Positions 1 through 49,283 of a DNA stretch of 49,283 bases are shown piece by piece. Source of the DNA: Piscirickettsiaceae bacterium (GTDB taxonomy: Bacteria; Pseudomonadota; Gammaproteobacteria; Nitrosococcales; Methylophagaceae); NCBI GenBank assembly GCA_024685995.1, contig JAIBDY010000015.1, positions 1 through 49,283 on the forward strand, given 5' to 3'. Position 1 is the first letter of the stretch, and the number at the start of each line of letters is the position of its first letter. The notes beneath the pieces are model-generated. The model ran no database searches. It was not told where the DNA came from and saw only the letters and a list, made by a program, of their open reading frames with translations. A program made the translations under genes and the position numbers.

Positions 1-959
1 ACTTCAATGCTTTGTCTTGCTGGAGCATTAACAGGGGTGGTCGGATCATCAAACGCACCATGCAGGCTAAATTTACAAGGCGTGCTTTTTGTCTCTGACT
101 GTGATCGATTATCTTGGTTTGCGTCCTTATTTAAAACGCCAGTTGAGTCCCATTGCTTGATTAAGATGACTTCATCACGCGTCATTTCTGGGTAATACCA
201 CCATTGATGTGATTGGTCGTATTTAGCAAAGTAATTTTCACCAATGCGATCATCATAATGGACCTCGAAAACGACAAGATCTTGTTGAGACATACTTTGT
301 CCATCGCATAAAGCAAGTGGCTGACTCAGAACGGGTGACGTAGCTATATTCCGCCAAACATTGATGATAGCAAAGCGTTTGTTTTGGTCGAGCACTTGGG
401 AAACAAAGTCCTGGTTCAATAGTGATTGGCCATCGGGCAAGATTGTTCTCAAAGTATCGTTTATTCGTGGTGGATTGGCGAGATCACGTAAACGCTGTGG
501 AGCACTAACGAAGGTGTAGTCACCATGAACAAAATGAATCGGTTGCTGGACTTGTTGTCCACCATTAATTTTTTTTTGTGGTGCTCGCTTTTGAGCGGAT
601 CGAAGGTTATGGTCAAATGCAAAAACCTGTGCTGCACCAGTGGCCTGTTGCACAATATATTCACATTCAGGGTAGTAGTTGCGTAACACGTGTTGTTGAT
701 CAAAAAAGTTTAATGCACTGTCTTGCAAGGGGTGGCAGAAAAGTTCGAACCCGGCCGTGTCTAATCGCAACTTGGTCGGTGCATCATCATGTCGCCCGTT
801 ACTGATCACAACATTGCGCTGTTCCATTTCCGTACCATGGAAAGGACCATCGTTGCCATCAATATCCCGGTGAGCAAACACTTTACCATTGCGATAAAGT
901 GACGATGTTATCGAAGGGGCTAAATAGTTCATTTGTGCGATAAGATATTGATTCGTCAT
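1..959 (-). CDS. CmcJ/NvfI-family putative Fe(II)/2-oxoglutarate dioxygenase, 3' end off the window
   Basis: The minus-strand reading frame opens at the ATG at 959 and stays open for 319 codons to the window edge, so the stop lies outside. An AAGGTG Shine-Dalgarno (967-972) precedes the start. Landmarks resemble the CmcJ/AsaB/NvfI family: FDHNLR (residues 115-120), VHGDYT (144-149), FAIINVWRN (196-204), SHQWWYYPEM (250-259), DEVILIK (262-268) and SLHGAFDDP (298-306). The last visible residues, ARQSIE, resemble the usual family C-terminus, so probably only about ten residues are missing. H145-x-D147 with a later His (H251 or H300) is a plausible iron-binding triad; this is inference. The family oxidises secondary metabolites in fungi and actinomycetes, and bacterial substrates are mostly unknown. 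The gene lies 221 bp downstream of dcmA with a hairpin between, so it is probably a separate unit. The family call is fairly firm; the substrate is unknown. Confidence 0.75.
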   Translation of the reverse strand, partial: MTNQYLIAQMNYLAPSITSSLYRNGKVFAHRDIDGNDGPFHGTEMEQRNVVISNGRHDDAPTKLRLDTAGFELFCHPLQDSALNFFDQQHVLRNYYPECEYIVQQATGAAQVFAFDHNLRSAQKRAPQKKINGGQQVQQPIHFVHGDYTFVSAPQRLRDLANPPRINDTLRTILPDGQSLLNQDFVSQVLDQNKRFAIINVWRNIATSPVLSQPLALCDGQSMSQQDLVVFEVHYDDRIGENYFAKYDQSHQWWYYPEMTRDEVILIKQWDSTGVLNKDANQDNRSQSETKSTPCKFSLHGAFDDPTTPVNAPARQSIE

Positions 960-1104
960 TTTTCTACACCTTACTATTGCCAAAGCCTTGTTGCATTGGC
1001 GAAGTAATCTGAACGCGAGATGACTACATCTGAGCTCTACATTGAGGCATCATCATTGCTATCTCTAGTCGGATCATGTTCTAAGTTAAGTTGATTAAAC
1101 GTCG

Positions 1105-1141
1105 GCTAAAAATCACGATCATGATGACCGTGATTTTTAGC
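1105..1141 (-). terminator. Hairpin between dcmA and the dioxygenase gene
   Basis: A perfect 13-bp stem (GCTAAAAATCACG at 1105-1117, complement at 1129-1141) encloses an 11-nt loop. Read on the minus strand, its 3' arm ends in a T-rich stretch, so it probably terminates dcmA transcription. No long free T-run follows, so termination may be incomplete. Confidence 0.6.
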
Positions 1142-1180
1142 GTCGTTGTTATTTAGCATGGTGGTCGATTAAGGTGATAA

Positions 1181-1984
1181 TTAACCATGTTGTGTCACAT
1201 AAGAATCATCGTCACCAGCATGGGTGATGCCATGATTATTACCACTATAGACTTCAGTCCCTTTGAGAACGGCAGTTTTACGTTTAAAGTCAAATTTCAC
1301 GCCATCATCGAGTACTTTTTTGACGTTTTCATACTGCCATGTACTCACCGTTTTCGCATGCGGGCGCGCCAACATTCGATCAAACCACGCTTTGACTTTG
1401 GGATGACTTTGCCAAATTGAATCGGGAATAATTCTGCCAGCATCATGAGAAACCAAATCTTGACTAGCTGCAATATCGGGGTAGCTAATGGTATCGCCGC
1501 AAAGAAATTCATTGTCTTTGAGCCAGTAATTTTCTAGGACATCAAATGCTTCATAAAGTAAGAAGCGACCACGTTTGATTTCCGCTGTAAAGTCTTTGTC
1601 ATACCCATAGATCATGGGGGCAAAAATCGTCCAATGGAAAGCACCGCCGCCTAAACGAAGGGTGTAGGCATACCAATTCATAAACTGTTGAATATGACCG
1701 CGTTCTTGTGGGTTAGAGCCCCACCAATGCGCAGGGCAATTAAATTTATCGCTAATGTAATAGGCAATGGCAGCACTTTCCCAGATAACGAAGTCGCCAT
1801 CGACAAGAATAGGGACTTGCCCTGTTGGGTTATATTTTTCTCTGAATGCTGGTTGCTCGTTGATATCCGTAGTGATATCAATAATTTCTTCTTCGAAAGG
1901 AATATTATTCTCAAGCAAAAATTGTTGTGCTGCTCGGCAGGGTTGAGAGGCGGGATGGTGAAGGTAACGTAACGTTGTGCTCAT
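1181..1984 (-). CDS. dcmA: Dichloromethane dehalogenase (glutathione S-transferase), DcmA type
   Basis: DcmA converts dichloromethane with glutathione to formaldehyde and two HCl, through S-chloromethyl glutathione, in the cytoplasm. The 267-residue length equals what I recall for the Methylophilus DM11 enzyme. The match runs end to end: RYLHHPASQPCR at 6-17, the GSH-site NPTGQVPILVDG at 52-63, the W-E-S of the beta-sheet edge at 68-70, LGGGAFHW at 111-118, APMIYGYDKDF at 122-132, and a tail with KTAVLKGTEVYSG and a terminal VTQHG. Ser13 corresponds to catalytic Ser12 of mature DM11 numbering. His117 and Trp118 correspond to residues 116/117 discussed for DcmA. This similarity is far closer than to general theta-class GSTs. 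AGGAG (1991-1995) lies 6 nt before the ATG. No dcmR regulator is visible nearby. The orthology call rests on memory of the DM11 sequence, not a computed alignment. Confidence 0.9.
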   Translation of the reverse strand: MSTTLRYLHHPASQPCRAAQQFLLENNIPFEEEIIDITTDINEQPAFREKYNPTGQVPILVDGDFVIWESAAIAYYISDKFNCPAHWWGSNPQERGHIQQFMNWYAYTLRLGGGAFHWTIFAPMIYGYDKDFTAEIKRGRFLLYEAFDVLENYWLKDNEFLCGDTISYPDIAASQDLVSHDAGRIIPDSIWQSHPKVKAWFDRMLARPHAKTVSTWQYENVKKVLDDGVKFDFKRKTAVLKGTEVYSGNNHGITHAGDDDSYVTQHG

Positions 1985-2001
1985 AGTAAACTCCTAAATT
2001 T

Positions 2002-2015
2002 ATGATAATTATCAT
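2002..2015. promoter_or_regulatory. 14-bp palindrome just upstream of the dcmA ribosome binding site
   Basis: ATGATAATTATCAT is a perfect palindrome ending 7 bp before the dcmA AGGAG. It resembles a Fur-box half pattern (GATAAT) but is shorter than a full 19-bp Fur box. Its position suits an operator or an mRNA structure controlling dcmA. Confidence 0.4.
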
Positions 2016-2079
2016 TTTTATATTGAATCAAGTCTGCTCTTCCACGAACAAATTGATTACTTAGGTATACATTGGCTTA

Positions 2080-2099
2080 CATGGTTATACATAACCATG
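2080..2099. promoter_or_regulatory. 20-bp inverted repeat upstream of dcmA
   Basis: Perfect 9-bp arms CATGGTTAT and ATAACCATG are separated by AC. It lies 96-115 bp upstream of the dcmA start. The size and symmetry suit a dimeric regulator. The regulator is unknown. Confidence 0.5.
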
Positions 2100-2108
2100 A
2101 TTTAAACT

Positions 2109-2122
2109 GTACAATATTGTAC
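2109..2122. promoter_or_regulatory. 14-bp palindrome upstream of dcmA
   Basis: GTACAATATTGTAC is perfectly symmetrical and begins 10 bp beyond the 20-bp inverted repeat. Together with the two other palindromes it fills much of 1985-2289. The rest of that 305-bp gap (2123-2289) shows no gene or recognisable element. Confidence 0.4.
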
Positions 2123-2289
2123 GTTATCAATCAAATATTTTTTGTGATTAGCTTTGTATAGGTATGCTGGGTGTGGTAACGGGCTCTCATTACCTTGCTG
2201 CAGTTATTGATGGCACTGTCTAGTTGTCAGGGATGGCTAATTTTAGCTATCGAGTGATATTTACGAACAGATTGGGCGATTGTAGGTGG

Positions 2290-2547
2290 TTACTGTTCAT
2301 TGTTGACGCGACATTCTGCGTCTTTAATCTGTTGAAACATCTTGAGCGCTGAATAGGTAGAGACGCAATAAGGTACGAGGTAGGTGATAATGATCTGGTA
2401 GATGTTTTCGTGGCTCAAGGTGCCATGAACTATATTCGGGCCATGGTTGATCAGTGCCAAGATAGTTCCTACAACAAGTGCAACTCTAGCTGCGGTCATC
2501 ATGACTTCTTTTGAAAATGCTACGGTGAAGTGTTTTCTGAGCATCAT
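2290..2547 (-). CDS. nrtS: NrtS-type small nitrate/nitrite transporter
   Basis: This small membrane protein is 85 residues long from the ATG at 2547. It resembles NrtS, a two-helix nitrate/nitrite transporter family. A first hydrophobic segment (RVALVVGTILALINHGP, about residues 21-37) is followed by the family-typical ITYLVPYCVSTYSA (about 54-67). GAGAGGGG (2552-2559) sits just before two adjacent ATGs (2547 and 2544), which decides this start. An in-frame upstream ATG at 2568 would put the Shine-Dalgarno inside the gene. It reads away from the nir/nas operon but is close to it, consistent with a role in nitrate uptake. The family call rests on motif memory. No terminator was found after it. 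Confidence 0.75.
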   Translation of the reverse strand: MMLRKHFTVAFSKEVMMTAARVALVVGTILALINHGPNIVHGTLSHENIYQIIITYLVPYCVSTYSALKMFQQIKDAECRVNNEQ

Positions 2548-2673
2548 TAAACCCCTCTCAAGACCCAAATTTGTTTAGGTTGCCTCTGTCACGCTTGCCC
2601 AGTTAATACCGTTATTTCCTATAAGCCAGTGAGCGATACGTAACGTTGACAAAGCTAGCTTTTAACTCAATAT

Positions 2674-2712
2674 AAAGTATACTTTTGATGGCTATTGTAT
2701 ATACTTGTATAT
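2674..2712. promoter_or_regulatory. Two AT-rich palindromes between nrtS and the 2814 gene
   Basis: AAAGTATACTTT (2674-2685) is a perfect 12-bp palindrome. ATATAC-TT-GTATAT (2699-2712) is a 6-bp-arm inverted repeat 13 bp further on. Both contain a TATACTT core and lie in the divergent region between nrtS (minus) and the 2814 gene (plus). They could be operators; no regulator is assigned. Confidence 0.35.
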
Positions 2713-2813
2713 GTTAAGTGCAAGTGCTTAGTGGGTGTTGACCGATGAGCAGGCATGTTCAAGGTTGCTCTATCGCTAGTATTTACTGCCGATGACTAGA
2801 CAAAGGAAGAATA

Positions 2814-3350
2814 ATGATGACATCAATATCGAATATATTACCGTCTTATCCTGCTTCAGGTCCGCATCCAGATTACCGAGACAAGCTGATGCTGTTTGGC
2901 CAGTTTGAAGGTATCTGGGATGTTGCGATTACTTTCTATGACAATGCTGGAAATCTGATTTTTGATGGTCAAGGTGTTTGGGAGTTTGCATGGGTTATGG
3001 ATGGTCGCGTATTACAGGATGTCTTAACCTTTCCAGATTTGCACGATTCGAGTGTGACCGCTCCAGGCAAGCGAAATATCGGCACGTCTCTCCGCCACTA
3101 TGATCCTAAAACGGATAGTTGGCGAGTCGTGTGGATTGGCGCATCGAGTGGCAATCTTTGCTTTTTAACAGCAAGACAAGAGGGTGCCAATTTATTGATC
3201 GAAAGAAATGATCCCGGTATGTCATTGTTGCGATGGCAGTTCACGGATATCACTGAAACGCAATTTCGTTGGACGGGACACTTTTCAACTGATGGCGGTA
3301 AAACATGGCTATTAGAGCAAGAGATGCACGCGACTAAACGGCTGTCGTAA
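2814..3350 (+). CDS. Unassigned lipocalin-like (DUF1579-like) protein
   Basis: The protein has 178 residues and no signal peptide or membrane segment. It is beta-rich, with alternating strands such as GIWDVAITFYDNAG, GVWEFAWVMDGRVLQDV and the late FSTDGGKTWLLEQEM. The 'G.W.....' opening and the 'DGRVLQ...' segment recall calycin/DUF1579-type barrels that bind small hydrophobic ligands, but this is only a fold-level guess. AAGGAAGA precedes ATG 2814; the adjacent ATG 2817 is equally possible. It stands between the dcmA/nrtS segment and the nitrate operon, with its own upstream region (2569-2813). I do not recognise its function. Confidence 0.6.
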   Translation: MMTSISNILPSYPASGPHPDYRDKLMLFGQFEGIWDVAITFYDNAGNLIFDGQGVWEFAWVMDGRVLQDVLTFPDLHDSSVTAPGKRNIGTSLRHYDPKTDSWRVVWIGASSGNLCFLTARQEGANLLIERNDPGMSLLRWQFTDITETQFRWTGHFSTDGGKTWLLEQEMHATKRLS

Positions 3351-3415
3351 CTGGTTTGCCAACGATATAACATGTTCATTCAATTAAGAGCTTCACGGCA
3401 GGCACGAATATAGTC

Positions 3416-3451
3416 TGTTTAGATATCAGCCTAAACAAGCTCGCTTTGTTT
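3416..3451 (+). other. Two overlapping, mutually exclusive hairpins after the 2814 gene
   Basis: TGTTTAG (3416-3422) can pair with CTAAACA (3431-3437). AAACAA (3433-3438) can instead pair with TTGTTT (3446-3451). The second could be a weak terminator for the 2814 gene, but its T-run is interrupted. The rest of 3351-3684 holds the nirB control sites listed separately. Confidence 0.25.
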
Positions 3452-3549
3452 TAATATAGACAGTTTTAGCGGACTCTTTGACGCTTACCGCACCACTTTA
3501 TCATCAGCACTTTTTTCACTCCCCATTATGTCGCATGCGGCTATTTGTA

Positions 3550-3566
3550 CGCGCCATATTGGTGCG
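3550..3566 (+). promoter_or_regulatory. Candidate NtrC site upstream of nirB
   Basis: CGCGC-CATATTG-GTGCG fits the NtrC pattern TGCAC-N7-GTGCA with the usual CA...TG centre. It has three mismatches in the arms. It resembles the core of E. coli glnA site 1, by memory. It lies about 90-106 bp upstream of the predicted sigma-54 start point. Confidence 0.5.
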
Positions 3567-3629
3567 GTAGCGTAATTGCATTGGCTTTGAAAATACATTA
3601 GATCTTTTACTTTCAACGTCTTACAGATT

Positions 3630-3645
3630 AGGCACGATGTGTGCA
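3630..3645 (+). promoter_or_regulatory. Sigma-54 promoter of the nirB operon
   Basis: AGGCACG-ATGT-GTGCA matches TGGCACG-N4-TTGCA except at the first T and one T of the -12 box. GG is at 3631-3632 and GC at 3643-3644, with exact spacing. The predicted start is near 3656, giving a leader of about 30 nt with no room for an antitermination structure. Confidence 0.75.
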
Positions 3646-3684
3646 GTGACGCAGATTTAAGTGATTATTTGCAATGAGGCATGC

Positions 3685-6222
3685 ATGAGTAATAAACAAA
3701 CCTTGGTCGTGATCGGGAATGGTATGGTGGGCCAGTATTTCTTAACGGCGCTAATGGCAAGTGACCATAAGGCACGTTACGATGTAGTGACTTTTTGTGA
3801 AGAACCTTTGCCGGCTTACGATCGTGTGCATTTAAGTGAATATTTTGCTGGCAAGTCTGCATCAGATCTGTCGTTAGTCGAAGACGGCTTTTTTGACAAT
3901 AACGCTATCACGATCCACCTAGATGACAAGGCCGTTGCTATTGATAGGGTCAATAAAACGGTGAGCTCTGAAAAGGGGGTGTTGATTAACTATGACAAAC
4001 TCGTTTTAGCCACCGGTTCTAAAGCTTTTGTCCCCCCCATCCCCGGCCATGATCGTGAAAACTGTATTCCTTATAGAACGGTTGCAGACTTGGATGATAT
4101 GTTGGCAGCGGCAAAAGAAGCCAAAGTTGGGGCAGTGGTCGGCGGCGGATTATTAGGCTTGGAGGCGGCGAAGGCGCTACAAGATTTGGATTTAGCCACT
4201 CATGTAGTGCAATTTGGCCCTAGGCTGATGTCAGCGCAGTTAGATGATGGCGGTGCCAGCATGCTTAGACAAAAAATCGAAGCGTTAGGGGTATCCGTCC
4301 ACACGAATAAAAATACCATTAAGATAGTGGATGGTGAGACATGCGCTCATAAGATGGTGTTTGCCGACGGCACCGAGTTAGAAGCCGATATGGTCTTATA
4401 TTCTGCCGGTATTCGGCCAAGAGATGAATTGGCTTCGGTCAGTGGTTTAACCATTGCCGACCGTGGCGGTATTACGATTGATAATCATTGCCTGACGTCG
4501 GACAACAGTATTTATGCGATCGGTGAGTGTGCTTCTTGGAATGATCAAACATTTGGCTTGGTCGCGCCGGGCTATGCAATGGCACGTACCGCACTCGACC
4601 ACCTGATGGGAGGCAATGACAGCTTCACCGGTGCCGATATGAGTACAAAACTGAAATTAAATGGCGTCGATGTCGCCAGTATTGGTGACCCCCATGCAAC
4701 CACTGCGGGTGCATTGGTGTATACCTATCAAAACGGTGTTGATGGTGTGTATAAACGCATCGTGGTCAGCCAAGATAATCAGTATTTATTAGGCGCGGTT
4801 TTGGTGGGTGATGCATCGGGCTATCCAACGTTAATGCAATATTATTTGAATGGTATCGACTTACCCGAACACCCCGATTCTTTGATTCTACCATCACGTT
4901 CTGATGAATCCGTGGGTTTGGGCCCAGATGCCTTACCTGCATCGGCTCAGATTTGTTCGTGTTATGACGTATCCAAAGGCGATATTTGTTCTGCGATAGA
5001 CAGCGGTTGTACCACGCTGGGTGCTTTAAAGTCAGAGACACAGGCGGCAACGGGTTGTGGCGGTTGTGCGGCCTTATTAAAGTCAGTGTTGGACTGTGAG
5101 TTAGAAAAAGCCGGTATTGAGGTCAATACCGATATTTGTGAGCACTTTCCGTATACCCGACAAGATTTATATAACTTGATTATGGTCGAAGAGATTAAGA
5201 CCTTCAGTGAGTTAATTCATAAGCATGGCTTGGGTAAGGGCTGTGAAATCTGTAAGCAAGCCGTCGGATCAATCTTAGCATCATATTGGAATGAGTATGT
5301 ATTGAAAGACGAGCATCTGAGTTTACAAGATACCAATGATACGTTCTTGGCGAATATGCAAAAAGACGGCACTTATTCTGTCGTGCCTAGGATGACGGGT
5401 GGGGAAGTGTCCCCTGATATGTTGATTGTCTTGGGACAAGTGGCTAAGAAGTATGGTTTGTATACCAAGGTGACGGGCGGACAGCGGGTTGATTTATTTG
5501 GTGCCCGAGTTGACCAATTACCAAAGATCTGGAAAGAGTTGATTGATGCCGGTTTTGAAAGTGGACACGCCTACGGTAAATCGTTGAGAACGGTCAAGTC
5601 ATGTGTGGGTAGTACGTGGTGTCGCTTTGGGGTAGACGACAGTGTCGGCCTCGCTGTTGAACTGGAAAACCGCTATAAAGGCTTACGTGCACCGCATAAA
5701 ATTAAGTTTGCGGTATCGGGCTGTACCCGGGAATGTGCCGAGGCACAAAGTAAAGATATCGGCGTTATCGCGGTTGAAGGGGGGTGGAATTTATACGTCT
5801 GTGGTAATGGTGGGATGAAACCGAGGCATGGCGATTTATTTGCGACTAATTTAGATAAAGCGACTTTAATTCAATATATCGATAGGATCTTAACGTTTTA
5901 TATCCGGACCGCAGATAGATTACAACGGACATCGGTTTGGATGGAAAATATGGAAGGCGGTTTGGACTATTTGAAATCGGTGATAATTGAAGACAAATTA
6001 AGTCTTGCACAACAGTTGGAAGATCAAATGCAACACGTGGTTGATAGTTATCAATGTGAGTGGAAAACGACGATTGAAGATGACAGTAAGTTGAAGCGCT
6101 TCCGAACCTTTGTGAACAGTGATAAGCATGACGACAATATTATTTTTGTTGAAGAGCGAGGACAAGTGCGCCCGGCTAGCAAAGAAGAACGTGCCCATCT
6201 AAAATTGGTGGAGACAGCATAA
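3685..6222 (+). CDS. nirB: Assimilatory NAD(P)H nitrite reductase, large subunit
   Basis: NirB reduces nitrite to ammonium with NAD(P)H through FAD, Fe-S and siroheme in the cytoplasm. From ATG 3685 the protein has 845 residues. FAD Rossmann motif VVIGNGMVG lies at 8-16 and a second NAD-binding VVGGGLLGLEAA near 150-160. A BFD-type [2Fe-2S] domain has C424, C426, C458 and C461, followed by a second Cys-rich helical segment near 495-540. The sulfite/nitrite reductase half-domains carry the [4Fe-4S]-siroheme ligands C640, C646 (CVGSTWC) and C680, C684 (CTREC). GAGG lies just before ATG 3685; an upstream in-frame GTG at 3661 has no such site. It is the first gene of a five-gene operon, with nirD overlapping its stop by one base. 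NtrC/sigma-54 control is predicted. Confidence 0.96.
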   Translation: MSNKQTLVVIGNGMVGQYFLTALMASDHKARYDVVTFCEEPLPAYDRVHLSEYFAGKSASDLSLVEDGFFDNNAITIHLDDKAVAIDRVNKTVSSEKGVLINYDKLVLATGSKAFVPPIPGHDRENCIPYRTVADLDDMLAAAKEAKVGAVVGGGLLGLEAAKALQDLDLATHVVQFGPRLMSAQLDDGGASMLRQKIEALGVSVHTNKNTIKIVDGETCAHKMVFADGTELEADMVLYSAGIRPRDELASVSGLTIADRGGITIDNHCLTSDNSIYAIGECASWNDQTFGLVAPGYAMARTALDHLMGGNDSFTGADMSTKLKLNGVDVASIGDPHATTAGALVYTYQNGVDGVYKRIVVSQDNQYLLGAVLVGDASGYPTLMQYYLNGIDLPEHPDSLILPSRSDESVGLGPDALPASAQICSCYDVSKGDICSAIDSGCTTLGALKSETQAATGCGGCAALLKSVLDCELEKAGIEVNTDICEHFPYTRQDLYNLIMVEEIKTFSELIHKHGLGKGCEICKQAVGSILASYWNEYVLKDEHLSLQDTNDTFLANMQKDGTYSVVPRMTGGEVSPDMLIVLGQVAKKYGLYTKVTGGQRVDLFGARVDQLPKIWKELIDAGFESGHAYGKSLRTVKSCVGSTWCRFGVDDSVGLAVELENRYKGLRAPHKIKFAVSGCTRECAEAQSKDIGVIAVEGGWNLYVCGNGGMKPRHGDLFATNLDKATLIQYIDRILTFYIRTADRLQRTSVWMENMEGGLDYLKSVIIEDKLSLAQQLEDQMQHVVDSYQCEWKTTIEDDSKLKRFRTFVNSDKHDDNIIFVEERGQVRPASKEERAHLKLVETA

Positions 6223-6563
6223 TGACGACGTGGATTGATGTATGCAGTATTGATGATTTGCAGCCGAATTCAGGCGTGTGTGCTTTAGTTGATAATCAAC
6301 AAGTGGCTATTTTTTATATGCCAGAGGATGATGCTATTTTTGCGATTGATAATTATGACCCATTTGGTGATGTTCATGTGTTGTCCCGAGGTTTAATAGG
6401 CGATATGGCCGGACGTCCGATGGTGTCTTCACCACTATATAAACAACATTTTGATTTGCAAACAGGGCAATGTTTCGAAGATGAAACGGTTAAGATTCCT
6501 GTTTATGGGGTTCAAATTATCGCTGGCCGTGTTGAGGTCACAGTAGACGGAGCTGCACAATGA
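6222..6563 (+). CDS. nirD: Nitrite reductase small subunit, Rieske-fold
   Basis: NirD is the small partner of NirB. The 113-residue protein has the Rieske-like beta fold of the family (WIDVCSIDDLQPNSGVCALV near the start; IFAIDNYDPF at 46-55; SSPLYKQHFDLQTGQC at about 75-90). It lacks the two Cys-His pairs of true Rieske proteins, which is normal for NirD. Its ATG shares its A with the nirB stop codon, and its own stop overlaps the next ATG (ATGA), so the three genes are translationally coupled. Confidence 0.95.
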   Translation: MTTWIDVCSIDDLQPNSGVCALVDNQQVAIFYMPEDDAIFAIDNYDPFGDVHVLSRGLIGDMAGRPMVSSPLYKQHFDLQTGQCFEDETVKIPVYGVQIIAGRVEVTVDGAAQ

Positions 6564-7471
6564 GCCTGAACTATTATATTGCCGATGTATTCACTAATAC
6601 GGTGTTTTCTGGTGCTCAAATTGCGGTGTTTCCGAACGCTGAAGCGTTAAGTGCTGAACAAATGCAATTGATTGCACGTGAGCTGAACTTATCTGAAACG
6701 GTGTTTGTGACCAATCCTGATAATACGTCGAGCGCGCGGACGATGCGGGTGTTCTCACCCATCGCCGAGATCGATTTTGCTGGTCACCCAATTATTGCGA
6801 CTGCGTTTGTATTAGCGGAAAGTGGCGATATTGAATTAACCGCACCTCATACCAAGCTGACATTTCGCCAAAATGTTGGTGAGTTTGATGTTAACGTGTC
6901 GGCCGACAATGGCAACGTGACATTGGTGCAGTTTTCTCAAAAAGTGACATCGGTGATTGATAGGTTCACGCCTTCTAACATTGAACTGGCCGAGATATTA
7001 TCACTTGATGTCGCTGATCTTGACCATAAACGATACAGTACGCGCTTGGTGTCTTGCGGTTTTCCTTATCTGATTGTACCGGTGTGGCGTTATGAGTCCG
7101 TACGCAAAGCCAAATTTAACTTTGCGGCTTGGAGTCAATCTGCTGCACCGCAAACAGCAGCACAAGAAATTTTATTGTTCTCGCCCAAAACACCATTTCA
7201 AGATAGTAACTTTAATGCTCGATTATTGGGCCCCAATATCGGTCCTTTAGAAGATCCACCGGTAGGGAGCGCCATGCCAGCCTTCGCCTCTTATCTATGT
7301 TCTTTTGATTTCACACAGGTGGGGACGCATATCTTTGCAGTGGATCGTGGGGATGCGGTGAATCGTCGTAGTGTACTTAACCTTGAAATGGATCATAAAC
7401 GCCAAGCCGCATTGACCTTGCGTATTGGAGGTGAAGCGGTATTGGTCGCTAAAGGGCAAATGGTTCTTTGA
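6560..7471 (+). CDS. PhzF-family isomerase/epimerase-like protein
   Basis: The protein has 303 residues with the two-lobed diaminopimelate-epimerase fold of the PhzF family. Visible landmarks are YYIADVFTNTVFSGAQIAVF (5-24), ARELNLSETVFV (39-50) with Glu46 at the position of the PhzF catalytic Glu45, the EIDFAGHP motif near 72-79, and a late GSAMPAF segment near 235-241. The overall length is typical. In phenazine producers PhzF isomerises trans-2,3-dihydro-3-hydroxyanthranilate, but most family members have unknown substrates. No other phenazine gene is present. The ATG overlaps the nirD stop (ATGA), so it is made with nitrite reductase. The C-terminal VDRGDAVNRRSVLNLEM differs somewhat from the usual 'Q-G-...-GRPS' ending. 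Family is confident; role is unknown. Confidence 0.85.
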   Translation: MSLNYYIADVFTNTVFSGAQIAVFPNAEALSAEQMQLIARELNLSETVFVTNPDNTSSARTMRVFSPIAEIDFAGHPIIATAFVLAESGDIELTAPHTKLTFRQNVGEFDVNVSADNGNVTLVQFSQKVTSVIDRFTPSNIELAEILSLDVADLDHKRYSTRLVSCGFPYLIVPVWRYESVRKAKFNFAAWSQSAAPQTAAQEILLFSPKTPFQDSNFNARLLGPNIGPLEDPPVGSAMPAFASYLCSFDFTQVGTHIFAVDRGDAVNRRSVLNLEMDHKRQAALTLRIGGEAVLVAKGQMVL

Positions 7472-7478
7472 ATTAGTC

Positions 7479-8705
7479 ATGAGAGAAAAATTAGTCCTGA
7501 TCGGTAATGGTATGGCCGGCATGCGTACCATTGATGAGCTATTGAAACTGGCGCCTGACAAATACCAAATTACGGTGTTTGGTGCTGAACCACATGGCAA
7601 TTACAACCGTATTATGCTGTCACCGGTATTGGCGGGCGATAAAACCATTGATGATATTATTATTAATGATTTGCAGTGGTATGAAGATAATCATATTCAC
7701 TTGCTGACCAATACCACGGTGACGGAGATTGATCGTGTTCAACGCAAAGTCATTGCCGATGACGGGACAGAAGTTGATTACGACCGCTTGATACTGGCGA
7801 CTGGGTCAAATCCCGTCATGTTGTCTGTCCCAGGAAGTGGCTTAGAAGGTGTTATTAGCTTTCGTGATATCAATGACGTCAATACCATGATCAATACGGC
7901 GAAAACGCATCACAAAGCGGTAGTAATTGGTGGTGGTTTATTAGGCTTGGAAGCGGCAAATGGCTTGATGCAACAAGGGATGGAGGTGACCGTTGTGCAT
8001 CGAAGTGACACCTTAATGAATCAACAGTTGGATAAAACAGCGGCTGATTTAATGCGGGTTGAGCTAGAAGCAAAAGGCCTTAAGTTTTTGATGCGTCATA
8101 GTACACAGGCTTTCTTGGGACACGACCGGGTAGAAAAAGTGCAGTTTGATGATGGTAGCGAGATTGCTGCTGACTTGGTTGTGATGGCCATTGGTGTTAG
8201 ACCTAATATTGCCTTAGCTGAAAAGTCTGGTATTCAATGTGAGCGCGGCATCTTGGTGAATGATACCCTACAGACTTATACGCCGACGATTTATGCTGTG
8301 GGTGAGTGCGTGCAACATCGTCAGCAAACATTTGGCTTAGTCGCGCCGTTATTTGAGCAAGCCAAAGTCTGTGCAAACCATTTGGCCGAAATAGGTTTTG
8401 CGATGTATATGACGCCAGTGACCGCTACCCAACTCAAAGTGACGGGTATTGATTTGTTTTCTGCTGGTGATTATCAAGGGAATGCCAATAGCCAAGTGAT
8501 CGTCTACTCTGATCCACAGCGTTATCACTACAAAAAGCTGGTGATTGAAGACCATAAGATCGTCGGCATCGTTCTTTATGGTGCGATCGTCGATGGCCGA
8601 TGGTACTTTTCTTTACTGAATTCAAAACAAGATATCTCACCTATCCGTGACACCTTGGTGTTTGGACAGCAATATTGTGAACCGGAACAGGTAACCTCTT
8701 CATGA
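7479..8705 (+). CDS. nasC: FAD/NAD(P)-dependent electron-transfer subunit of assimilatory nitrate reductase
   Basis: The 408-residue protein from ATG 7479 has FAD motif VLIGNGMAGMRT (5-16), NAD motif VVIGGGLLGLEAANGL near 148-163, and the FAD-closing AVGECVQH near 273-280. It resembles the N-terminal half of NirB but has no Fe-S or siroheme part. In Klebsiella NasC passes electrons from NADH to NasA; the same role fits because nasA overlaps its stop (ATGA). The start at 7479 is chosen because MREKLVLIGNGMAG aligns with the family N-terminus; an upstream in-frame ATG at 7425 lies inside phzF. No clear Shine-Dalgarno is seen, so coupling to phzF (7-bp gap) is likely. Confidence 0.88.
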   Translation: MREKLVLIGNGMAGMRTIDELLKLAPDKYQITVFGAEPHGNYNRIMLSPVLAGDKTIDDIIINDLQWYEDNHIHLLTNTTVTEIDRVQRKVIADDGTEVDYDRLILATGSNPVMLSVPGSGLEGVISFRDINDVNTMINTAKTHHKAVVIGGGLLGLEAANGLMQQGMEVTVVHRSDTLMNQQLDKTAADLMRVELEAKGLKFLMRHSTQAFLGHDRVEKVQFDDGSEIAADLVVMAIGVRPNIALAEKSGIQCERGILVNDTLQTYTPTIYAVGECVQHRQQTFGLVAPLFEQAKVCANHLAEIGFAMYMTPVTATQLKVTGIDLFSAGDYQGNANSQVIVYSDPQRYHYKKLVIEDHKIVGIVLYGAIVDGRWYFSLLNSKQDISPIRDTLVFGQQYCEPEQVTSS

Positions 8706-11356
8706 GCGAAACAACGATAACAAAAACAACCTGTCCTTATTGTGGTGTTGGCTGTGGTGTTTTGGTGAACGCTACTGCTGATGGCGACGTGACTGTATCA
8801 GGGGATCCAGATCATCCAGCCAATTGGGGTCGTTTATGCTCAAAAGGGTCTGCGCTGGCCGATACAATAGAGCTTGATGGTCGGCTACTTTATCCATCGG
8901 TAGATGGTGAGCAGGTGTCATGGGAGCGTGCGCTTGATACTGTCAGTGATAGATTGGCCAACATTATTGCACAAGATGGTCCTGATGCGGTGGCTTTTTA
9001 TGTGTCGGGTCAATTGCTTACGGAAGATTATTACGTTGCCAATAAATTAATGAAGGGATTTATCGGTAGTGGCAATATTGATACCAATTCACGTCTCTGT
9101 ATGTCCTCTGCGGTGGCGGGATATAAACGCGCATTTGGCTCGGACTCGGTGCCGTGTAGTTATCAAGATTTAGAACAAGCCGATTTAATCGTGCTAGAAG
9201 GATCCAATTTAGCTTGGTGCCATCCGGTTATTTTTCAACGGATAACACAGGCCAAACAACAACGACCCAACTTAAAAATCGTGGTCATTGACCCCCGCAA
9301 AACCGCGAGCTGTGATATCGCTGATCATTATTTAGCACTGAAGCCCGGATCGGACGCGATGCTGTTTAATGGATTATTGAATTATCTTCATCAGCACGGC
9401 TATGTTGACGAGGCTTTTATTGAACAGCATACCGACGGTATGGCCGAAGCGTTGGCAGCAGCGCAGCGTTCATCTGGTGATATGCAACAATTGGCAGAGG
9501 ATTGTGGTTTAACGTCTGCTGAACTCAACACCTTTTTTGCGTTGTTTGCTGATACACAAAAAGTGGTGACACTCTACTCTCAAGGCGTGAACCAATCGTC
9601 ATCAGGCACCGACAAGTCTAATAGTATTATTAATTGTTATTTAGCCACCGGACGTATCGGTCAGCCAGCAATGGGGCCGTTTTCGATTACAGGTCAACCC
9701 AATGCGATGGGAGGACGTGAAGTGGGTGGCTTGAGCAATCAGCTAGCGGCACACATGGAGTTAGCTAATGCCGACCATCATGATTTGGTATCGCGATTTT
9801 GGCAAAGTGATAATGTGGCTTCATCAGAAGGTGCTAAAGCTGTAGACATGTTTGATGCGGTCGCCAATGGCAAAATCAAAGCCATTTGGATTATGGCGAC
9901 AAATCCTGTGGTCAGTATGCCCGATGCCGATAAAGTGAAGGCGGCGCTGGAAGCTTGTGAATTGGTTATCGTGTCTGATTGTGAAGCCAATACCGATACC
10001 ACGGCCTGTGCGGATATTTTACTACCCGCCTTAGCGTGGGGGGAAAAAACGGGTACAGTGACCAATTCTGAACGACGAATTTCGCGGCAACGTGCTTTTT
10101 TAGACCAGCCGGGTGAAGCCAAGCAAGATTGGTGGATTATCAGTCAAGTGGCACAACGAATGGGATTTGCTTCGTCGTTCGACTATCAAAATAGTGCGGC
10201 TATTTTCCAAGAACATGCGGCTTTATCGGGCTTCGAAAATAACGGTTTACGGGATTTTGATATTAGTGCGCTTAAGGCTATTAACGATAATGATTATGAA
10301 CAACTAAAGCCGGTGCAATGGCCGATTAATACCGACGCACCCGCTGGCACCGAACGTTTATTTGGTGATCATCATTTTTTTACGCCGAATGGCCGTGCGA
10401 AACTGATCGCGATCGATCCGCGTCGTCCCGTTCATCAGGTCTCTGAAGACTATCCCTTATTGTTAAATACGGGGCGGGTGAGAGATCAGTGGCATACGAT
10501 GACCCGAACAGCACGTAGTCCCAAGCTAAATAATCATACTGCTGAACCGATGGTCGAGCTGCATGCGTCTGATGCCAAAGCCTTGAAATTAACGCAAGGC
10601 ATGTTGGCCAAGGTGAACAGTGCCCGTGGTGAGGTGATTGTCCGTGTTGCTATCAGCGATGGGCAGCAACGAGGCCAGGTTTTCATGCCTATCCATTGGA
10701 ACCAACAGTTTGCCTCAAATGCGAGGGTGGATAGTTTAATCCATGCCAGCGTTGACCCTATTTCGGGGCAACCTGAGTTTAAGCAAACCCCTGTCGACAT
10801 TACATCGTATCATGCCGCTTGGCATGGTTTTATCTTGTCTCGAACTGCTTTGATACCACCGACTCATAGTTATTGGGTGGCGATTAAAGGGCAACAATTT
10901 TGGCGTTATGAACTGGCCGGAGAAACGGCGTTATCTGATATCCATGAATGGATGGCACAACAGCTGGGTGAGCAGGGTGATTGTATACAATTTGAAGATG
11001 CCTCGTTAGGCGTGTATCGCAGTGCAAAATTAGTGAGTAATCGCCTAAGCTGGGTCGCCTTTATTAGCCGCAGTCAGGCCTTACCGACCCGTTCTTGGTT
11101 GAGTCAGCTTTTCCTAGAAGAAAAGATCAGCGACGAGGTCAGAATAGGCTTATTGGCCGCGAGACCTGGCGTGGCCTTACCCGATGTTGGCCCTATGGTG
11201 TGTGCCTGTTTTGGGGTGGGTGAAAATACTATTATGGATGCGATTCGGGATCAACAAGCCACTACCGTCGAACAGGTTGGGCAGTGCCTAAAAGCAGGGA
11301 CCAATTGCGGCTCTTGTATTCCTGAAATAAAAAAGTTGCTTCCACAACACCAATAA
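8702..11356 (+). CDS. nasA: Assimilatory nitrate reductase catalytic subunit
   Basis: NasA is a cytoplasmic Mo-bis-MGD enzyme reducing nitrate to nitrite. The 884-residue protein starts with the [4Fe-4S] motif C11-P-Y-C14-G-V-G-C18 and C46. The expected Mo ligand is C133 in RLCMSS. Downstream segments are typical of the DMSO-reductase superfamily (GVNQSSSGTDKSNSIIN near 300, ATGRIGQPAMGPFSITGQPNAMGGREVGGL split across 317-346, the guanine-dinucleotide binding region near 590-690). The C-terminus carries a BFD-type [2Fe-2S] domain with C834, C836, C869 and C872, as in many NasA proteins, the likely entry point for electrons from NasC. It closes the nirB-nirD-phzF-nasC-nasA operon; no terminator is evident after it. 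Confidence 0.96.
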   Translation: MSETTITKTTCPYCGVGCGVLVNATADGDVTVSGDPDHPANWGRLCSKGSALADTIELDGRLLYPSVDGEQVSWERALDTVSDRLANIIAQDGPDAVAFYVSGQLLTEDYYVANKLMKGFIGSGNIDTNSRLCMSSAVAGYKRAFGSDSVPCSYQDLEQADLIVLEGSNLAWCHPVIFQRITQAKQQRPNLKIVVIDPRKTASCDIADHYLALKPGSDAMLFNGLLNYLHQHGYVDEAFIEQHTDGMAEALAAAQRSSGDMQQLAEDCGLTSAELNTFFALFADTQKVVTLYSQGVNQSSSGTDKSNSIINCYLATGRIGQPAMGPFSITGQPNAMGGREVGGLSNQLAAHMELANADHHDLVSRFWQSDNVASSEGAKAVDMFDAVANGKIKAIWIMATNPVVSMPDADKVKAALEACELVIVSDCEANTDTTACADILLPALAWGEKTGTVTNSERRISRQRAFLDQPGEAKQDWWIISQVAQRMGFASSFDYQNSAAIFQEHAALSGFENNGLRDFDISALKAINDNDYEQLKPVQWPINTDAPAGTERLFGDHHFFTPNGRAKLIAIDPRRPVHQVSEDYPLLLNTGRVRDQWHTMTRTARSPKLNNHTAEPMVELHASDAKALKLTQGMLAKVNSARGEVIVRVAISDGQQRGQVFMPIHWNQQFASNARVDSLIHASVDPISGQPEFKQTPVDITSYHAAWHGFILSRTALIPPTHSYWVAIKGQQFWRYELAGETALSDIHEWMAQQLGEQGDCIQFEDASLGVYRSAKLVSNRLSWVAFISRSQALPTRSWLSQLFLEEKISDEVRIGLLAARPGVALPDVGPMVCACFGVGENTIMDAIRDQQATTVEQVGQCLKAGTNCGSCIPEIKKLLPQHQ

Positions 11357-11373
11357 AGACCAGACGACTTTAG

Positions 11374-11408
11374 TGCACGGTATTAATGCACGGGACAGTA
11401 ATGGTGCA
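11374..11408 (+). promoter_or_regulatory. Tandem candidate NtrC sites upstream of the channel gene
   Basis: TGCAC-GGTATTA-ATGCA (11374-11390) has one mismatch to TGCAC-N7-GTGCA. GGGAC-AGTAATG-GTGCA (11392-11408) has two mismatches, all in the left arm. The two sites are 18 bp apart start to start, about 90-125 bp upstream of the predicted transcription start. Confidence 0.6.
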
Positions 11409-11471
11409 TTAGCTGTACATAATCCTTCTAAGTTGTTCTGAATAACTCTTAAAATCAACAGCTTACTATGT

Positions 11472-11487
11472 TGGCAGGTTAATTGCT
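11472..11487 (+). promoter_or_regulatory. Sigma-54 promoter of the channel-nasT unit
   Basis: TGGCAGG-TTAA-TTGCT differs from TGGCACG-N4-TTGCW at one base. GG is at 11473-11474 and GC at 11485-11486, with exact spacing. The predicted start is near 11498, just before the leader structures. Confidence 0.8.
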
Positions 11488-11495
11488 TTTAGTTG

Positions 11496-11586
11496 TCTGA
11501 TATTCGCAAAGGCGCAGAGAAATACTCTATTTTGAATGGTAATGAAGCCATGCTCAGCCTTGTTGAGTATGGCTTTTTGTTTTTTA
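11496..11586 (+). promoter_or_regulatory. ANTAR (NasT) antitermination leader of the channel gene
   Basis: An intrinsic terminator has a 12-bp stem (AAGCCATGCTCA, 11545-11556, with 11564-11575), a 7-nt loop and T5-G-T6. Its 5' arm overlaps a hairpin ATGGT-(AATGAA)-GCCAT (11536-11551). The hexaloop has A at position 1 and G at position 4, the signature of ANTAR P2. A weaker P1 candidate has loop AAAGGC (11508-11513) closed by two GC pairs, with TCTG/CAGA outside as an alternative. NasT binding to P2 would block the terminator. P2 and terminator are clear; P1 is uncertain. Confidence 0.7.
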
Positions 11587-11602
11587 TATATAAGGAAAAA
11601 AG

Positions 11603-12850
11603 ATGGCTTCTATACATAAACCAATTACGTTAACTCTGTTAGCATCGACAATGAGTTCTTTCTTGATGGCATCGACTGCTAAGGCAGAAGTTAGCTTGAT
11701 TGAGGCGATAGCAGACGGCAAAGTGAGTTTCTCGGCTCGTGTACGTTATGAAACAGTTGATCAGGACAATGCGTTAAAAGATGCTGATGCGCTGACATTG
11801 AGAACGACATTGGGCTATAAGACAGGTTTATTCAACGGTTTTAGTGGTTTTGTTGAGTTTGAAGATGTCTCAGAGTTGGGCTCAGATAGTTATAACAGTA
11901 CAACCAATGGTCAAGGCATGTATTCCGTTATCGCAGATCCCGATGGCACTGAGGTGAATCAAGCATATTTGCAATATAACGGGTTTGGCAGTGAATTTAA
12001 ATTAGGTCGCCAAGAAATATTTTATAGGCAGGCGCCGTTTCATCGCTTTATCGGTAATGTGTTATGGCGACAAAATCACCAGTCTTATGATGCCATTAGT
12101 GTCTCGAACAGTTCACTAGCCGATACTAAACTCAGCTATGCCTATATTAATAAAGTGAATACGATTTTTGGTGATGACCGTAATGTTGGTACCTTTATTG
12201 ACGATGGGGTTATTGATTTAGACGCGCATTTGTTTAACGTGCAATACAGCGGATTGCCTATGGGTAACCTTGAAGCATATGGTTACTTATTCGATTATGA
12301 AGATGCGAAAACAACGTCATCTCAGACCTTTGGGGTACGCTTCAGTGGTGCACAAGCTGTCGATGAGAGCATGAAAGTGCTTTACAGTGCCGAGTATGCT
12401 AATCAAAGTGATTATAAAGATGGCACGATGGATGACCAAGGTTATTACCTGGTCGAGCTAGGCACAAAATATAAAGGGTGGGTAGCCAAACTTTCTCATG
12501 AAGTGCAAGAAGGCGATGGCGTCTCTAGCTTTAAAACCCCGTTGGGTACAAACCATGCCTATCAGGGCTGGGCTGATCAGTTTTTGACCACGCCAGCACA
12601 AGGATTAAAAGATACCTACTTCACCGTGGTGGGTAATGTGTTAGGAGCTAAGTTGGTGGCTGTCTATCACGACTATGAAACAGATGAAGACGGTTTGGAT
12701 GCGGGCTCAGAACTGGATGTGTTATTACAAAAAAGCTTTGCAAAACATTATACCGTCGGTGTGAAGTTTGCTGATTACAATGCGGATGATGAATATACAA
12801 GCACGGTCGATACCGAAAAGTTCTGGGTCTTTGGCCAAGTTAAGTTCTAA
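11603..12850 (+). CDS. Outer-membrane porin-like channel of the nitrate region
   Basis: The 415-residue protein has a Sec signal peptide (MASIHKP...FLMASTAKA, cleavage after about residue 28) and then alternating amphipathic beta strands typical of a barrel: VSFSARVRYETV, LTLRTTLGYKT, FSGFVEFEDV, NQAYLQYNGFGSEFKLGRQEI, and a final KFWVFGQVKF ending in Phe as in outer-membrane proteins. The pattern resembles porin/AlgE-like barrels annotated as alginate-export family. Nothing here points to alginate. It is expressed from an NtrC/sigma-54 promoter through an ANTAR leader, so passage of nitrate or nitrite across the outer membrane is a reasonable inference. AAGGA precedes the ATG. NasT follows after 77 bp with no terminator between. 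Confidence 0.85.
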   Translation: MASIHKPITLTLLASTMSSFLMASTAKAEVSLIEAIADGKVSFSARVRYETVDQDNALKDADALTLRTTLGYKTGLFNGFSGFVEFEDVSELGSDSYNSTTNGQGMYSVIADPDGTEVNQAYLQYNGFGSEFKLGRQEIFYRQAPFHRFIGNVLWRQNHQSYDAISVSNSSLADTKLSYAYINKVNTIFGDDRNVGTFIDDGVIDLDAHLFNVQYSGLPMGNLEAYGYLFDYEDAKTTSSQTFGVRFSGAQAVDESMKVLYSAEYANQSDYKDGTMDDQGYYLVELGTKYKGWVAKLSHEVQEGDGVSSFKTPLGTNHAYQGWADQFLTTPAQGLKDTYFTVVGNVLGAKLVAVYHDYETDEDGLDAGSELDVLLQKSFAKHYTVGVKFADYNADDEYTSTVDTEKFWVFGQVKF

Positions 12851-12927
12851 GTTAAATGGGATGTACTGTTGTCTTATCTGAGCAACAGACATTCAGGTGT
12901 CAATAATGAACAATAATAGAACGAATT

Positions 12928-13515
12928 ATGACGATTAATACCGTTATTATCAGTGAGTCGAGCCAAGCACTCACGTTGTTAGAGACGGTGCTCAAGCCGA
13001 GTGATTACGACATCGTGTTTTCTGGCTCGTCACTACAACAGTTATTGGCTGACGCAGGCCTGCGTCAGCCAGAGCTGATTATTATCAATATTGATAAACC
13101 ATCAACAAGCTTAATTAAGCAGTTAACGGTCATTAATCAACAGTACCCATTACCTATTGTCGTGTTTACGAAAAGTGACAGTGAGGATGCGATCGAGCAG
13201 TTTATAACTGCTGGGGTGAGTGCTTATGTGGTTGATGGCTTGCGTGAAGATAGGGTGTTGGCCATTTTAAGAACTGCGATGGCACGTTTTCAGCAACAAA
13301 GCAGTGTCCAAAAAGAGCTCAATTCGCTGAAAATTAATTTGGCAGATAGAAAAATAATTGAGCGTGCTAAGGGGATTATTATGACCCAACGGCAATGCTC
13401 TGAAAATGAAGCCTATACATTACTAAGAACCAATGCCATGACGCAAAATGTGCGCCTAGCAGCATTAGCCAAAAATATCGTTGACACGGTCAATTTATGG
13501 AAAACGTCGTCCTGA
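12928..13515 (+). CDS. nasT: NasT-type ANTAR antiterminator with degenerate receiver domain
   Basis: The 195-residue protein has an N-terminal receiver-like domain (about 1-125) and a C-terminal ANTAR RNA-binding domain (about 137-190) with RAKGIIMTQ and NEAYTLLR motifs. ANTAR proteins bind paired hexaloop hairpins and stop terminator formation. In the receiver the phosphoacceptor position reads IIIN (N54) instead of IxID, and the acidic pocket near residue 9 is weak (ISES), so phosphorylation seems unlikely. NasT proteins are known to be controlled by the NrtA-like sensor NasS, which releases NasT on nitrate or nitrite; no nasS is in the window. Its likely targets are the channel and nrtA leaders on either side. 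Confidence 0.92.
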   Translation: MTINTVIISESSQALTLLETVLKPSDYDIVFSGSSLQQLLADAGLRQPELIIINIDKPSTSLIKQLTVINQQYPLPIVVFTKSDSEDAIEQFITAGVSAYVVDGLREDRVLAILRTAMARFQQQSSVQKELNSLKINLADRKIIERAKGIIMTQRQCSENEAYTLLRTNAMTQNVRLAALAKNIVDTVNLWKTSS

Positions 13516-13524
13516 ACGGGGTTG

Positions 13525-13541
13525 CGCACTAATTCTGTGCA
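13525..13541 (+). promoter_or_regulatory. Candidate NtrC site upstream of nrtA
   Basis: CGCAC-TAATTCT-GTGCA has one mismatch to TGCAC-N7-GTGCA. It lies about 121-137 bp upstream of the predicted nrtA transcription start, a usual distance for NtrC enhancers. Confidence 0.6.
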
Positions 13542-13543
13542 CT

Positions 13544-13574
13544 AAGAGCCACTTTGTTTCAAAGTGGCTCTTTT
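13544..13574 (+). terminator. Terminator of nasT
   Basis: A perfect 13-bp stem (13544-13556 with 13560-13572) and a TTT loop is followed by a short T-run. It starts 29 bp after the nasT stop and separates nasT from the nrtA promoter. Confidence 0.9.
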
Positions 13575-13635
13575 ATTATCGGGCTTGTTGATTTTATAGT
13601 TTGTAAGTTGTTGTAACTATTTATTTTAAAGGTAT

Positions 13636-13651
13636 TGGCACGAACTCTGCT
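13636..13651 (+). promoter_or_regulatory. Sigma-54 promoter of the nrtA operon
   Basis: TGGCACG-AACT-CTGCT matches TGGCACG-N4-TTGCW at all but one base. GG is at 13637-13638 and GC at 13649-13650. The predicted start near 13662 is 10 nt before the first ANTAR hairpin. Confidence 0.85.
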
Positions 13652-13671
13652 TTACCCCTAGTTAAGACTAC

Positions 13672-13778
13672 TATCCCAACGGCGGGATAATGGGTAATGA
13701 GATTGTAAGTTAGTTAATTTGTAAGTTTGGATAAAGGCGTCCTTCGAGAACTTGTTCTTGAGCGGCGCCTTTTTTTTT
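13672..13778 (+). promoter_or_regulatory. Two-hairpin ANTAR (NasT) leader with terminator, nrtA operon
   Basis: P1 is TATCCC-(AACGGC)-GGGATA (13672-13689), a perfect 6-bp stem. P2 is GGAT-(AAAGGC)-GTCC (13729-13742). Both hexaloops have A1 and G4, the ANTAR RNA signature. The terminator pairs 13733-13741 with 13764-13772 (9 bp, one G-T) and is followed by nine T (13770-13778). P2 uses the same bases as the terminator's 5' arm, so only one can form. This is the known architecture of NasR/NasT/EutV leaders, where protein bound to P1-P2 permits read-through. Confidence 0.88.
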
Positions 13779-13799
13779 GATTGTATTTTGGAGTATCTG

Positions 13800-15200
13800 A
13801 TGACCAGTATGAATACACTTTTTTCACGTCGAAAAATTGTGAAAACCTTGGCCGCAGTCACAATGGCAGTTAGTGCCATTGCTGTCCCCTTTAATAGTGC
13901 TTTATCAGCACCAGGGGAGCTAGAAAAGGAAGATTTGAAGTTTGGCTTTATTAAATTAACCGATATGGCACCGTTGGCGATTGCCTATGAAAAAGGCTTT
14001 TTCGAAGACGAAGGCTTGTATGTCACTCTAGAAGCGCAAGCTAACTGGAAAGTGTTATTAGATGGTGTTATCGATGGTAAATTGGATGGGGCGCATATGC
14101 TCGCAGGCCAGCCTTTAGGCGCCACCATTGGTTTTGGAACCAAAGCCGATATTATCACGGCCTTCAGCATGGACTTAAATGGTAATGCCATCACGGTATC
14201 TAATGATATTTGGCAGCAAATGAAGCCCAATGTCCCAGTTGAAGACGGCAAAGCTGTTCATCCGATTAGCGCTTCGGCGTTAAAGCCCGTTGTGGATAAA
14301 TATATCGATGAAGGGAAGCCTTTTAATATGGGCATGGTATTCCCAGTATCGACGCACAACTATGAGTTACGTTATTGGCTCGCAGCTGGAGGCATTCATC
14401 CAGGCTATTATGCACCGCATAAGGGGGACGTCAGTGGACAAATCGATGCCGAGGCCATGTTGTCTGTGACGCCACCACCCCAAATGCCATCTACAATGGA
14501 AGCTGGAACCATTTATGGCTATTGTGTTGGCGAACCTTGGAACCAACAAGCTGTATTTAAAGGCATTGGTGTACCCGTTATCACGGATTATGAAATCTGG
14601 AAGAACAACCCTGAAAAAGTGTTTGGTGTCAGTCAAACGTGGGCCGATACTAATCCAAATACCCACATCGCTGTCGTCAAATCATTAATCCGCGCCGCAG
14701 CATGGTTGGATGAGAACAATAATGCCAATCGACCGGAAGCGGTGAAGATTTTGTCTCAAAGTAATTATGTCGGTGCCGATTACGATGTCATCGCCAACAG
14801 TATGACCGGGACATTTGAATATGAAAAAGGCGATAAGCGTGATGTGCCTGATTTCAATGTTTTTTATCGCTATAACGCCACCTACCCTTATTACAGCGAT
14901 GCTATCTGGTATTTAACTCAGATGCGTCGATGGGGCCAAATTGCTGAACCAAAAACTGATCAATGGTTTATGGATATGGCTAAACAAGTTTATCGTCCCG
15001 ATATTTACGCGGTTGCGGCTAAAGAGCTTATCGCTGAAGGGAAATTAGATGCCAAAGACTTCCCTGACTTTGCTACCGAGACCGGGTTTAAACCTGCTCA
15101 AACAGAGTTTATTGATGACATTACTTTTGATGGCACACAGCCGAATGCCTACTTGGAACAATTTCCAATTGGTTTAAAGGGTGACACCGTTATCAAATAG
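13800..15200 (+). CDS. nrtA: Nitrate ABC transporter, periplasmic substrate-binding protein
   Basis: NrtA binds nitrate/nitrite and delivers it to NrtBD. The protein has 466 residues from ATG 13800, chosen because GGAG (13790-13793) precedes it by 6 nt and because upstream codons lie inside the leader terminator. The N-terminus [21 protein letters not shown] is a Tat-like twin-arginine signal, with cleavage likely near SALSA (about 33-37). The mature part begins [24 protein letters not shown] and has the CmpA/NrtA family segments [17 protein letters not shown] and [13 protein letters not shown]. The exported signal argues against it being the cytoplasmic sensor NasS. Expression depends on the ANTAR leader. 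Confidence 0.94.
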
Positions 15201-15218
15201 TGAGTTATGACTGCCTTA

Positions 15219-15246
15219 CCGGCCTGCTTAATGGTGAGCAGGCCGG
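15219..15246 (+). other. Strong hairpin between nrtA and nrtB
   Basis: A perfect 10-bp GC-rich stem CCGGCCTGCT/AGCAGGCCGG with an 8-nt loop lies 18 bp after the nrtA stop. No T-run follows, so it is unlikely to be a full terminator. It may protect the 3' end of nrtA mRNA, giving more binding protein than permease. Confidence 0.7.
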
Positions 15247-15275
15247 CACATAAAGTAGCGTTAAAAAGAGTTTTT

Positions 15276-16298
15276 ATGAAAGATAAAGTAATCAACTTAT
15301 TTGAAATGATGGGGTTTACTTGGTTTATTCCTGTTGTCAGACTGGCAACGGGAGAATCACCAAAACAACAATTATCTACATTAGCGACGATGGTAGGTAT
15401 CCCTGTTTTAGCCTTGGTCGTGTTTTTAGTTCTATGGCATATTGGTGCCGCTAAGGTCATTACCAGTTTGGGTCAAGTGCCTGGCCCTGTGCAAGTCTAT
15501 GAGCAAGCGAATATTCTGATAGATGAGCATTATCAAGAGCGAGAAAAAGCCGTTAAGTTTTATGAGCGGCAAGAGAAACGCAACGCCGAAAAATTAGCCA
15601 AAAACCCAGATGCGACGGTGAAAATTCGACCTTACACCGGGAAGGAAACCTATTTCGATCAAATCCTAACTAGTTTGTTCACGGTTTTTATCGGGTTTCT
15701 CATTGCCAGTGTGATTGCGATCCCTATAGGTATTGTCAGTGGCCTGAGTGACACACTATATTCGGCATTGAATCCGCTGATACAAATATTTAAACCGGTT
15801 TCACCGCTTGCGTGGTTACCGATTGTCACGATGGTGGTCAGTGCAACCTATGTCTCTGCGGACCCCGCGTTTTCAAAATCCTTTATTACCTCGGCGATTA
15901 CGGTGACCTTATGTTCTCTCTGGCCGACATTGATTAATACTGCGGTCGGTGTTTCGTCCATTGATAAGGATCTTATCAATGTGGGTAAAGTCCTGCGTCT
16001 TAATTATTTAACGACCGTGTTTAAAATCGTCATTCCGTCCTCTATTCCAATGATTTTCACTGGATTACGTATTTCTCTTGGGATTGGTTGGATGGTGTTG
16101 ATCGCAGCCGAAATGCTTGCTCAAAATCCGGGTTTAGGTAAGTTTGTTTGGGATGAATTTCAAAATGGTAGCTCATCTTCTCTGGGGCGAATTATGGTGG
16201 CGGTTCTGACTATCGGCATCCTCGGTTTCATGCTTGATCGCATTATGTTAACGATGCAGAAGGCTTTCTCTTACGATAAAAACGCCACAGTGCGCTAG
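15276..16298 (+). CDS. nrtB: Nitrate ABC transporter, permease
   Basis: NrtB is the inner-membrane permease. From ATG 15276 it has 340 residues. AAGAG precedes this ATG by 5 nt; an upstream in-frame ATG at 15207 would place the intergenic hairpin inside the gene, so 15276 is preferred. A first membrane segment (GIPVLALVVFLVLWHIGAAKV, about 38-58) is followed by a charged cytoplasmic insert (about 75-120) typical of NrtB. Five further helices follow, with the BPD_transp EAA-like loop (INVGKVLRLNYLTTVFKIVIPS split across about 235-256). It sits between nrtA and the ATPase gene, with 9 bp to the latter. Confidence 0.94.
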   Translation: MKDKVINLFEMMGFTWFIPVVRLATGESPKQQLSTLATMVGIPVLALVVFLVLWHIGAAKVITSLGQVPGPVQVYEQANILIDEHYQEREKAVKFYERQEKRNAEKLAKNPDATVKIRPYTGKETYFDQILTSLFTVFIGFLIASVIAIPIGIVSGLSDTLYSALNPLIQIFKPVSPLAWLPIVTMVVSATYVSADPAFSKSFITSAITVTLCSLWPTLINTAVGVSSIDKDLINVGKVLRLNYLTTVFKIVIPSSIPMIFTGLRISLGIGWMVLIAAEMLAQNPGLGKFVWDEFQNGSSSSLGRIMVAVLTIGILGFMLDRIMLTMQKAFSYDKNATVR

Positions 16299-16307
16299 GA
16301 GCTTATC

Positions 16308-17099
16308 ATGGAAAAATATTTAAATATCGATCATGTCAGCATAGAATTTCCCACGCCCAATGGCCCTTTTAAGGCATTGGACAATGTGAACCTGAAAATT
16401 GATAAAGGCGAGTTTGTGAGCATCATTGGTCACTCAGGCTGTGGTAAATCAACGGTAATGAATATCGTGGGTGGACTATATCAGGCGACAGAAGGGGGAG
16501 TGTTACTAGAAGGTCGGGAGGTCGATGAACCGGGGCCTGACCGCGCCATTGTGTTTCAAAATCATTCCTTATTTCCCTGGCTGACGGCTTATCAAAATGT
16601 CGAGTTGGCCGTGAAATCCGTTTTTAAAGGTAAAAAGTCTGCAAAAGAGATGCAGGAATGGATAGAGCATAATATTGAATTGGTGCATATGAGCCATGCG
16701 AAGGATAAATTGCCGGCAGAAATATCTGGGGGAATGAAGCAACGAATCGGTATCGCTAGAGCGCTAGCGATGGAGCCCAAAGTGCTGCTGATGGACGAGC
16801 CGTTTGGCGCGCTAGATGCTTTAACGCGTGCTCATTTACAGGATTCGTTAATGGATATTCAAGCTGAGTTGAATAATACCGTTATCATGATTACCCATGA
16901 TGTTGATGAGGCGGTATTGCTATCGGATAAGATCGTCATGATGACCAATGGCCCCGCGGCTTCAATTGGTGAGATATTAACGATCGGCCTAGAGAGACCT
17001 AGGAAGCGACTCGATCTGGCCCACGACCAGCACTACAATCAATTGCGTTCAAACGTCATTCATTTCTTACATGAACGTCATGCGAGAAAGGTCGCCTGA
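16308..17099 (+). CDS. nrtD: Nitrate ABC transporter, ATP-binding protein (NrtD-type)
   Basis: The 263-residue ATPase powers NrtAB. Walker A GHSGCGKST (42-50), signature SGGMKQR (about 141-147), Walker B VLLMDEPFGALD (about 160-171) and switch His in MITHD are all present. It has no C-terminal NrtA-like sensor domain, so it is NrtD-like rather than cyanobacterial NrtC-like; a homodimer is expected since only one ATPase gene is present. AGGAG precedes the ATG. Its TGA overlaps another ATG (TGATG), which opens a 12-codon reading frame before the EAL gene. Confidence 0.93.
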   Translation: MEKYLNIDHVSIEFPTPNGPFKALDNVNLKIDKGEFVSIIGHSGCGKSTVMNIVGGLYQATEGGVLLEGREVDEPGPDRAIVFQNHSLFPWLTAYQNVELAVKSVFKGKKSAKEMQEWIEHNIELVHMSHAKDKLPAEISGGMKQRIGIARALAMEPKVLLMDEPFGALDALTRAHLQDSLMDIQAELNNTVIMITHDVDEAVLLSDKIVMMTNGPAASIGEILTIGLERPRKRLDLAHDQHYNQLRSNVIHFLHERHARKVA

Positions 17100-17109
17100 T
17101 GAATAATCG

Positions 17110-18444
17110 ATGGTTTCGCTTCGGTGGGGTTGCGTGAGTCATACATCGGAACGGAATCCAGATCATCAGCTGTTATTACCAAAAGATTCAGAGCGTATAA
17201 ATCGCTCCACAGTGATAGCGAAGGACTCACTGGATAATGCCCCTGACTTGGGCGTATGTGCCTACAGGGGGCTAACGCTCAGAACAGTTTTCCAACCTAT
17301 ATTTAGCATTGCCCATCGTCGGGCCGTCGGTTATGAAGCGTTGGTTCGCTCTGAAGACAGCGATGGCGAGCCTTTTCCCATCGATAAACTGTTTGCTCTG
17401 CCTGAATCAAGCGAAGAGAGTCTACAATTAGATCGGCTTTGTCGTCGACTTCATATACAGAATTTTTCAAGACACGACACGACCGATGAGTGGCTATTTA
17501 TTAATTTAAATTCACAGTGTTTGGAAACCGAAAAACCGCATGTTGGTTTCATGGATAGCTTGTTTTCGGTATCAGGTATCAAACCCCACCGTGTTGTTAT
17601 TGAGATTTTAGAAAGTGAAATTAAAGATAGGGTTTACCTAAAACAGTTGGTCGAACATTTTAAGGCGATGGGATGCTTATTGGCTATCGATGATTTCGGG
17701 GCGGGTCATTCAAATTTTGATCGCGTTTGGGAAATTGAACCCGATATCGTCAAAATTGATCGTTGTTTAATCAAACATGCTTCAGAAAACCCGACAATTA
17801 AAAGAGTATTGTCAGGAATGATTTCCTTAATACATGAAACAGGATGTTTGGTAATTGTTGAGGGCGTTGAAACAAAGAAAGAAGCGTTGACAGCGATAGA
17901 GGCTCAGGCAGATATGTTGCAAGGATTTTATTTTGCTATGCCCTCGGGTGCAATAGAATGCAATAAAGCGGTTGCCACAACGTTAGATCGTTTAATACAA
18001 GTCCAAACGCGGCAGGTTAGAAAGTCAACGATTGCGTTAGATCAACACTTCAAACGATTTAGAATGTTATTTAATCAAGCGATCGAGTTATTTAAAGCAC
18101 AAGGTAATATGAAGGATTGTGCCAATATTATTTTTAGTGAAAAGAGAGCTGTACGATACTTTCTATTGGACGCCAAGGGTTATCAAATGGGGGCTACCAT
18201 CCATGCCCGTAAATATGAAAAAGGCTTTGCTCAGCAACTCGCGCCCTTATTATCGGGCGAAAATGCCAGTTGGTCGCACAAACATTATCATTACCGCGCG
18301 CTTAATCATCCCGACAAGTTACAAGTGACTCGTCCCTATTTATCGGTTACGGGTAAGCATATGTGTGTGACGGTGTCTAAAACGGTCGAAGTGGAGGGGC
18401 AGTTCTTTGTATTGTGTTGTGATTTAGATTGGCAAGATAGGTGA
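17110..18444 (+). CDS. EAL-domain c-di-GMP phosphodiesterase in the nitrate uptake operon
   Basis: The 444-residue protein has an EAL domain at about 55-300 and no membrane segment. The catalytic set looks intact: E76-A-L, FINLN near 129-133, EILES near 158, D194/D195 in DDFGAGHS, VKIDR near 216, EGVET near 255 and LQGFYFA near 273. It should therefore hydrolyse cyclic di-GMP. The C-terminal 130 residues form a separate alpha/beta module (YFLLDAKGYQMGATIH..., FFVLCCDLDW at the end) resembling a PAS/Cache-type sensory fold; I cannot name it. The start is uncertain: ATG 17110 lacks a Shine-Dalgarno, whereas GTG 17134 follows GGTGGGG. It lies 10 bp after nrtD, so it probably shares the NtrC/NasT-controlled transcript. 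Confidence 0.88.
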   Translation: MVSLRWGCVSHTSERNPDHQLLLPKDSERINRSTVIAKDSLDNAPDLGVCAYRGLTLRTVFQPIFSIAHRRAVGYEALVRSEDSDGEPFPIDKLFALPESSEESLQLDRLCRRLHIQNFSRHDTTDEWLFINLNSQCLETEKPHVGFMDSLFSVSGIKPHRVVIEILESEIKDRVYLKQLVEHFKAMGCLLAIDDFGAGHSNFDRVWEIEPDIVKIDRCLIKHASENPTIKRVLSGMISLIHETGCLVIVEGVETKKEALTAIEAQADMLQGFYFAMPSGAIECNKAVATTLDRLIQVQTRQVRKSTIALDQHFKRFRMLFNQAIELFKAQGNMKDCANIIFSEKRAVRYFLLDAKGYQMGATIHARKYEKGFAQQLAPLLSGENASWSHKHYHYRALNHPDKLQVTRPYLSVTGKHMCVTVSKTVEVEGQFFVLCCDLDWQDR

Positions 18445-18532
18445 TTTTTATGACAGGGTGATGATCGCACGAGCTTGATTCATGGCACAGTGCTCAAGCA
18501 AACCGATGCTTTTTAAACTTGCAGCTTGTTGA

Positions 18533-18580
18533 TGCACTATCATCGTGCACGCGAGATAAACTGTGCCACAACTTAGTGCT
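18533..18580 (+). promoter_or_regulatory. NtrC enhancer sites upstream of narK
   Basis: TGCAC-TATCATC-GTGCA (18533-18549) is a perfect TGCAC-N7-GTGCA. A weaker copy, TGCCA-CAACTTA-GTGCT, lies at 18564-18580. They are about 80-126 bp upstream of the predicted start. Confidence 0.72.
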
Positions 18581-18632
18581 CAGGCGAAGCATGACTAGAT
18601 AAAATAACAAGCAAAATCAGCTGCTTATTAGT

Positions 18633-18648
18633 TGGCATGATTTCCGCT
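18633..18648 (+). promoter_or_regulatory. Sigma-54 promoter of narK and the kinase gene
   Basis: TGGCATG-ATTT-CCGCT keeps GG and GC at exact -24/-12 spacing and TGGCA, with three mismatches elsewhere. The predicted start is near 18659, leaving a 38-nt leader without a terminator. Confidence 0.6.
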
Positions 18649-18696
18649 ATAGGGTGTCTGACCAATGTCGGTCTAACCTCAACGTGAGAAGATGCA

Positions 18697-20163
18697 ATGT
18701 CAGCACCAAAACTCAAGCTATTATCCTTTAGCGGTAATACGCGAATTCTACATTTAAGCTGGATGGCTTTTTTTATTAGCTTTGTTGTCTGGTTTAATCA
18801 TGCGCCTTTATTGATGTCCATTCGCGACAGCTTAGGTTTAACAGATCAACAAATCAAAACCATTTTAATCTTGAACGTGGCCTTGACCATTCCTGCCCGG
18901 ATTGTTGTGGGGATGCTGGTGGATAAATATGGTCCTAAGATCATGTATTCCTTGTTGTTAGGGGTATCGAGTTTTATTTGTTTCTTTTTTGCGATAGCAG
19001 ATAGTTTTGAACAGCTCGCCGCCGCCCGATTTATGCTGGGGTTTGTGGGTGCAGGGTTTGTGATCGGCATTAGAATGATTTCTGAATGGTATCCTGCGAA
19101 ACAAGTTGGTTTAGCAGAAGGCATTTATGGTGGTTGGGGTAACTTTGGCTCTGCGGCTGCAGCAATGAGTTTACCAACGATTGCTTTACTCTTTGGTGGC
19201 GATGACGGTTGGCGGTATGCGGTCGCATTAACGGGGGCGATGGCCTTGGTTTATGCCTTTATTTATTACAATAGCGTCTCCGATACACCTAAAGGGTCAA
19301 CCTATTTCAAACCGAAAAAATCGGGTGGGATGGAAGTCACTAGTAAGGGTGATTTCATCTTGTATTTGGTGATGAATATTCCGATGTATGCGGCTTTGGC
19401 ATTATTGACTTGGAAGCTATCGCCTAGTGGCGTACATTTATTGTCTGCTGGGGTTGCCGATGCAATTTATATCGGACTTTTTGCGCTTTATTTTTATCAG
19501 GCTTATCATATCTATCAAGTGAATAAAGCCATTTTCGTGCAAGAAGTCCCGGAGATTCATCGCTATAAGTTTAAACAAGTAGCGGTATTAGATTTGGCGT
19601 ATTTAGCCACATTTGGTTCTGAACTTGCCGTGGTTTCTATGCTGCCATTGTTTTTTAGTGATACCTTTGATATCAGTGCGGTGCAAGCAGGCTTGTTGGC
19701 TTCAGGATTTGCCTTTATGAATTTAGTATCGCGTCCAATCGGGGGGCTATTTAGTGATCGTCTAGGTCGTAAAAGAACATTAACGATCTGTATCAGTGGT
19801 TTGGCGTTCGGTTATTTTGTGATGAGTCAAATTACGCCAGAGTGGTTTATCGGTTTGGCAGTATTAGCGACGATGATGTGTTCTTTTTTTGTGCAAGCAG
19901 GTGAAGGTGCCGTCTTTGCCGTTGTGCCTTTGGTCCAACGTCGTCTGACGGGGCAAATCGCGGGTATGGCGGGTGCGTATGGTAATGTGGGGGCGGTCAC
20001 TTTCTTGACTGTGCTTTCCTTTGTGTCAGCACAAACGTTCTTCCTTGTTATTGCAGCAACCGCCGTAGTGACCTTGATTGCAGTTCAGTTTATGGATGAG
20101 CCACGAGGACAAATGGCTGAGGTATTACCAGATGGCACGGTACAAATGATCGATGTGCATTAA
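18697..20163 (+). CDS. narK: NarK/NasA-type nitrate/nitrite MFS transporter
   Basis: The 488-residue protein has about twelve membrane segments of the major facilitator fold. NarK signatures are visible: FNHAPLL near 29-35, [14 protein letters not shown] near 67-80, a first nitrate-signature-like [19 protein letters not shown] split across 115-133, [11 protein letters not shown] near 146-156, [15 protein letters not shown] near 345-359 and a second Gly-rich [14 protein letters not shown] near 427-440. Arg residues in the first and seventh helices of the family bind nitrate. It overlaps no neighbour; the kinase gene starts 8 bp after its stop, so both are one unit. It gives a second inner-membrane route for nitrate beside NrtABD and NrtS. 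Confidence 0.93.
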
Positions 20164-20171
20164 CACCCTAC

Positions 20172-21896
20172 ATGACCAGTAAGTTAAAAGTACGTGTCGG
20201 CGCATGCTCAGATAAAGGCATTAAAGAGGAGAATCAGGACTCTTTAGGGCATTTTATTCCCAACAATATATCGCTATTAACGACTAAAGGCGTGGTGCTG
20301 GCATTGGCAGACGGTGTCAGCAGTAGCACCGAAGCCAAGCAAGCGAGTCAATGCTGCGTTACCGGATTTCTGGAAGATTACTTTAGTACGCCGGATTCTT
20401 GGTCGGTAAAAAAGTCGGGTGGTAAAGTACTGACGGCGATTAATAACTGGTTATATAGCCAAAGTCATCAATATCGAGATAGTGCACGGGGTTGGGTGAG
20501 TACCTTTTGTGGATTGATTATTAAATCGACCACGGCCCACCTTTTTCATGTCGGTGATTCGCGTATTTATTTATTGCGCGGAGATGATCTTGAGCAATTG
20601 ACGATGGACCACCGAATCCAAATGCCGGGTGAAAAAGAGTATTTGGGCAGAGCGATGGGCGTCGATTACCGTCTCGATATTGATTACAAAACGGTGACGG
20701 TTGAACTCGGTGATACGTTTTTGATCACCACCGATGGAATCCACGATTACCTGTCTGATAAAGCGATAAGTACAATCTTGCTTGATCAGCAACAAGACCT
20801 GGATGGATTGTGCGAGCAACTCGTGTCAACGGCTCTGGCAGCGGGTAGTCTCGACAATGTCAGTTGTCAATTATTAGTCGTTGACGAACTGCCTTCTCAA
20901 GACCCGGATGAAGTCTTTTCACAACTTACGCAATTGCCTTTCCCGCCTGAGTTGTACGAAGGCATGATTCTAGATGGTTACCGTATTACCCGTGAATTAC
21001 ATGCCAGTTCAACTAGCCAGCTTTACCTTGCTATTGATACCGAAACCGGTCAAAAAGTGGTGATTAAGACCCCGTCGATTAATTTTGAAGATGATCCGGC
21101 CTATTTAGAACGGTTTCAATTAGAAGAGTGGGTCGGTAGGCGAATTGATAGCCCGCATGTTATTCGTACTATTGAACAAAAAACACCGCGACGATTTTTG
21201 TACTACATCATGGAATACATTGAAGGTCAGACGCTTGAACAATGGATGCGTGATCAAGCGATGCCGGATTTAACGGTGATTCGTAATATTGTGTCCCAAA
21301 TTGTCTCGGGGCTACGTGCTTTTCATCGTTTGGATATGCTGCACCAAGACATCAAACCCGGCAATATTATGATGACAGCGGAGGGCTTGGTGAAAATTGT
21401 TGACTTTGGCTCGACCAAAATCGCGGGGATTGCGGATGTGTCTACGCCAATTGAGCGTAAAGAGTTGCTCGGGACTAAGCACTACACCGCACCTGAGTAT
21501 TTAATGGAAAAGCCGGGGACGACGCAATCAGATCTATTCGCATTGGGGTGTATTGTTTATGAAATGGTCACTGGGAAATTGCCGTATGGTGAAGGCTTGT
21601 TAAAAGCGGTAGAGAAAGGCACAGTGTCTAAATTGCGTTATATTTCTGTCCACAATTTTACGCGTAACATACCTGATTGGGTTGATAAAACAATAAGGAA
21701 GGCGGTCGAGATAAAACCTGAAAATCGCTACAGTAAATTGTCAGAATTGGAGAGCGATCTGAGAAAACCCAACCCAGCTTATTTAACAGAGGAACAATTA
21801 CCACTGATTGAGCGAAACCCGCTTGGGTTTTGGCGTGGTCTTGCCTTGTTGTTATTGTTATCGAATCTAATCCTGTTGTTGTTATATCTGACTTAA
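20172..21896 (+). CDS. Fused PP2C phosphatase / Ser-Thr protein kinase with C-terminal membrane anchor
   Basis: The 574-residue protein joins a PP2C-type phosphatase (about 5-240) to a eukaryote-like kinase (about 272-540) and ends in one hydrophobic helix (about 552-572). Phosphatase metal motifs are present: EENQDSLG (17-24), ALADGVSSS, HVGDSRIYLL, TTDGIHD and SLDNVS. Kinase motifs are the ATP lysine K299 (VVIKTP), HQD with D393 in place of the usual HRD, DIKPGN, DFG with D411, and APEY near 438. A non-Arg HxD suggests activation-loop-independent activity. The kinase is co-transcribed with narK after an 8-bp gap and has no Shine-Dalgarno, so it is probably translationally coupled. Similar fusions occur beside nitrate transporters in other gammaproteobacteria, by memory. 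The target is unknown. Confidence 0.92.
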   Translation: MTSKLKVRVGACSDKGIKEENQDSLGHFIPNNISLLTTKGVVLALADGVSSSTEAKQASQCCVTGFLEDYFSTPDSWSVKKSGGKVLTAINNWLYSQSHQYRDSARGWVSTFCGLIIKSTTAHLFHVGDSRIYLLRGDDLEQLTMDHRIQMPGEKEYLGRAMGVDYRLDIDYKTVTVELGDTFLITTDGIHDYLSDKAISTILLDQQQDLDGLCEQLVSTALAAGSLDNVSCQLLVVDELPSQDPDEVFSQLTQLPFPPELYEGMILDGYRITRELHASSTSQLYLAIDTETGQKVVIKTPSINFEDDPAYLERFQLEEWVGRRIDSPHVIRTIEQKTPRRFLYYIMEYIEGQTLEQWMRDQAMPDLTVIRNIVSQIVSGLRAFHRLDMLHQDIKPGNIMMTAEGLVKIVDFGSTKIAGIADVSTPIERKELLGTKHYTAPEYLMEKPGTTQSDLFALGCIVYEMVTGKLPYGEGLLKAVEKGTVSKLRYISVHNFTRNIPDWVDKTIRKAVEIKPENRYSKLSELESDLRKPNPAYLTEEQLPLIERNPLGFWRGLALLLLLSNLILLLLYLT

Positions 21897-21939
21897 AAAC
21901 ACCCTGGATCATGTTGATTGTTAGACATGGCCCAGGGGT
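21891..21939 (-). terminator. Terminator of the FKBP gene, convergent with the kinase gene
   Basis: An interrupted hairpin pairs CCCTGG (21902-21907) with CCAGGG (21932-21937) and CATGT with ACATG inside. Read on the minus strand it is followed by GTTTTTAAG, so it mainly ends the isomerase gene. The plus-strand side has no T-run. Confidence 0.65.
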
Positions 21940-21957
21940 AGTTGTGTAGCGTTGAGC

Positions 21958-22632
21958 TTATTTCGCGATTGACACTAACTCAATATCAAACATCAATGTT
22001 TCATTGGGACCGATCAATTGACCCACGCCGCGATCACCGTAAGCTAGGCTTGCTGGGATAACAAGCTGCCATTTGCCACCTTCTTTCATCATAGGTAGCG
22101 CTTCTTGCCAGCCTTTGATAACACCTGAAACAGGAAAGGTCGCAGGTTCACCACGCTCATGCGAGCTATCAAACACAGTGCCGTCTAAGAGTTTGCCGGT
22201 GTAATGTGCAACGACTTTATCTTCGCTCGTTGGTGATTGACCTTCACCTGGCTCAATAATTTTGTATTGTAGGCCGGTTGCTGTAACGATAACACCGTCT
22301 TCTTTCGCATTTTTGGCTAGGAAAGCATCGGCTTCTTTTTGCTTTTTAGCCGCTGTCTCTGCCATTTCTTGTTGTTTCTGTTGTTGGTAGTTTGTCACTA
22401 GTTTTTCAGCGGTTGCTTGATCAATTTGTGGCTTATTACCTTCTAGCATATCTTCGATACCAGCAGAAAAAGCGCCCATTTCTAATTCGACACCTTCGTT
22501 TTTAAGGCCTTGACCAACTTGCACACCGAAAATATAACTGAGTTTTTCTTTATCAGTTTTAAGATCGGCGGCGTTAACGAGGCCAGATGTGGCAAGAAGT
22601 ATCGGTAGCATGGCGAGTGTTTTGAGTTTCAT
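21958..22632 (-). CDS. FKBP-type peptidyl-prolyl cis-trans isomerase, periplasmic (FkpA/Mip-like)
   Basis: The 224-residue protein has a signal peptide (MKLKTLAMLPILLATSGLVNA), a Mip/FkpA-type helical dimerisation segment (about 25-110: DKEKLSYIFGVQVGQGLKNEG, then a Lys/Glu/Gln-rich helix) and a C-terminal FKBP domain (about 120-224) with VVAHYTGKLLDGTVFDSS, GWQEALPMMKEGGKW and IPASLAYGDRGVG. It should help fold periplasmic proteins. AGGA precedes the start. It converges on the nitrate region and diverges from the suf operon. Confidence 0.93.
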   Translation of the reverse strand: MKLKTLAMLPILLATSGLVNAADLKTDKEKLSYIFGVQVGQGLKNEGVELEMGAFSAGIEDMLEGNKPQIDQATAEKLVTNYQQQKQQEMAETAAKKQKEADAFLAKNAKEDGVIVTATGLQYKIIEPGEGQSPTSEDKVVAHYTGKLLDGTVFDSSHERGEPATFPVSGVIKGWQEALPMMKEGGKWQLVIPASLAYGDRGVGQLIGPNETLMFDIELVSIAK

Positions 22633-22771
22633 TTAGCTGAGTCCTAGTTAATTAAAAGAGGAGGTACAAAAGTATTTTGTTTAGTCTCGAATCATCATCA
22701 TAAGTTCCTACGATTGGCTATTCTCTCATAAATGAAAGATAAATGATTAATGCAATAACCTAGGGTTTAAC

Positions 22772-22800
22772 TTGGTTAATAGCTTAATTAGTACTATAAT
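22772..22800 (+). promoter_or_regulatory. Sigma-70 promoter of the suf operon
   Basis: TTGGTT (22772-22777), a 17-bp spacer and TATAAT (22795-22800) form a near-consensus promoter 23 bp before the regulator ATG. The spacer holds the AT-rich symmetrical CTTAATTAG, a possible Rrf2-protein site. AGGAGG (about 22811-22816) is the ribosome site. Confidence 0.75.
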
Positions 22801-22823
22801 GGTCTCAATTAGGAGGGCATCAC

Positions 22824-23318
22824 ATGTTACGCATGGGAAAATTGACAGATTACGGTATTGTGTTGATGAGCTATTTGGCTGAGAACACAACACTACACCA
22901 TAATGCACACACGCTAGCCGATGCGGTTCGCGTGCCTTTGCCAACGGTGAGAAAAGTCTTAAAAGCGCTATCTCAACATGGCTTGCTCAATTCTGAGCGT
23001 GGTGCACATGGTGGTTACAGCCTTAGCAAGGCGGCAAGGGAAATCTCCATCGCAGAGGTGATTACTGCGATTGAAGGTCCGATTGCGCTGACCGAATGTG
23101 TCAGTGTTGAGAGCCATTGTAATCAGGAAGTTCATTGCGTTGTACAAACTAACTGGGAGCGGATCAATAGCGCGGTTTACCATGCATTAGATGAAGTGAA
23201 ATTATCCGATATGCTGGTACAACAAACCCATATTAATGGTGTGAGCCCAATTCATTTTTATCCCTCTGCCAGTCAGAGTGGTCTAGTTACAAAACAGGAT
23301 GGTGAGATCCATGGCTGA
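22824..23318 (+). CDS. Rrf2-family SUF Fe-S assembly regulator
   Basis: The 164-residue protein has an N-terminal winged helix-turn-helix ([42 protein letters not shown] split across about 38-66) and a three-Cys cluster motif (ECVSVESHC then HC: C-x6-C-x5-C, about residues 92-106). This matches the IscR-like SUF regulator family, which senses Fe-S status with a bound cluster. It is first in the operon and overlaps sufB by 8 bp, so autoregulation of the whole operon is likely. Confidence 0.92.
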
Positions 23319-24759
23319 ACAAAAGCAACAGATAGAAGAGTTTGTCCCGAAAGAATATTCAGCAGGCTTTATCACGGACATTGAGTCGGATAGTCTACCG
23401 CCGGGTTTGAGCGAAGACGTGGTGCGAGAAATTTCACGCATCAAGGGCGAACCCGAGTTTCTACTAGAATGGCGTTTGAAAGCGTATCGTCATTGGTTAA
23501 CATTAGAACCCCCTACATGGGCGCACGTTGATTATCCTGAGATCGATTATCAAGCGATCAGCTATTATTCAGCGCCGAAGAAAAAAACAGATGGGCCAAA
23601 AAGTCTTGATGAAGTCGATCCGGAATTATTGCGCACCTATGAAAAATTAGGCGTGCCATTAGAAGAGCGTGCAAGATTGGCGGGTGTCGCTGTTGATGCT
23701 GTGTTTGATAGTGTGTCTGTGGCCAATACCTTTCAAGACAAGTTGGCTGAAGAAGGCATTTTATTTATGCCGTTTTCTAAAGCGGTGAAAGAACATCCTG
23801 AATTACTCAAAAAATATTTGGGTAGCGTCGTGCCGTATCGCGACAATTACTATGCGGCATTGAATTCAGCGGTCTTTAGTGATGGCTCTTTTGTCTATAT
23901 TCCAAAAGGGGTACGTTGCCCAATGGAGTTGTCGACCTATTTCCGCATTAATGCCGCCAATACCGGTCAGTTTGAGCGTACTTTAATTATTGCTGACGAT
24001 GATGCATATGTGAGCTATTTAGAAGGCTGTACTGCGCCAATGCGTGATGAAAATCAGCTGCATGCAGCAGTCGTCGAGCTCGTGGCGCTAGAGCGTGCTG
24101 AAATCAAATACTCAACCGTGCAAAACTGGTACCCGGGTGATGAGAACGGCGTGGGGGGAATTTATAACTTTGTGACCAAACGCGCAGCCTGTCGTGGTGA
24201 AAGCTCAAAAGTGTCTTGGACACAAGTCGAAACAGGGTCTGCTATTACTTGGAAATACCCAAGTGTCATATTGCAAGGTGACAATTCAACGGGTGAGTTT
24301 TATTCCGTTGCCGTCACGAATAACCTGCAACAAGCCGATACCGGCACGAAGATGATTCATTTGGGTAAGAACACCAGTTCTACCATTATATCAAAAGGAA
24401 TTTCAGCCGGTCGTTCACAAAATGCCTACCGTGGCTTAGTGCGTGTCGGACCAAATGCTGAAAATGCGCGTAACTACACTGAATGTGATTCTTTATTAAT
24501 GGGTGATACCTGTGCAGCACATACTTTCCCTTATATCGAAGTGAAGAATCCAACAGCCCAAGTTGAACACGAAGCTTCTACGTCAAAAATCAGTGAAGAT
24601 CAGTTGTTTTATTGTAAACAACGCGGCATGGACACCGAAGACGCAGTATCGATGATTGTGAATGGTTTCTGTAAACAAGTGATTCACCAATTACCGATGG
24701 AGTTTGCAGTCGAAGCACAAAACTTACTGGGCTTGTCGTTAGAAGGCTCTGTGGGTTAA
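23311..24759 (+). CDS. sufB: Fe-S cluster scaffold subunit SufB
   Basis: SufB is the core of the SufBC2D scaffold where clusters are built. The protein has 482 residues from ATG 23311, the start matching the family N-terminus [11 protein letters not shown]; an in-frame ATG at 23299 is less likely. Family segments include [25 protein letters not shown] (split), [20 protein letters not shown] and the C-terminal [15 protein letters not shown]. It overlaps the regulator gene and is followed by sufC after 65 bp with an AGAAGAGAT ribosome site. Confidence 0.96.
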
Positions 24760-24824
24760 CAGACAGATTATTTTTTGCTCGAGTGGCTTTGACTCTTGCT
24801 GCTCCTAAATAGAAGAGATAAAAC

Positions 24825-25580
24825 ATGTTAGAAATTAAAAACCTTTATGCCAGCGTAGATGGCAAAGACATTCTTAAAGGCATTAACTTGACGGTTAACG
24901 CAGGCGAAGTGCATGCGATTATGGGCCCAAACGGTGCCGGTAAAAGTACTTTGTCAAATGTGCTTGCAGGTCGAGATGGTTATGAAATCACGCAAGGTGA
25001 AGTGATTTATAAAGGTGAAAATCTACTCGATTTACAAGCGGAAGAGCGTGCTCAACGAGGTATCTTCCTTGCCTTTCAATATCCGGTTGAAATTCCAGGT
25101 GTGAGTAATGTCTATTTGTTAAAAGCGGCTTTAAATGCAGTACGTAACTACCAAGGCTTAGACGAATTAGATGCTATGGACTTTTTGACGTTGGTGAGAG
25201 AGAAAATGCAACTGGTCAAAATGGACGAAGCTTTTCTCTATCGAGGGGTGAATGAAGGCTTCTCTGGTGGCGAGAAAAAGCGTAATGAGATTTTGCAAAT
25301 GGCCTTACTTGAACCGTCATTGGCGATTTTAGATGAAACCGATTCGGGTCTAGATATTGATGCCTTAAGAACCGTTTCAGATGGCGTCAATGCTTTGCGT
25401 TCGCAAGAGCGTTCGATTGTGATGATTACCCATTACCAACGCTTACTCGATTATATTGTGCCTGATTTTGTTCACGTTTTATCCGATGGCAAGATTGTTA
25501 AGTCGGGTGACAAGGAACTTGCCAAAGAGCTTGAATCAAAAGGCTATAGCTGGGTGCATGCAGAAGGTCCAGCAGCATGA
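24825..25580 (+). CDS. sufC: Fe-S assembly ATPase SufC
   Basis: The 251-residue ABC-type ATPase drives the SufBCD scaffold. Walker [10 protein letters not shown] (about 34-42), signature FSGGEKKR (about 146-153), Walker [13 protein letters not shown] (about 166-177) and the H-loop [11 protein letters not shown] are intact. The E-T-D-S-G-L-D form after Walker B is typical of SufC. Its stop overlaps the sufD ATG (ATGA). Confidence 0.97.
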
Positions 25581-26887
25581 AGCAATTCACTGATTTAGCG
25601 ACGCCTTTTGCCAATGTGGCAGCAGATAGCGAGTTGCCAGGGCAAAACCTGTCTTGGTTGAAAACCATGCGCCAACAAGCGCTGATGCAGTTTAACCAGT
25701 TTGGCTTGCCAAGCAAAAAGGTTGAAAGCTGGAAATATACGAGCCTTTACGAATTGTCTCAGCAAAGTTTTAACCACCAAGCTGGTGCTGTCTCAATCAG
25801 TCAACAACAATGTGAGGAGCTTGCCTTATTAGGAGAAGCTTATCGTGTTGTGATTGTTGACGGGGCCTTTGAACCTAAGCTGTCAAAGCTGGATGGTTTG
25901 CCGGTCGGCGTGACAGTACAACCCTTTTCACAAGCATTAGATACGGTTGAACAACAATTAGGTCAGCAAGTAGCAATAGACCAAGCGGGTTTGACGGCGC
26001 TCAATACCTTGTTGATGAAGGAAGGGGCGATGGTCCATGTGGCTGCCCATACGGTAGTTGATAAACCGATTGAACTGTTAGTGATCAATAGTGGCAATAC
26101 GGTTAATTTAGCGACGCATTTACGTAATATGCTAGTGTTAGATACTGAAGCACAAGCGACGGTGGTTGAACACTATGTCGGTTTAAACGATGCAATATAC
26201 TTGACCAATGTGGTCAGTGAGGTGGTGTTAGCCGATAATGCTGAATTGTTTCATTATAAATTACAGCAAGAGTCAAAAAATGCTTTCCATATCGCGACAC
26301 TAGCGGCCAAACAAGCCGCGGGTAGTCAATGGCATACCAATAATATTTCCTTGGGCGGTAAGCTGGCACGTAATGATGTGCATAGCCAGCTGATGGGAGA
26401 ACAGGCCCATACGACGATGGATGGCCTGTATTTATTGAAAGCAACGCAACATATTGATAACCACACCCGCATTGATCATTTGGTGCCAAATACGACCAGT
26501 AATGAGTTGTATAAAGGCGTACTAGACGATGATAGCCATGCCGTTTTTAACGGTAAGGTGATTGTGCATAAAGACGCCCAAAAAACGGATTCAAAAGAAT
26601 ATAACCACAACCTCTTATTATCGCGTGGCTGTGAAATCGACACCAAGCCCGAAATGGAAATCTATGCCGATGATGTGAAGTGTGGTCACGGTAGTACGGT
26701 TGGTCAATTAGACCCAGATCAATTGTTTTTCTTACGAGCACGTGGATTAGATGCTGTGACAGCGCGCAGTTTATTGACGCATGCGTTTGCGGTCGAAGTC
26801 TTGGAACGAATTCCTTCTGAACCCCTCAGAGACGCGTTGTCTAACGTGATTTCACAACGATTGCCGCGTGGTGCTAATGCGTCATGA
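25577..26887 (+). CDS. sufD: Fe-S scaffold subunit SufD
   Basis: The 436-residue SufD pairs with SufB. Typical features are the N-terminal WKYTSL segment (about 52-57), the beta-helix core, and the C-terminal [22 protein letters not shown] split across about 370-391, with the conserved His in GHG. It overlaps both neighbours by 4 bp (ATGA), giving coupled translation with sufC and sufS. Confidence 0.96.
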
Positions 26888-28107
26888 GTAAGTTTGATAT
26901 ACAAGCGATCAGGCAGGACTTTCCAATCCTCGACCAGCAGATTTATGATAAACCCTTGGTGTATCTCGATAATGCGGCGAGTAGTCAAAAGCCGGTACAA
27001 GTGATAGATGCTGTCGCAAATTATTATCGTCAAGACAATGCCAATGTACACCGTGGTGTGCATCGCTTGAGTCAGCGTGCGACGGATGCCTATGAAGGTG
27101 CACGTAGCAAGGTTCGCGGCTTTATTAATGCCAAATCCGATAAAGAAATTGTCTTTGTACGCGGTGCGACAGAAGCGATTAACTTAGTAGCACATAGCTT
27201 TGTTCGTCCACTATTGCAAGCTGGCGATGAGATCTTGATTAGTCATATGGAACATCATGCCAATATTGTGCCTTGGCAAATGTTGTGTGATCAAGTGGGG
27301 GCCAAGTTGGTGGTGATTCCAATGACCGAACGCGGTGAATTGGATTTATCGACGTTTGATGATTTGTTAACACCTCGTACGAAAATGATGGCTATCGGGC
27401 AGGTGTCGAATGCATTGGGTACGATCAATCCCGTTAAAATGATGACAGAAAAAGCCCATGCGAAAGGCATTCCCGTCTTAGTTGACGGTGCACAAGCTGT
27501 ACCGCATATGACTGCCGATGTACAGGATTTGGATTGTGACTTTTATGTGTTTTCTGGCCATAAAATGTTTGCCCCAACCGGTATTGGTGTCTTATACGGT
27601 AAGCAAGCATTATTAGAAGAGATGGTGCCGTGGCAAGGTGGTGGCGATATGATCTTGTCAGTGAGCTTTGCACATACAGAATACAACGAATTGCCGTATA
27701 AATTTGAAGCGGGGACGCCGAATATTGCGGGTGCAATCGGTTTGGGTGCGGCCATCGATTATATGCATCGGATTGGGATAGAGGCTCTGGCACAGCATGA
27801 ACATGATTTATTAGTCCATGCAACGGAGAAATTAATGGCGTTAGACGGTGTCCGTATTATTGGCACTGCCGAACACAAAGCCAGCGTCTTATCATTTATG
27901 ATTGAGGGAGTTCACCCCCACGATGTCGGCACCATATTTGACCAACAAGGCGTGGCGATTCGAACAGGTCATCATTGTGCTCAACCAGTGATGGAGTTTT
28001 TCGCTATCCCAGCAACCGCGAGAGCATCGTTTGCATTTTATAATACGATGGAAGAGGTTGATGCCTTGGTAGAAGCTATTCAAAAAACACAGGAGTTATT
28101 TGCCTAA
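26884..28107 (+). CDS. sufS: Cysteine desulfurase SufS
   Basis: SufS takes sulfur from L-cysteine for cluster assembly. The 407-residue PLP enzyme has K227 in FSGHKMFAPTG as the Schiff-base lysine and C365 in RTGHHCAQP as the persulfide cysteine, at the same places as the E. coli protein. HMEHHANIVPW binds PLP. Because sufU follows and no sufE is present, SufU is the likely sulfur acceptor. The stop and the next start share one base. Confidence 0.97.
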   Translation: MSKFDIQAIRQDFPILDQQIYDKPLVYLDNAASSQKPVQVIDAVANYYRQDNANVHRGVHRLSQRATDAYEGARSKVRGFINAKSDKEIVFVRGATEAINLVAHSFVRPLLQAGDEILISHMEHHANIVPWQMLCDQVGAKLVVIPMTERGELDLSTFDDLLTPRTKMMAIGQVSNALGTINPVKMMTEKAHAKGIPVLVDGAQAVPHMTADVQDLDCDFYVFSGHKMFAPTGIGVLYGKQALLEEMVPWQGGGDMILSVSFAHTEYNELPYKFEAGTPNIAGAIGLGAAIDYMHRIGIEALAQHEHDLLVHATEKLMALDGVRIIGTAEHKASVLSFMIEGVHPHDVGTIFDQQGVAIRTGHHCAQPVMEFFAIPATARASFAFYNTMEEVDALVEAIQKTQELFA

Positions 28108-28559
28108 TGAGTGCAGGAGATTTAAGAGATCTGTATCAGCAAGTGATTATGGATCATAATAAAAAGCCACGAAATTTTCGTGAAATGTTGGACGCCAATC
28201 ATTTTGCCCATGGTAATAACCCACTCTGTGGTGATGCGTTAGTTGTGTTCGTCAAAATGAACGATGATGTGATTGAAGATGTGAGTTTTCAGGGTAGTGG
28301 TTGTGCGATTTCGGTCGCGTCGGCGTCGTTGATGACGGAAACGTTGAAAGGCAAGACGATTGCAGAAGCAGAAGAAATTTATCAGCAAGTTCATAAACAA
28401 ATGACCAATGAAGACGCCGATCCTGCGATTCTAGGGAAGCTAGAAGTGTTAGGTGGTGTAAGAGAGTTTCCAGCGCGGGTGAAATGCGCGACGTTATCAT
28501 GGCATACCATGCATACGGCGATGGAAAATGACCATGATATTTCAGTGACAACAGAGTAA
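28107..28559 (+). CDS. sufU: SufU-type zinc/Fe-S sulfur-transfer protein
   Basis: The 150-residue protein is NifU/IscU-like with C41-G-D43, C66 (GSGCAIS) and C127 (VKCATL), the arrangement of Bacillus-type SufU where these bind zinc and accept sulfur from SufS. An 18-residue insertion before the last Cys, typical of SufU versus IscU, is visible as the helical EAEEIYQQVHKQM region. It is embedded between sufS and sufT. Confidence 0.93.
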   Translation: MSAGDLRDLYQQVIMDHNKKPRNFREMLDANHFAHGNNPLCGDALVVFVKMNDDVIEDVSFQGSGCAISVASASLMTETLKGKTIAEAEEIYQQVHKQMTNEDADPAILGKLEVLGGVREFPARVKCATLSWHTMHTAMENDHDISVTTE

Positions 28560-28568
28560 GACAAGCTA

Positions 28569-28898
28569 ATGGAACAATTATTTAAAGCCAGCCCAGAAGA
28601 GTTGAAAGAAGACGTCATTGCGATGCTTCAAACGATTTATGATCCTGAGATACCGGTGAATATTCATGAGTTAGGGTTGATTTATGATATCCAAATCAGT
28701 GAAGATTCTGTTGTGGATATTAAGATGACATTAACTGCACCAGGTTGTCCGGTGGCACAATCGTTCCCGGGTGAAATTGAAGGTAAAGTCGGCTCCGTAC
28801 CAGGGGTAGCCGAAGCCCATGTCGAATTAGTATGGGAACCTATGTGGACGAAGGATATGATGAGTGAGGCGGCTCAATTGCAATTAGGCATGTTCTAA
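28569..28898 (+). CDS. sufT: SufT, MIP18/DUF59-type Fe-S maturation factor
   Basis: The 109-residue protein has the DUF59/PaaD-like DPEIPVNIHELGLIYDI segment (about 26-42) and TLTAPGCPVAQ with the single conserved Cys (about 57-67). SufT helps transfer clusters to lipoate-synthesis and other client proteins. It is the last suf gene, 9 bp after sufU. The thioredoxin-fold gene starts 42 bp later without a visible terminator. Confidence 0.92.
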   Translation: MEQLFKASPEELKEDVIAMLQTIYDPEIPVNIHELGLIYDIQISEDSVVDIKMTLTAPGCPVAQSFPGEIEGKVGSVPGVAEAHVELVWEPMWTKDMMSEAAQLQLGMF

Positions 28899-28940
28899 CC
28901 TTTCTCTTTCACCAAGCTGTCGATAGGTCGGGTGAATTGA

Positions 28941-31280
28941 ATGTTAAAAAATATTATTGGCTTTTTCGCGCTGTTAGGGGGCTTGATGACGGTATCTGCG
29001 GCAGAAATTACGCCGGAATTATTGCAAGCCTTCCAAAATAAGGGGCCTGACTATCAGGCTCGCACCCATCATTTTAAAGCCGATGGTCAACCACGCTATA
29101 TTAACCGCTTAATTCTTGAAGATTCACCTTACTTAAACCAACACGCTCATAACCCCGTCGATTGGTACCCGTGGGGCGCCGAGGCCTTTGCAGCGGCAAA
29201 GACGCAAGATAAACCGATCTTTTTATCGATTGGTTATTCGACTTGCCATTGGTGTCACGTGATGGAAGAGGAAAGCTTTGACAATATTGCGATTGCACAA
29301 CGTATGAATGCATCGTTTATAAATATCAAAGTGGACAGGGAACAACGGCCCGAAATTGATGCGCTCTATATGACTGCCGTACAGCTGATGACCGGGCGAG
29401 GTGGCTGGCCGATGTCGAGCTTTTTAACGCATGAAGGTAAGACCTTTTGGGCTGGCACTTATCTGCCGCCAACGCAGTTTGAGCGGGTATTAATAGGTTT
29501 AGATATAGCCTGGCACCGTGACCGTGATGCGGTCGTAAAACAGGCGGATGAAGTCGCTGATATCGTCAATAAAATTAGCTTGAGCCAAGGACAGAGTGCG
29601 CGTATTGAGGGTCATGTCGTCGACACAGCCATCGCGCAGATTATGCAAAATTTTGATTCCCTTCAAGGCGGTTTCACTACTGCACCCAAATTCCCAAATG
29701 AGCCAACCTTATTATTACTGATCGACACCATAAAACGCCAAGGTGACAAGACATTATTGGCCGCATTAGTCACGACGCTTGATGCCATGGCTCAAGGTGG
29801 AATTTACGATCAGGTTGGTGGCGGTTTCCATCGATATTCAACCGATAATGAATGGTTAGTGCCACATTTTGAAAAGATGCTGTATAACCAAGCACAGCTA
29901 GCGCGGGTGTACTTGCAGGCGTATGAGCTGACTAAAAAACCTTTTTATGCCCGAATCGCAGAACAGACCTTAGATTATGTGTTACGCGAGATGACGTCTG
30001 CACAAGGTGGTTTTTATTCGGCAATCGACGCCGACAGTGAGGGTGAAGAGGGGGTATTTTATGTCTGGACACCAGCGCAATTAACAGCAGCATTATCGGC
30101 ACACGATGCGGCGTTGGTGATGGATTTGTTTGGTGTGACCGAGCAAGGCAACTTTGAGGGTAATAATATTTTGCACTTGCCCGACAGTCTAAGTGATTTT
30201 TCGGCACGAACAAATATTGAATTATCGACCTTGTCAGCACAATTGGATGATATCTTAGCCACCTTACGGACAGTGCGTGAACAACGTGAAAGGCCGTTAC
30301 GAGATAATAAAATTATCACTGCCTGGAATGGCATGATGGTGACAACGTTAACGATAGCTAGCGAGCTATTGGCGATGCCAAAATATCTAGATGCAGCTGA
30401 ACGTTGTGCGACGTTTCTTTGGCAAGCAAACATGACGTCAACAGGCGAGATGTGGCGTGTTCACATGGACGGTAGCGCTTCGATTCCTGCGGTGCAGGAA
30501 GATTATGCATATTTGGCAGAGGCCATGATTACATTATATGACGCAACGCAGAATCCAGAGTACTTAACGCGTGCTAAACGTTTGACCGATGACATGATTA
30601 CACAATTCTGGGATGAGGCAACGGGCGGCTTTTATATGGATAAAGTCAGTACTGTACCGACGATGGCGAGAATGAAACAAAGTATTGATGGTGCTATGCC
30701 ATCGGGTAATTCGGTGGCATTCCATGCGTTAACGATGTTGGCTAAGCGCACTAATATATTCGATTATGATACTAAGGCGACGATGCAACGGTCGGCTTTT
30801 GGCGATGATATTGTTAATAACCCCATTAGTTATGGCTATTTCTTGCAAGCATTGCAAAAACAGATCGCGGGAGAAACGGGCACGAGACAATACGCTGCCC
30901 AAGGTGCGGTATCGATCCGCTGGCTAGCGTCGGCATCGCAAGATAAAGTCGATTTTAGTCTATTGATAACTATTGCAGATGGCTGGCATATCAATGCTGC
31001 CGAACCGTTAGATAAAGACTTAATTGCTACGCAACTTGCGCTGTCAGATATACTGAGCTGGCAGTTAGAGTGGGTCAGCTATCCAGACGTGCAGATAAAA
31101 CGGCTGGGATTTAGTCAGAAGCCATTGGCTTTGTATGAAGGCGAAATAGAAATAACTGGGCAATTAGTGGCAGCAGAAGCGCCGAAGACGTCCCCCGTTT
31201 TTATGACACTGACAATACAAGCTTGTAACGAACAAATCTGTCTGGCGCCTGAACAAGTTAAATTTAGACTATTACATTGA
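28941..31280 (+). CDS. DUF255 (YyaL-type) thioredoxin-fold protein with DsbD-like C-terminal domain
   Basis: The 779-residue protein has a signal peptide ([21 protein letters not shown]). A thioredoxin-like DUF255 domain follows (about 48-210) with [16 protein letters not shown] and C102-H-W-C105, then an alpha/alpha toroid similar to six-hairpin glycosidases (about 225-640). The last 120 residues ([20 protein letters not shown]..., [16 protein letters not shown]) look like the alpha domain of DsbD/PF11412 with a Cys pair (C-x4-C), so a periplasmic thiol exchange role is inferred. Standard YyaL/SPATA20 proteins are cytosolic and lack both the signal and this tail. Confidence 0.88.
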
Positions 31281-31285
31281 GAACC

Positions 31286-32986
31286 ATGACAACACACGTA
31301 GAGCATACGAAAAGAGCCGTTTATCTACCTTATTCAGGCCCGACCTTACTGAATATTTCATTGTTAAATAAAGGCTGTGCCTTTTCGCGTGAAGAGCGCC
31401 AAGAGTTCGGGCTGTTAGGCTTGTTACCGCAACGCTATGAAACGATAACACAACAAGTTGAGCGTGCGTACCAACAGTATTCGAGCTTTGATGACGCAAT
31501 CAATAAGCATATTTATCTACGGGCGGTACAAGACAGTAATGAGACGTTGTTTTATCGCCTTGTCCAAAACTATATCGAAGAAATGATGCCGATTATTTAC
31601 ACGCCGACAGTCGGTGATGCGTGTGAGCGGTTTTCTGAGATTTATCGTCGTGCTCGTGGCTTATTTATCGCCTACCCAGATCGTGATGATATTGATGCAA
31701 TGTTGGCCAATGTAACCAAAAAGAATATCAAAGTGATTGTGGTCACGGATGGTAGTCGTATTTTAGGCCTAGGAGATCAAGGTATCGGCGGTATGGGAAT
31801 ACCCATTGGCAAATTATCCTTATACACGGCTTGTGGAGGAATTAGCCCTGCCTATACCTTGCCGATCATGTTGGATGTTGGGACCAATAATCAAGCGTTG
31901 TTGGATGACCCCTTGTATATGGGCTGGCACCATCGTCGTATTGAGCAAGCCGAATACGATGCTTTTTTAGAGTTATTTATTCAAGCTGTTAAACGCCGTT
32001 GGCCTGAAGTGTTATTGCAGTTCGAAGACTTTAATCAAACCAATGCCTTACCATTATTACAACGTTATCGTGACGAAATTTGTTGTTTTAATGATGATAT
32101 TCAAGGCACCGCTGTTGTGACGGTCGGCACACTACTGGCTGCTTGCCATGTTAAAAACGAAGCATTGCGTGACCAAACCATTGTTTTTGCTGGTGCTGGG
32201 GCAGCAGGCTGTGGCATTGCAGAGCAAATTGTGATGCAGATGTGTGTTGAGGGCTTAACTGAGCAACAAGCAAGAAGTCGAGTACTGATGATTGACCGAC
32301 ACGGTCTGCTGATGACTAATATGACGAGATTGTTGCCATTTCAGTTGCCATTGGCAACGACTGTAGATGAGGTGATGGATTGGCGTTATTCTGACGGTTA
32401 CCCTTCGCTTCAGGATACAATACGCTGCGCGCGACCAACGATTTTGATTGGAGTATCTGGGCAACCGGGCTTATTTAACAAAGCGATTGTTGAGACCTTG
32501 ATGATGGGCTGTGAACGGCCAATTGTCTTCCCTTTAAGTAATCCTTCTAAGCAGATTGAAGCAACGCCAGCACAGTTAATTCATTGGACTAAAGGGCAAG
32601 CGATTGTCGCGACAGGCAGCCCTTTTGAACCCGTTGAATATGACGGTCATCATTATGTCATTCCGCAATGCAATAATAGTTATATCTTCCCTGGTTTTGG
32701 CTTAGCGGTGGTGGCGGCAAAAATTCGTCATATCAGTGACGAGATGTTGCTCGTTGCAAGTGAAATATTGGCTAATGCATCTCCTGCTGCTGCCGATCCG
32801 AAGGCTGCCTTATTGCCGAGCCTAGCGGAGATAGGTCAATTGAGTAAAGACATGGCCTTTGCGGTCGCCAAAACAGCACAACAACAAGGCTTGGCTGCGA
32901 TGTTAACCGATGATGATTTAAGGCTTGCGATCGAACAACAGTTTTGGGTGCCGGAATACCGTGCTTATAAACTCATCGATGGATGA
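31286..32986 (+). CDS. maeA: NAD-dependent malic enzyme
   Basis: MaeA converts malate to pyruvate and CO2 with NAD. From ATG 31286 the protein has 566 residues, near the E. coli length, and follows E. coli MaeA closely: [49 protein letters not shown], the NAD-binding [12 protein letters not shown] and [14 protein letters not shown] 9 bp upstream is a possible alternative start that overlaps the previous stop. Metal-site residues ED in LQFEDF and D in FNDD are present. No promoter was recognised. Confidence 0.95.
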
Positions 32987-33027
32987 TTCATTAGCAAGTT
33001 TATTTTTTATTTTGCAGAGAGAACGTT

Positions 33028-33378
33028 ATGGCTTATACAGAGAAATTTCAGAAATTGGCAGATATCGCATGTTCACATGTGGATGGCATTGCGGCTGACA
33101 AGGTAGATACCTTGCTTGCAGCTGGTGCCGTCGCTCTAGATATTCGTGATGGTGAAGAGCATCAGGCGGACCATATCCCAGGTTCGTTGAATATTAGTCG
33201 GGGTAAGCTTGAGATGCTCGTCGAAAGTGAAATCCCAGATTTAGACACTCAGGTACTATGCTATTGCAATGCGGTTAACCGCGGTGCCTTGTCAGCCGAC
33301 ACGTTGAGACAAATGGGTTATGTCAATGCAAAGTATATCGATGGTGGCTTAATCGCTTATCGCGCTTTATCAGATTAA
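33028..33378 (+). CDS. Single-domain rhodanese, copy 1
   Basis: The 116-residue protein is a one-domain rhodanese (sulfurtransferase). Motifs are LDIRDGEEHQADHIPGSLNI (split, about 37-57) and the active loop C78-Y-C80-N-A-V-N-R, where C80 with the Arg five residues on fits the nucleophile. It starts 41 bp after maeA. A second gene about 70% identical by hand count lies 259 bp downstream. Confidence 0.9.
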   Translation: MAYTEKFQKLADIACSHVDGIAADKVDTLLAAGAVALDIRDGEEHQADHIPGSLNISRGKLEMLVESEIPDLDTQVLCYCNAVNRGALSADTLRQMGYVNAKYIDGGLIAYRALSD

Positions 33379-33637
33379 AGGCTAAGCTGGTCTGAAGGTG
33401 TGCGTAGCCAAGCGTGAAAGTAAATGCGGTTAAAGATTGCATTATGTTGCGTGTTTTTTTAGTTAAAAATGTGACCTAGGTCTTTAAGTATTTTTGTGAT
33501 TTCTATTAAAGTGATTTCTTATTGAGTCAATGCCGACTTTGTAGCTGAATGTGTAGCGGCACCTGTTACAGTGTTAGTCATAATGAGTGGCTTTGGCTCG
33601 AGATAAAGCAGGGACTTATTTTATGCAGAGAGACGGG

Positions 33638-33985
33638 ATGGCTTATACAGAAAAATTTCAAAATATGGCTAACGCCGCACGGGCTCGAGTTGAGGAAGTC
33701 TTACCCGAGCATGTTGATCTACTCCTCGCTAACGGCGCCGTCGCGCTAGATATTCGTGATAAGCAAGAACATGATATTGACCATATTCCAGGATCATTGA
33801 ATATCAGTCGGGGCAAACTAGAGATGTTAATCGAAAGCGAAATTCCTGATATTGATAGCACGATTCTATGTTACTGCAACGCGATTAATCGAGGCGCTTT
33901 ATCGGCTGATACCTTAAGGGCGATGGGCTATGGTAATGCCAAGTTTATTTTGGGTGGATTGTTGGCCTACCGGGCATTGGGTTGA
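33638..33985 (+). CDS. Single-domain rhodanese, copy 2
   Basis: The 115-residue protein is a paralogue of the preceding gene: both begin MAYTEKFQ and share HIPGSLNISRGKLEML, LCYCNA and NRGALSADTLR. The region just before each ATG also matches (GCAGAGAGA), showing a tandem duplication that included the ribosome site. The start at 33638 is set by this shared context; an in-frame ATG at 33587 is upstream. The main differences are in residues 9-32. Confidence 0.9.
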   Translation: MAYTEKFQNMANAARARVEEVLPEHVDLLLANGAVALDIRDKQEHDIDHIPGSLNISRGKLEMLIESEIPDIDSTILCYCNAINRGALSADTLRAMGYGNAKFILGGLLAYRALG

Positions 33986-34221
33986 ACCAGATTATCATAA
34001 CGAACACGACTGAAACCGGAGTGAAATGATCGCACCACGGTACGCTGTATGCTTTGGAGAGTAGTAACAATTTTTTTAAAATGAAGTTTGTTTTTTGTCT
34101 TAACCTTCGCTAGCTTGATCTTAGCGCAACAATCCAATAGTCTAGGCACTTGGCCTTCTGCTACTAGACGAGGTCAATTGCGTTTTATTTATAGATGACA
34201 ACACAAAGAGGGGAAAACCGA

Positions 34222-34521
34222 ATGTACGATATGTCTAACCTGGATAAATTAGCTACGCTGCAAAAGAACACACCGGAAGCACTGGCTGCATTTCAAGCGC
34301 TTGATAAAGCTGCGCTTGCTGAGGGTGCAATTCCAGTAAAGTATAAAGAATTGATGGCTTTGGCTGTTGCCTTAACAACACAATGTCCGTATTGCCTAGA
34401 AGTACATAAAGCGGCTGCTATAAAAGCCGGTGCGACAGAGCAAGAATTATCAGAAACTGTTTTTGTTGCGACTGCATTACGTGCGGGTGCGGCGTTAACA
34501 CATGGTACACATTTGCTTTAA
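34222..34521 (+). CDS. AhpD-like / carboxymuconolactone decarboxylase-family protein
   Basis: The 99-residue helical protein has the AhpD-type motif C55-P-Y-C58-L-E-V-H near the family TQCPYC..H pattern, suggesting peroxidase-linked thiol chemistry. ATG 34222 is chosen because AGAGGGG precedes it; an upstream in-frame ATG at 34195 has no ribosome site and ATG 34231 is also possible. It stands alone and ends at a strong terminator. The 236-bp upstream gap shows no clear promoter. Confidence 0.87.
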   Translation: MYDMSNLDKLATLQKNTPEALAAFQALDKAALAEGAIPVKYKELMALAVALTTQCPYCLEVHKAAAIKAGATEQELSETVFVATALRAGAALTHGTHLL

Positions 34522-34532
34522 GTATTACGCTA

Positions 34533-34565
34533 AATTTTAAAGGGGCTGAAAGCCCCTTTAAAATT
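34533..34565 (+). terminator. Terminator after the AhpD-like gene
   Basis: A perfect 15-bp stem (34533-34547 with 34551-34565) and a GAA loop; the stem itself ends in an AT-rich stretch usable in both directions. The gap from here to rimK (34566-34754) holds nothing recognised. Confidence 0.92.
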
Positions 34566-34754
34566 AATAGTGTCGTTCAATTTCTCCCTTCTCCACCTCG
34601 CCATCATTCTTCACTTTCATCGATATTTCTTTGGCATTATCCTACTGTTTTTATTAGGCTCTGTTTTATAAGGCTTGACTAATATTATCTCTAGCCATTG
34701 CATTGTCTTGCATGAGATACTAAAGCTGTCTTTTGTTAAATTTAGGAACTCATC

Positions 34755-35660
34755 ATGAGAGTCGCCATCCTTTCTAGGAATAAGAATCTTTACTCAACGC
34801 GCCGCCTTAAAGAGGCTGGGGAAGCCCGCGGCCACGAAGTTGATGTTATTGATACTTTGCATTGCTATATGGATGTGACGAGAAGCCGGCCGACAGTACG
34901 TTATCATGGCCAAGAATTACCCCACTATGACGCCGTCATTCCCCGTATTGGTGCTTCCGTGACTTTTTACGGTACTGCGGTGGTACGTCAATTTGAAATG
35001 ATGGGCACTTTTTCGGTCAATGAATCTGTTGGGATTAGCCGTTCGCGTGATAAATTGCGTTCGCTACAATTATTATCTCGTACCGATGTAGGCTTACCTC
35101 GAACGGGTTTTGCCAATAAAGCCGATAATGCGAAAGACTTAATTAAAAATGTCGGTGGAGCACCTGTTGTGATTAAACTGCTTGAAGGTACACAAGGCAT
35201 CGGTGTCGTTCTCGCAGAGACGGCGAAAGCGGCAGAAGGTATTATCGAAGCTTTTATGGGCTTAAATGCCAATATTCTGGTTCAAGAATTTATCAAAGAA
35301 GCGGGCGGTGCTGATATCCGTTGTTTTGTTGTGGGCAATAGAGTTGTTGCAGCGATGAAACGACAGGGCGCAGAAGGTGAGTTTAGATCAAATTTACATC
35401 GCGGTGGTTCGGCGAAAGTCATAAGATTGAGTAAAGAAGAAAGAGCGACTGCTGTCAGTGCCGCAAAGACGATGGGACTTAACGTTTGTGGTGTTGATAT
35501 TCTGCAGTCAAGTAATGGCCCCGTTGTGATGGAAGTCAATTCATCGCCGGGTTTAGAAGGGATTGAGGTCGCGACAAATAAAGATGTTGCGGCAATGATT
35601 TTCGACTTTATTGAAAAAAATGCCAAGCCATACCATACACGGACGAGAGGAAAGGGCTAA
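34755..35660 (+). CDS. rimK: ATP-grasp glutamate ligase RimK
   Basis: RimK adds glutamate residues to the C-terminus of ribosomal protein S6. The 301-residue protein has the pre-ATP-grasp domain ([21 protein letters not shown]), the ATP-grasp glycine loop [14 protein letters not shown] (about 142-155), the specificity segment [15 protein letters not shown] (about 180-194), and the metal-binding [19 protein letters not shown] (about 245-263). It is first in a three-gene set; the hydrolase gene begins 11 bp after its stop. Confidence 0.94.
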
Positions 35661-35671
35661 ACAGCCTCGTA

Positions 35672-36712
35672 ATGCATATACACGATTTGCCCATTGGCGA
35701 GTACATTATCAAGCCTGGTGAAACACGGCAATTAGAGATTCCGGTCGCCAATCTTTATACTGATACGGATGTGTTTATCCCGGTTCATGTTATCCGTAGT
35801 AAACGCCCCGGGCCAATTGTGTTTGTTTCAGCAGCGGTCCATGGCGACGAACTTAACGGTATTGAAATTGTTAGGCGTTTAATTCAGTCAAAAACCTTAA
35901 AAATCTCTGCGGGTTCACTGGTATTGATACCGATGGTGAATATATATGGTGTGTTGAATCAAAGTCGTTATATGCCCGACCGTCGCGATTTGAACCGCAG
36001 TTTTCCAGGATCTAAAAAAGGCTCACTTGCCGGTCGTGTCGCCCATATTTTTTTAGAAGAAATCATTAAGCACTGTGATTATGGTATTGACTTACATACT
36101 GGTGCGATCCACCGTTCTAATTTACCTCAAATTAGAGCCGATTTGAGTGACCCTGAAACAGAGGCGCTCGCCATTGAATTCGGGGCCTCTGTCGTCTTAA
36201 ATGCAAATTTAAGAGACGGTTCTTTACGACATACGAGTGTTGAATCCGGCACACGTATTTTATTGTATGAAGCGGGACAAGCACTACGTTTTGATGAATT
36301 ATCGATCCAGGTGGGGGTGCGAGGTGTTCTCAACGTTATCACCAAGTTGGGCATGATGAGGCGCAAAAGGACACGCAAGGCATTTCAACCTTATATTGCA
36401 AATGATAGTGCTTGGGTCAGAGCCAATTCGAGTGGTATTGTGCGGGACTTGAAAAAATTGGGTGATCGCGTTAGGAAAGGTGATGCGCTCGCCGAAATTG
36501 GTGGTCCTTTTGGCGATGTAATCGATAGGGTGAAAGCGAGTAAAGCAGGCATTATTATTGGCAAGCAGAATATTCCTTTGGCACAAGAAGGGGATGCGAT
36601 GTTTCATATCGCTTTTTTTGAAGAGGCCGATTCTGTGGTGGCAGAAACGATAGAAGCGATGCATGAAACCATGAACAATGATTCTGCATTTCACTATGAT
36701 AAAGTAGAGTGA
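35672..36712 (+). CDS. M14 / succinylglutamate desuccinylase-aspartoacylase family hydrolase
   Basis: The 346-residue protein has the zinc motif AAVHGDELNGIE (about 54-65: H, E), DRRDLNRSFPG (about 103-113) and DLHTG (about 136-140, His), the layout of the M14 carboxypeptidase/AspA family. The C-terminal part (GIVRDLKKLGDRVRKGDALAEIG) is a biotinyl/lipoyl-like beta module common in this family. Its place between rimK and a RimB-type protease suggests it acts on glutamylated S6 or a related Glu conjugate; this is inference. CDS is cleanly bounded. Exact substrate is unknown. Confidence 0.9.
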   Translation: MHIHDLPIGEYIIKPGETRQLEIPVANLYTDTDVFIPVHVIRSKRPGPIVFVSAAVHGDELNGIEIVRRLIQSKTLKISAGSLVLIPMVNIYGVLNQSRYMPDRRDLNRSFPGSKKGSLAGRVAHIFLEEIIKHCDYGIDLHTGAIHRSNLPQIRADLSDPETEALAIEFGASVVLNANLRDGSLRHTSVESGTRILLYEAGQALRFDELSIQVGVRGVLNVITKLGMMRRKRTRKAFQPYIANDSAWVRANSSGIVRDLKKLGDRVRKGDALAEIGGPFGDVIDRVKASKAGIIIGKQNIPLAQEGDAMFHIAFFEEADSVVAETIEAMHETMNNDSAFHYDKVE

Positions 36713-36775
36713 TTTTTAAGTGACTCATAACGTGATCGTCTCGGTCATGCTGCTTGAAGAATAAGGTTGTGGGGA

Positions 36776-37228
36776 ATGGAAAACAAAATAATTATCGGTA
36801 GTCTTGAAGACTTTGACTTGCCTGAGTTAGGTATTCTGGGCATACAAGTTCGCATCGATACAGGTGCAAAAACCTCTTCATTACATGTTGATAATTTGTC
36901 ACGTTTTACGAAAGCGGGAAAACCTTGGGTACAATATGATATTCACCCCAATATTCATAATGTTGATGAGATTATTCATTGCGAATCTCGGATTAAAGAT
37001 ATTCGCAGAGTAAAGTCATCCAATGGTACCTCTGAAGAACGTTATGTGATTAAGACGCTAGTCAGAATTGGGCTTGCCTCGTGGCCGATTGAGATCACCT
37101 TAACAAACCGTGAAGATATGAGTAATTTAATGCTATTTGGTCGAGAAGGGATGGGCGATAGGGTATTAATCGATCCCTCCGCGACATTTTTACTCAACAA
37201 TGAAAACCCAGATCAAGACACGACTTGA
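36776..37228 (+). CDS. rimB: RimB-type retropepsin-like protease (DUF785)
   Basis: The 150-residue protein has the aspartic-protease-like core IDTGAKTSSLH (about 29-39) and MLFGREGM (about 122-129), typical of the RimB/DUF785 family linked to RimK. In Pseudomonas RimB binds and tunes RimK and can process modified S6. A GTGGGGA tract precedes ATG 36776; a TTG three codons upstream is in frame but lacks support. It is third in the rimK set and converges on zntB after 7 bp without an obvious terminator. Confidence 0.9.
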   Translation: MENKIIIGSLEDFDLPELGILGIQVRIDTGAKTSSLHVDNLSRFTKAGKPWVQYDIHPNIHNVDEIIHCESRIKDIRRVKSSNGTSEERYVIKTLVRIGLASWPIEITLTNREDMSNLMLFGREGMGDRVLIDPSATFLLNNENPDQDTT

Positions 37229-37235
37229 AAGCGCG

Positions 37236-38198
37236 TTATAACCAGTGTTTCCAACGCATAAAGATAATGATACCTAATGCCGTTATAAGCATGCCTGCGG
37301 AAACATAAATAAAAGCAAAGCTATCTTCGGTCCCAGGCAGGCCTGCGACATTCATTCCAAACACGCCGGTTAACACACCTAAAGGCAAGAACACTGTCGC
37401 GACAATAGACAATAAATAGGTTCGTGAGTTTTGTTGTTCGGCGATTTGATTACGCATTTCTTCTTGCAGTACTAGCGTCCTTTCGCGCGCTAAATCTAAA
37501 TCTTCTACAAAACGGATGATGCGATCGGTTTGCTCATGTAGATGATGTAGTTCTTGTTGAGCGAGTAGGTTTCGAGGGGCACGATAGAGCGCGTCTAGGG
37601 CATCACGTTGCGGTGCTAAGAAACGCCTAATAATGGCGGTTTTTCTTCGTAAGGCACTGAGCTGGTGTTGTACGGTTGTATTGTTTTGCTCTGGCAGTTC
37701 TTCATGTTTTGAGATGTTTTCTTCGATTTCATCGACTGTATCGGCAATATAATCCATGATAAGTTCGATCAAGGTAGTTAAAAATTCACCTTCTGTCTTA
37801 GGGCCATTTTGTTGTCTTAAATCGGCTATCATGTCTTGTATTGAGGCAACACGGCGTTGTCTGGCCGTGATAATGCGACCTTTGGTAATCCAAATACGAA
37901 TGGACACCATATCTTCTTGATCGGCACCTGGATTTAAGTTGATGGCGCGTAACAGAATCAACATCCCTTTGTTGAAGCTTCTTATTCTTGGGCGGGTATC
38001 AATTCGGGTTAAAGACTCTGCTTCAAGTTCGCTCAAGCCTTGTTCTTCTAACCACTGAAACGCACCTGGGCGACCATATTCAATGTGTGTCCATAAGATA
38101 TTTTGCTCATTCAAAGTCACTTGCTCTGGATGCTCAATATCCATGCCGCCACCATTGCCGTCTAATAAAAACTGATGGACTATACATTCAGTAGACAT
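37236..38198 (-). CDS. zntB: CorA-family zinc transporter ZntB
   Basis: The 320-residue protein has a large cytoplasmic domain with long helices and coiled-coil character (about 120-255) and two C-terminal membrane helices (about 258-280 and 290-312). Between them is the GMN motif of the CorA superfamily (GVFGMNVAGLPG), and it ends in basic MRWKHWL. The ZntB assignment, zinc rather than magnesium, rests on GMN context and length. It starts 12 bp after mscK and is probably co-transcribed. Confidence 0.87.
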   Translation of the reverse strand: MSTECIVHQFLLDGNGGGMDIEHPEQVTLNEQNILWTHIEYGRPGAFQWLEEQGLSELEAESLTRIDTRPRIRSFNKGMLILLRAINLNPGADQEDMVSIRIWITKGRIITARQRRVASIQDMIADLRQQNGPKTEGEFLTTLIELIMDYIADTVDEIEENISKHEELPEQNNTTVQHQLSALRRKTAIIRRFLAPQRDALDALYRAPRNLLAQQELHHLHEQTDRIIRFVEDLDLARERTLVLQEEMRNQIAEQQNSRTYLLSIVATVFLPLGVLTGVFGMNVAGLPGTEDSFAFIYVSAGMLITALGIIIFMRWKHWL

Positions 38199-38210
38199 AT
38201 GCTCTCCTTG

Positions 38211-41200
38211 TTAGTCGTCTTGAGTGGTTGAATTATTGGGTTTGACGATATGAATTTCGATCGGTTTTGGATCGAAATGAATATCGCGCTGTGGAAATGC
38301 AATACCAATATTGTGATATTTAAATTCTTTATCAATGGCGTTATGAATTTCATGAATAACGGGGTTAAGATCCTGAATGCCTTTGATAAAAACGCGAAGC
38401 TCGAAATTAAGGCTATTGTCACCAAATTCTCGGAACCAAGCGACAGGAGCAGGGTCACTTAACACTTTGTCATTTTTGTTAGCAATCTCTAATAAACATC
38501 GCTCAGTGAGTTCGGTGTCGGAACCATAATTAACCCCAACCCGAATGGTTGTTCTAATAATGGGGTCAGACAGGCTCCAGTTGACCAGGCGCTCGGTGAT
38601 AAAAGTCTTATTTGGGATGATGATTTCTTTACGATCCCAATCGACGACGGTGGTTGCACGAATTCGAATCTGACTGACTGTACCAAACTGTTCACCGATG
38701 GTGACGGTATCCCCGATACGAATTGGACGTTCGAATAAGATCACTATGCCCGACACAAAGTTGGCCACGATTTCTTGTAAGCCAAAACCTAACCCGACAC
38801 TTAATGCTGCGACCAACCATTGTAGTTTTGACCATTGAGCACCGAGCAGCTGCAAGACAATGAGCGTACCGGTAATCACGATGAAGTATTTCGATAGGGT
38901 GGTAATAGCATAATTAGTCCCAGGTTCTAATGACCAACGACTGAACACGGCAATTTCGAGTAAGCCTGGGATATTTCTAGCCGCCAAGAAGGTGATCACG
39001 GTTAGGATTGCTGCGAGCAGTATATCCCATAGCGTGAGGCCACTCGAGATGGAGGCGCCATCGACAATGTTAATAGACTCCCAGAGGTAAATATTATCCA
39101 ACTTTTGGAAGGTCGTGAACAGTTCAGCCCAGACATGCCACAGTGCAAATGCAATCGCTATCCCGATGAGCATTTTGAGTAATGACGTGGTTTGTTCGCT
39201 AATCGTTTCTAGGTTGCTTTGCTCGGGTTCGATCGTCACTAAGTCAGGATCGAAAGTCATATCGCTTTGCTTGGCGGCTAAAGCTCGCTTCTTGATGAGT
39301 CGGTCATACGCTAATTGTCGCTCATTAATGGCAAAGAGCCGGCGAGCAAAAAAGTATAAAAAGACGGCAAGAATGATGATAACGAGCGACTGTAGTAGAT
39401 AAATGGCCAACTGGAAGGCCATAAAGTGATAGCCAATGGCCGAGAGTAGTGCTAAGACTATTGGCAGAGAGAGTAATAAGATAAATAGAAAAGCATTCAT
39501 ACTCCATAAAGTGGGTTGGCTGTCTGTGGTATGAAGCAGTCCCTTTTTCAGATTGCAGGTGTTATAAATAAAAACTGCAGTTAGCGTTGCCGCTGTAATA
39601 AAGCTGACGCGACCCAAACTATCGCGAATATCTGCGTTATTACTCAATTCCGCATAGGCGGTTAATGTGATCAGTATCAAGAAGGTCCATTTAAACCAAT
39701 TGAGGTTGTTTCTTAACAGTCGTTGTATGTCAGTAGGCCATTTAAAATGGAGCTCAGCTAAGCCGGATTTTCTAAGACTCTGGGATAGAAAATTTAGGAA
39801 TAAATAGACAGCAGCACCATACGTCAACGCGGTCGCAAAAGGGTGATAAAACTCGGCTTGTGATTTTATTTGTGCCGCAGTCGTATACAGGATAAATGGC
39901 AAAAAGAGTGATAATAGGACCGTGATAAGGAGCGCTTGTAATGTGATAGTGAAATTATCTAGATTCACAATATCAATGCGTTGTCTCATTAGGGCTAAAC
40001 GTTGGGTTAGTTTAGAGCGTTGTGTCAACAGAAAGACTAATAAAGCGATAGAGAGTATCGTGGTGATAGAAAATTGTTTTATCTGACTGAGAAAATGGTT
40101 AATAAAATTCAATGATAGGAAGCTACTGATCAACGGCCCGGTTTCTTTTATCGCATCCACAATCGTCATGAGCTTGAGTCGTTCTTGACTAGGCATCCAG
40201 ACCAGTTCCTGTTCAAGCAATTGCGCATATTGTTGGCTTTGATTATGTAGTGATCGGATTTGGGTAATCAATTTGCTTAAGGCATCAATATGGTCGACAT
40301 AGGAAGAGGACAATATTTTAAGTAGCTGTTCGCGTAGCTTAATAATCTCTAGTTGCCTAGCGGGGTTGTCATCAATGTTTACGCCATCTTGTGTGTTCGT
40401 TAATGCCTCTTGGATGTCCAGCTCACGTTCAGTGTCCACTTTAAATTGACCGAGTCGGCTTTGGGTTAAGGTCTGTTCGTAAGCAGCAAGCTGTTTTTTT
40501 GAAATAGTGGAATCGACTAGGTTATCTCTTTGTTCTCGTAATGCTGCGCCAAACGCAGGGGAGGAGCCAAGTTGACTAATTTTAAGTTGCTCGGTCAAGC
40601 CAGTGTATTTTTTGCCGAAACGTTGGGCTTCTTTTTCGATACTTTCCACTTTATTCAAGACTTGATCGTAGTGAGCGATCAATTTTTTAAGTTCTGTCGC
40701 TAAATCATTGTTTTTGGTGGCTAATTCACTTAGCCCTAGAGAGAGTGTGTCTTTATTGGCCAGCATATTGCGGGCGGCGGTTAATAATGTTTGGGCTTCG
40801 TTATAGCGGTGTGTACTGACTTTATTTTGTAATGCTGACTGACGTATCGCAGCACCGGTTATTTTCTTGGAAAGAAACTCTTGTTCGGTCGCAAGCAGCG
40901 ATAGCCGAATTGCCCGACTCGCTAATCGTTGGTCTAGCATGGCGACAACGGCTTGGTAATATTTTAACGATGCTAGTTTCTCGATCTGGACTAGTTCTGC
41001 ACTAGGCTCATTGTTGAGAAGATTTGTTTGTTCACGATCAATGTCTGCCACTTTATTTTTAGCATTTTGTATTAACTCTTGTAGATTTAACGCTTTCTCT
41101 TCATTGATTTCGGCTGTGATTTGATTGACTCTATTGCGCCATTCAGACAGAAGTAAAGTTTCTTGTGCGAGCTTGGTTTCTATATTTGATAAAGACGTGT

Positions 41201-41609
41201 TTGTGAATTTATCGGACAAAGCGGCAGCAGTGTATTCTTTGGATTTTTGTGCAAGTTGGAGTTGTTCGATAGGGCCATTAATCAAACTATCTTTGTAGTC
41301 GTTTGTTTGTTGGTTGAGTTCATTTGTTTTATCAATATATTGGATAGCCTGTTGTAATAGGGCGCTATTTTTTGCTTTATCAATATCAGATAAGTTAGTA
41401 CTGGCGGAGATGTTAGCAAGGCGTTCTTCTAGTGTAGCTTTATCTAAGGTATTCACTATAGTGTCAGCTGCAAGACTTGGGTGAGTCCAGCCGATAGCGA
41501 GGACAAGGAGAACGCTCAAAAGCCATTTTAAAGGATGAGAAAATGATGAGGCTAATGGTTGGTCAGTACGGTTAAAGCTAAGGGGAAATTTAATCGCTTT
41601 AGAATGCAT
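38211..41609 (-). CDS. mscK: MscK/KefA-type mechanosensitive channel
   Basis: The 1132-residue protein has an N-terminal signal region (WLLSVLLVLAIGWTHPSLAA), a large periplasmic coiled-coil domain (about 50-500), then about ten to eleven membrane segments and a C-terminal MscS-type pore (GLGFGLQEIVANFVSGIVILFERPIRIGDTV, split across about 970-1000) and beta domain. This fits MscK, which releases solutes on hypo-osmotic shock and responds to external K+. ATG 41609 is preferred; a TTG at 41624 is the only upstream option. The upstream gap to valS (41610-41893) contains an inverted repeat listed separately. Confidence 0.9.
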   Translation of the reverse strand: MHSKAIKFPLSFNRTDQPLASSFSHPLKWLLSVLLVLAIGWTHPSLAADTIVNTLDKATLEERLANISASTNLSDIDKAKNSALLQQAIQYIDKTNELNQQTNDYKDSLINGPIEQLQLAQKSKEYTAAALSDKFTNTSLSNIETKLAQETLLLSEWRNRVNQITAEINEEKALNLQELIQNAKNKVADIDREQTNLLNNEPSAELVQIEKLASLKYYQAVVAMLDQRLASRAIRLSLLATEQEFLSKKITGAAIRQSALQNKVSTHRYNEAQTLLTAARNMLANKDTLSLGLSELATKNNDLATELKKLIAHYDQVLNKVESIEKEAQRFGKKYTGLTEQLKISQLGSSPAFGAALREQRDNLVDSTISKKQLAAYEQTLTQSRLGQFKVDTERELDIQEALTNTQDGVNIDDNPARQLEIIKLREQLLKILSSSYVDHIDALSKLITQIRSLHNQSQQYAQLLEQELVWMPSQERLKLMTIVDAIKETGPLISSFLSLNFINHFLSQIKQFSITTILSIALLVFLLTQRSKLTQRLALMRQRIDIVNLDNFTITLQALLITVLLSLFLPFILYTTAAQIKSQAEFYHPFATALTYGAAVYLFLNFLSQSLRKSGLAELHFKWPTDIQRLLRNNLNWFKWTFLILITLTAYAELSNNADIRDSLGRVSFITAATLTAVFIYNTCNLKKGLLHTTDSQPTLWSMNAFLFILLLSLPIVLALLSAIGYHFMAFQLAIYLLQSLVIIILAVFLYFFARRLFAINERQLAYDRLIKKRALAAKQSDMTFDPDLVTIEPEQSNLETISEQTTSLLKMLIGIAIAFALWHVWAELFTTFQKLDNIYLWESINIVDGASISSGLTLWDILLAAILTVITFLAARNIPGLLEIAVFSRWSLEPGTNYAITTLSKYFIVITGTLIVLQLLGAQWSKLQWLVAALSVGLGFGLQEIVANFVSGIVILFERPIRIGDTVTIGEQFGTVSQIRIRATTVVDWDRKEIIIPNKTFITERLVNWSLSDPIIRTTIRVGVNYGSDTELTERCLLEIANKNDKVLSDPAPVAWFREFGDNSLNFELRVFIKGIQDLNPVIHEIHNAIDKEFKYHNIGIAFPQRDIHFDPKPIEIHIVKPNNSTTQDD

Positions 41610-41807
41610 TTCGTCGCCTATCAATAAAGTGAGTATCGCCCGTATTCACAAGGATTATGGGTATATGGACTATATTACGCGTTCAAGTGTGGTTATAAAA
41701 CAAGAGAATGCAGGCGCAGCATGGTTTAGGGGCTTAAGGCCGCTGATAACGAGGCATATATGGTGAGATTTAACTTTAACCGACAGTCGGAGAGGTAGTG
41801 TAGTTAA

Positions 41808-41836
41808 CACTAGGGCTCTAATTACTAGCCCTAGTG
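41808..41836 (-). terminator. Inverted repeat downstream of valS
   Basis: A 10-bp perfect stem CACTAGGGCT/AGCCCTAGTG with a 9-nt loop lies 58 bp after the valS stop on the minus strand. No T-run follows, so it may be a weak terminator or an RNA-end stabiliser. Nothing else was recognised in the 284-bp gap. Confidence 0.45.
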
Positions 41837-41893
41837 CAGCAAAACGGACAGACGGCAACGATACTGACTAGGTCGATACCGTGGGCCGAGGAC

Positions 41894-44647
41894 TTAGTTG
41901 AGTGATTGTCTTTGGTCTTGCAATTGCGATAAGGCTTGTTGCATCTCAGCCAATTTGTCTCGTTCTTTTTGGACTACATCAGCGGGTGCCTTAGCGACGT
42001 AATTGTCATTACTCAGTTTGCCCGTTGATTGCTTGATGACCTTGTCCAGCTTCGCAATTTCTTTATCAAGCCTTTGTATTTCAGCACCTTTATCAATTAA
42101 GCCTTCTAACGGGATCAGTATTTCCATTTTACCAATCAGTGCTGTTGCCGCGGCAGGGGCATCTCCTCCGAGTAATGTGATGGAGTCAAGATTAGCAAGC
42201 CGACTTAAAAATTCATGGTTTGCAGACAATCTATATTGGTCTTGTTCGTCACTGTCTTTTAATAACACAGGGAGTGGTTTTCTCGGGGGAATATTCATCT
42301 GTGAACGAATAGAACGAACGCCAGTAATAAAATCCATTAACCATTCCATATCGGCAACGGCAACCGTATCTATCTTGCTGCTGTCGGCAACAGGGTAGGG
42401 TTGGTTCATGATGCTATCCCCCGCTTTTCCAGCCAGTGGGGCGATGGTTTGCCAAATTTCTTCGGTGATAAATGGCATGATCGGGTGGGTTAGACGCAAA
42501 ATAGCTTCTAGCACTCGGACCAATGTTTGCCGTGTACCGCGTTTAGCTGCATCGGAAGCATTATCGTTGGTCAGTACCGGTTTTGATAATTCTAAATACC
42601 AGTCACAATAATGGTTCCAGATAAATTCATAAATGCCTTGCGCAGCATGATCAAAGCGGTAATTATCCATGGCGGCGGTGACCGTTTGTACGGTTGTTTG
42701 CAAGCGCGACATAATCCAACGGTCAGCTAAGCTCAATTCCACATCATGATTATTAATGCCAGTGTCTTGGCCTTCGGTATTCATTAGAACGTAACGGGCG
42801 GCATTCCATAATTTATTACAAAAATTACGGTAGCCTGCGATACGGTTCATATCAAAATTAATATCACGTCCTGTCGAGGCCAAAGAGGCGAAAGTGAAAC
42901 GCAGCGCATCGGTGCCGTGAGCATTAATGCCCTCAGGGAATTCTTTACGGGTGGCTTTTTCGATTTTTGCCGCCAATGCGGGTTGCATCATGCCTGAGGT
43001 GCGCTTTTTAACTAAAGTTTCAAGATCAATACCATCAATGATATCAATAGGATCGAGTACATTGCCTTTAGATTTTGACATCTTATTACCATGGGAGTCA
43101 CGTACAAGACCGTGGATATAGACTTCTTTAAAGGGCACGTCATCCATAAAATGTAAGCCCATCATCATCATTCTAGCGACCCAGAAGAAGATAATGTCAA
43201 AACCGGTAACGAGGACACTGCCAGGATACCAAGTATTGACGGCATCATTTTGTTCAGGCCAACCTAAGGTGGAGAAAGGCCATAATGCGGACGAGAACCA
43301 AGTATCTAAGACATCTTCATCTTGTCTTAACGGCATATCAGCAGCGAGCTGGTTTTGTTGTCTGACGGTCTCTTCATCTTGGCCAACGTAGATATTGCCT
43401 TCATCATCGTACCAAGCTGGAATACGGTGTCCCCACCAGATTTGGCGTGAGATACACCAATCTTGTATGCCATCCATCCAGTTGTAAAAAGTCTTATCCC
43501 AATTACCGGGGACAAATTTGATTTTGCCTTCTTGTACGGCTTTAACAGCAGGTTCGGCTAACACATCTGCTTTGACATACCATTGGTCGGTCAATAAGGG
43601 TTCTATAACGGCACCGCTGCGGTCGCCGCGAGGCACCATTAATTTATGGTCTTTGATATCGGCTAATAGCCCAAGAGTTTCCAAATCTTGCACAATCACT
43701 TTACGTGCTTCATAACGGTCGAGGCCGCGGTATTTTTCGGGTGCATTGTCGTTGATCGCGGCATCGATCGTTAGGATATTGATTTGTTCTAGATTATGTC
43801 GCTGTCCCATTTCAGCATCATTAAAGTCATGGGCTGGCGTGATCTTGACACAACCCGTTCCAAACTCGCGGTCAACATAATCATCGGCAATGATCGGGAT
43901 TTCTCGACCGACCAAAGGTAGGGTGATTGTGGTGCCAATAAGGTGTTGGTAACGTTCATCTTCAGGGTGAACGGCGACAGCGCTATCACCGAGCATGGTT
44001 TCTGGGCGTGTGGTGGCAACGATCAAATGGCCACTGCCATCGCTTAAGGGATATTTAAAATGCCATAAATGACCAGCTTCTTCTTCGGACAAAACTTCTA
44101 GGTCTGAAACGGCAGTATGCAGAACCGGATCCCAGTTGACCAAGCGTTTGCCACGGTAAATCAAACCTTCTTGATGAAGTTGAATAAAGACCTGTTGAAC
44201 GGCCTTAGATAGACCTTCATCCATGGTAAAGCGATCGCGAGACCAATCTAAAGAAGAGCCTAAGCGGCGTAATTGACGGGTAATATTAACGCCCGATTCT
44301 TGCTTCCAATCCCAGACGCGGTCGATAAATTGTTCGCGGCCTAAATCGTGACGAGTTTTGCCTTCGGCATTCAGTTGGCGTTCTACGACCATTTGCGTGG
44401 CGATGCCAGCATGATCCGTACCCGGCTGCCATAAGGTATTGTCACCTTTCATACGATGGTAACGGGTGAGGGTATCCATAATGGTGTTATTAAAACCATG
44501 ACCCATATGTAAACTGCCCGTCACATTGGGCGGCGGTAACATGATCGCATAAGGTGTGCCTTCACCAGAAGGTGAAAAGGCACCGCTTTGTTCCCATTGT
44601 TGATACCAACTTTGTTCGATCTGGTCGGGGTCGTAGGTTTTGTCCAT
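41894..44647 (-). CDS. valS: Valyl-tRNA synthetase
   Basis: The 917-residue class I synthetase charges tRNA-Val. The HIGH motif is HMGH at 47-50 ([13 protein letters not shown]), the KMSKS loop is NKMSKSKGN near 525, and the editing domain has [17 protein letters not shown] (about 218-234). The C-terminal helical coiled-coil arm ([17 protein letters not shown]..., about 850-917) is typical of ValRS. It is the last gene of the pepA-holC-valS minus-strand group, 96 bp after holC. Confidence 0.98.
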
Positions 44648-44743
44648 AAGATTTGTCTTACTGAGTCGTTAAATAAAGTCCGGCATTATACCGTGTTGGG
44701 TCGGTGATTGGCTCGAAATGTGTGCTTGCTCAGGCTTGGTTGC

Positions 44744-45178
44744 TTAGAGTTTATGGCTTTCTATGACATAACCGCGCTGTTGGTAAAAACGATAACGTTC
44801 ACGACCTTGTGCCTTGATGGTGTCATCGTCATTGATAAATTCGGCGACACGTTCGAATTGGCTAAAAAATAAAGGATGTTGTGGACTGAGATTGATCAGT
44901 AGGTTCATCAGTCTTGGTGGGGTGGCATCATGGCCAATGAGGATTGGACAGTCCGTCTGAATAGCATCCATAGAATCGTGCATTAATTGATGTGGCACAA
45001 AGCTATCAGAACGAAAACCCCACAATAGTTGATTAAACTGCTCAGCTTGCTCTGCATTATCGGCATGAATATAAATATGATTGCCTTGCGTGTAGGCCTT
45101 TTCTATTAACCGGCAGGCGAATACCTGCCGGTCATGCTCTTGTGTACCTTTTAAGATATAGAAACTAATCCGAGTCAT
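44744..45178 (-). CDS. holC: DNA polymerase III chi subunit
   Basis: The 144-residue chi subunit links the clamp loader to SSB. It shows the family opening RISFYILKG (3-11), HIYIHADNAEQAEQFNQLLWGF near 33-54 and IGHD near 82. The pepA-holC-valS order is a well-known gammaproteobacterial arrangement, which supports the call. It starts 8 bp after pepA. Confidence 0.95.
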   Translation of the reverse strand: MTRISFYILKGTQEHDRQVFACRLIEKAYTQGNHIYIHADNAEQAEQFNQLLWGFRSDSFVPHQLMHDSMDAIQTDCPILIGHDATPPRLMNLLINLSPQHPLFFSQFERVAEFINDDDTIKAQGRERYRFYQQRGYVIESHKL

Positions 45179-45186
45179 CGCGAATA

Positions 45187-46680
45187 TTAGTTATTCTCGT
45201 TGATACGGTTCATCAGATATTGCACTAGCATGGGGACAGGTCGACCTGTTGCGCCTTTATCTTTGCCGCCGCTTTTCCATGCGGTGCCGGCAATATCTAA
45301 ATGGGCCCAAGTAAACTTGTCGGTAAAGCGTGATAAGAAACACGCCGCGGTAATGCTGCCGGCTTCTTTGCCACCGATATTGGCGATATCGGCAAAGTTA
45401 CTGTCGAGTTGTTCTTGGTATTCATCCCACAATGGCAATTGCCAAGCTTTATCAGCACTATCTGTTCCAGCTTGCAATAAGGCGTCGGCCAAGTGTTGGT
45501 CGTTGGCCAATAAGCCGGTTGTTTTGCTGCCTAGTGCGACAATAATCGCGCCAGTTAATGTCGCTATATCAATTACAATGGCAGGATCAAAACGTTCGCT
45601 GTAAGTTAAGGCATCACATAAAATGAGGCGACCTTCAGCGTCCGTATTTAAAATCTCGATGGTTTTGCCTGCCATGCTGGTGACAATATCACCTGGTTTG
45701 TTAGCGTCGCCATCAGGCATATTTTCAGAACTGGGGATCACACCAATCACATTGATCGGCAAGTTAAGTTCTGCGATAGCAGAAATGGTGCCAAAAACAC
45801 TGGCACTACCACACATATCGTATTTCATTTCATCCATACCTGCTGCAGGTTTGAGTGAAATACCACCGGCATCAAAGGTCAATCCTTTACCGACTAAAAC
45901 GACGGGTTTATCATCGCCGGCCCCTTGGTAATTCATGGTGATGAGTTTGGCTGGTTGACGGCTACCGCGCGAGACAGAGAGCAAAGAGCCCATGCCAAGC
46001 GATTCCATTTCATCTTCATCTAAGATGGTGGTGGTCACCGTGTCATATTGTTGATCTAATTGCTCAGCCTGTTGTGCAAGGTAAGTGGGCGTGCAAACAT
46101 TACCTGGTAAGTTACCAAGGTCTTTGGCGAGTCGCATACCATTGGCGATGGCTAAGCCGTTTGCAGCCGCTTGTCCAATTAAGGCTTCATTGTCGGCAGC
46201 GTAGAAAGAAAACCGTACGATGGGTTTTTCAGTGGTTTTAGGATTGCTTTTTGTTGCTGTGTATTGGTATAGGGTTGATTCGGCAATGATAACGGCCTGA
46301 TTGACCAACCAGTGAGCTGGTCTGTCACTAACATTGAGGTCTGATAGGTATAGGCTGGCTTCAACTGCGGCAGAACTGTCTAGTGTTTTGGTGACAGTGG
46401 CGATGATAGTGGTGAAGTCGTTTTCTTTAATACCCGCTTGTGGTCCACAACCGATCAATAGAATCCGTGGGCTGGTCACACCTTCAATATCTTGTAGTAA
46501 GAGTGTTTGTCCTACTTTACCAGTGATATCTCCTCGGTCAATGATCGCTTGAATACGGCCATTGGTGCTGTCATTAAGCGCGGATGCAGTTGGGCTTAAT
46601 AAACCTTGTTCAAATAGGGCAATGACGATACAGTCGGTTTTCTCTGTTGCTGCTGTGTGCGTTGTGACAAAATACTGCAT
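45187..46680 (-). CDS. pepA: Leucyl aminopeptidase PepA
   Basis: The 497-residue M17 metallopeptidase removes N-terminal residues, and in E. coli also binds DNA at cer/Xer sites and carAB. Metal ligands and catalytic motifs are present: GKGLTFDAGGISLKPAAGM (about 267-285), the NTDAEGRLIL signature (about 347-356) and KYDMCGSA (about 287-294). AGGAG precedes the ATG. It is divergent from lptF. Confidence 0.97.
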   Translation of the reverse strand: MQYFVTTHTAATEKTDCIVIALFEQGLLSPTASALNDSTNGRIQAIIDRGDITGKVGQTLLLQDIEGVTSPRILLIGCGPQAGIKENDFTTIIATVTKTLDSSAAVEASLYLSDLNVSDRPAHWLVNQAVIIAESTLYQYTATKSNPKTTEKPIVRFSFYAADNEALIGQAAANGLAIANGMRLAKDLGNLPGNVCTPTYLAQQAEQLDQQYDTVTTTILDEDEMESLGMGSLLSVSRGSRQPAKLITMNYQGAGDDKPVVLVGKGLTFDAGGISLKPAAGMDEMKYDMCGSASVFGTISAIAELNLPINVIGVIPSSENMPDGDANKPGDIVTSMAGKTIEILNTDAEGRLILCDALTYSERFDPAIVIDIATLTGAIIVALGSKTTGLLANDQHLADALLQAGTDSADKAWQLPLWDEYQEQLDSNFADIANIGGKEAGSITAACFLSRFTDKFTWAHLDIAGTAWKSGGKDKGATGRPVPMLVQYLMNRINENN

Positions 46681-46742
46681 TAATTTCTCCTATGGGTGTA
46701 GATGATTTAGACTGCAAATCTAAATTGCAAAACTTCACCTAC

Positions 46743-46770
46743 TTTATATAACCAGATAGTGTGTGAACAA
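46743..46770 (-). promoter_or_regulatory. Candidate sigma-70 promoter of pepA
   Basis: On the minus strand TTGTTC (46770-46765) and TATAAA (46748-46743) are 16 bp apart, ending about 62 bp before the pepA ATG. A 7-bp-arm inverted repeat, ATTTAGA/TCTAAAT (46705-46725), lies between promoter and gene. Confidence 0.4.
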
Positions 46771-46829
46771 TGGGAGCAAGCTGGTTTAGCTCCGACAATA
46801 CGCACTATTGTAACCAAGACCACTAAATA

Positions 46830-47966
46830 ATGTCTGTTATTCGCCAAATTATTCATGCTTATTTTTCAGTGATTGATCGCTATTTACTACGCGAGTTTGT
46901 ACTGAATGTGATGGCAGTAATAAGCGTATTATGGTTGATTTATGTAGCAACACGTTTTGCGCGTTATTTGGCGCAGGCTGCGGTGGGTAATTTACCGAGC
47001 GAGGTGATTTTCACCTTGCTGGGCTACAGCTCACTCGGGGCATTATCATTATTGTTACCCATCGGGGCATTTTTAGCCGTACTGCTAGCGTTGGGGCGGA
47101 TGAATTCTGATAATGAACTCACCGTGATAGCGGCTTGCGGTATTCCTGATCGTAGGGTGATGCGTAATGTGGCTATTTTTTCTATTTCAATCGCAGTGAT
47201 TGTGGCGCTGTTGTCATTACTCATAGTGCCTAATGTATTATCAGGGCGGTATGAACTTGAACAAAAAGCAAAAATGGCTGCGGATACCAGTGGCCTTGTC
47301 GCGGGTAGCTTTAAAGAGAGTCGAGATGGTAGTTGGACTTTTTATTCTGAAGGGTTAAGTCATGATCAACAGAAGATGGAGAGTGTCTTCATCGAAATTC
47401 ACCGTGGTGACAGACCTTTGATTTTTAGGGCAAAGCAAGGTCGGTTTGAGATCGATCAGCAAACGGGCAATAAATACCTCATCCTAGATGAAGGGTATCG
47501 CTATGAAGGTCGGGCGGGTGATAAAGACTTTGTCATCGCGGAATTTGAGACGCATAGCTTATTGGTTGAGAAGGGTGAACAGCAACAGGTGCGTGAACGC
47601 CATAAGTCCTTGCCTACTTCTGAATTGTGGACGCGAGGGAGTAATAAAGATTTAGCAGAAATACAATGGCGGGTATCGGCCGCCATTATGACAGTCGTGT
47701 TGTGCTTTTTTGCCATGCGTTTTGCCAATACTGGACCGAGGCAAGGTCGTTACGCAGGACTGTTTCCAGCAATCTTGCTTTATATCGTCTATAGCAACTT
47801 ATTGGGTGTAACACGGGCGTGGGTCGCGAAGGGAACATTATCACCTTGGTTAGGTGGCGTCTGGGTACATGTCTTGATGGTTGCGGTTTTAATCGCTTTA
47901 CTCAATCAGCAGAGACTGCGTCAGCGTTGGGTGCAATATCGGCAAAATAAAGGCTTGGTATCATGA
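46830..47966 (+). CDS. lptF: LPS export permease LptF
   Basis: LptF is one half of the LptBFG permease that extracts lipopolysaccharide from the inner membrane. The 378-residue protein has the family layout: three N-terminal helices (about 20-40, 65-90, 108-133), a periplasmic beta-jellyroll (about 140-265) and three C-terminal helices (about 285-365). The opening VIDRYLLREFVLNVMAV is typical. Its stop overlaps lptG (ATGA). Confidence 0.96.
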   Translation: MSVIRQIIHAYFSVIDRYLLREFVLNVMAVISVLWLIYVATRFARYLAQAAVGNLPSEVIFTLLGYSSLGALSLLLPIGAFLAVLLALGRMNSDNELTVIAACGIPDRRVMRNVAIFSISIAVIVALLSLLIVPNVLSGRYELEQKAKMAADTSGLVAGSFKESRDGSWTFYSEGLSHDQQKMESVFIEIHRGDRPLIFRAKQGRFEIDQQTGNKYLILDEGYRYEGRAGDKDFVIAEFETHSLLVEKGEQQQVRERHKSLPTSELWTRGSNKDLAEIQWRVSAAIMTVVLCFFAMRFANTGPRQGRYAGLFPAILLYIVYSNLLGVTRAWVAKGTLSPWLGGVWVHVLMVAVLIALLNQQRLRQRWVQYRQNKGLVS

Positions 47967-49027
47967 CAATTTTGCAACGCTATATTGCAAAGACAATTCT
48001 AACAAGTACGGGGTTGGTATTACTGGTCTTACTCGGTCTCTACACTTTTATGGATTTTATTGGTGAGCTAGAAGACGTGGGTAAAGGTCAATATCATTTG
48101 ACTGAGGTGCTTTCCTATTTGGCTTTGTCGATGCCAAAACGCTTTTATGAATTATTACCAGTGGCCGCGTTATTGGGCAGCGTCTTAGGCTTGGGCAGCC
48201 TAGCGAGTCAAAGTGAATTAGTCGTGATGCGGGCTGCAGGCATTTCTATCCAGAAAATCAATCAAGCCGTGATGATAGTGGCATTAGCATTGATGTTGAT
48301 CGCGTTGTTCGTTGGAGAGGTGATTCGGCCGCCGGCAGAGCAAAAAGCACGTGAAATGCAATCAATGGCACAGACTGGGACGGTGGGGTCGCGCTCAGAA
48401 AATGGTTTCTGGACGCGAGATGGTTATCATTTTAATCATATTCAACGGATTTTACCGGATGGCCGTTTTGCTGGGATTTCGATTTATGAATTCGATGAGA
48501 AAAACCGCTTACGTAATATTACCAAAGCGGAAGAAGCACGTTATGACGGGGAGAAGTGGACATTATCCGATGTCGTGCAAAGTACGATTGACAGCCGCGG
48601 CGTGGAAGTGCGAGCAATCGAATATGCTGAGTGGCAATCAACCTTAAACCCTGGGATGGTGAATATTGTTATTGTGCCACCAGAATTTTTACCAGTTTGG
48701 TCATTGATTGAATATATTGATTATTTACAGATGAACCGGCAATCAGTGGGGCAATATCAAATGGCTTTTTGGATGAAAGTCATGATGCCTTTAAGTTCAG
48801 CTGTGATGGTATTTTTGGCTGTGCCGTTTGTATTTGGCCCATTGCGGTCAGCACCGATTGGCGGCCGTATATTGGCAGGTGCTTTAGTCGGTATTGGCTT
48901 TTATTTATTTAACCAAAGCTTTCAACATATTGGCTTGGTGTTCGGCATTTTACCTTGGTTAACAGCGGCATTACCGACAGTGTTATTTGCTGGCTTTGGC
49001 TATTATGGGATGAAACGGATTAATTGA
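47963..49027 (+). CDS. lptG: LPS export permease LptG
   Basis: LptG is the second LptBFG permease subunit. The 354-residue protein opens LQRYIAKTILTSTGLVLLVLLGLYTFMDFIGEL (split) like other LptG proteins, with three N-terminal helices, a periplasmic domain (about 125-260) and three C-terminal helices (about 270-350). It ends 48 bp before a strong terminator. Confidence 0.96.
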   Translation: MTILQRYIAKTILTSTGLVLLVLLGLYTFMDFIGELEDVGKGQYHLTEVLSYLALSMPKRFYELLPVAALLGSVLGLGSLASQSELVVMRAAGISIQKINQAVMIVALALMLIALFVGEVIRPPAEQKAREMQSMAQTGTVGSRSENGFWTRDGYHFNHIQRILPDGRFAGISIYEFDEKNRLRNITKAEEARYDGEKWTLSDVVQSTIDSRGVEVRAIEYAEWQSTLNPGMVNIVIVPPEFLPVWSLIEYIDYLQMNRQSVGQYQMAFWMKVMMPLSSAVMVFLAVPFVFGPLRSAPIGGRILAGALVGIGFYLFNQSFQHIGLVFGILPWLTAALPTVLFAGFGYYGMKRIN

Positions 49028-49074
49028 TTATGGTGGTGGTAATAAACCAGACATGATGTGGAGAGTAGAAATAG

Positions 49075-49108
49075 AAAAGGGCTAGTGTATTAACACTAGC
49101 CCTTTTTT
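49075..49108 (+). terminator. Terminator of lptFG
   Basis: A perfect 13-bp stem AAAAGGGCTAGTG/CACTAGCCCTTTT with a 6-nt loop and six T (49103-49108). The A/T symmetry lets it also stop transcripts coming from the tRNA side. Confidence 0.95.
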
Positions 49109-49111
49109 ATA

Positions 49112-49187
49112 TGGCGTCCCCAGGGGGGTTCGAACCCCCGTTACCGCCGTGAAAGGGCGGTGTCCTAGGCCTCTAGACGATGGGGAC
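49112..49187 (-). tRNA. tRNA-Glu (anticodon UUC)
   Basis: The 76-nt minus-strand gene begins GTCCCC and ends GGGGACGCCA, so the acceptor stem pairs and CCA is encoded. The anticodon arm CCGCCCTTTCACGGCGG carries UUC, and the T-arm GGGGGTTCGAACCCCC is standard. Confidence 0.97.
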
Positions 49188-49207
49188 CTAAAACGGTACT
49201 TTGTTAC

Positions 49208-49283
<76 letters not shown>

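What the first reader, a model, noticed from the sequence alone, without database searches (positions are those of the whole stretch)
1181..1984. DM11-type dichloromethane dehalogenase next to a nitrate assimilation locus
The protein has the exact length and the end-to-end motif set I recall for Methylophilus DM11 DcmA, including the unusual C-terminal tail, rather than general GST similarity. No dcmR is visible nearby, so the context seems to differ from the terrestrial strains. It would imply dichloromethane (or related dihalomethane) turnover in this organism.
Basis: partly seen in the sequence, partly recalled or inferred. Interest (0 to 1): 0.75.

Follow-up and report, generated by a model that had tools for sequence, protein, structure and literature searches.

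The report
Dichloromethane dehalogenase cluster, probably marine methylotroph
A bacterium from a methylotroph family carries a dichloromethane-dehalogenase-type enzyme together with likely partner and sensor genes, which hints at a natural reservoir for genes known from dichloromethane-degrading strains.

Summary
In detail: an intact 267-aa GST is encoded at 1984..1181, minus strand, beside nitrate-assimilation genes. It matches published DcmA peptides of Hyphomicrobium MC8b at 101/164 residues in register; six other GSTs reach 27-31% as best unregistered matches (window protein 61%). A split reading frame links this contig to C27, which carries a Xi-class GST, a GFA-like protein and a DcmR-type HTH+MEDS regulator, about 2.6 kb past dcmA. 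A coral-skeleton MAG (by its sample name; DcmA 80% identical) repeats dcmA-dcmB-XiGST, adds a ClC chloride transporter, and has its DcmR-like gene about 4.3 kb away. The host has two fae genes, in a family with RuMP and PQQ-dehydrogenase genes. Best reading: an inducible chromosomal dihalomethane-dehalogenation cluster. Activity, substrate and growth use are inferred. It is rare: found only in the own genome among 57 family genomes, and only in the coral MAG among 371 relatives of that MAG.

The parts
1181..1984 (-). dcmA-like gene: 267-aa protein of the DcmA family, probable GSH-dependent dihalomethane dehalogenase
   Evidence: 80% identical to L004:2270-3076
1..983 (-). dcmB-like gene, CmcJ/NvfI family oxidoreductase (probable Fe(II)/2-oxoglutarate oxygenase). 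Start TTG at 983 or ATG at 959; the last residues appear to lie on contig C27 of the same genome
   Evidence: NF041278 E=5.4e-64; 57% identical to the gene after dcmA in L004; H153-x-D155 and H259 motif; missing C-terminus found in frame on the C27 end
1985..2289 (-). dcmA upstream region: 9-bp-arm palindrome at 2080-2099 (possible operator) and a weak promoter-like pair TTGATT (2134-2129) / TACAGT (ending 2106) giving a predicted 115-nt leader
   Evidence: the strict promoter scan does not list it and finds promoter-like sites at chance level
2290..2568 (-). nrtS, small nitrate/nitrite transporter; neighbour, probably unrelated to dehalogenation
   Evidence: NF038050 over cut-off
2814..3350 (+). 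178-aa protein of no known family; its relative (67%) lies directly upstream of dcmA in L004, so it is a candidate accessory gene

Best explanation
The gene encodes a DcmA-family, theta-like glutathione transferase. Its serine site activates GSH to attack a dihalomethane (dichloromethane, or marine bromo analogues); the S-halomethyl-GSH formed hydrolyses to formaldehyde, two halides and free GSH. It heads a chromosomal, inducible dcm-type cluster: dcmA, dcmB (CmcJ/NvfI-type oxygenase), a Xi-class GST, a GFA-like protein and an HTH+MEDS DcmR-type sensor. Formaldehyde would enter the host's Fae-linked C1 pathway. Shown here: the sequences, the gene linkage (through split frames at contig ends) and its recurrence in a second genome. 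Inferred: catalysis, substrate, induction, formaldehyde use, and the roles of DcmB and the Xi GST.
For: (1) 101/164 residues identical in register to peptides of a DcmA strongly induced in DCM-grown cells; best unregistered match 61% against 27-31% in six other GSTs. (2) The next gene is CmcJ/NvfI family; published DcmB's closest annotated relative is a cephalosporin-biosynthesis hydroxylation/methyl-transfer protein. (3) HTH_17+MEDS regulator (PF14417 E=1e-31) on contig C27, whose end supplies the missing dcmB C-terminus in frame. MEDS occurs in 3 of 57 family genomes. (4) Second genome G080: dcmA 80%, dcmB 57%, DcmR-like 58%, Xi GST 60%, the regulator linked through a split selB. (5) In G080 a ClC chloride transporter follows; chloride export limits growth on DCM and adding clcA to dcmA raised fitness. 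(6) Two fae genes over cut-off in G000, one in G080; formylmethanofuran dehydrogenase A on the same contig as the dcmR-like gene in G080.
Against: No relative of G080's ClC was found in G000 at E<=1e-10. No Hps, PQQ alcohol dehydrogenase or TIGR02818 formaldehyde dehydrogenase reaches cut-off in G000, although it is only 82% complete. The cluster is rare even among kin. MEDS regulators also sit in an epoxyethane cluster. A dcmC gene was not identified. The contig joins are inferred from split frames, not read through. No DM4 or DM11 sequence was available.
Confidence: 0.78

Rival explanations
1. It is a dihalomethane dehalogenase, but used for detoxification or co-metabolism of natural bromo/iodo-methanes rather than growth on DCM (this overlaps with the best explanation, which leaves the use open).
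For: In G000 no relative of G080's ClC, and no Hps or PQQ methanol dehydrogenase over cut-off, were found. A Methylophaga-related type dominated bromoform+methanol seawater incubations in which CH2Br2 rose. dcmA alone was not enough for efficient growth in Methylobacterium.
Against: An accompanying specific-looking regulator and dcmB, and fae/H4MPT genes that could use the formaldehyde. The bromoform experiment cannot separate the methanol effect.
Confidence: 0.35
2. It is an ordinary theta-like GST for another electrophile (an epoxide, for instance) that merely resembles DcmA, with a MEDS regulator of the kind seen in an epoxyethane cluster.
For: A MEDS+HTH regulator occurs in an epoxyethane cluster; theta-class GSTs are the best solved-structure matches (E=2.4e-25 to 1.5e-23).
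Against: 101/164 identity to DcmA peptides in register, including the tail RKTAVLK; other GSTs 27-31% as best unregistered match; dcmB-type neighbour in both genomes; ClC chloride transporter in one.
Confidence: 0.1
3. The window contig is misbinned, or the gene was recently imported from a DCM-adapted terrestrial strain.
For: Not found in the other 56 family genomes searched; the genome is a fragmented 82%-complete assembly.
Against: dcmA G+C 43% against 44% for the window. The adjoining contig carries core genes (dnaE-, pyrG-, eno-like by reading; AmpD by profile). Divergence of 20% from the coral MAG and about 38% from MC8b peptides does not fit a recent import from the 96-99% identical alphaproteobacterial group.
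Confidence: 0.07

Closest known systems
DcmA of Methylophilus sp. DM11
   Same: Tyr/Ser register at 6/12; published 122-nt dcmA leader compares with a predicted 122 nt in G080 and 115 nt in the window
DcmA and dcmRABC of Hyphomicrobium MC8b, GJ21 and Methylorubrum extorquens DM4
   Same: DcmA sequence family; CmcJ-related gene after dcmA; HTH+MEDS regulator linked; MC8b also lacks flanking transposases
   Different: About 62% identity to MC8b peptides; regulator lies beyond dcmB and convergent instead of divergent from dcmA; Xi GST and GFA-like genes added; no dcmC identified
Synthetic dcmA+clcA cassette (eLife 2014, PMC4271186, passages seen)
   Same: In G080 a ClC transporter gene lies co-linear, third gene after dcmA
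   Different: Natural; no relative of that ClC found in the window's own genome
Glutathionyl-hydroquinone reductases (Xi GST, YqjG)
   Same: The third gene of the cluster matches them by sequence (E down to 1.5e-40)
   Different: Substrate unknown; an association with dcm genes was not met in the passages I saw

Membership tests
DcmA (GSH-dependent dichloromethane dehalogenase) | GST N- and C-terminal domains | tested here: met
   PF02798 40.6 bits, PF00043 37.7 bits, both over cut-off
DcmA (GSH-dependent dichloromethane dehalogenase) | Catalytic serine in the register of DM11 Ser12, with Tyr6 | tested here: met
   Tyr7 and Ser13 counted from Met; DM11 residues from a paper title in a reference list; the one-residue offset by Met removal is assumed
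DcmA (GSH-dependent dichloromethane dehalogenase) | Sequence match to a DCM-induced DcmA well above other GSTs | tested here: met
   101/164 with MC8b peptides in register; best unregistered match 61% against 27-31% in six other GSTs (the short partial hits L009 and L010 were not used)
DcmA (GSH-dependent dichloromethane dehalogenase) | C-terminal tail with RKTAVLK | tested here: met
   7/7 at residues 235-241
DcmA (GSH-dependent dichloromethane dehalogenase) | Placement in a tree with full-length DM4, DM11 and MC8b DcmA | not testable with these tools
   None of these sequences was met: plasmid records gave only matches under 60%, and the one genome scan looked for exact short peptides of the window protein, so it could miss them
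DcmA (GSH-dependent dichloromethane dehalogenase) | Activity with dichloromethane | not testable with these tools
   needs an assay
dcmRABC islet | CmcJ-related gene (dcmB) directly downstream of dcmA | tested here: met
   NF041278 in both genomes; orthology to DcmB itself rests on the description in PMC7760279
dcmRABC islet | HTH+MEDS regulator (dcmR) in the cluster | tested here: met
   HTH_17 + MEDS at C27:33440-34237, on the contig inferred to adjoin; same in G080. DcmR itself was not held for comparison
dcmRABC islet | dcmR divergent from dcmA, shared intergenic region | tested here: not met
   Regulator is convergent and past the Xi GST in G000, and upstream in the same direction in G080
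dcmRABC islet | dcmC present | tested here: inconclusive
   No DcmC sequence held; the 178-aa conserved neighbour is near DcmC's 184 residues in size but in another position
dcmRABC islet | Flanking insertion sequences | tested here: inconclusive
   No transposase among the cluster genes scanned, but not every ORF was scanned; MC8b lacks them too

The most novel reading that the evidence does not exclude
Marine gammaproteobacterial methylotrophs hold the natural, pre-industrial dcm system: a chromosomal cassette of dehalogenase, oxygenase, Xi-class glutathione-conjugate reductase, MEDS sensor and, in the coral-skeleton lineage, a built-in chloride exporter. It evolved for natural dihalomethanes (CH2Br2, CH2BrCl, CH2Cl2), and DM11-type dcmA was drawn from it. 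The Xi GST would repair or salvage the genotoxic S-halomethyl-glutathione by-product.
Probability: 0.3. Interest if true: 0.72.

Novelty: new variant of a known kind. Interest (0 to 1): 0.58.

Why it matters
DcmA is described as the only growth-supporting DCM dehalogenase characterised at the molecular level. [quoted passage not shown] A divergent, chromosomal version with its own sensor in a methylotroph lineage, with a relative from coral skeleton, gives a concrete natural reservoir to test and a possible sink for short-lived halomethanes. The ClC gene beside dcmA in the coral MAG would be nature's own answer to the chloride problem found by experimental evolution. The Xi GST is a new candidate part of the pathway.

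Tried and rejected
Generic GST, FzlA and maleylacetoacetate isomerase: scores far below the NCBIfam cut-offs. 'No dcmR': rejected after the MEDS search of the two genomes. Recent mobile import: G+C fits the window. Formaldehyde use through TIGR02818 or Hps in G000: not found over cut-off. A MEDS protein in G033 (200-aa ORF) shows no HTH part by reading and was not counted as DcmR-like. The plasmid collection gave no match of 60% or more; the viral scan, by exact short peptides, confirmed none. Of seven loci confirmed in the genome scan only L004 is a close relative (81% best segment); the others are 26-40%. The published GATC(C/G)ATAGCCT motif was not searched for as such. AlphaFold2 models of DcmA and DcmB had mean pLDDT 33.7 and 30.2 from two-row alignments and were not used; no fold search was run. 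The leader-length match to DM11 was chosen after knowing the 122-nt value: 14/2000 (window) and 23/2000 (G080) shuffles give a site in the 112-132 nt range, but the strict promoter scan of window 1-3000 finds sites at chance level, 9 against a mean of 8.0, and does not list this one. Arms of at least 9 bp occur in 6/500 shuffles (window) and of at least 13 bp in 0/500 (G080); the two palindromes differ in sequence, so a shared operator is not shown.

Full report
WHAT IS THERE. The stretch 1181-1984 holds an intact 267-aa reading frame on the minus strand with an ATG start. It has GST N- and C-terminal domains. No NCBIfam model reaches its cut-off: the best hits, FzlA and others, lie far under. 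The best solved-structure matches are theta-class GSTs. The window is a whole contig, G000:C30, of a 1.84-Mb, 56-contig, 82%-complete genome; its base 1 is the contig end.

IS IT DcmA? I met no DM4 or DM11 DcmA in the collections searched, so I used the twelve DcmA peptides of Hyphomicrobium MC8b printed in PMC7760279 (passages; sections 25 and 13). These come from a protein highly induced on DCM. One peptide is known to have two residues swapped relative to the genome. In register, 101 of 164 peptide residues are identical in the window protein and 104 of 164 in its relative L004. As best unregistered matches the window protein gives 61% and L004 62% of 169, and the six other GSTs I used (L002, L003, L005-L008) 27-31% with scattered offsets; two short partial hits, L009 and L010, were not used. 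Two of the twelve peptides score no better than shuffled sequence in the window protein when taken alone, and a third (5/15) only within the shuffle range. The motifs SQPCR, WYAYTLRLGGGAFHW, LENYWL, RPHAK and the tail RKTAVLK are shared. Tyr7 and Ser13 (from Met) fit the DM11 paper title 'Ser12 but not Tyr6' if Met is removed (reference list only). The MC8b enzyme is numbered 9 higher at the N-terminus and 13 higher at the tail. So membership in the DcmA family is well supported; 'DM11-type' is consistent but not directly tested.

Downstream of dcmA, at 983..1, lies a CmcJ/NvfI-family oxidoreductase (E=5.4e-64). PMC7760279 reports that DcmB's closest annotated relative is a cephalosporin-biosynthesis protein of hydroxylation/methyl transfer, so this is very probably dcmB. 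It keeps a candidate H-x-D...H metal motif (that these are the ligands is recalled), and solved relatives are a 2-oxoglutarate dioxygenase and NvfI. The frame runs off base 1. The end of contig C27 of the same genome encodes CIVVFDA-stop on the strand needed, where the L004 relative ends CVALFDY-stop. Next on C27 in the same direction is a GST of the Xi class (C27:35594-34686; solved relatives E down to 1.5e-40), the same gene that follows dcmB in L004 (60% identity). Facing it are a GFA-like protein (C27:34294-34656, 26.4 bits, just over the cut-off of 24.3) and a 265-aa HTH_17+MEDS protein (C27:33440-34237, MEDS E=1e-31). MEDS is named after the DcmR sensory domain. If the contigs abut, the regulator ends about 2.6 kb from the end of dcmA.

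A SECOND GENOME. L004 is from MAG PL25a_bin.135. PL25a bins come from the skeleton of the coral Porites lutea (PMC9868349, listing and two passages; this bin itself is not named in the text, so its source is inferred from the name). On its plus strand lie a 176-aa protein (67% to window 2814-3350), dcmA (80%), dcmB (57%), Xi GST (60%) and a ClC chloride transporter (PF00654 E=2e-80). Its DcmR-like protein (58%) lies on contig C45. C45 ends and L004 starts inside a selB gene (profile positions 1-217 and 220-578 of 581), so if they abut the regulator is about 4.3 kb from dcmA. C45 also carries formylmethanofuran dehydrogenase A. Two genomes with different gene orders thus keep dcmA, dcmB, Xi GST and a dcmR-like gene together, which argues for one function. 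How closely the two genomes are related was not told by the tools.

HOST. Hps is over cut-off in 6 of 8 relatives tested (seven of the family, one of the order), PQQ alcohol dehydrogenases in 7 of 11 genomes and fae in 8 of 9, with two copies in G000. The family therefore looks methylotrophic; I infer Methylophagaceae from this and from genome sizes, without a named test. In G000 itself Hps, PQQ dehydrogenase and TIGR02818 formaldehyde dehydrogenase were not found over cut-off, nor a relative of G080's ClC; TIGR02818 was over cut-off in 0 of 5 genomes. Hps is also not over cut-off in G080. Incompleteness may explain some of this; a same-genus genome at 99% (G018) also lacks the PQQ dehydrogenase but has Hps and fae.

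RARITY. DcmA at E<=1e-20 occurs in 1 of 57 family genomes and 1 of 59 relatives (the sets overlap), in both cases the window's own genome. At E<=1e-40 it occurs in 1 of 371 relatives of G080, G080 itself. MEDS occurs in 3 of 57 family genomes: G000, G033 (no HTH by reading) and G072 (HTH remnant at a contig start, 55% complete, no DcmA found), and in 2 of 14 control genomes. The plasmid collection has 191 records with a match, all under 60% identity. The viral scan confirmed none.

MECHANISM. By established DcmA chemistry (family knowledge; product statement in PMC5585157, passages) DCM gives formaldehyde and two HCl. Fae and the H4MPT route would take the formaldehyde. Chloride export limits growth on DCM, and a dcmA+clcA plasmid gave higher fitness than dcmA alone in every strain tested (PMC4271186, passages); G080 has that pair naturally, G000 apparently not. 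The roles of the oxygenase and the Xi GST are guesses.

SUBSTRATE. DCM is formed naturally (passages). A Methylophaga-related type dominated bromoform-plus-methanol seawater incubations while CH2Br2 rose (PMC6594743, passages), but the methanol effect cannot be separated. I cannot choose between chloro- and bromomethanes.

NOVELTY. DcmA itself is known, and a dcmA annotation exists for a Binatota MAG (PMC8262859, passages). Searches with dichloromethane dehalogenase or dcmA plus marine, dichloromethane plus Methylophaga or coral and a looser mix with seawater showed no report of a dcm cluster in marine Gammaproteobacteria among the titles and abstract starts listed; some searches listed only 15 of 21, 10 of 18 and 20 of 232 papers, and the library holds open-licence papers only. 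I rate it a new variant of a known kind.

Noticed in passing
L030 (G072:C54) 2-721: A third DcmR-like HTH+MEDS gene, cut by the contig start, in a 55%-complete genome of the same family; no dcmA was found in that bin.
   Followed up: partly
window 2814-3350 and L004:1424-1954: A 176-178-aa protein without a family match over cut-off, 67% identical between the two dcm-bearing genomes and near dcmA in both; possible unrecognised dcm accessory gene.
   Followed up: partly
L004 1955-2269: A perfect 13-bp-arm inverted repeat directly before a promoter-like pair upstream of dcmA in G080 (0 of 500 shuffles have arms as long).
   Followed up: partly
window 7425-8705: A FAD reductase resembling the N-terminal half of NirB (445 bits, under the full-length cut-off) directly before the nitrate-reductase-like gene.
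   Followed up: no
L014 4228-9170 (G080:C45): Formylmethanofuran dehydrogenase region (subunit A by profile, others by reading) about 8 kb from the DcmR-like gene, with selenocysteine genes also on the contig (selB by profile, others by reading).
   Followed up: partly
G007:C1, G063:C1: PQQ alcohol dehydrogenase frames with internal stop codons in two relatives, possibly decaying genes.
   Followed up: no
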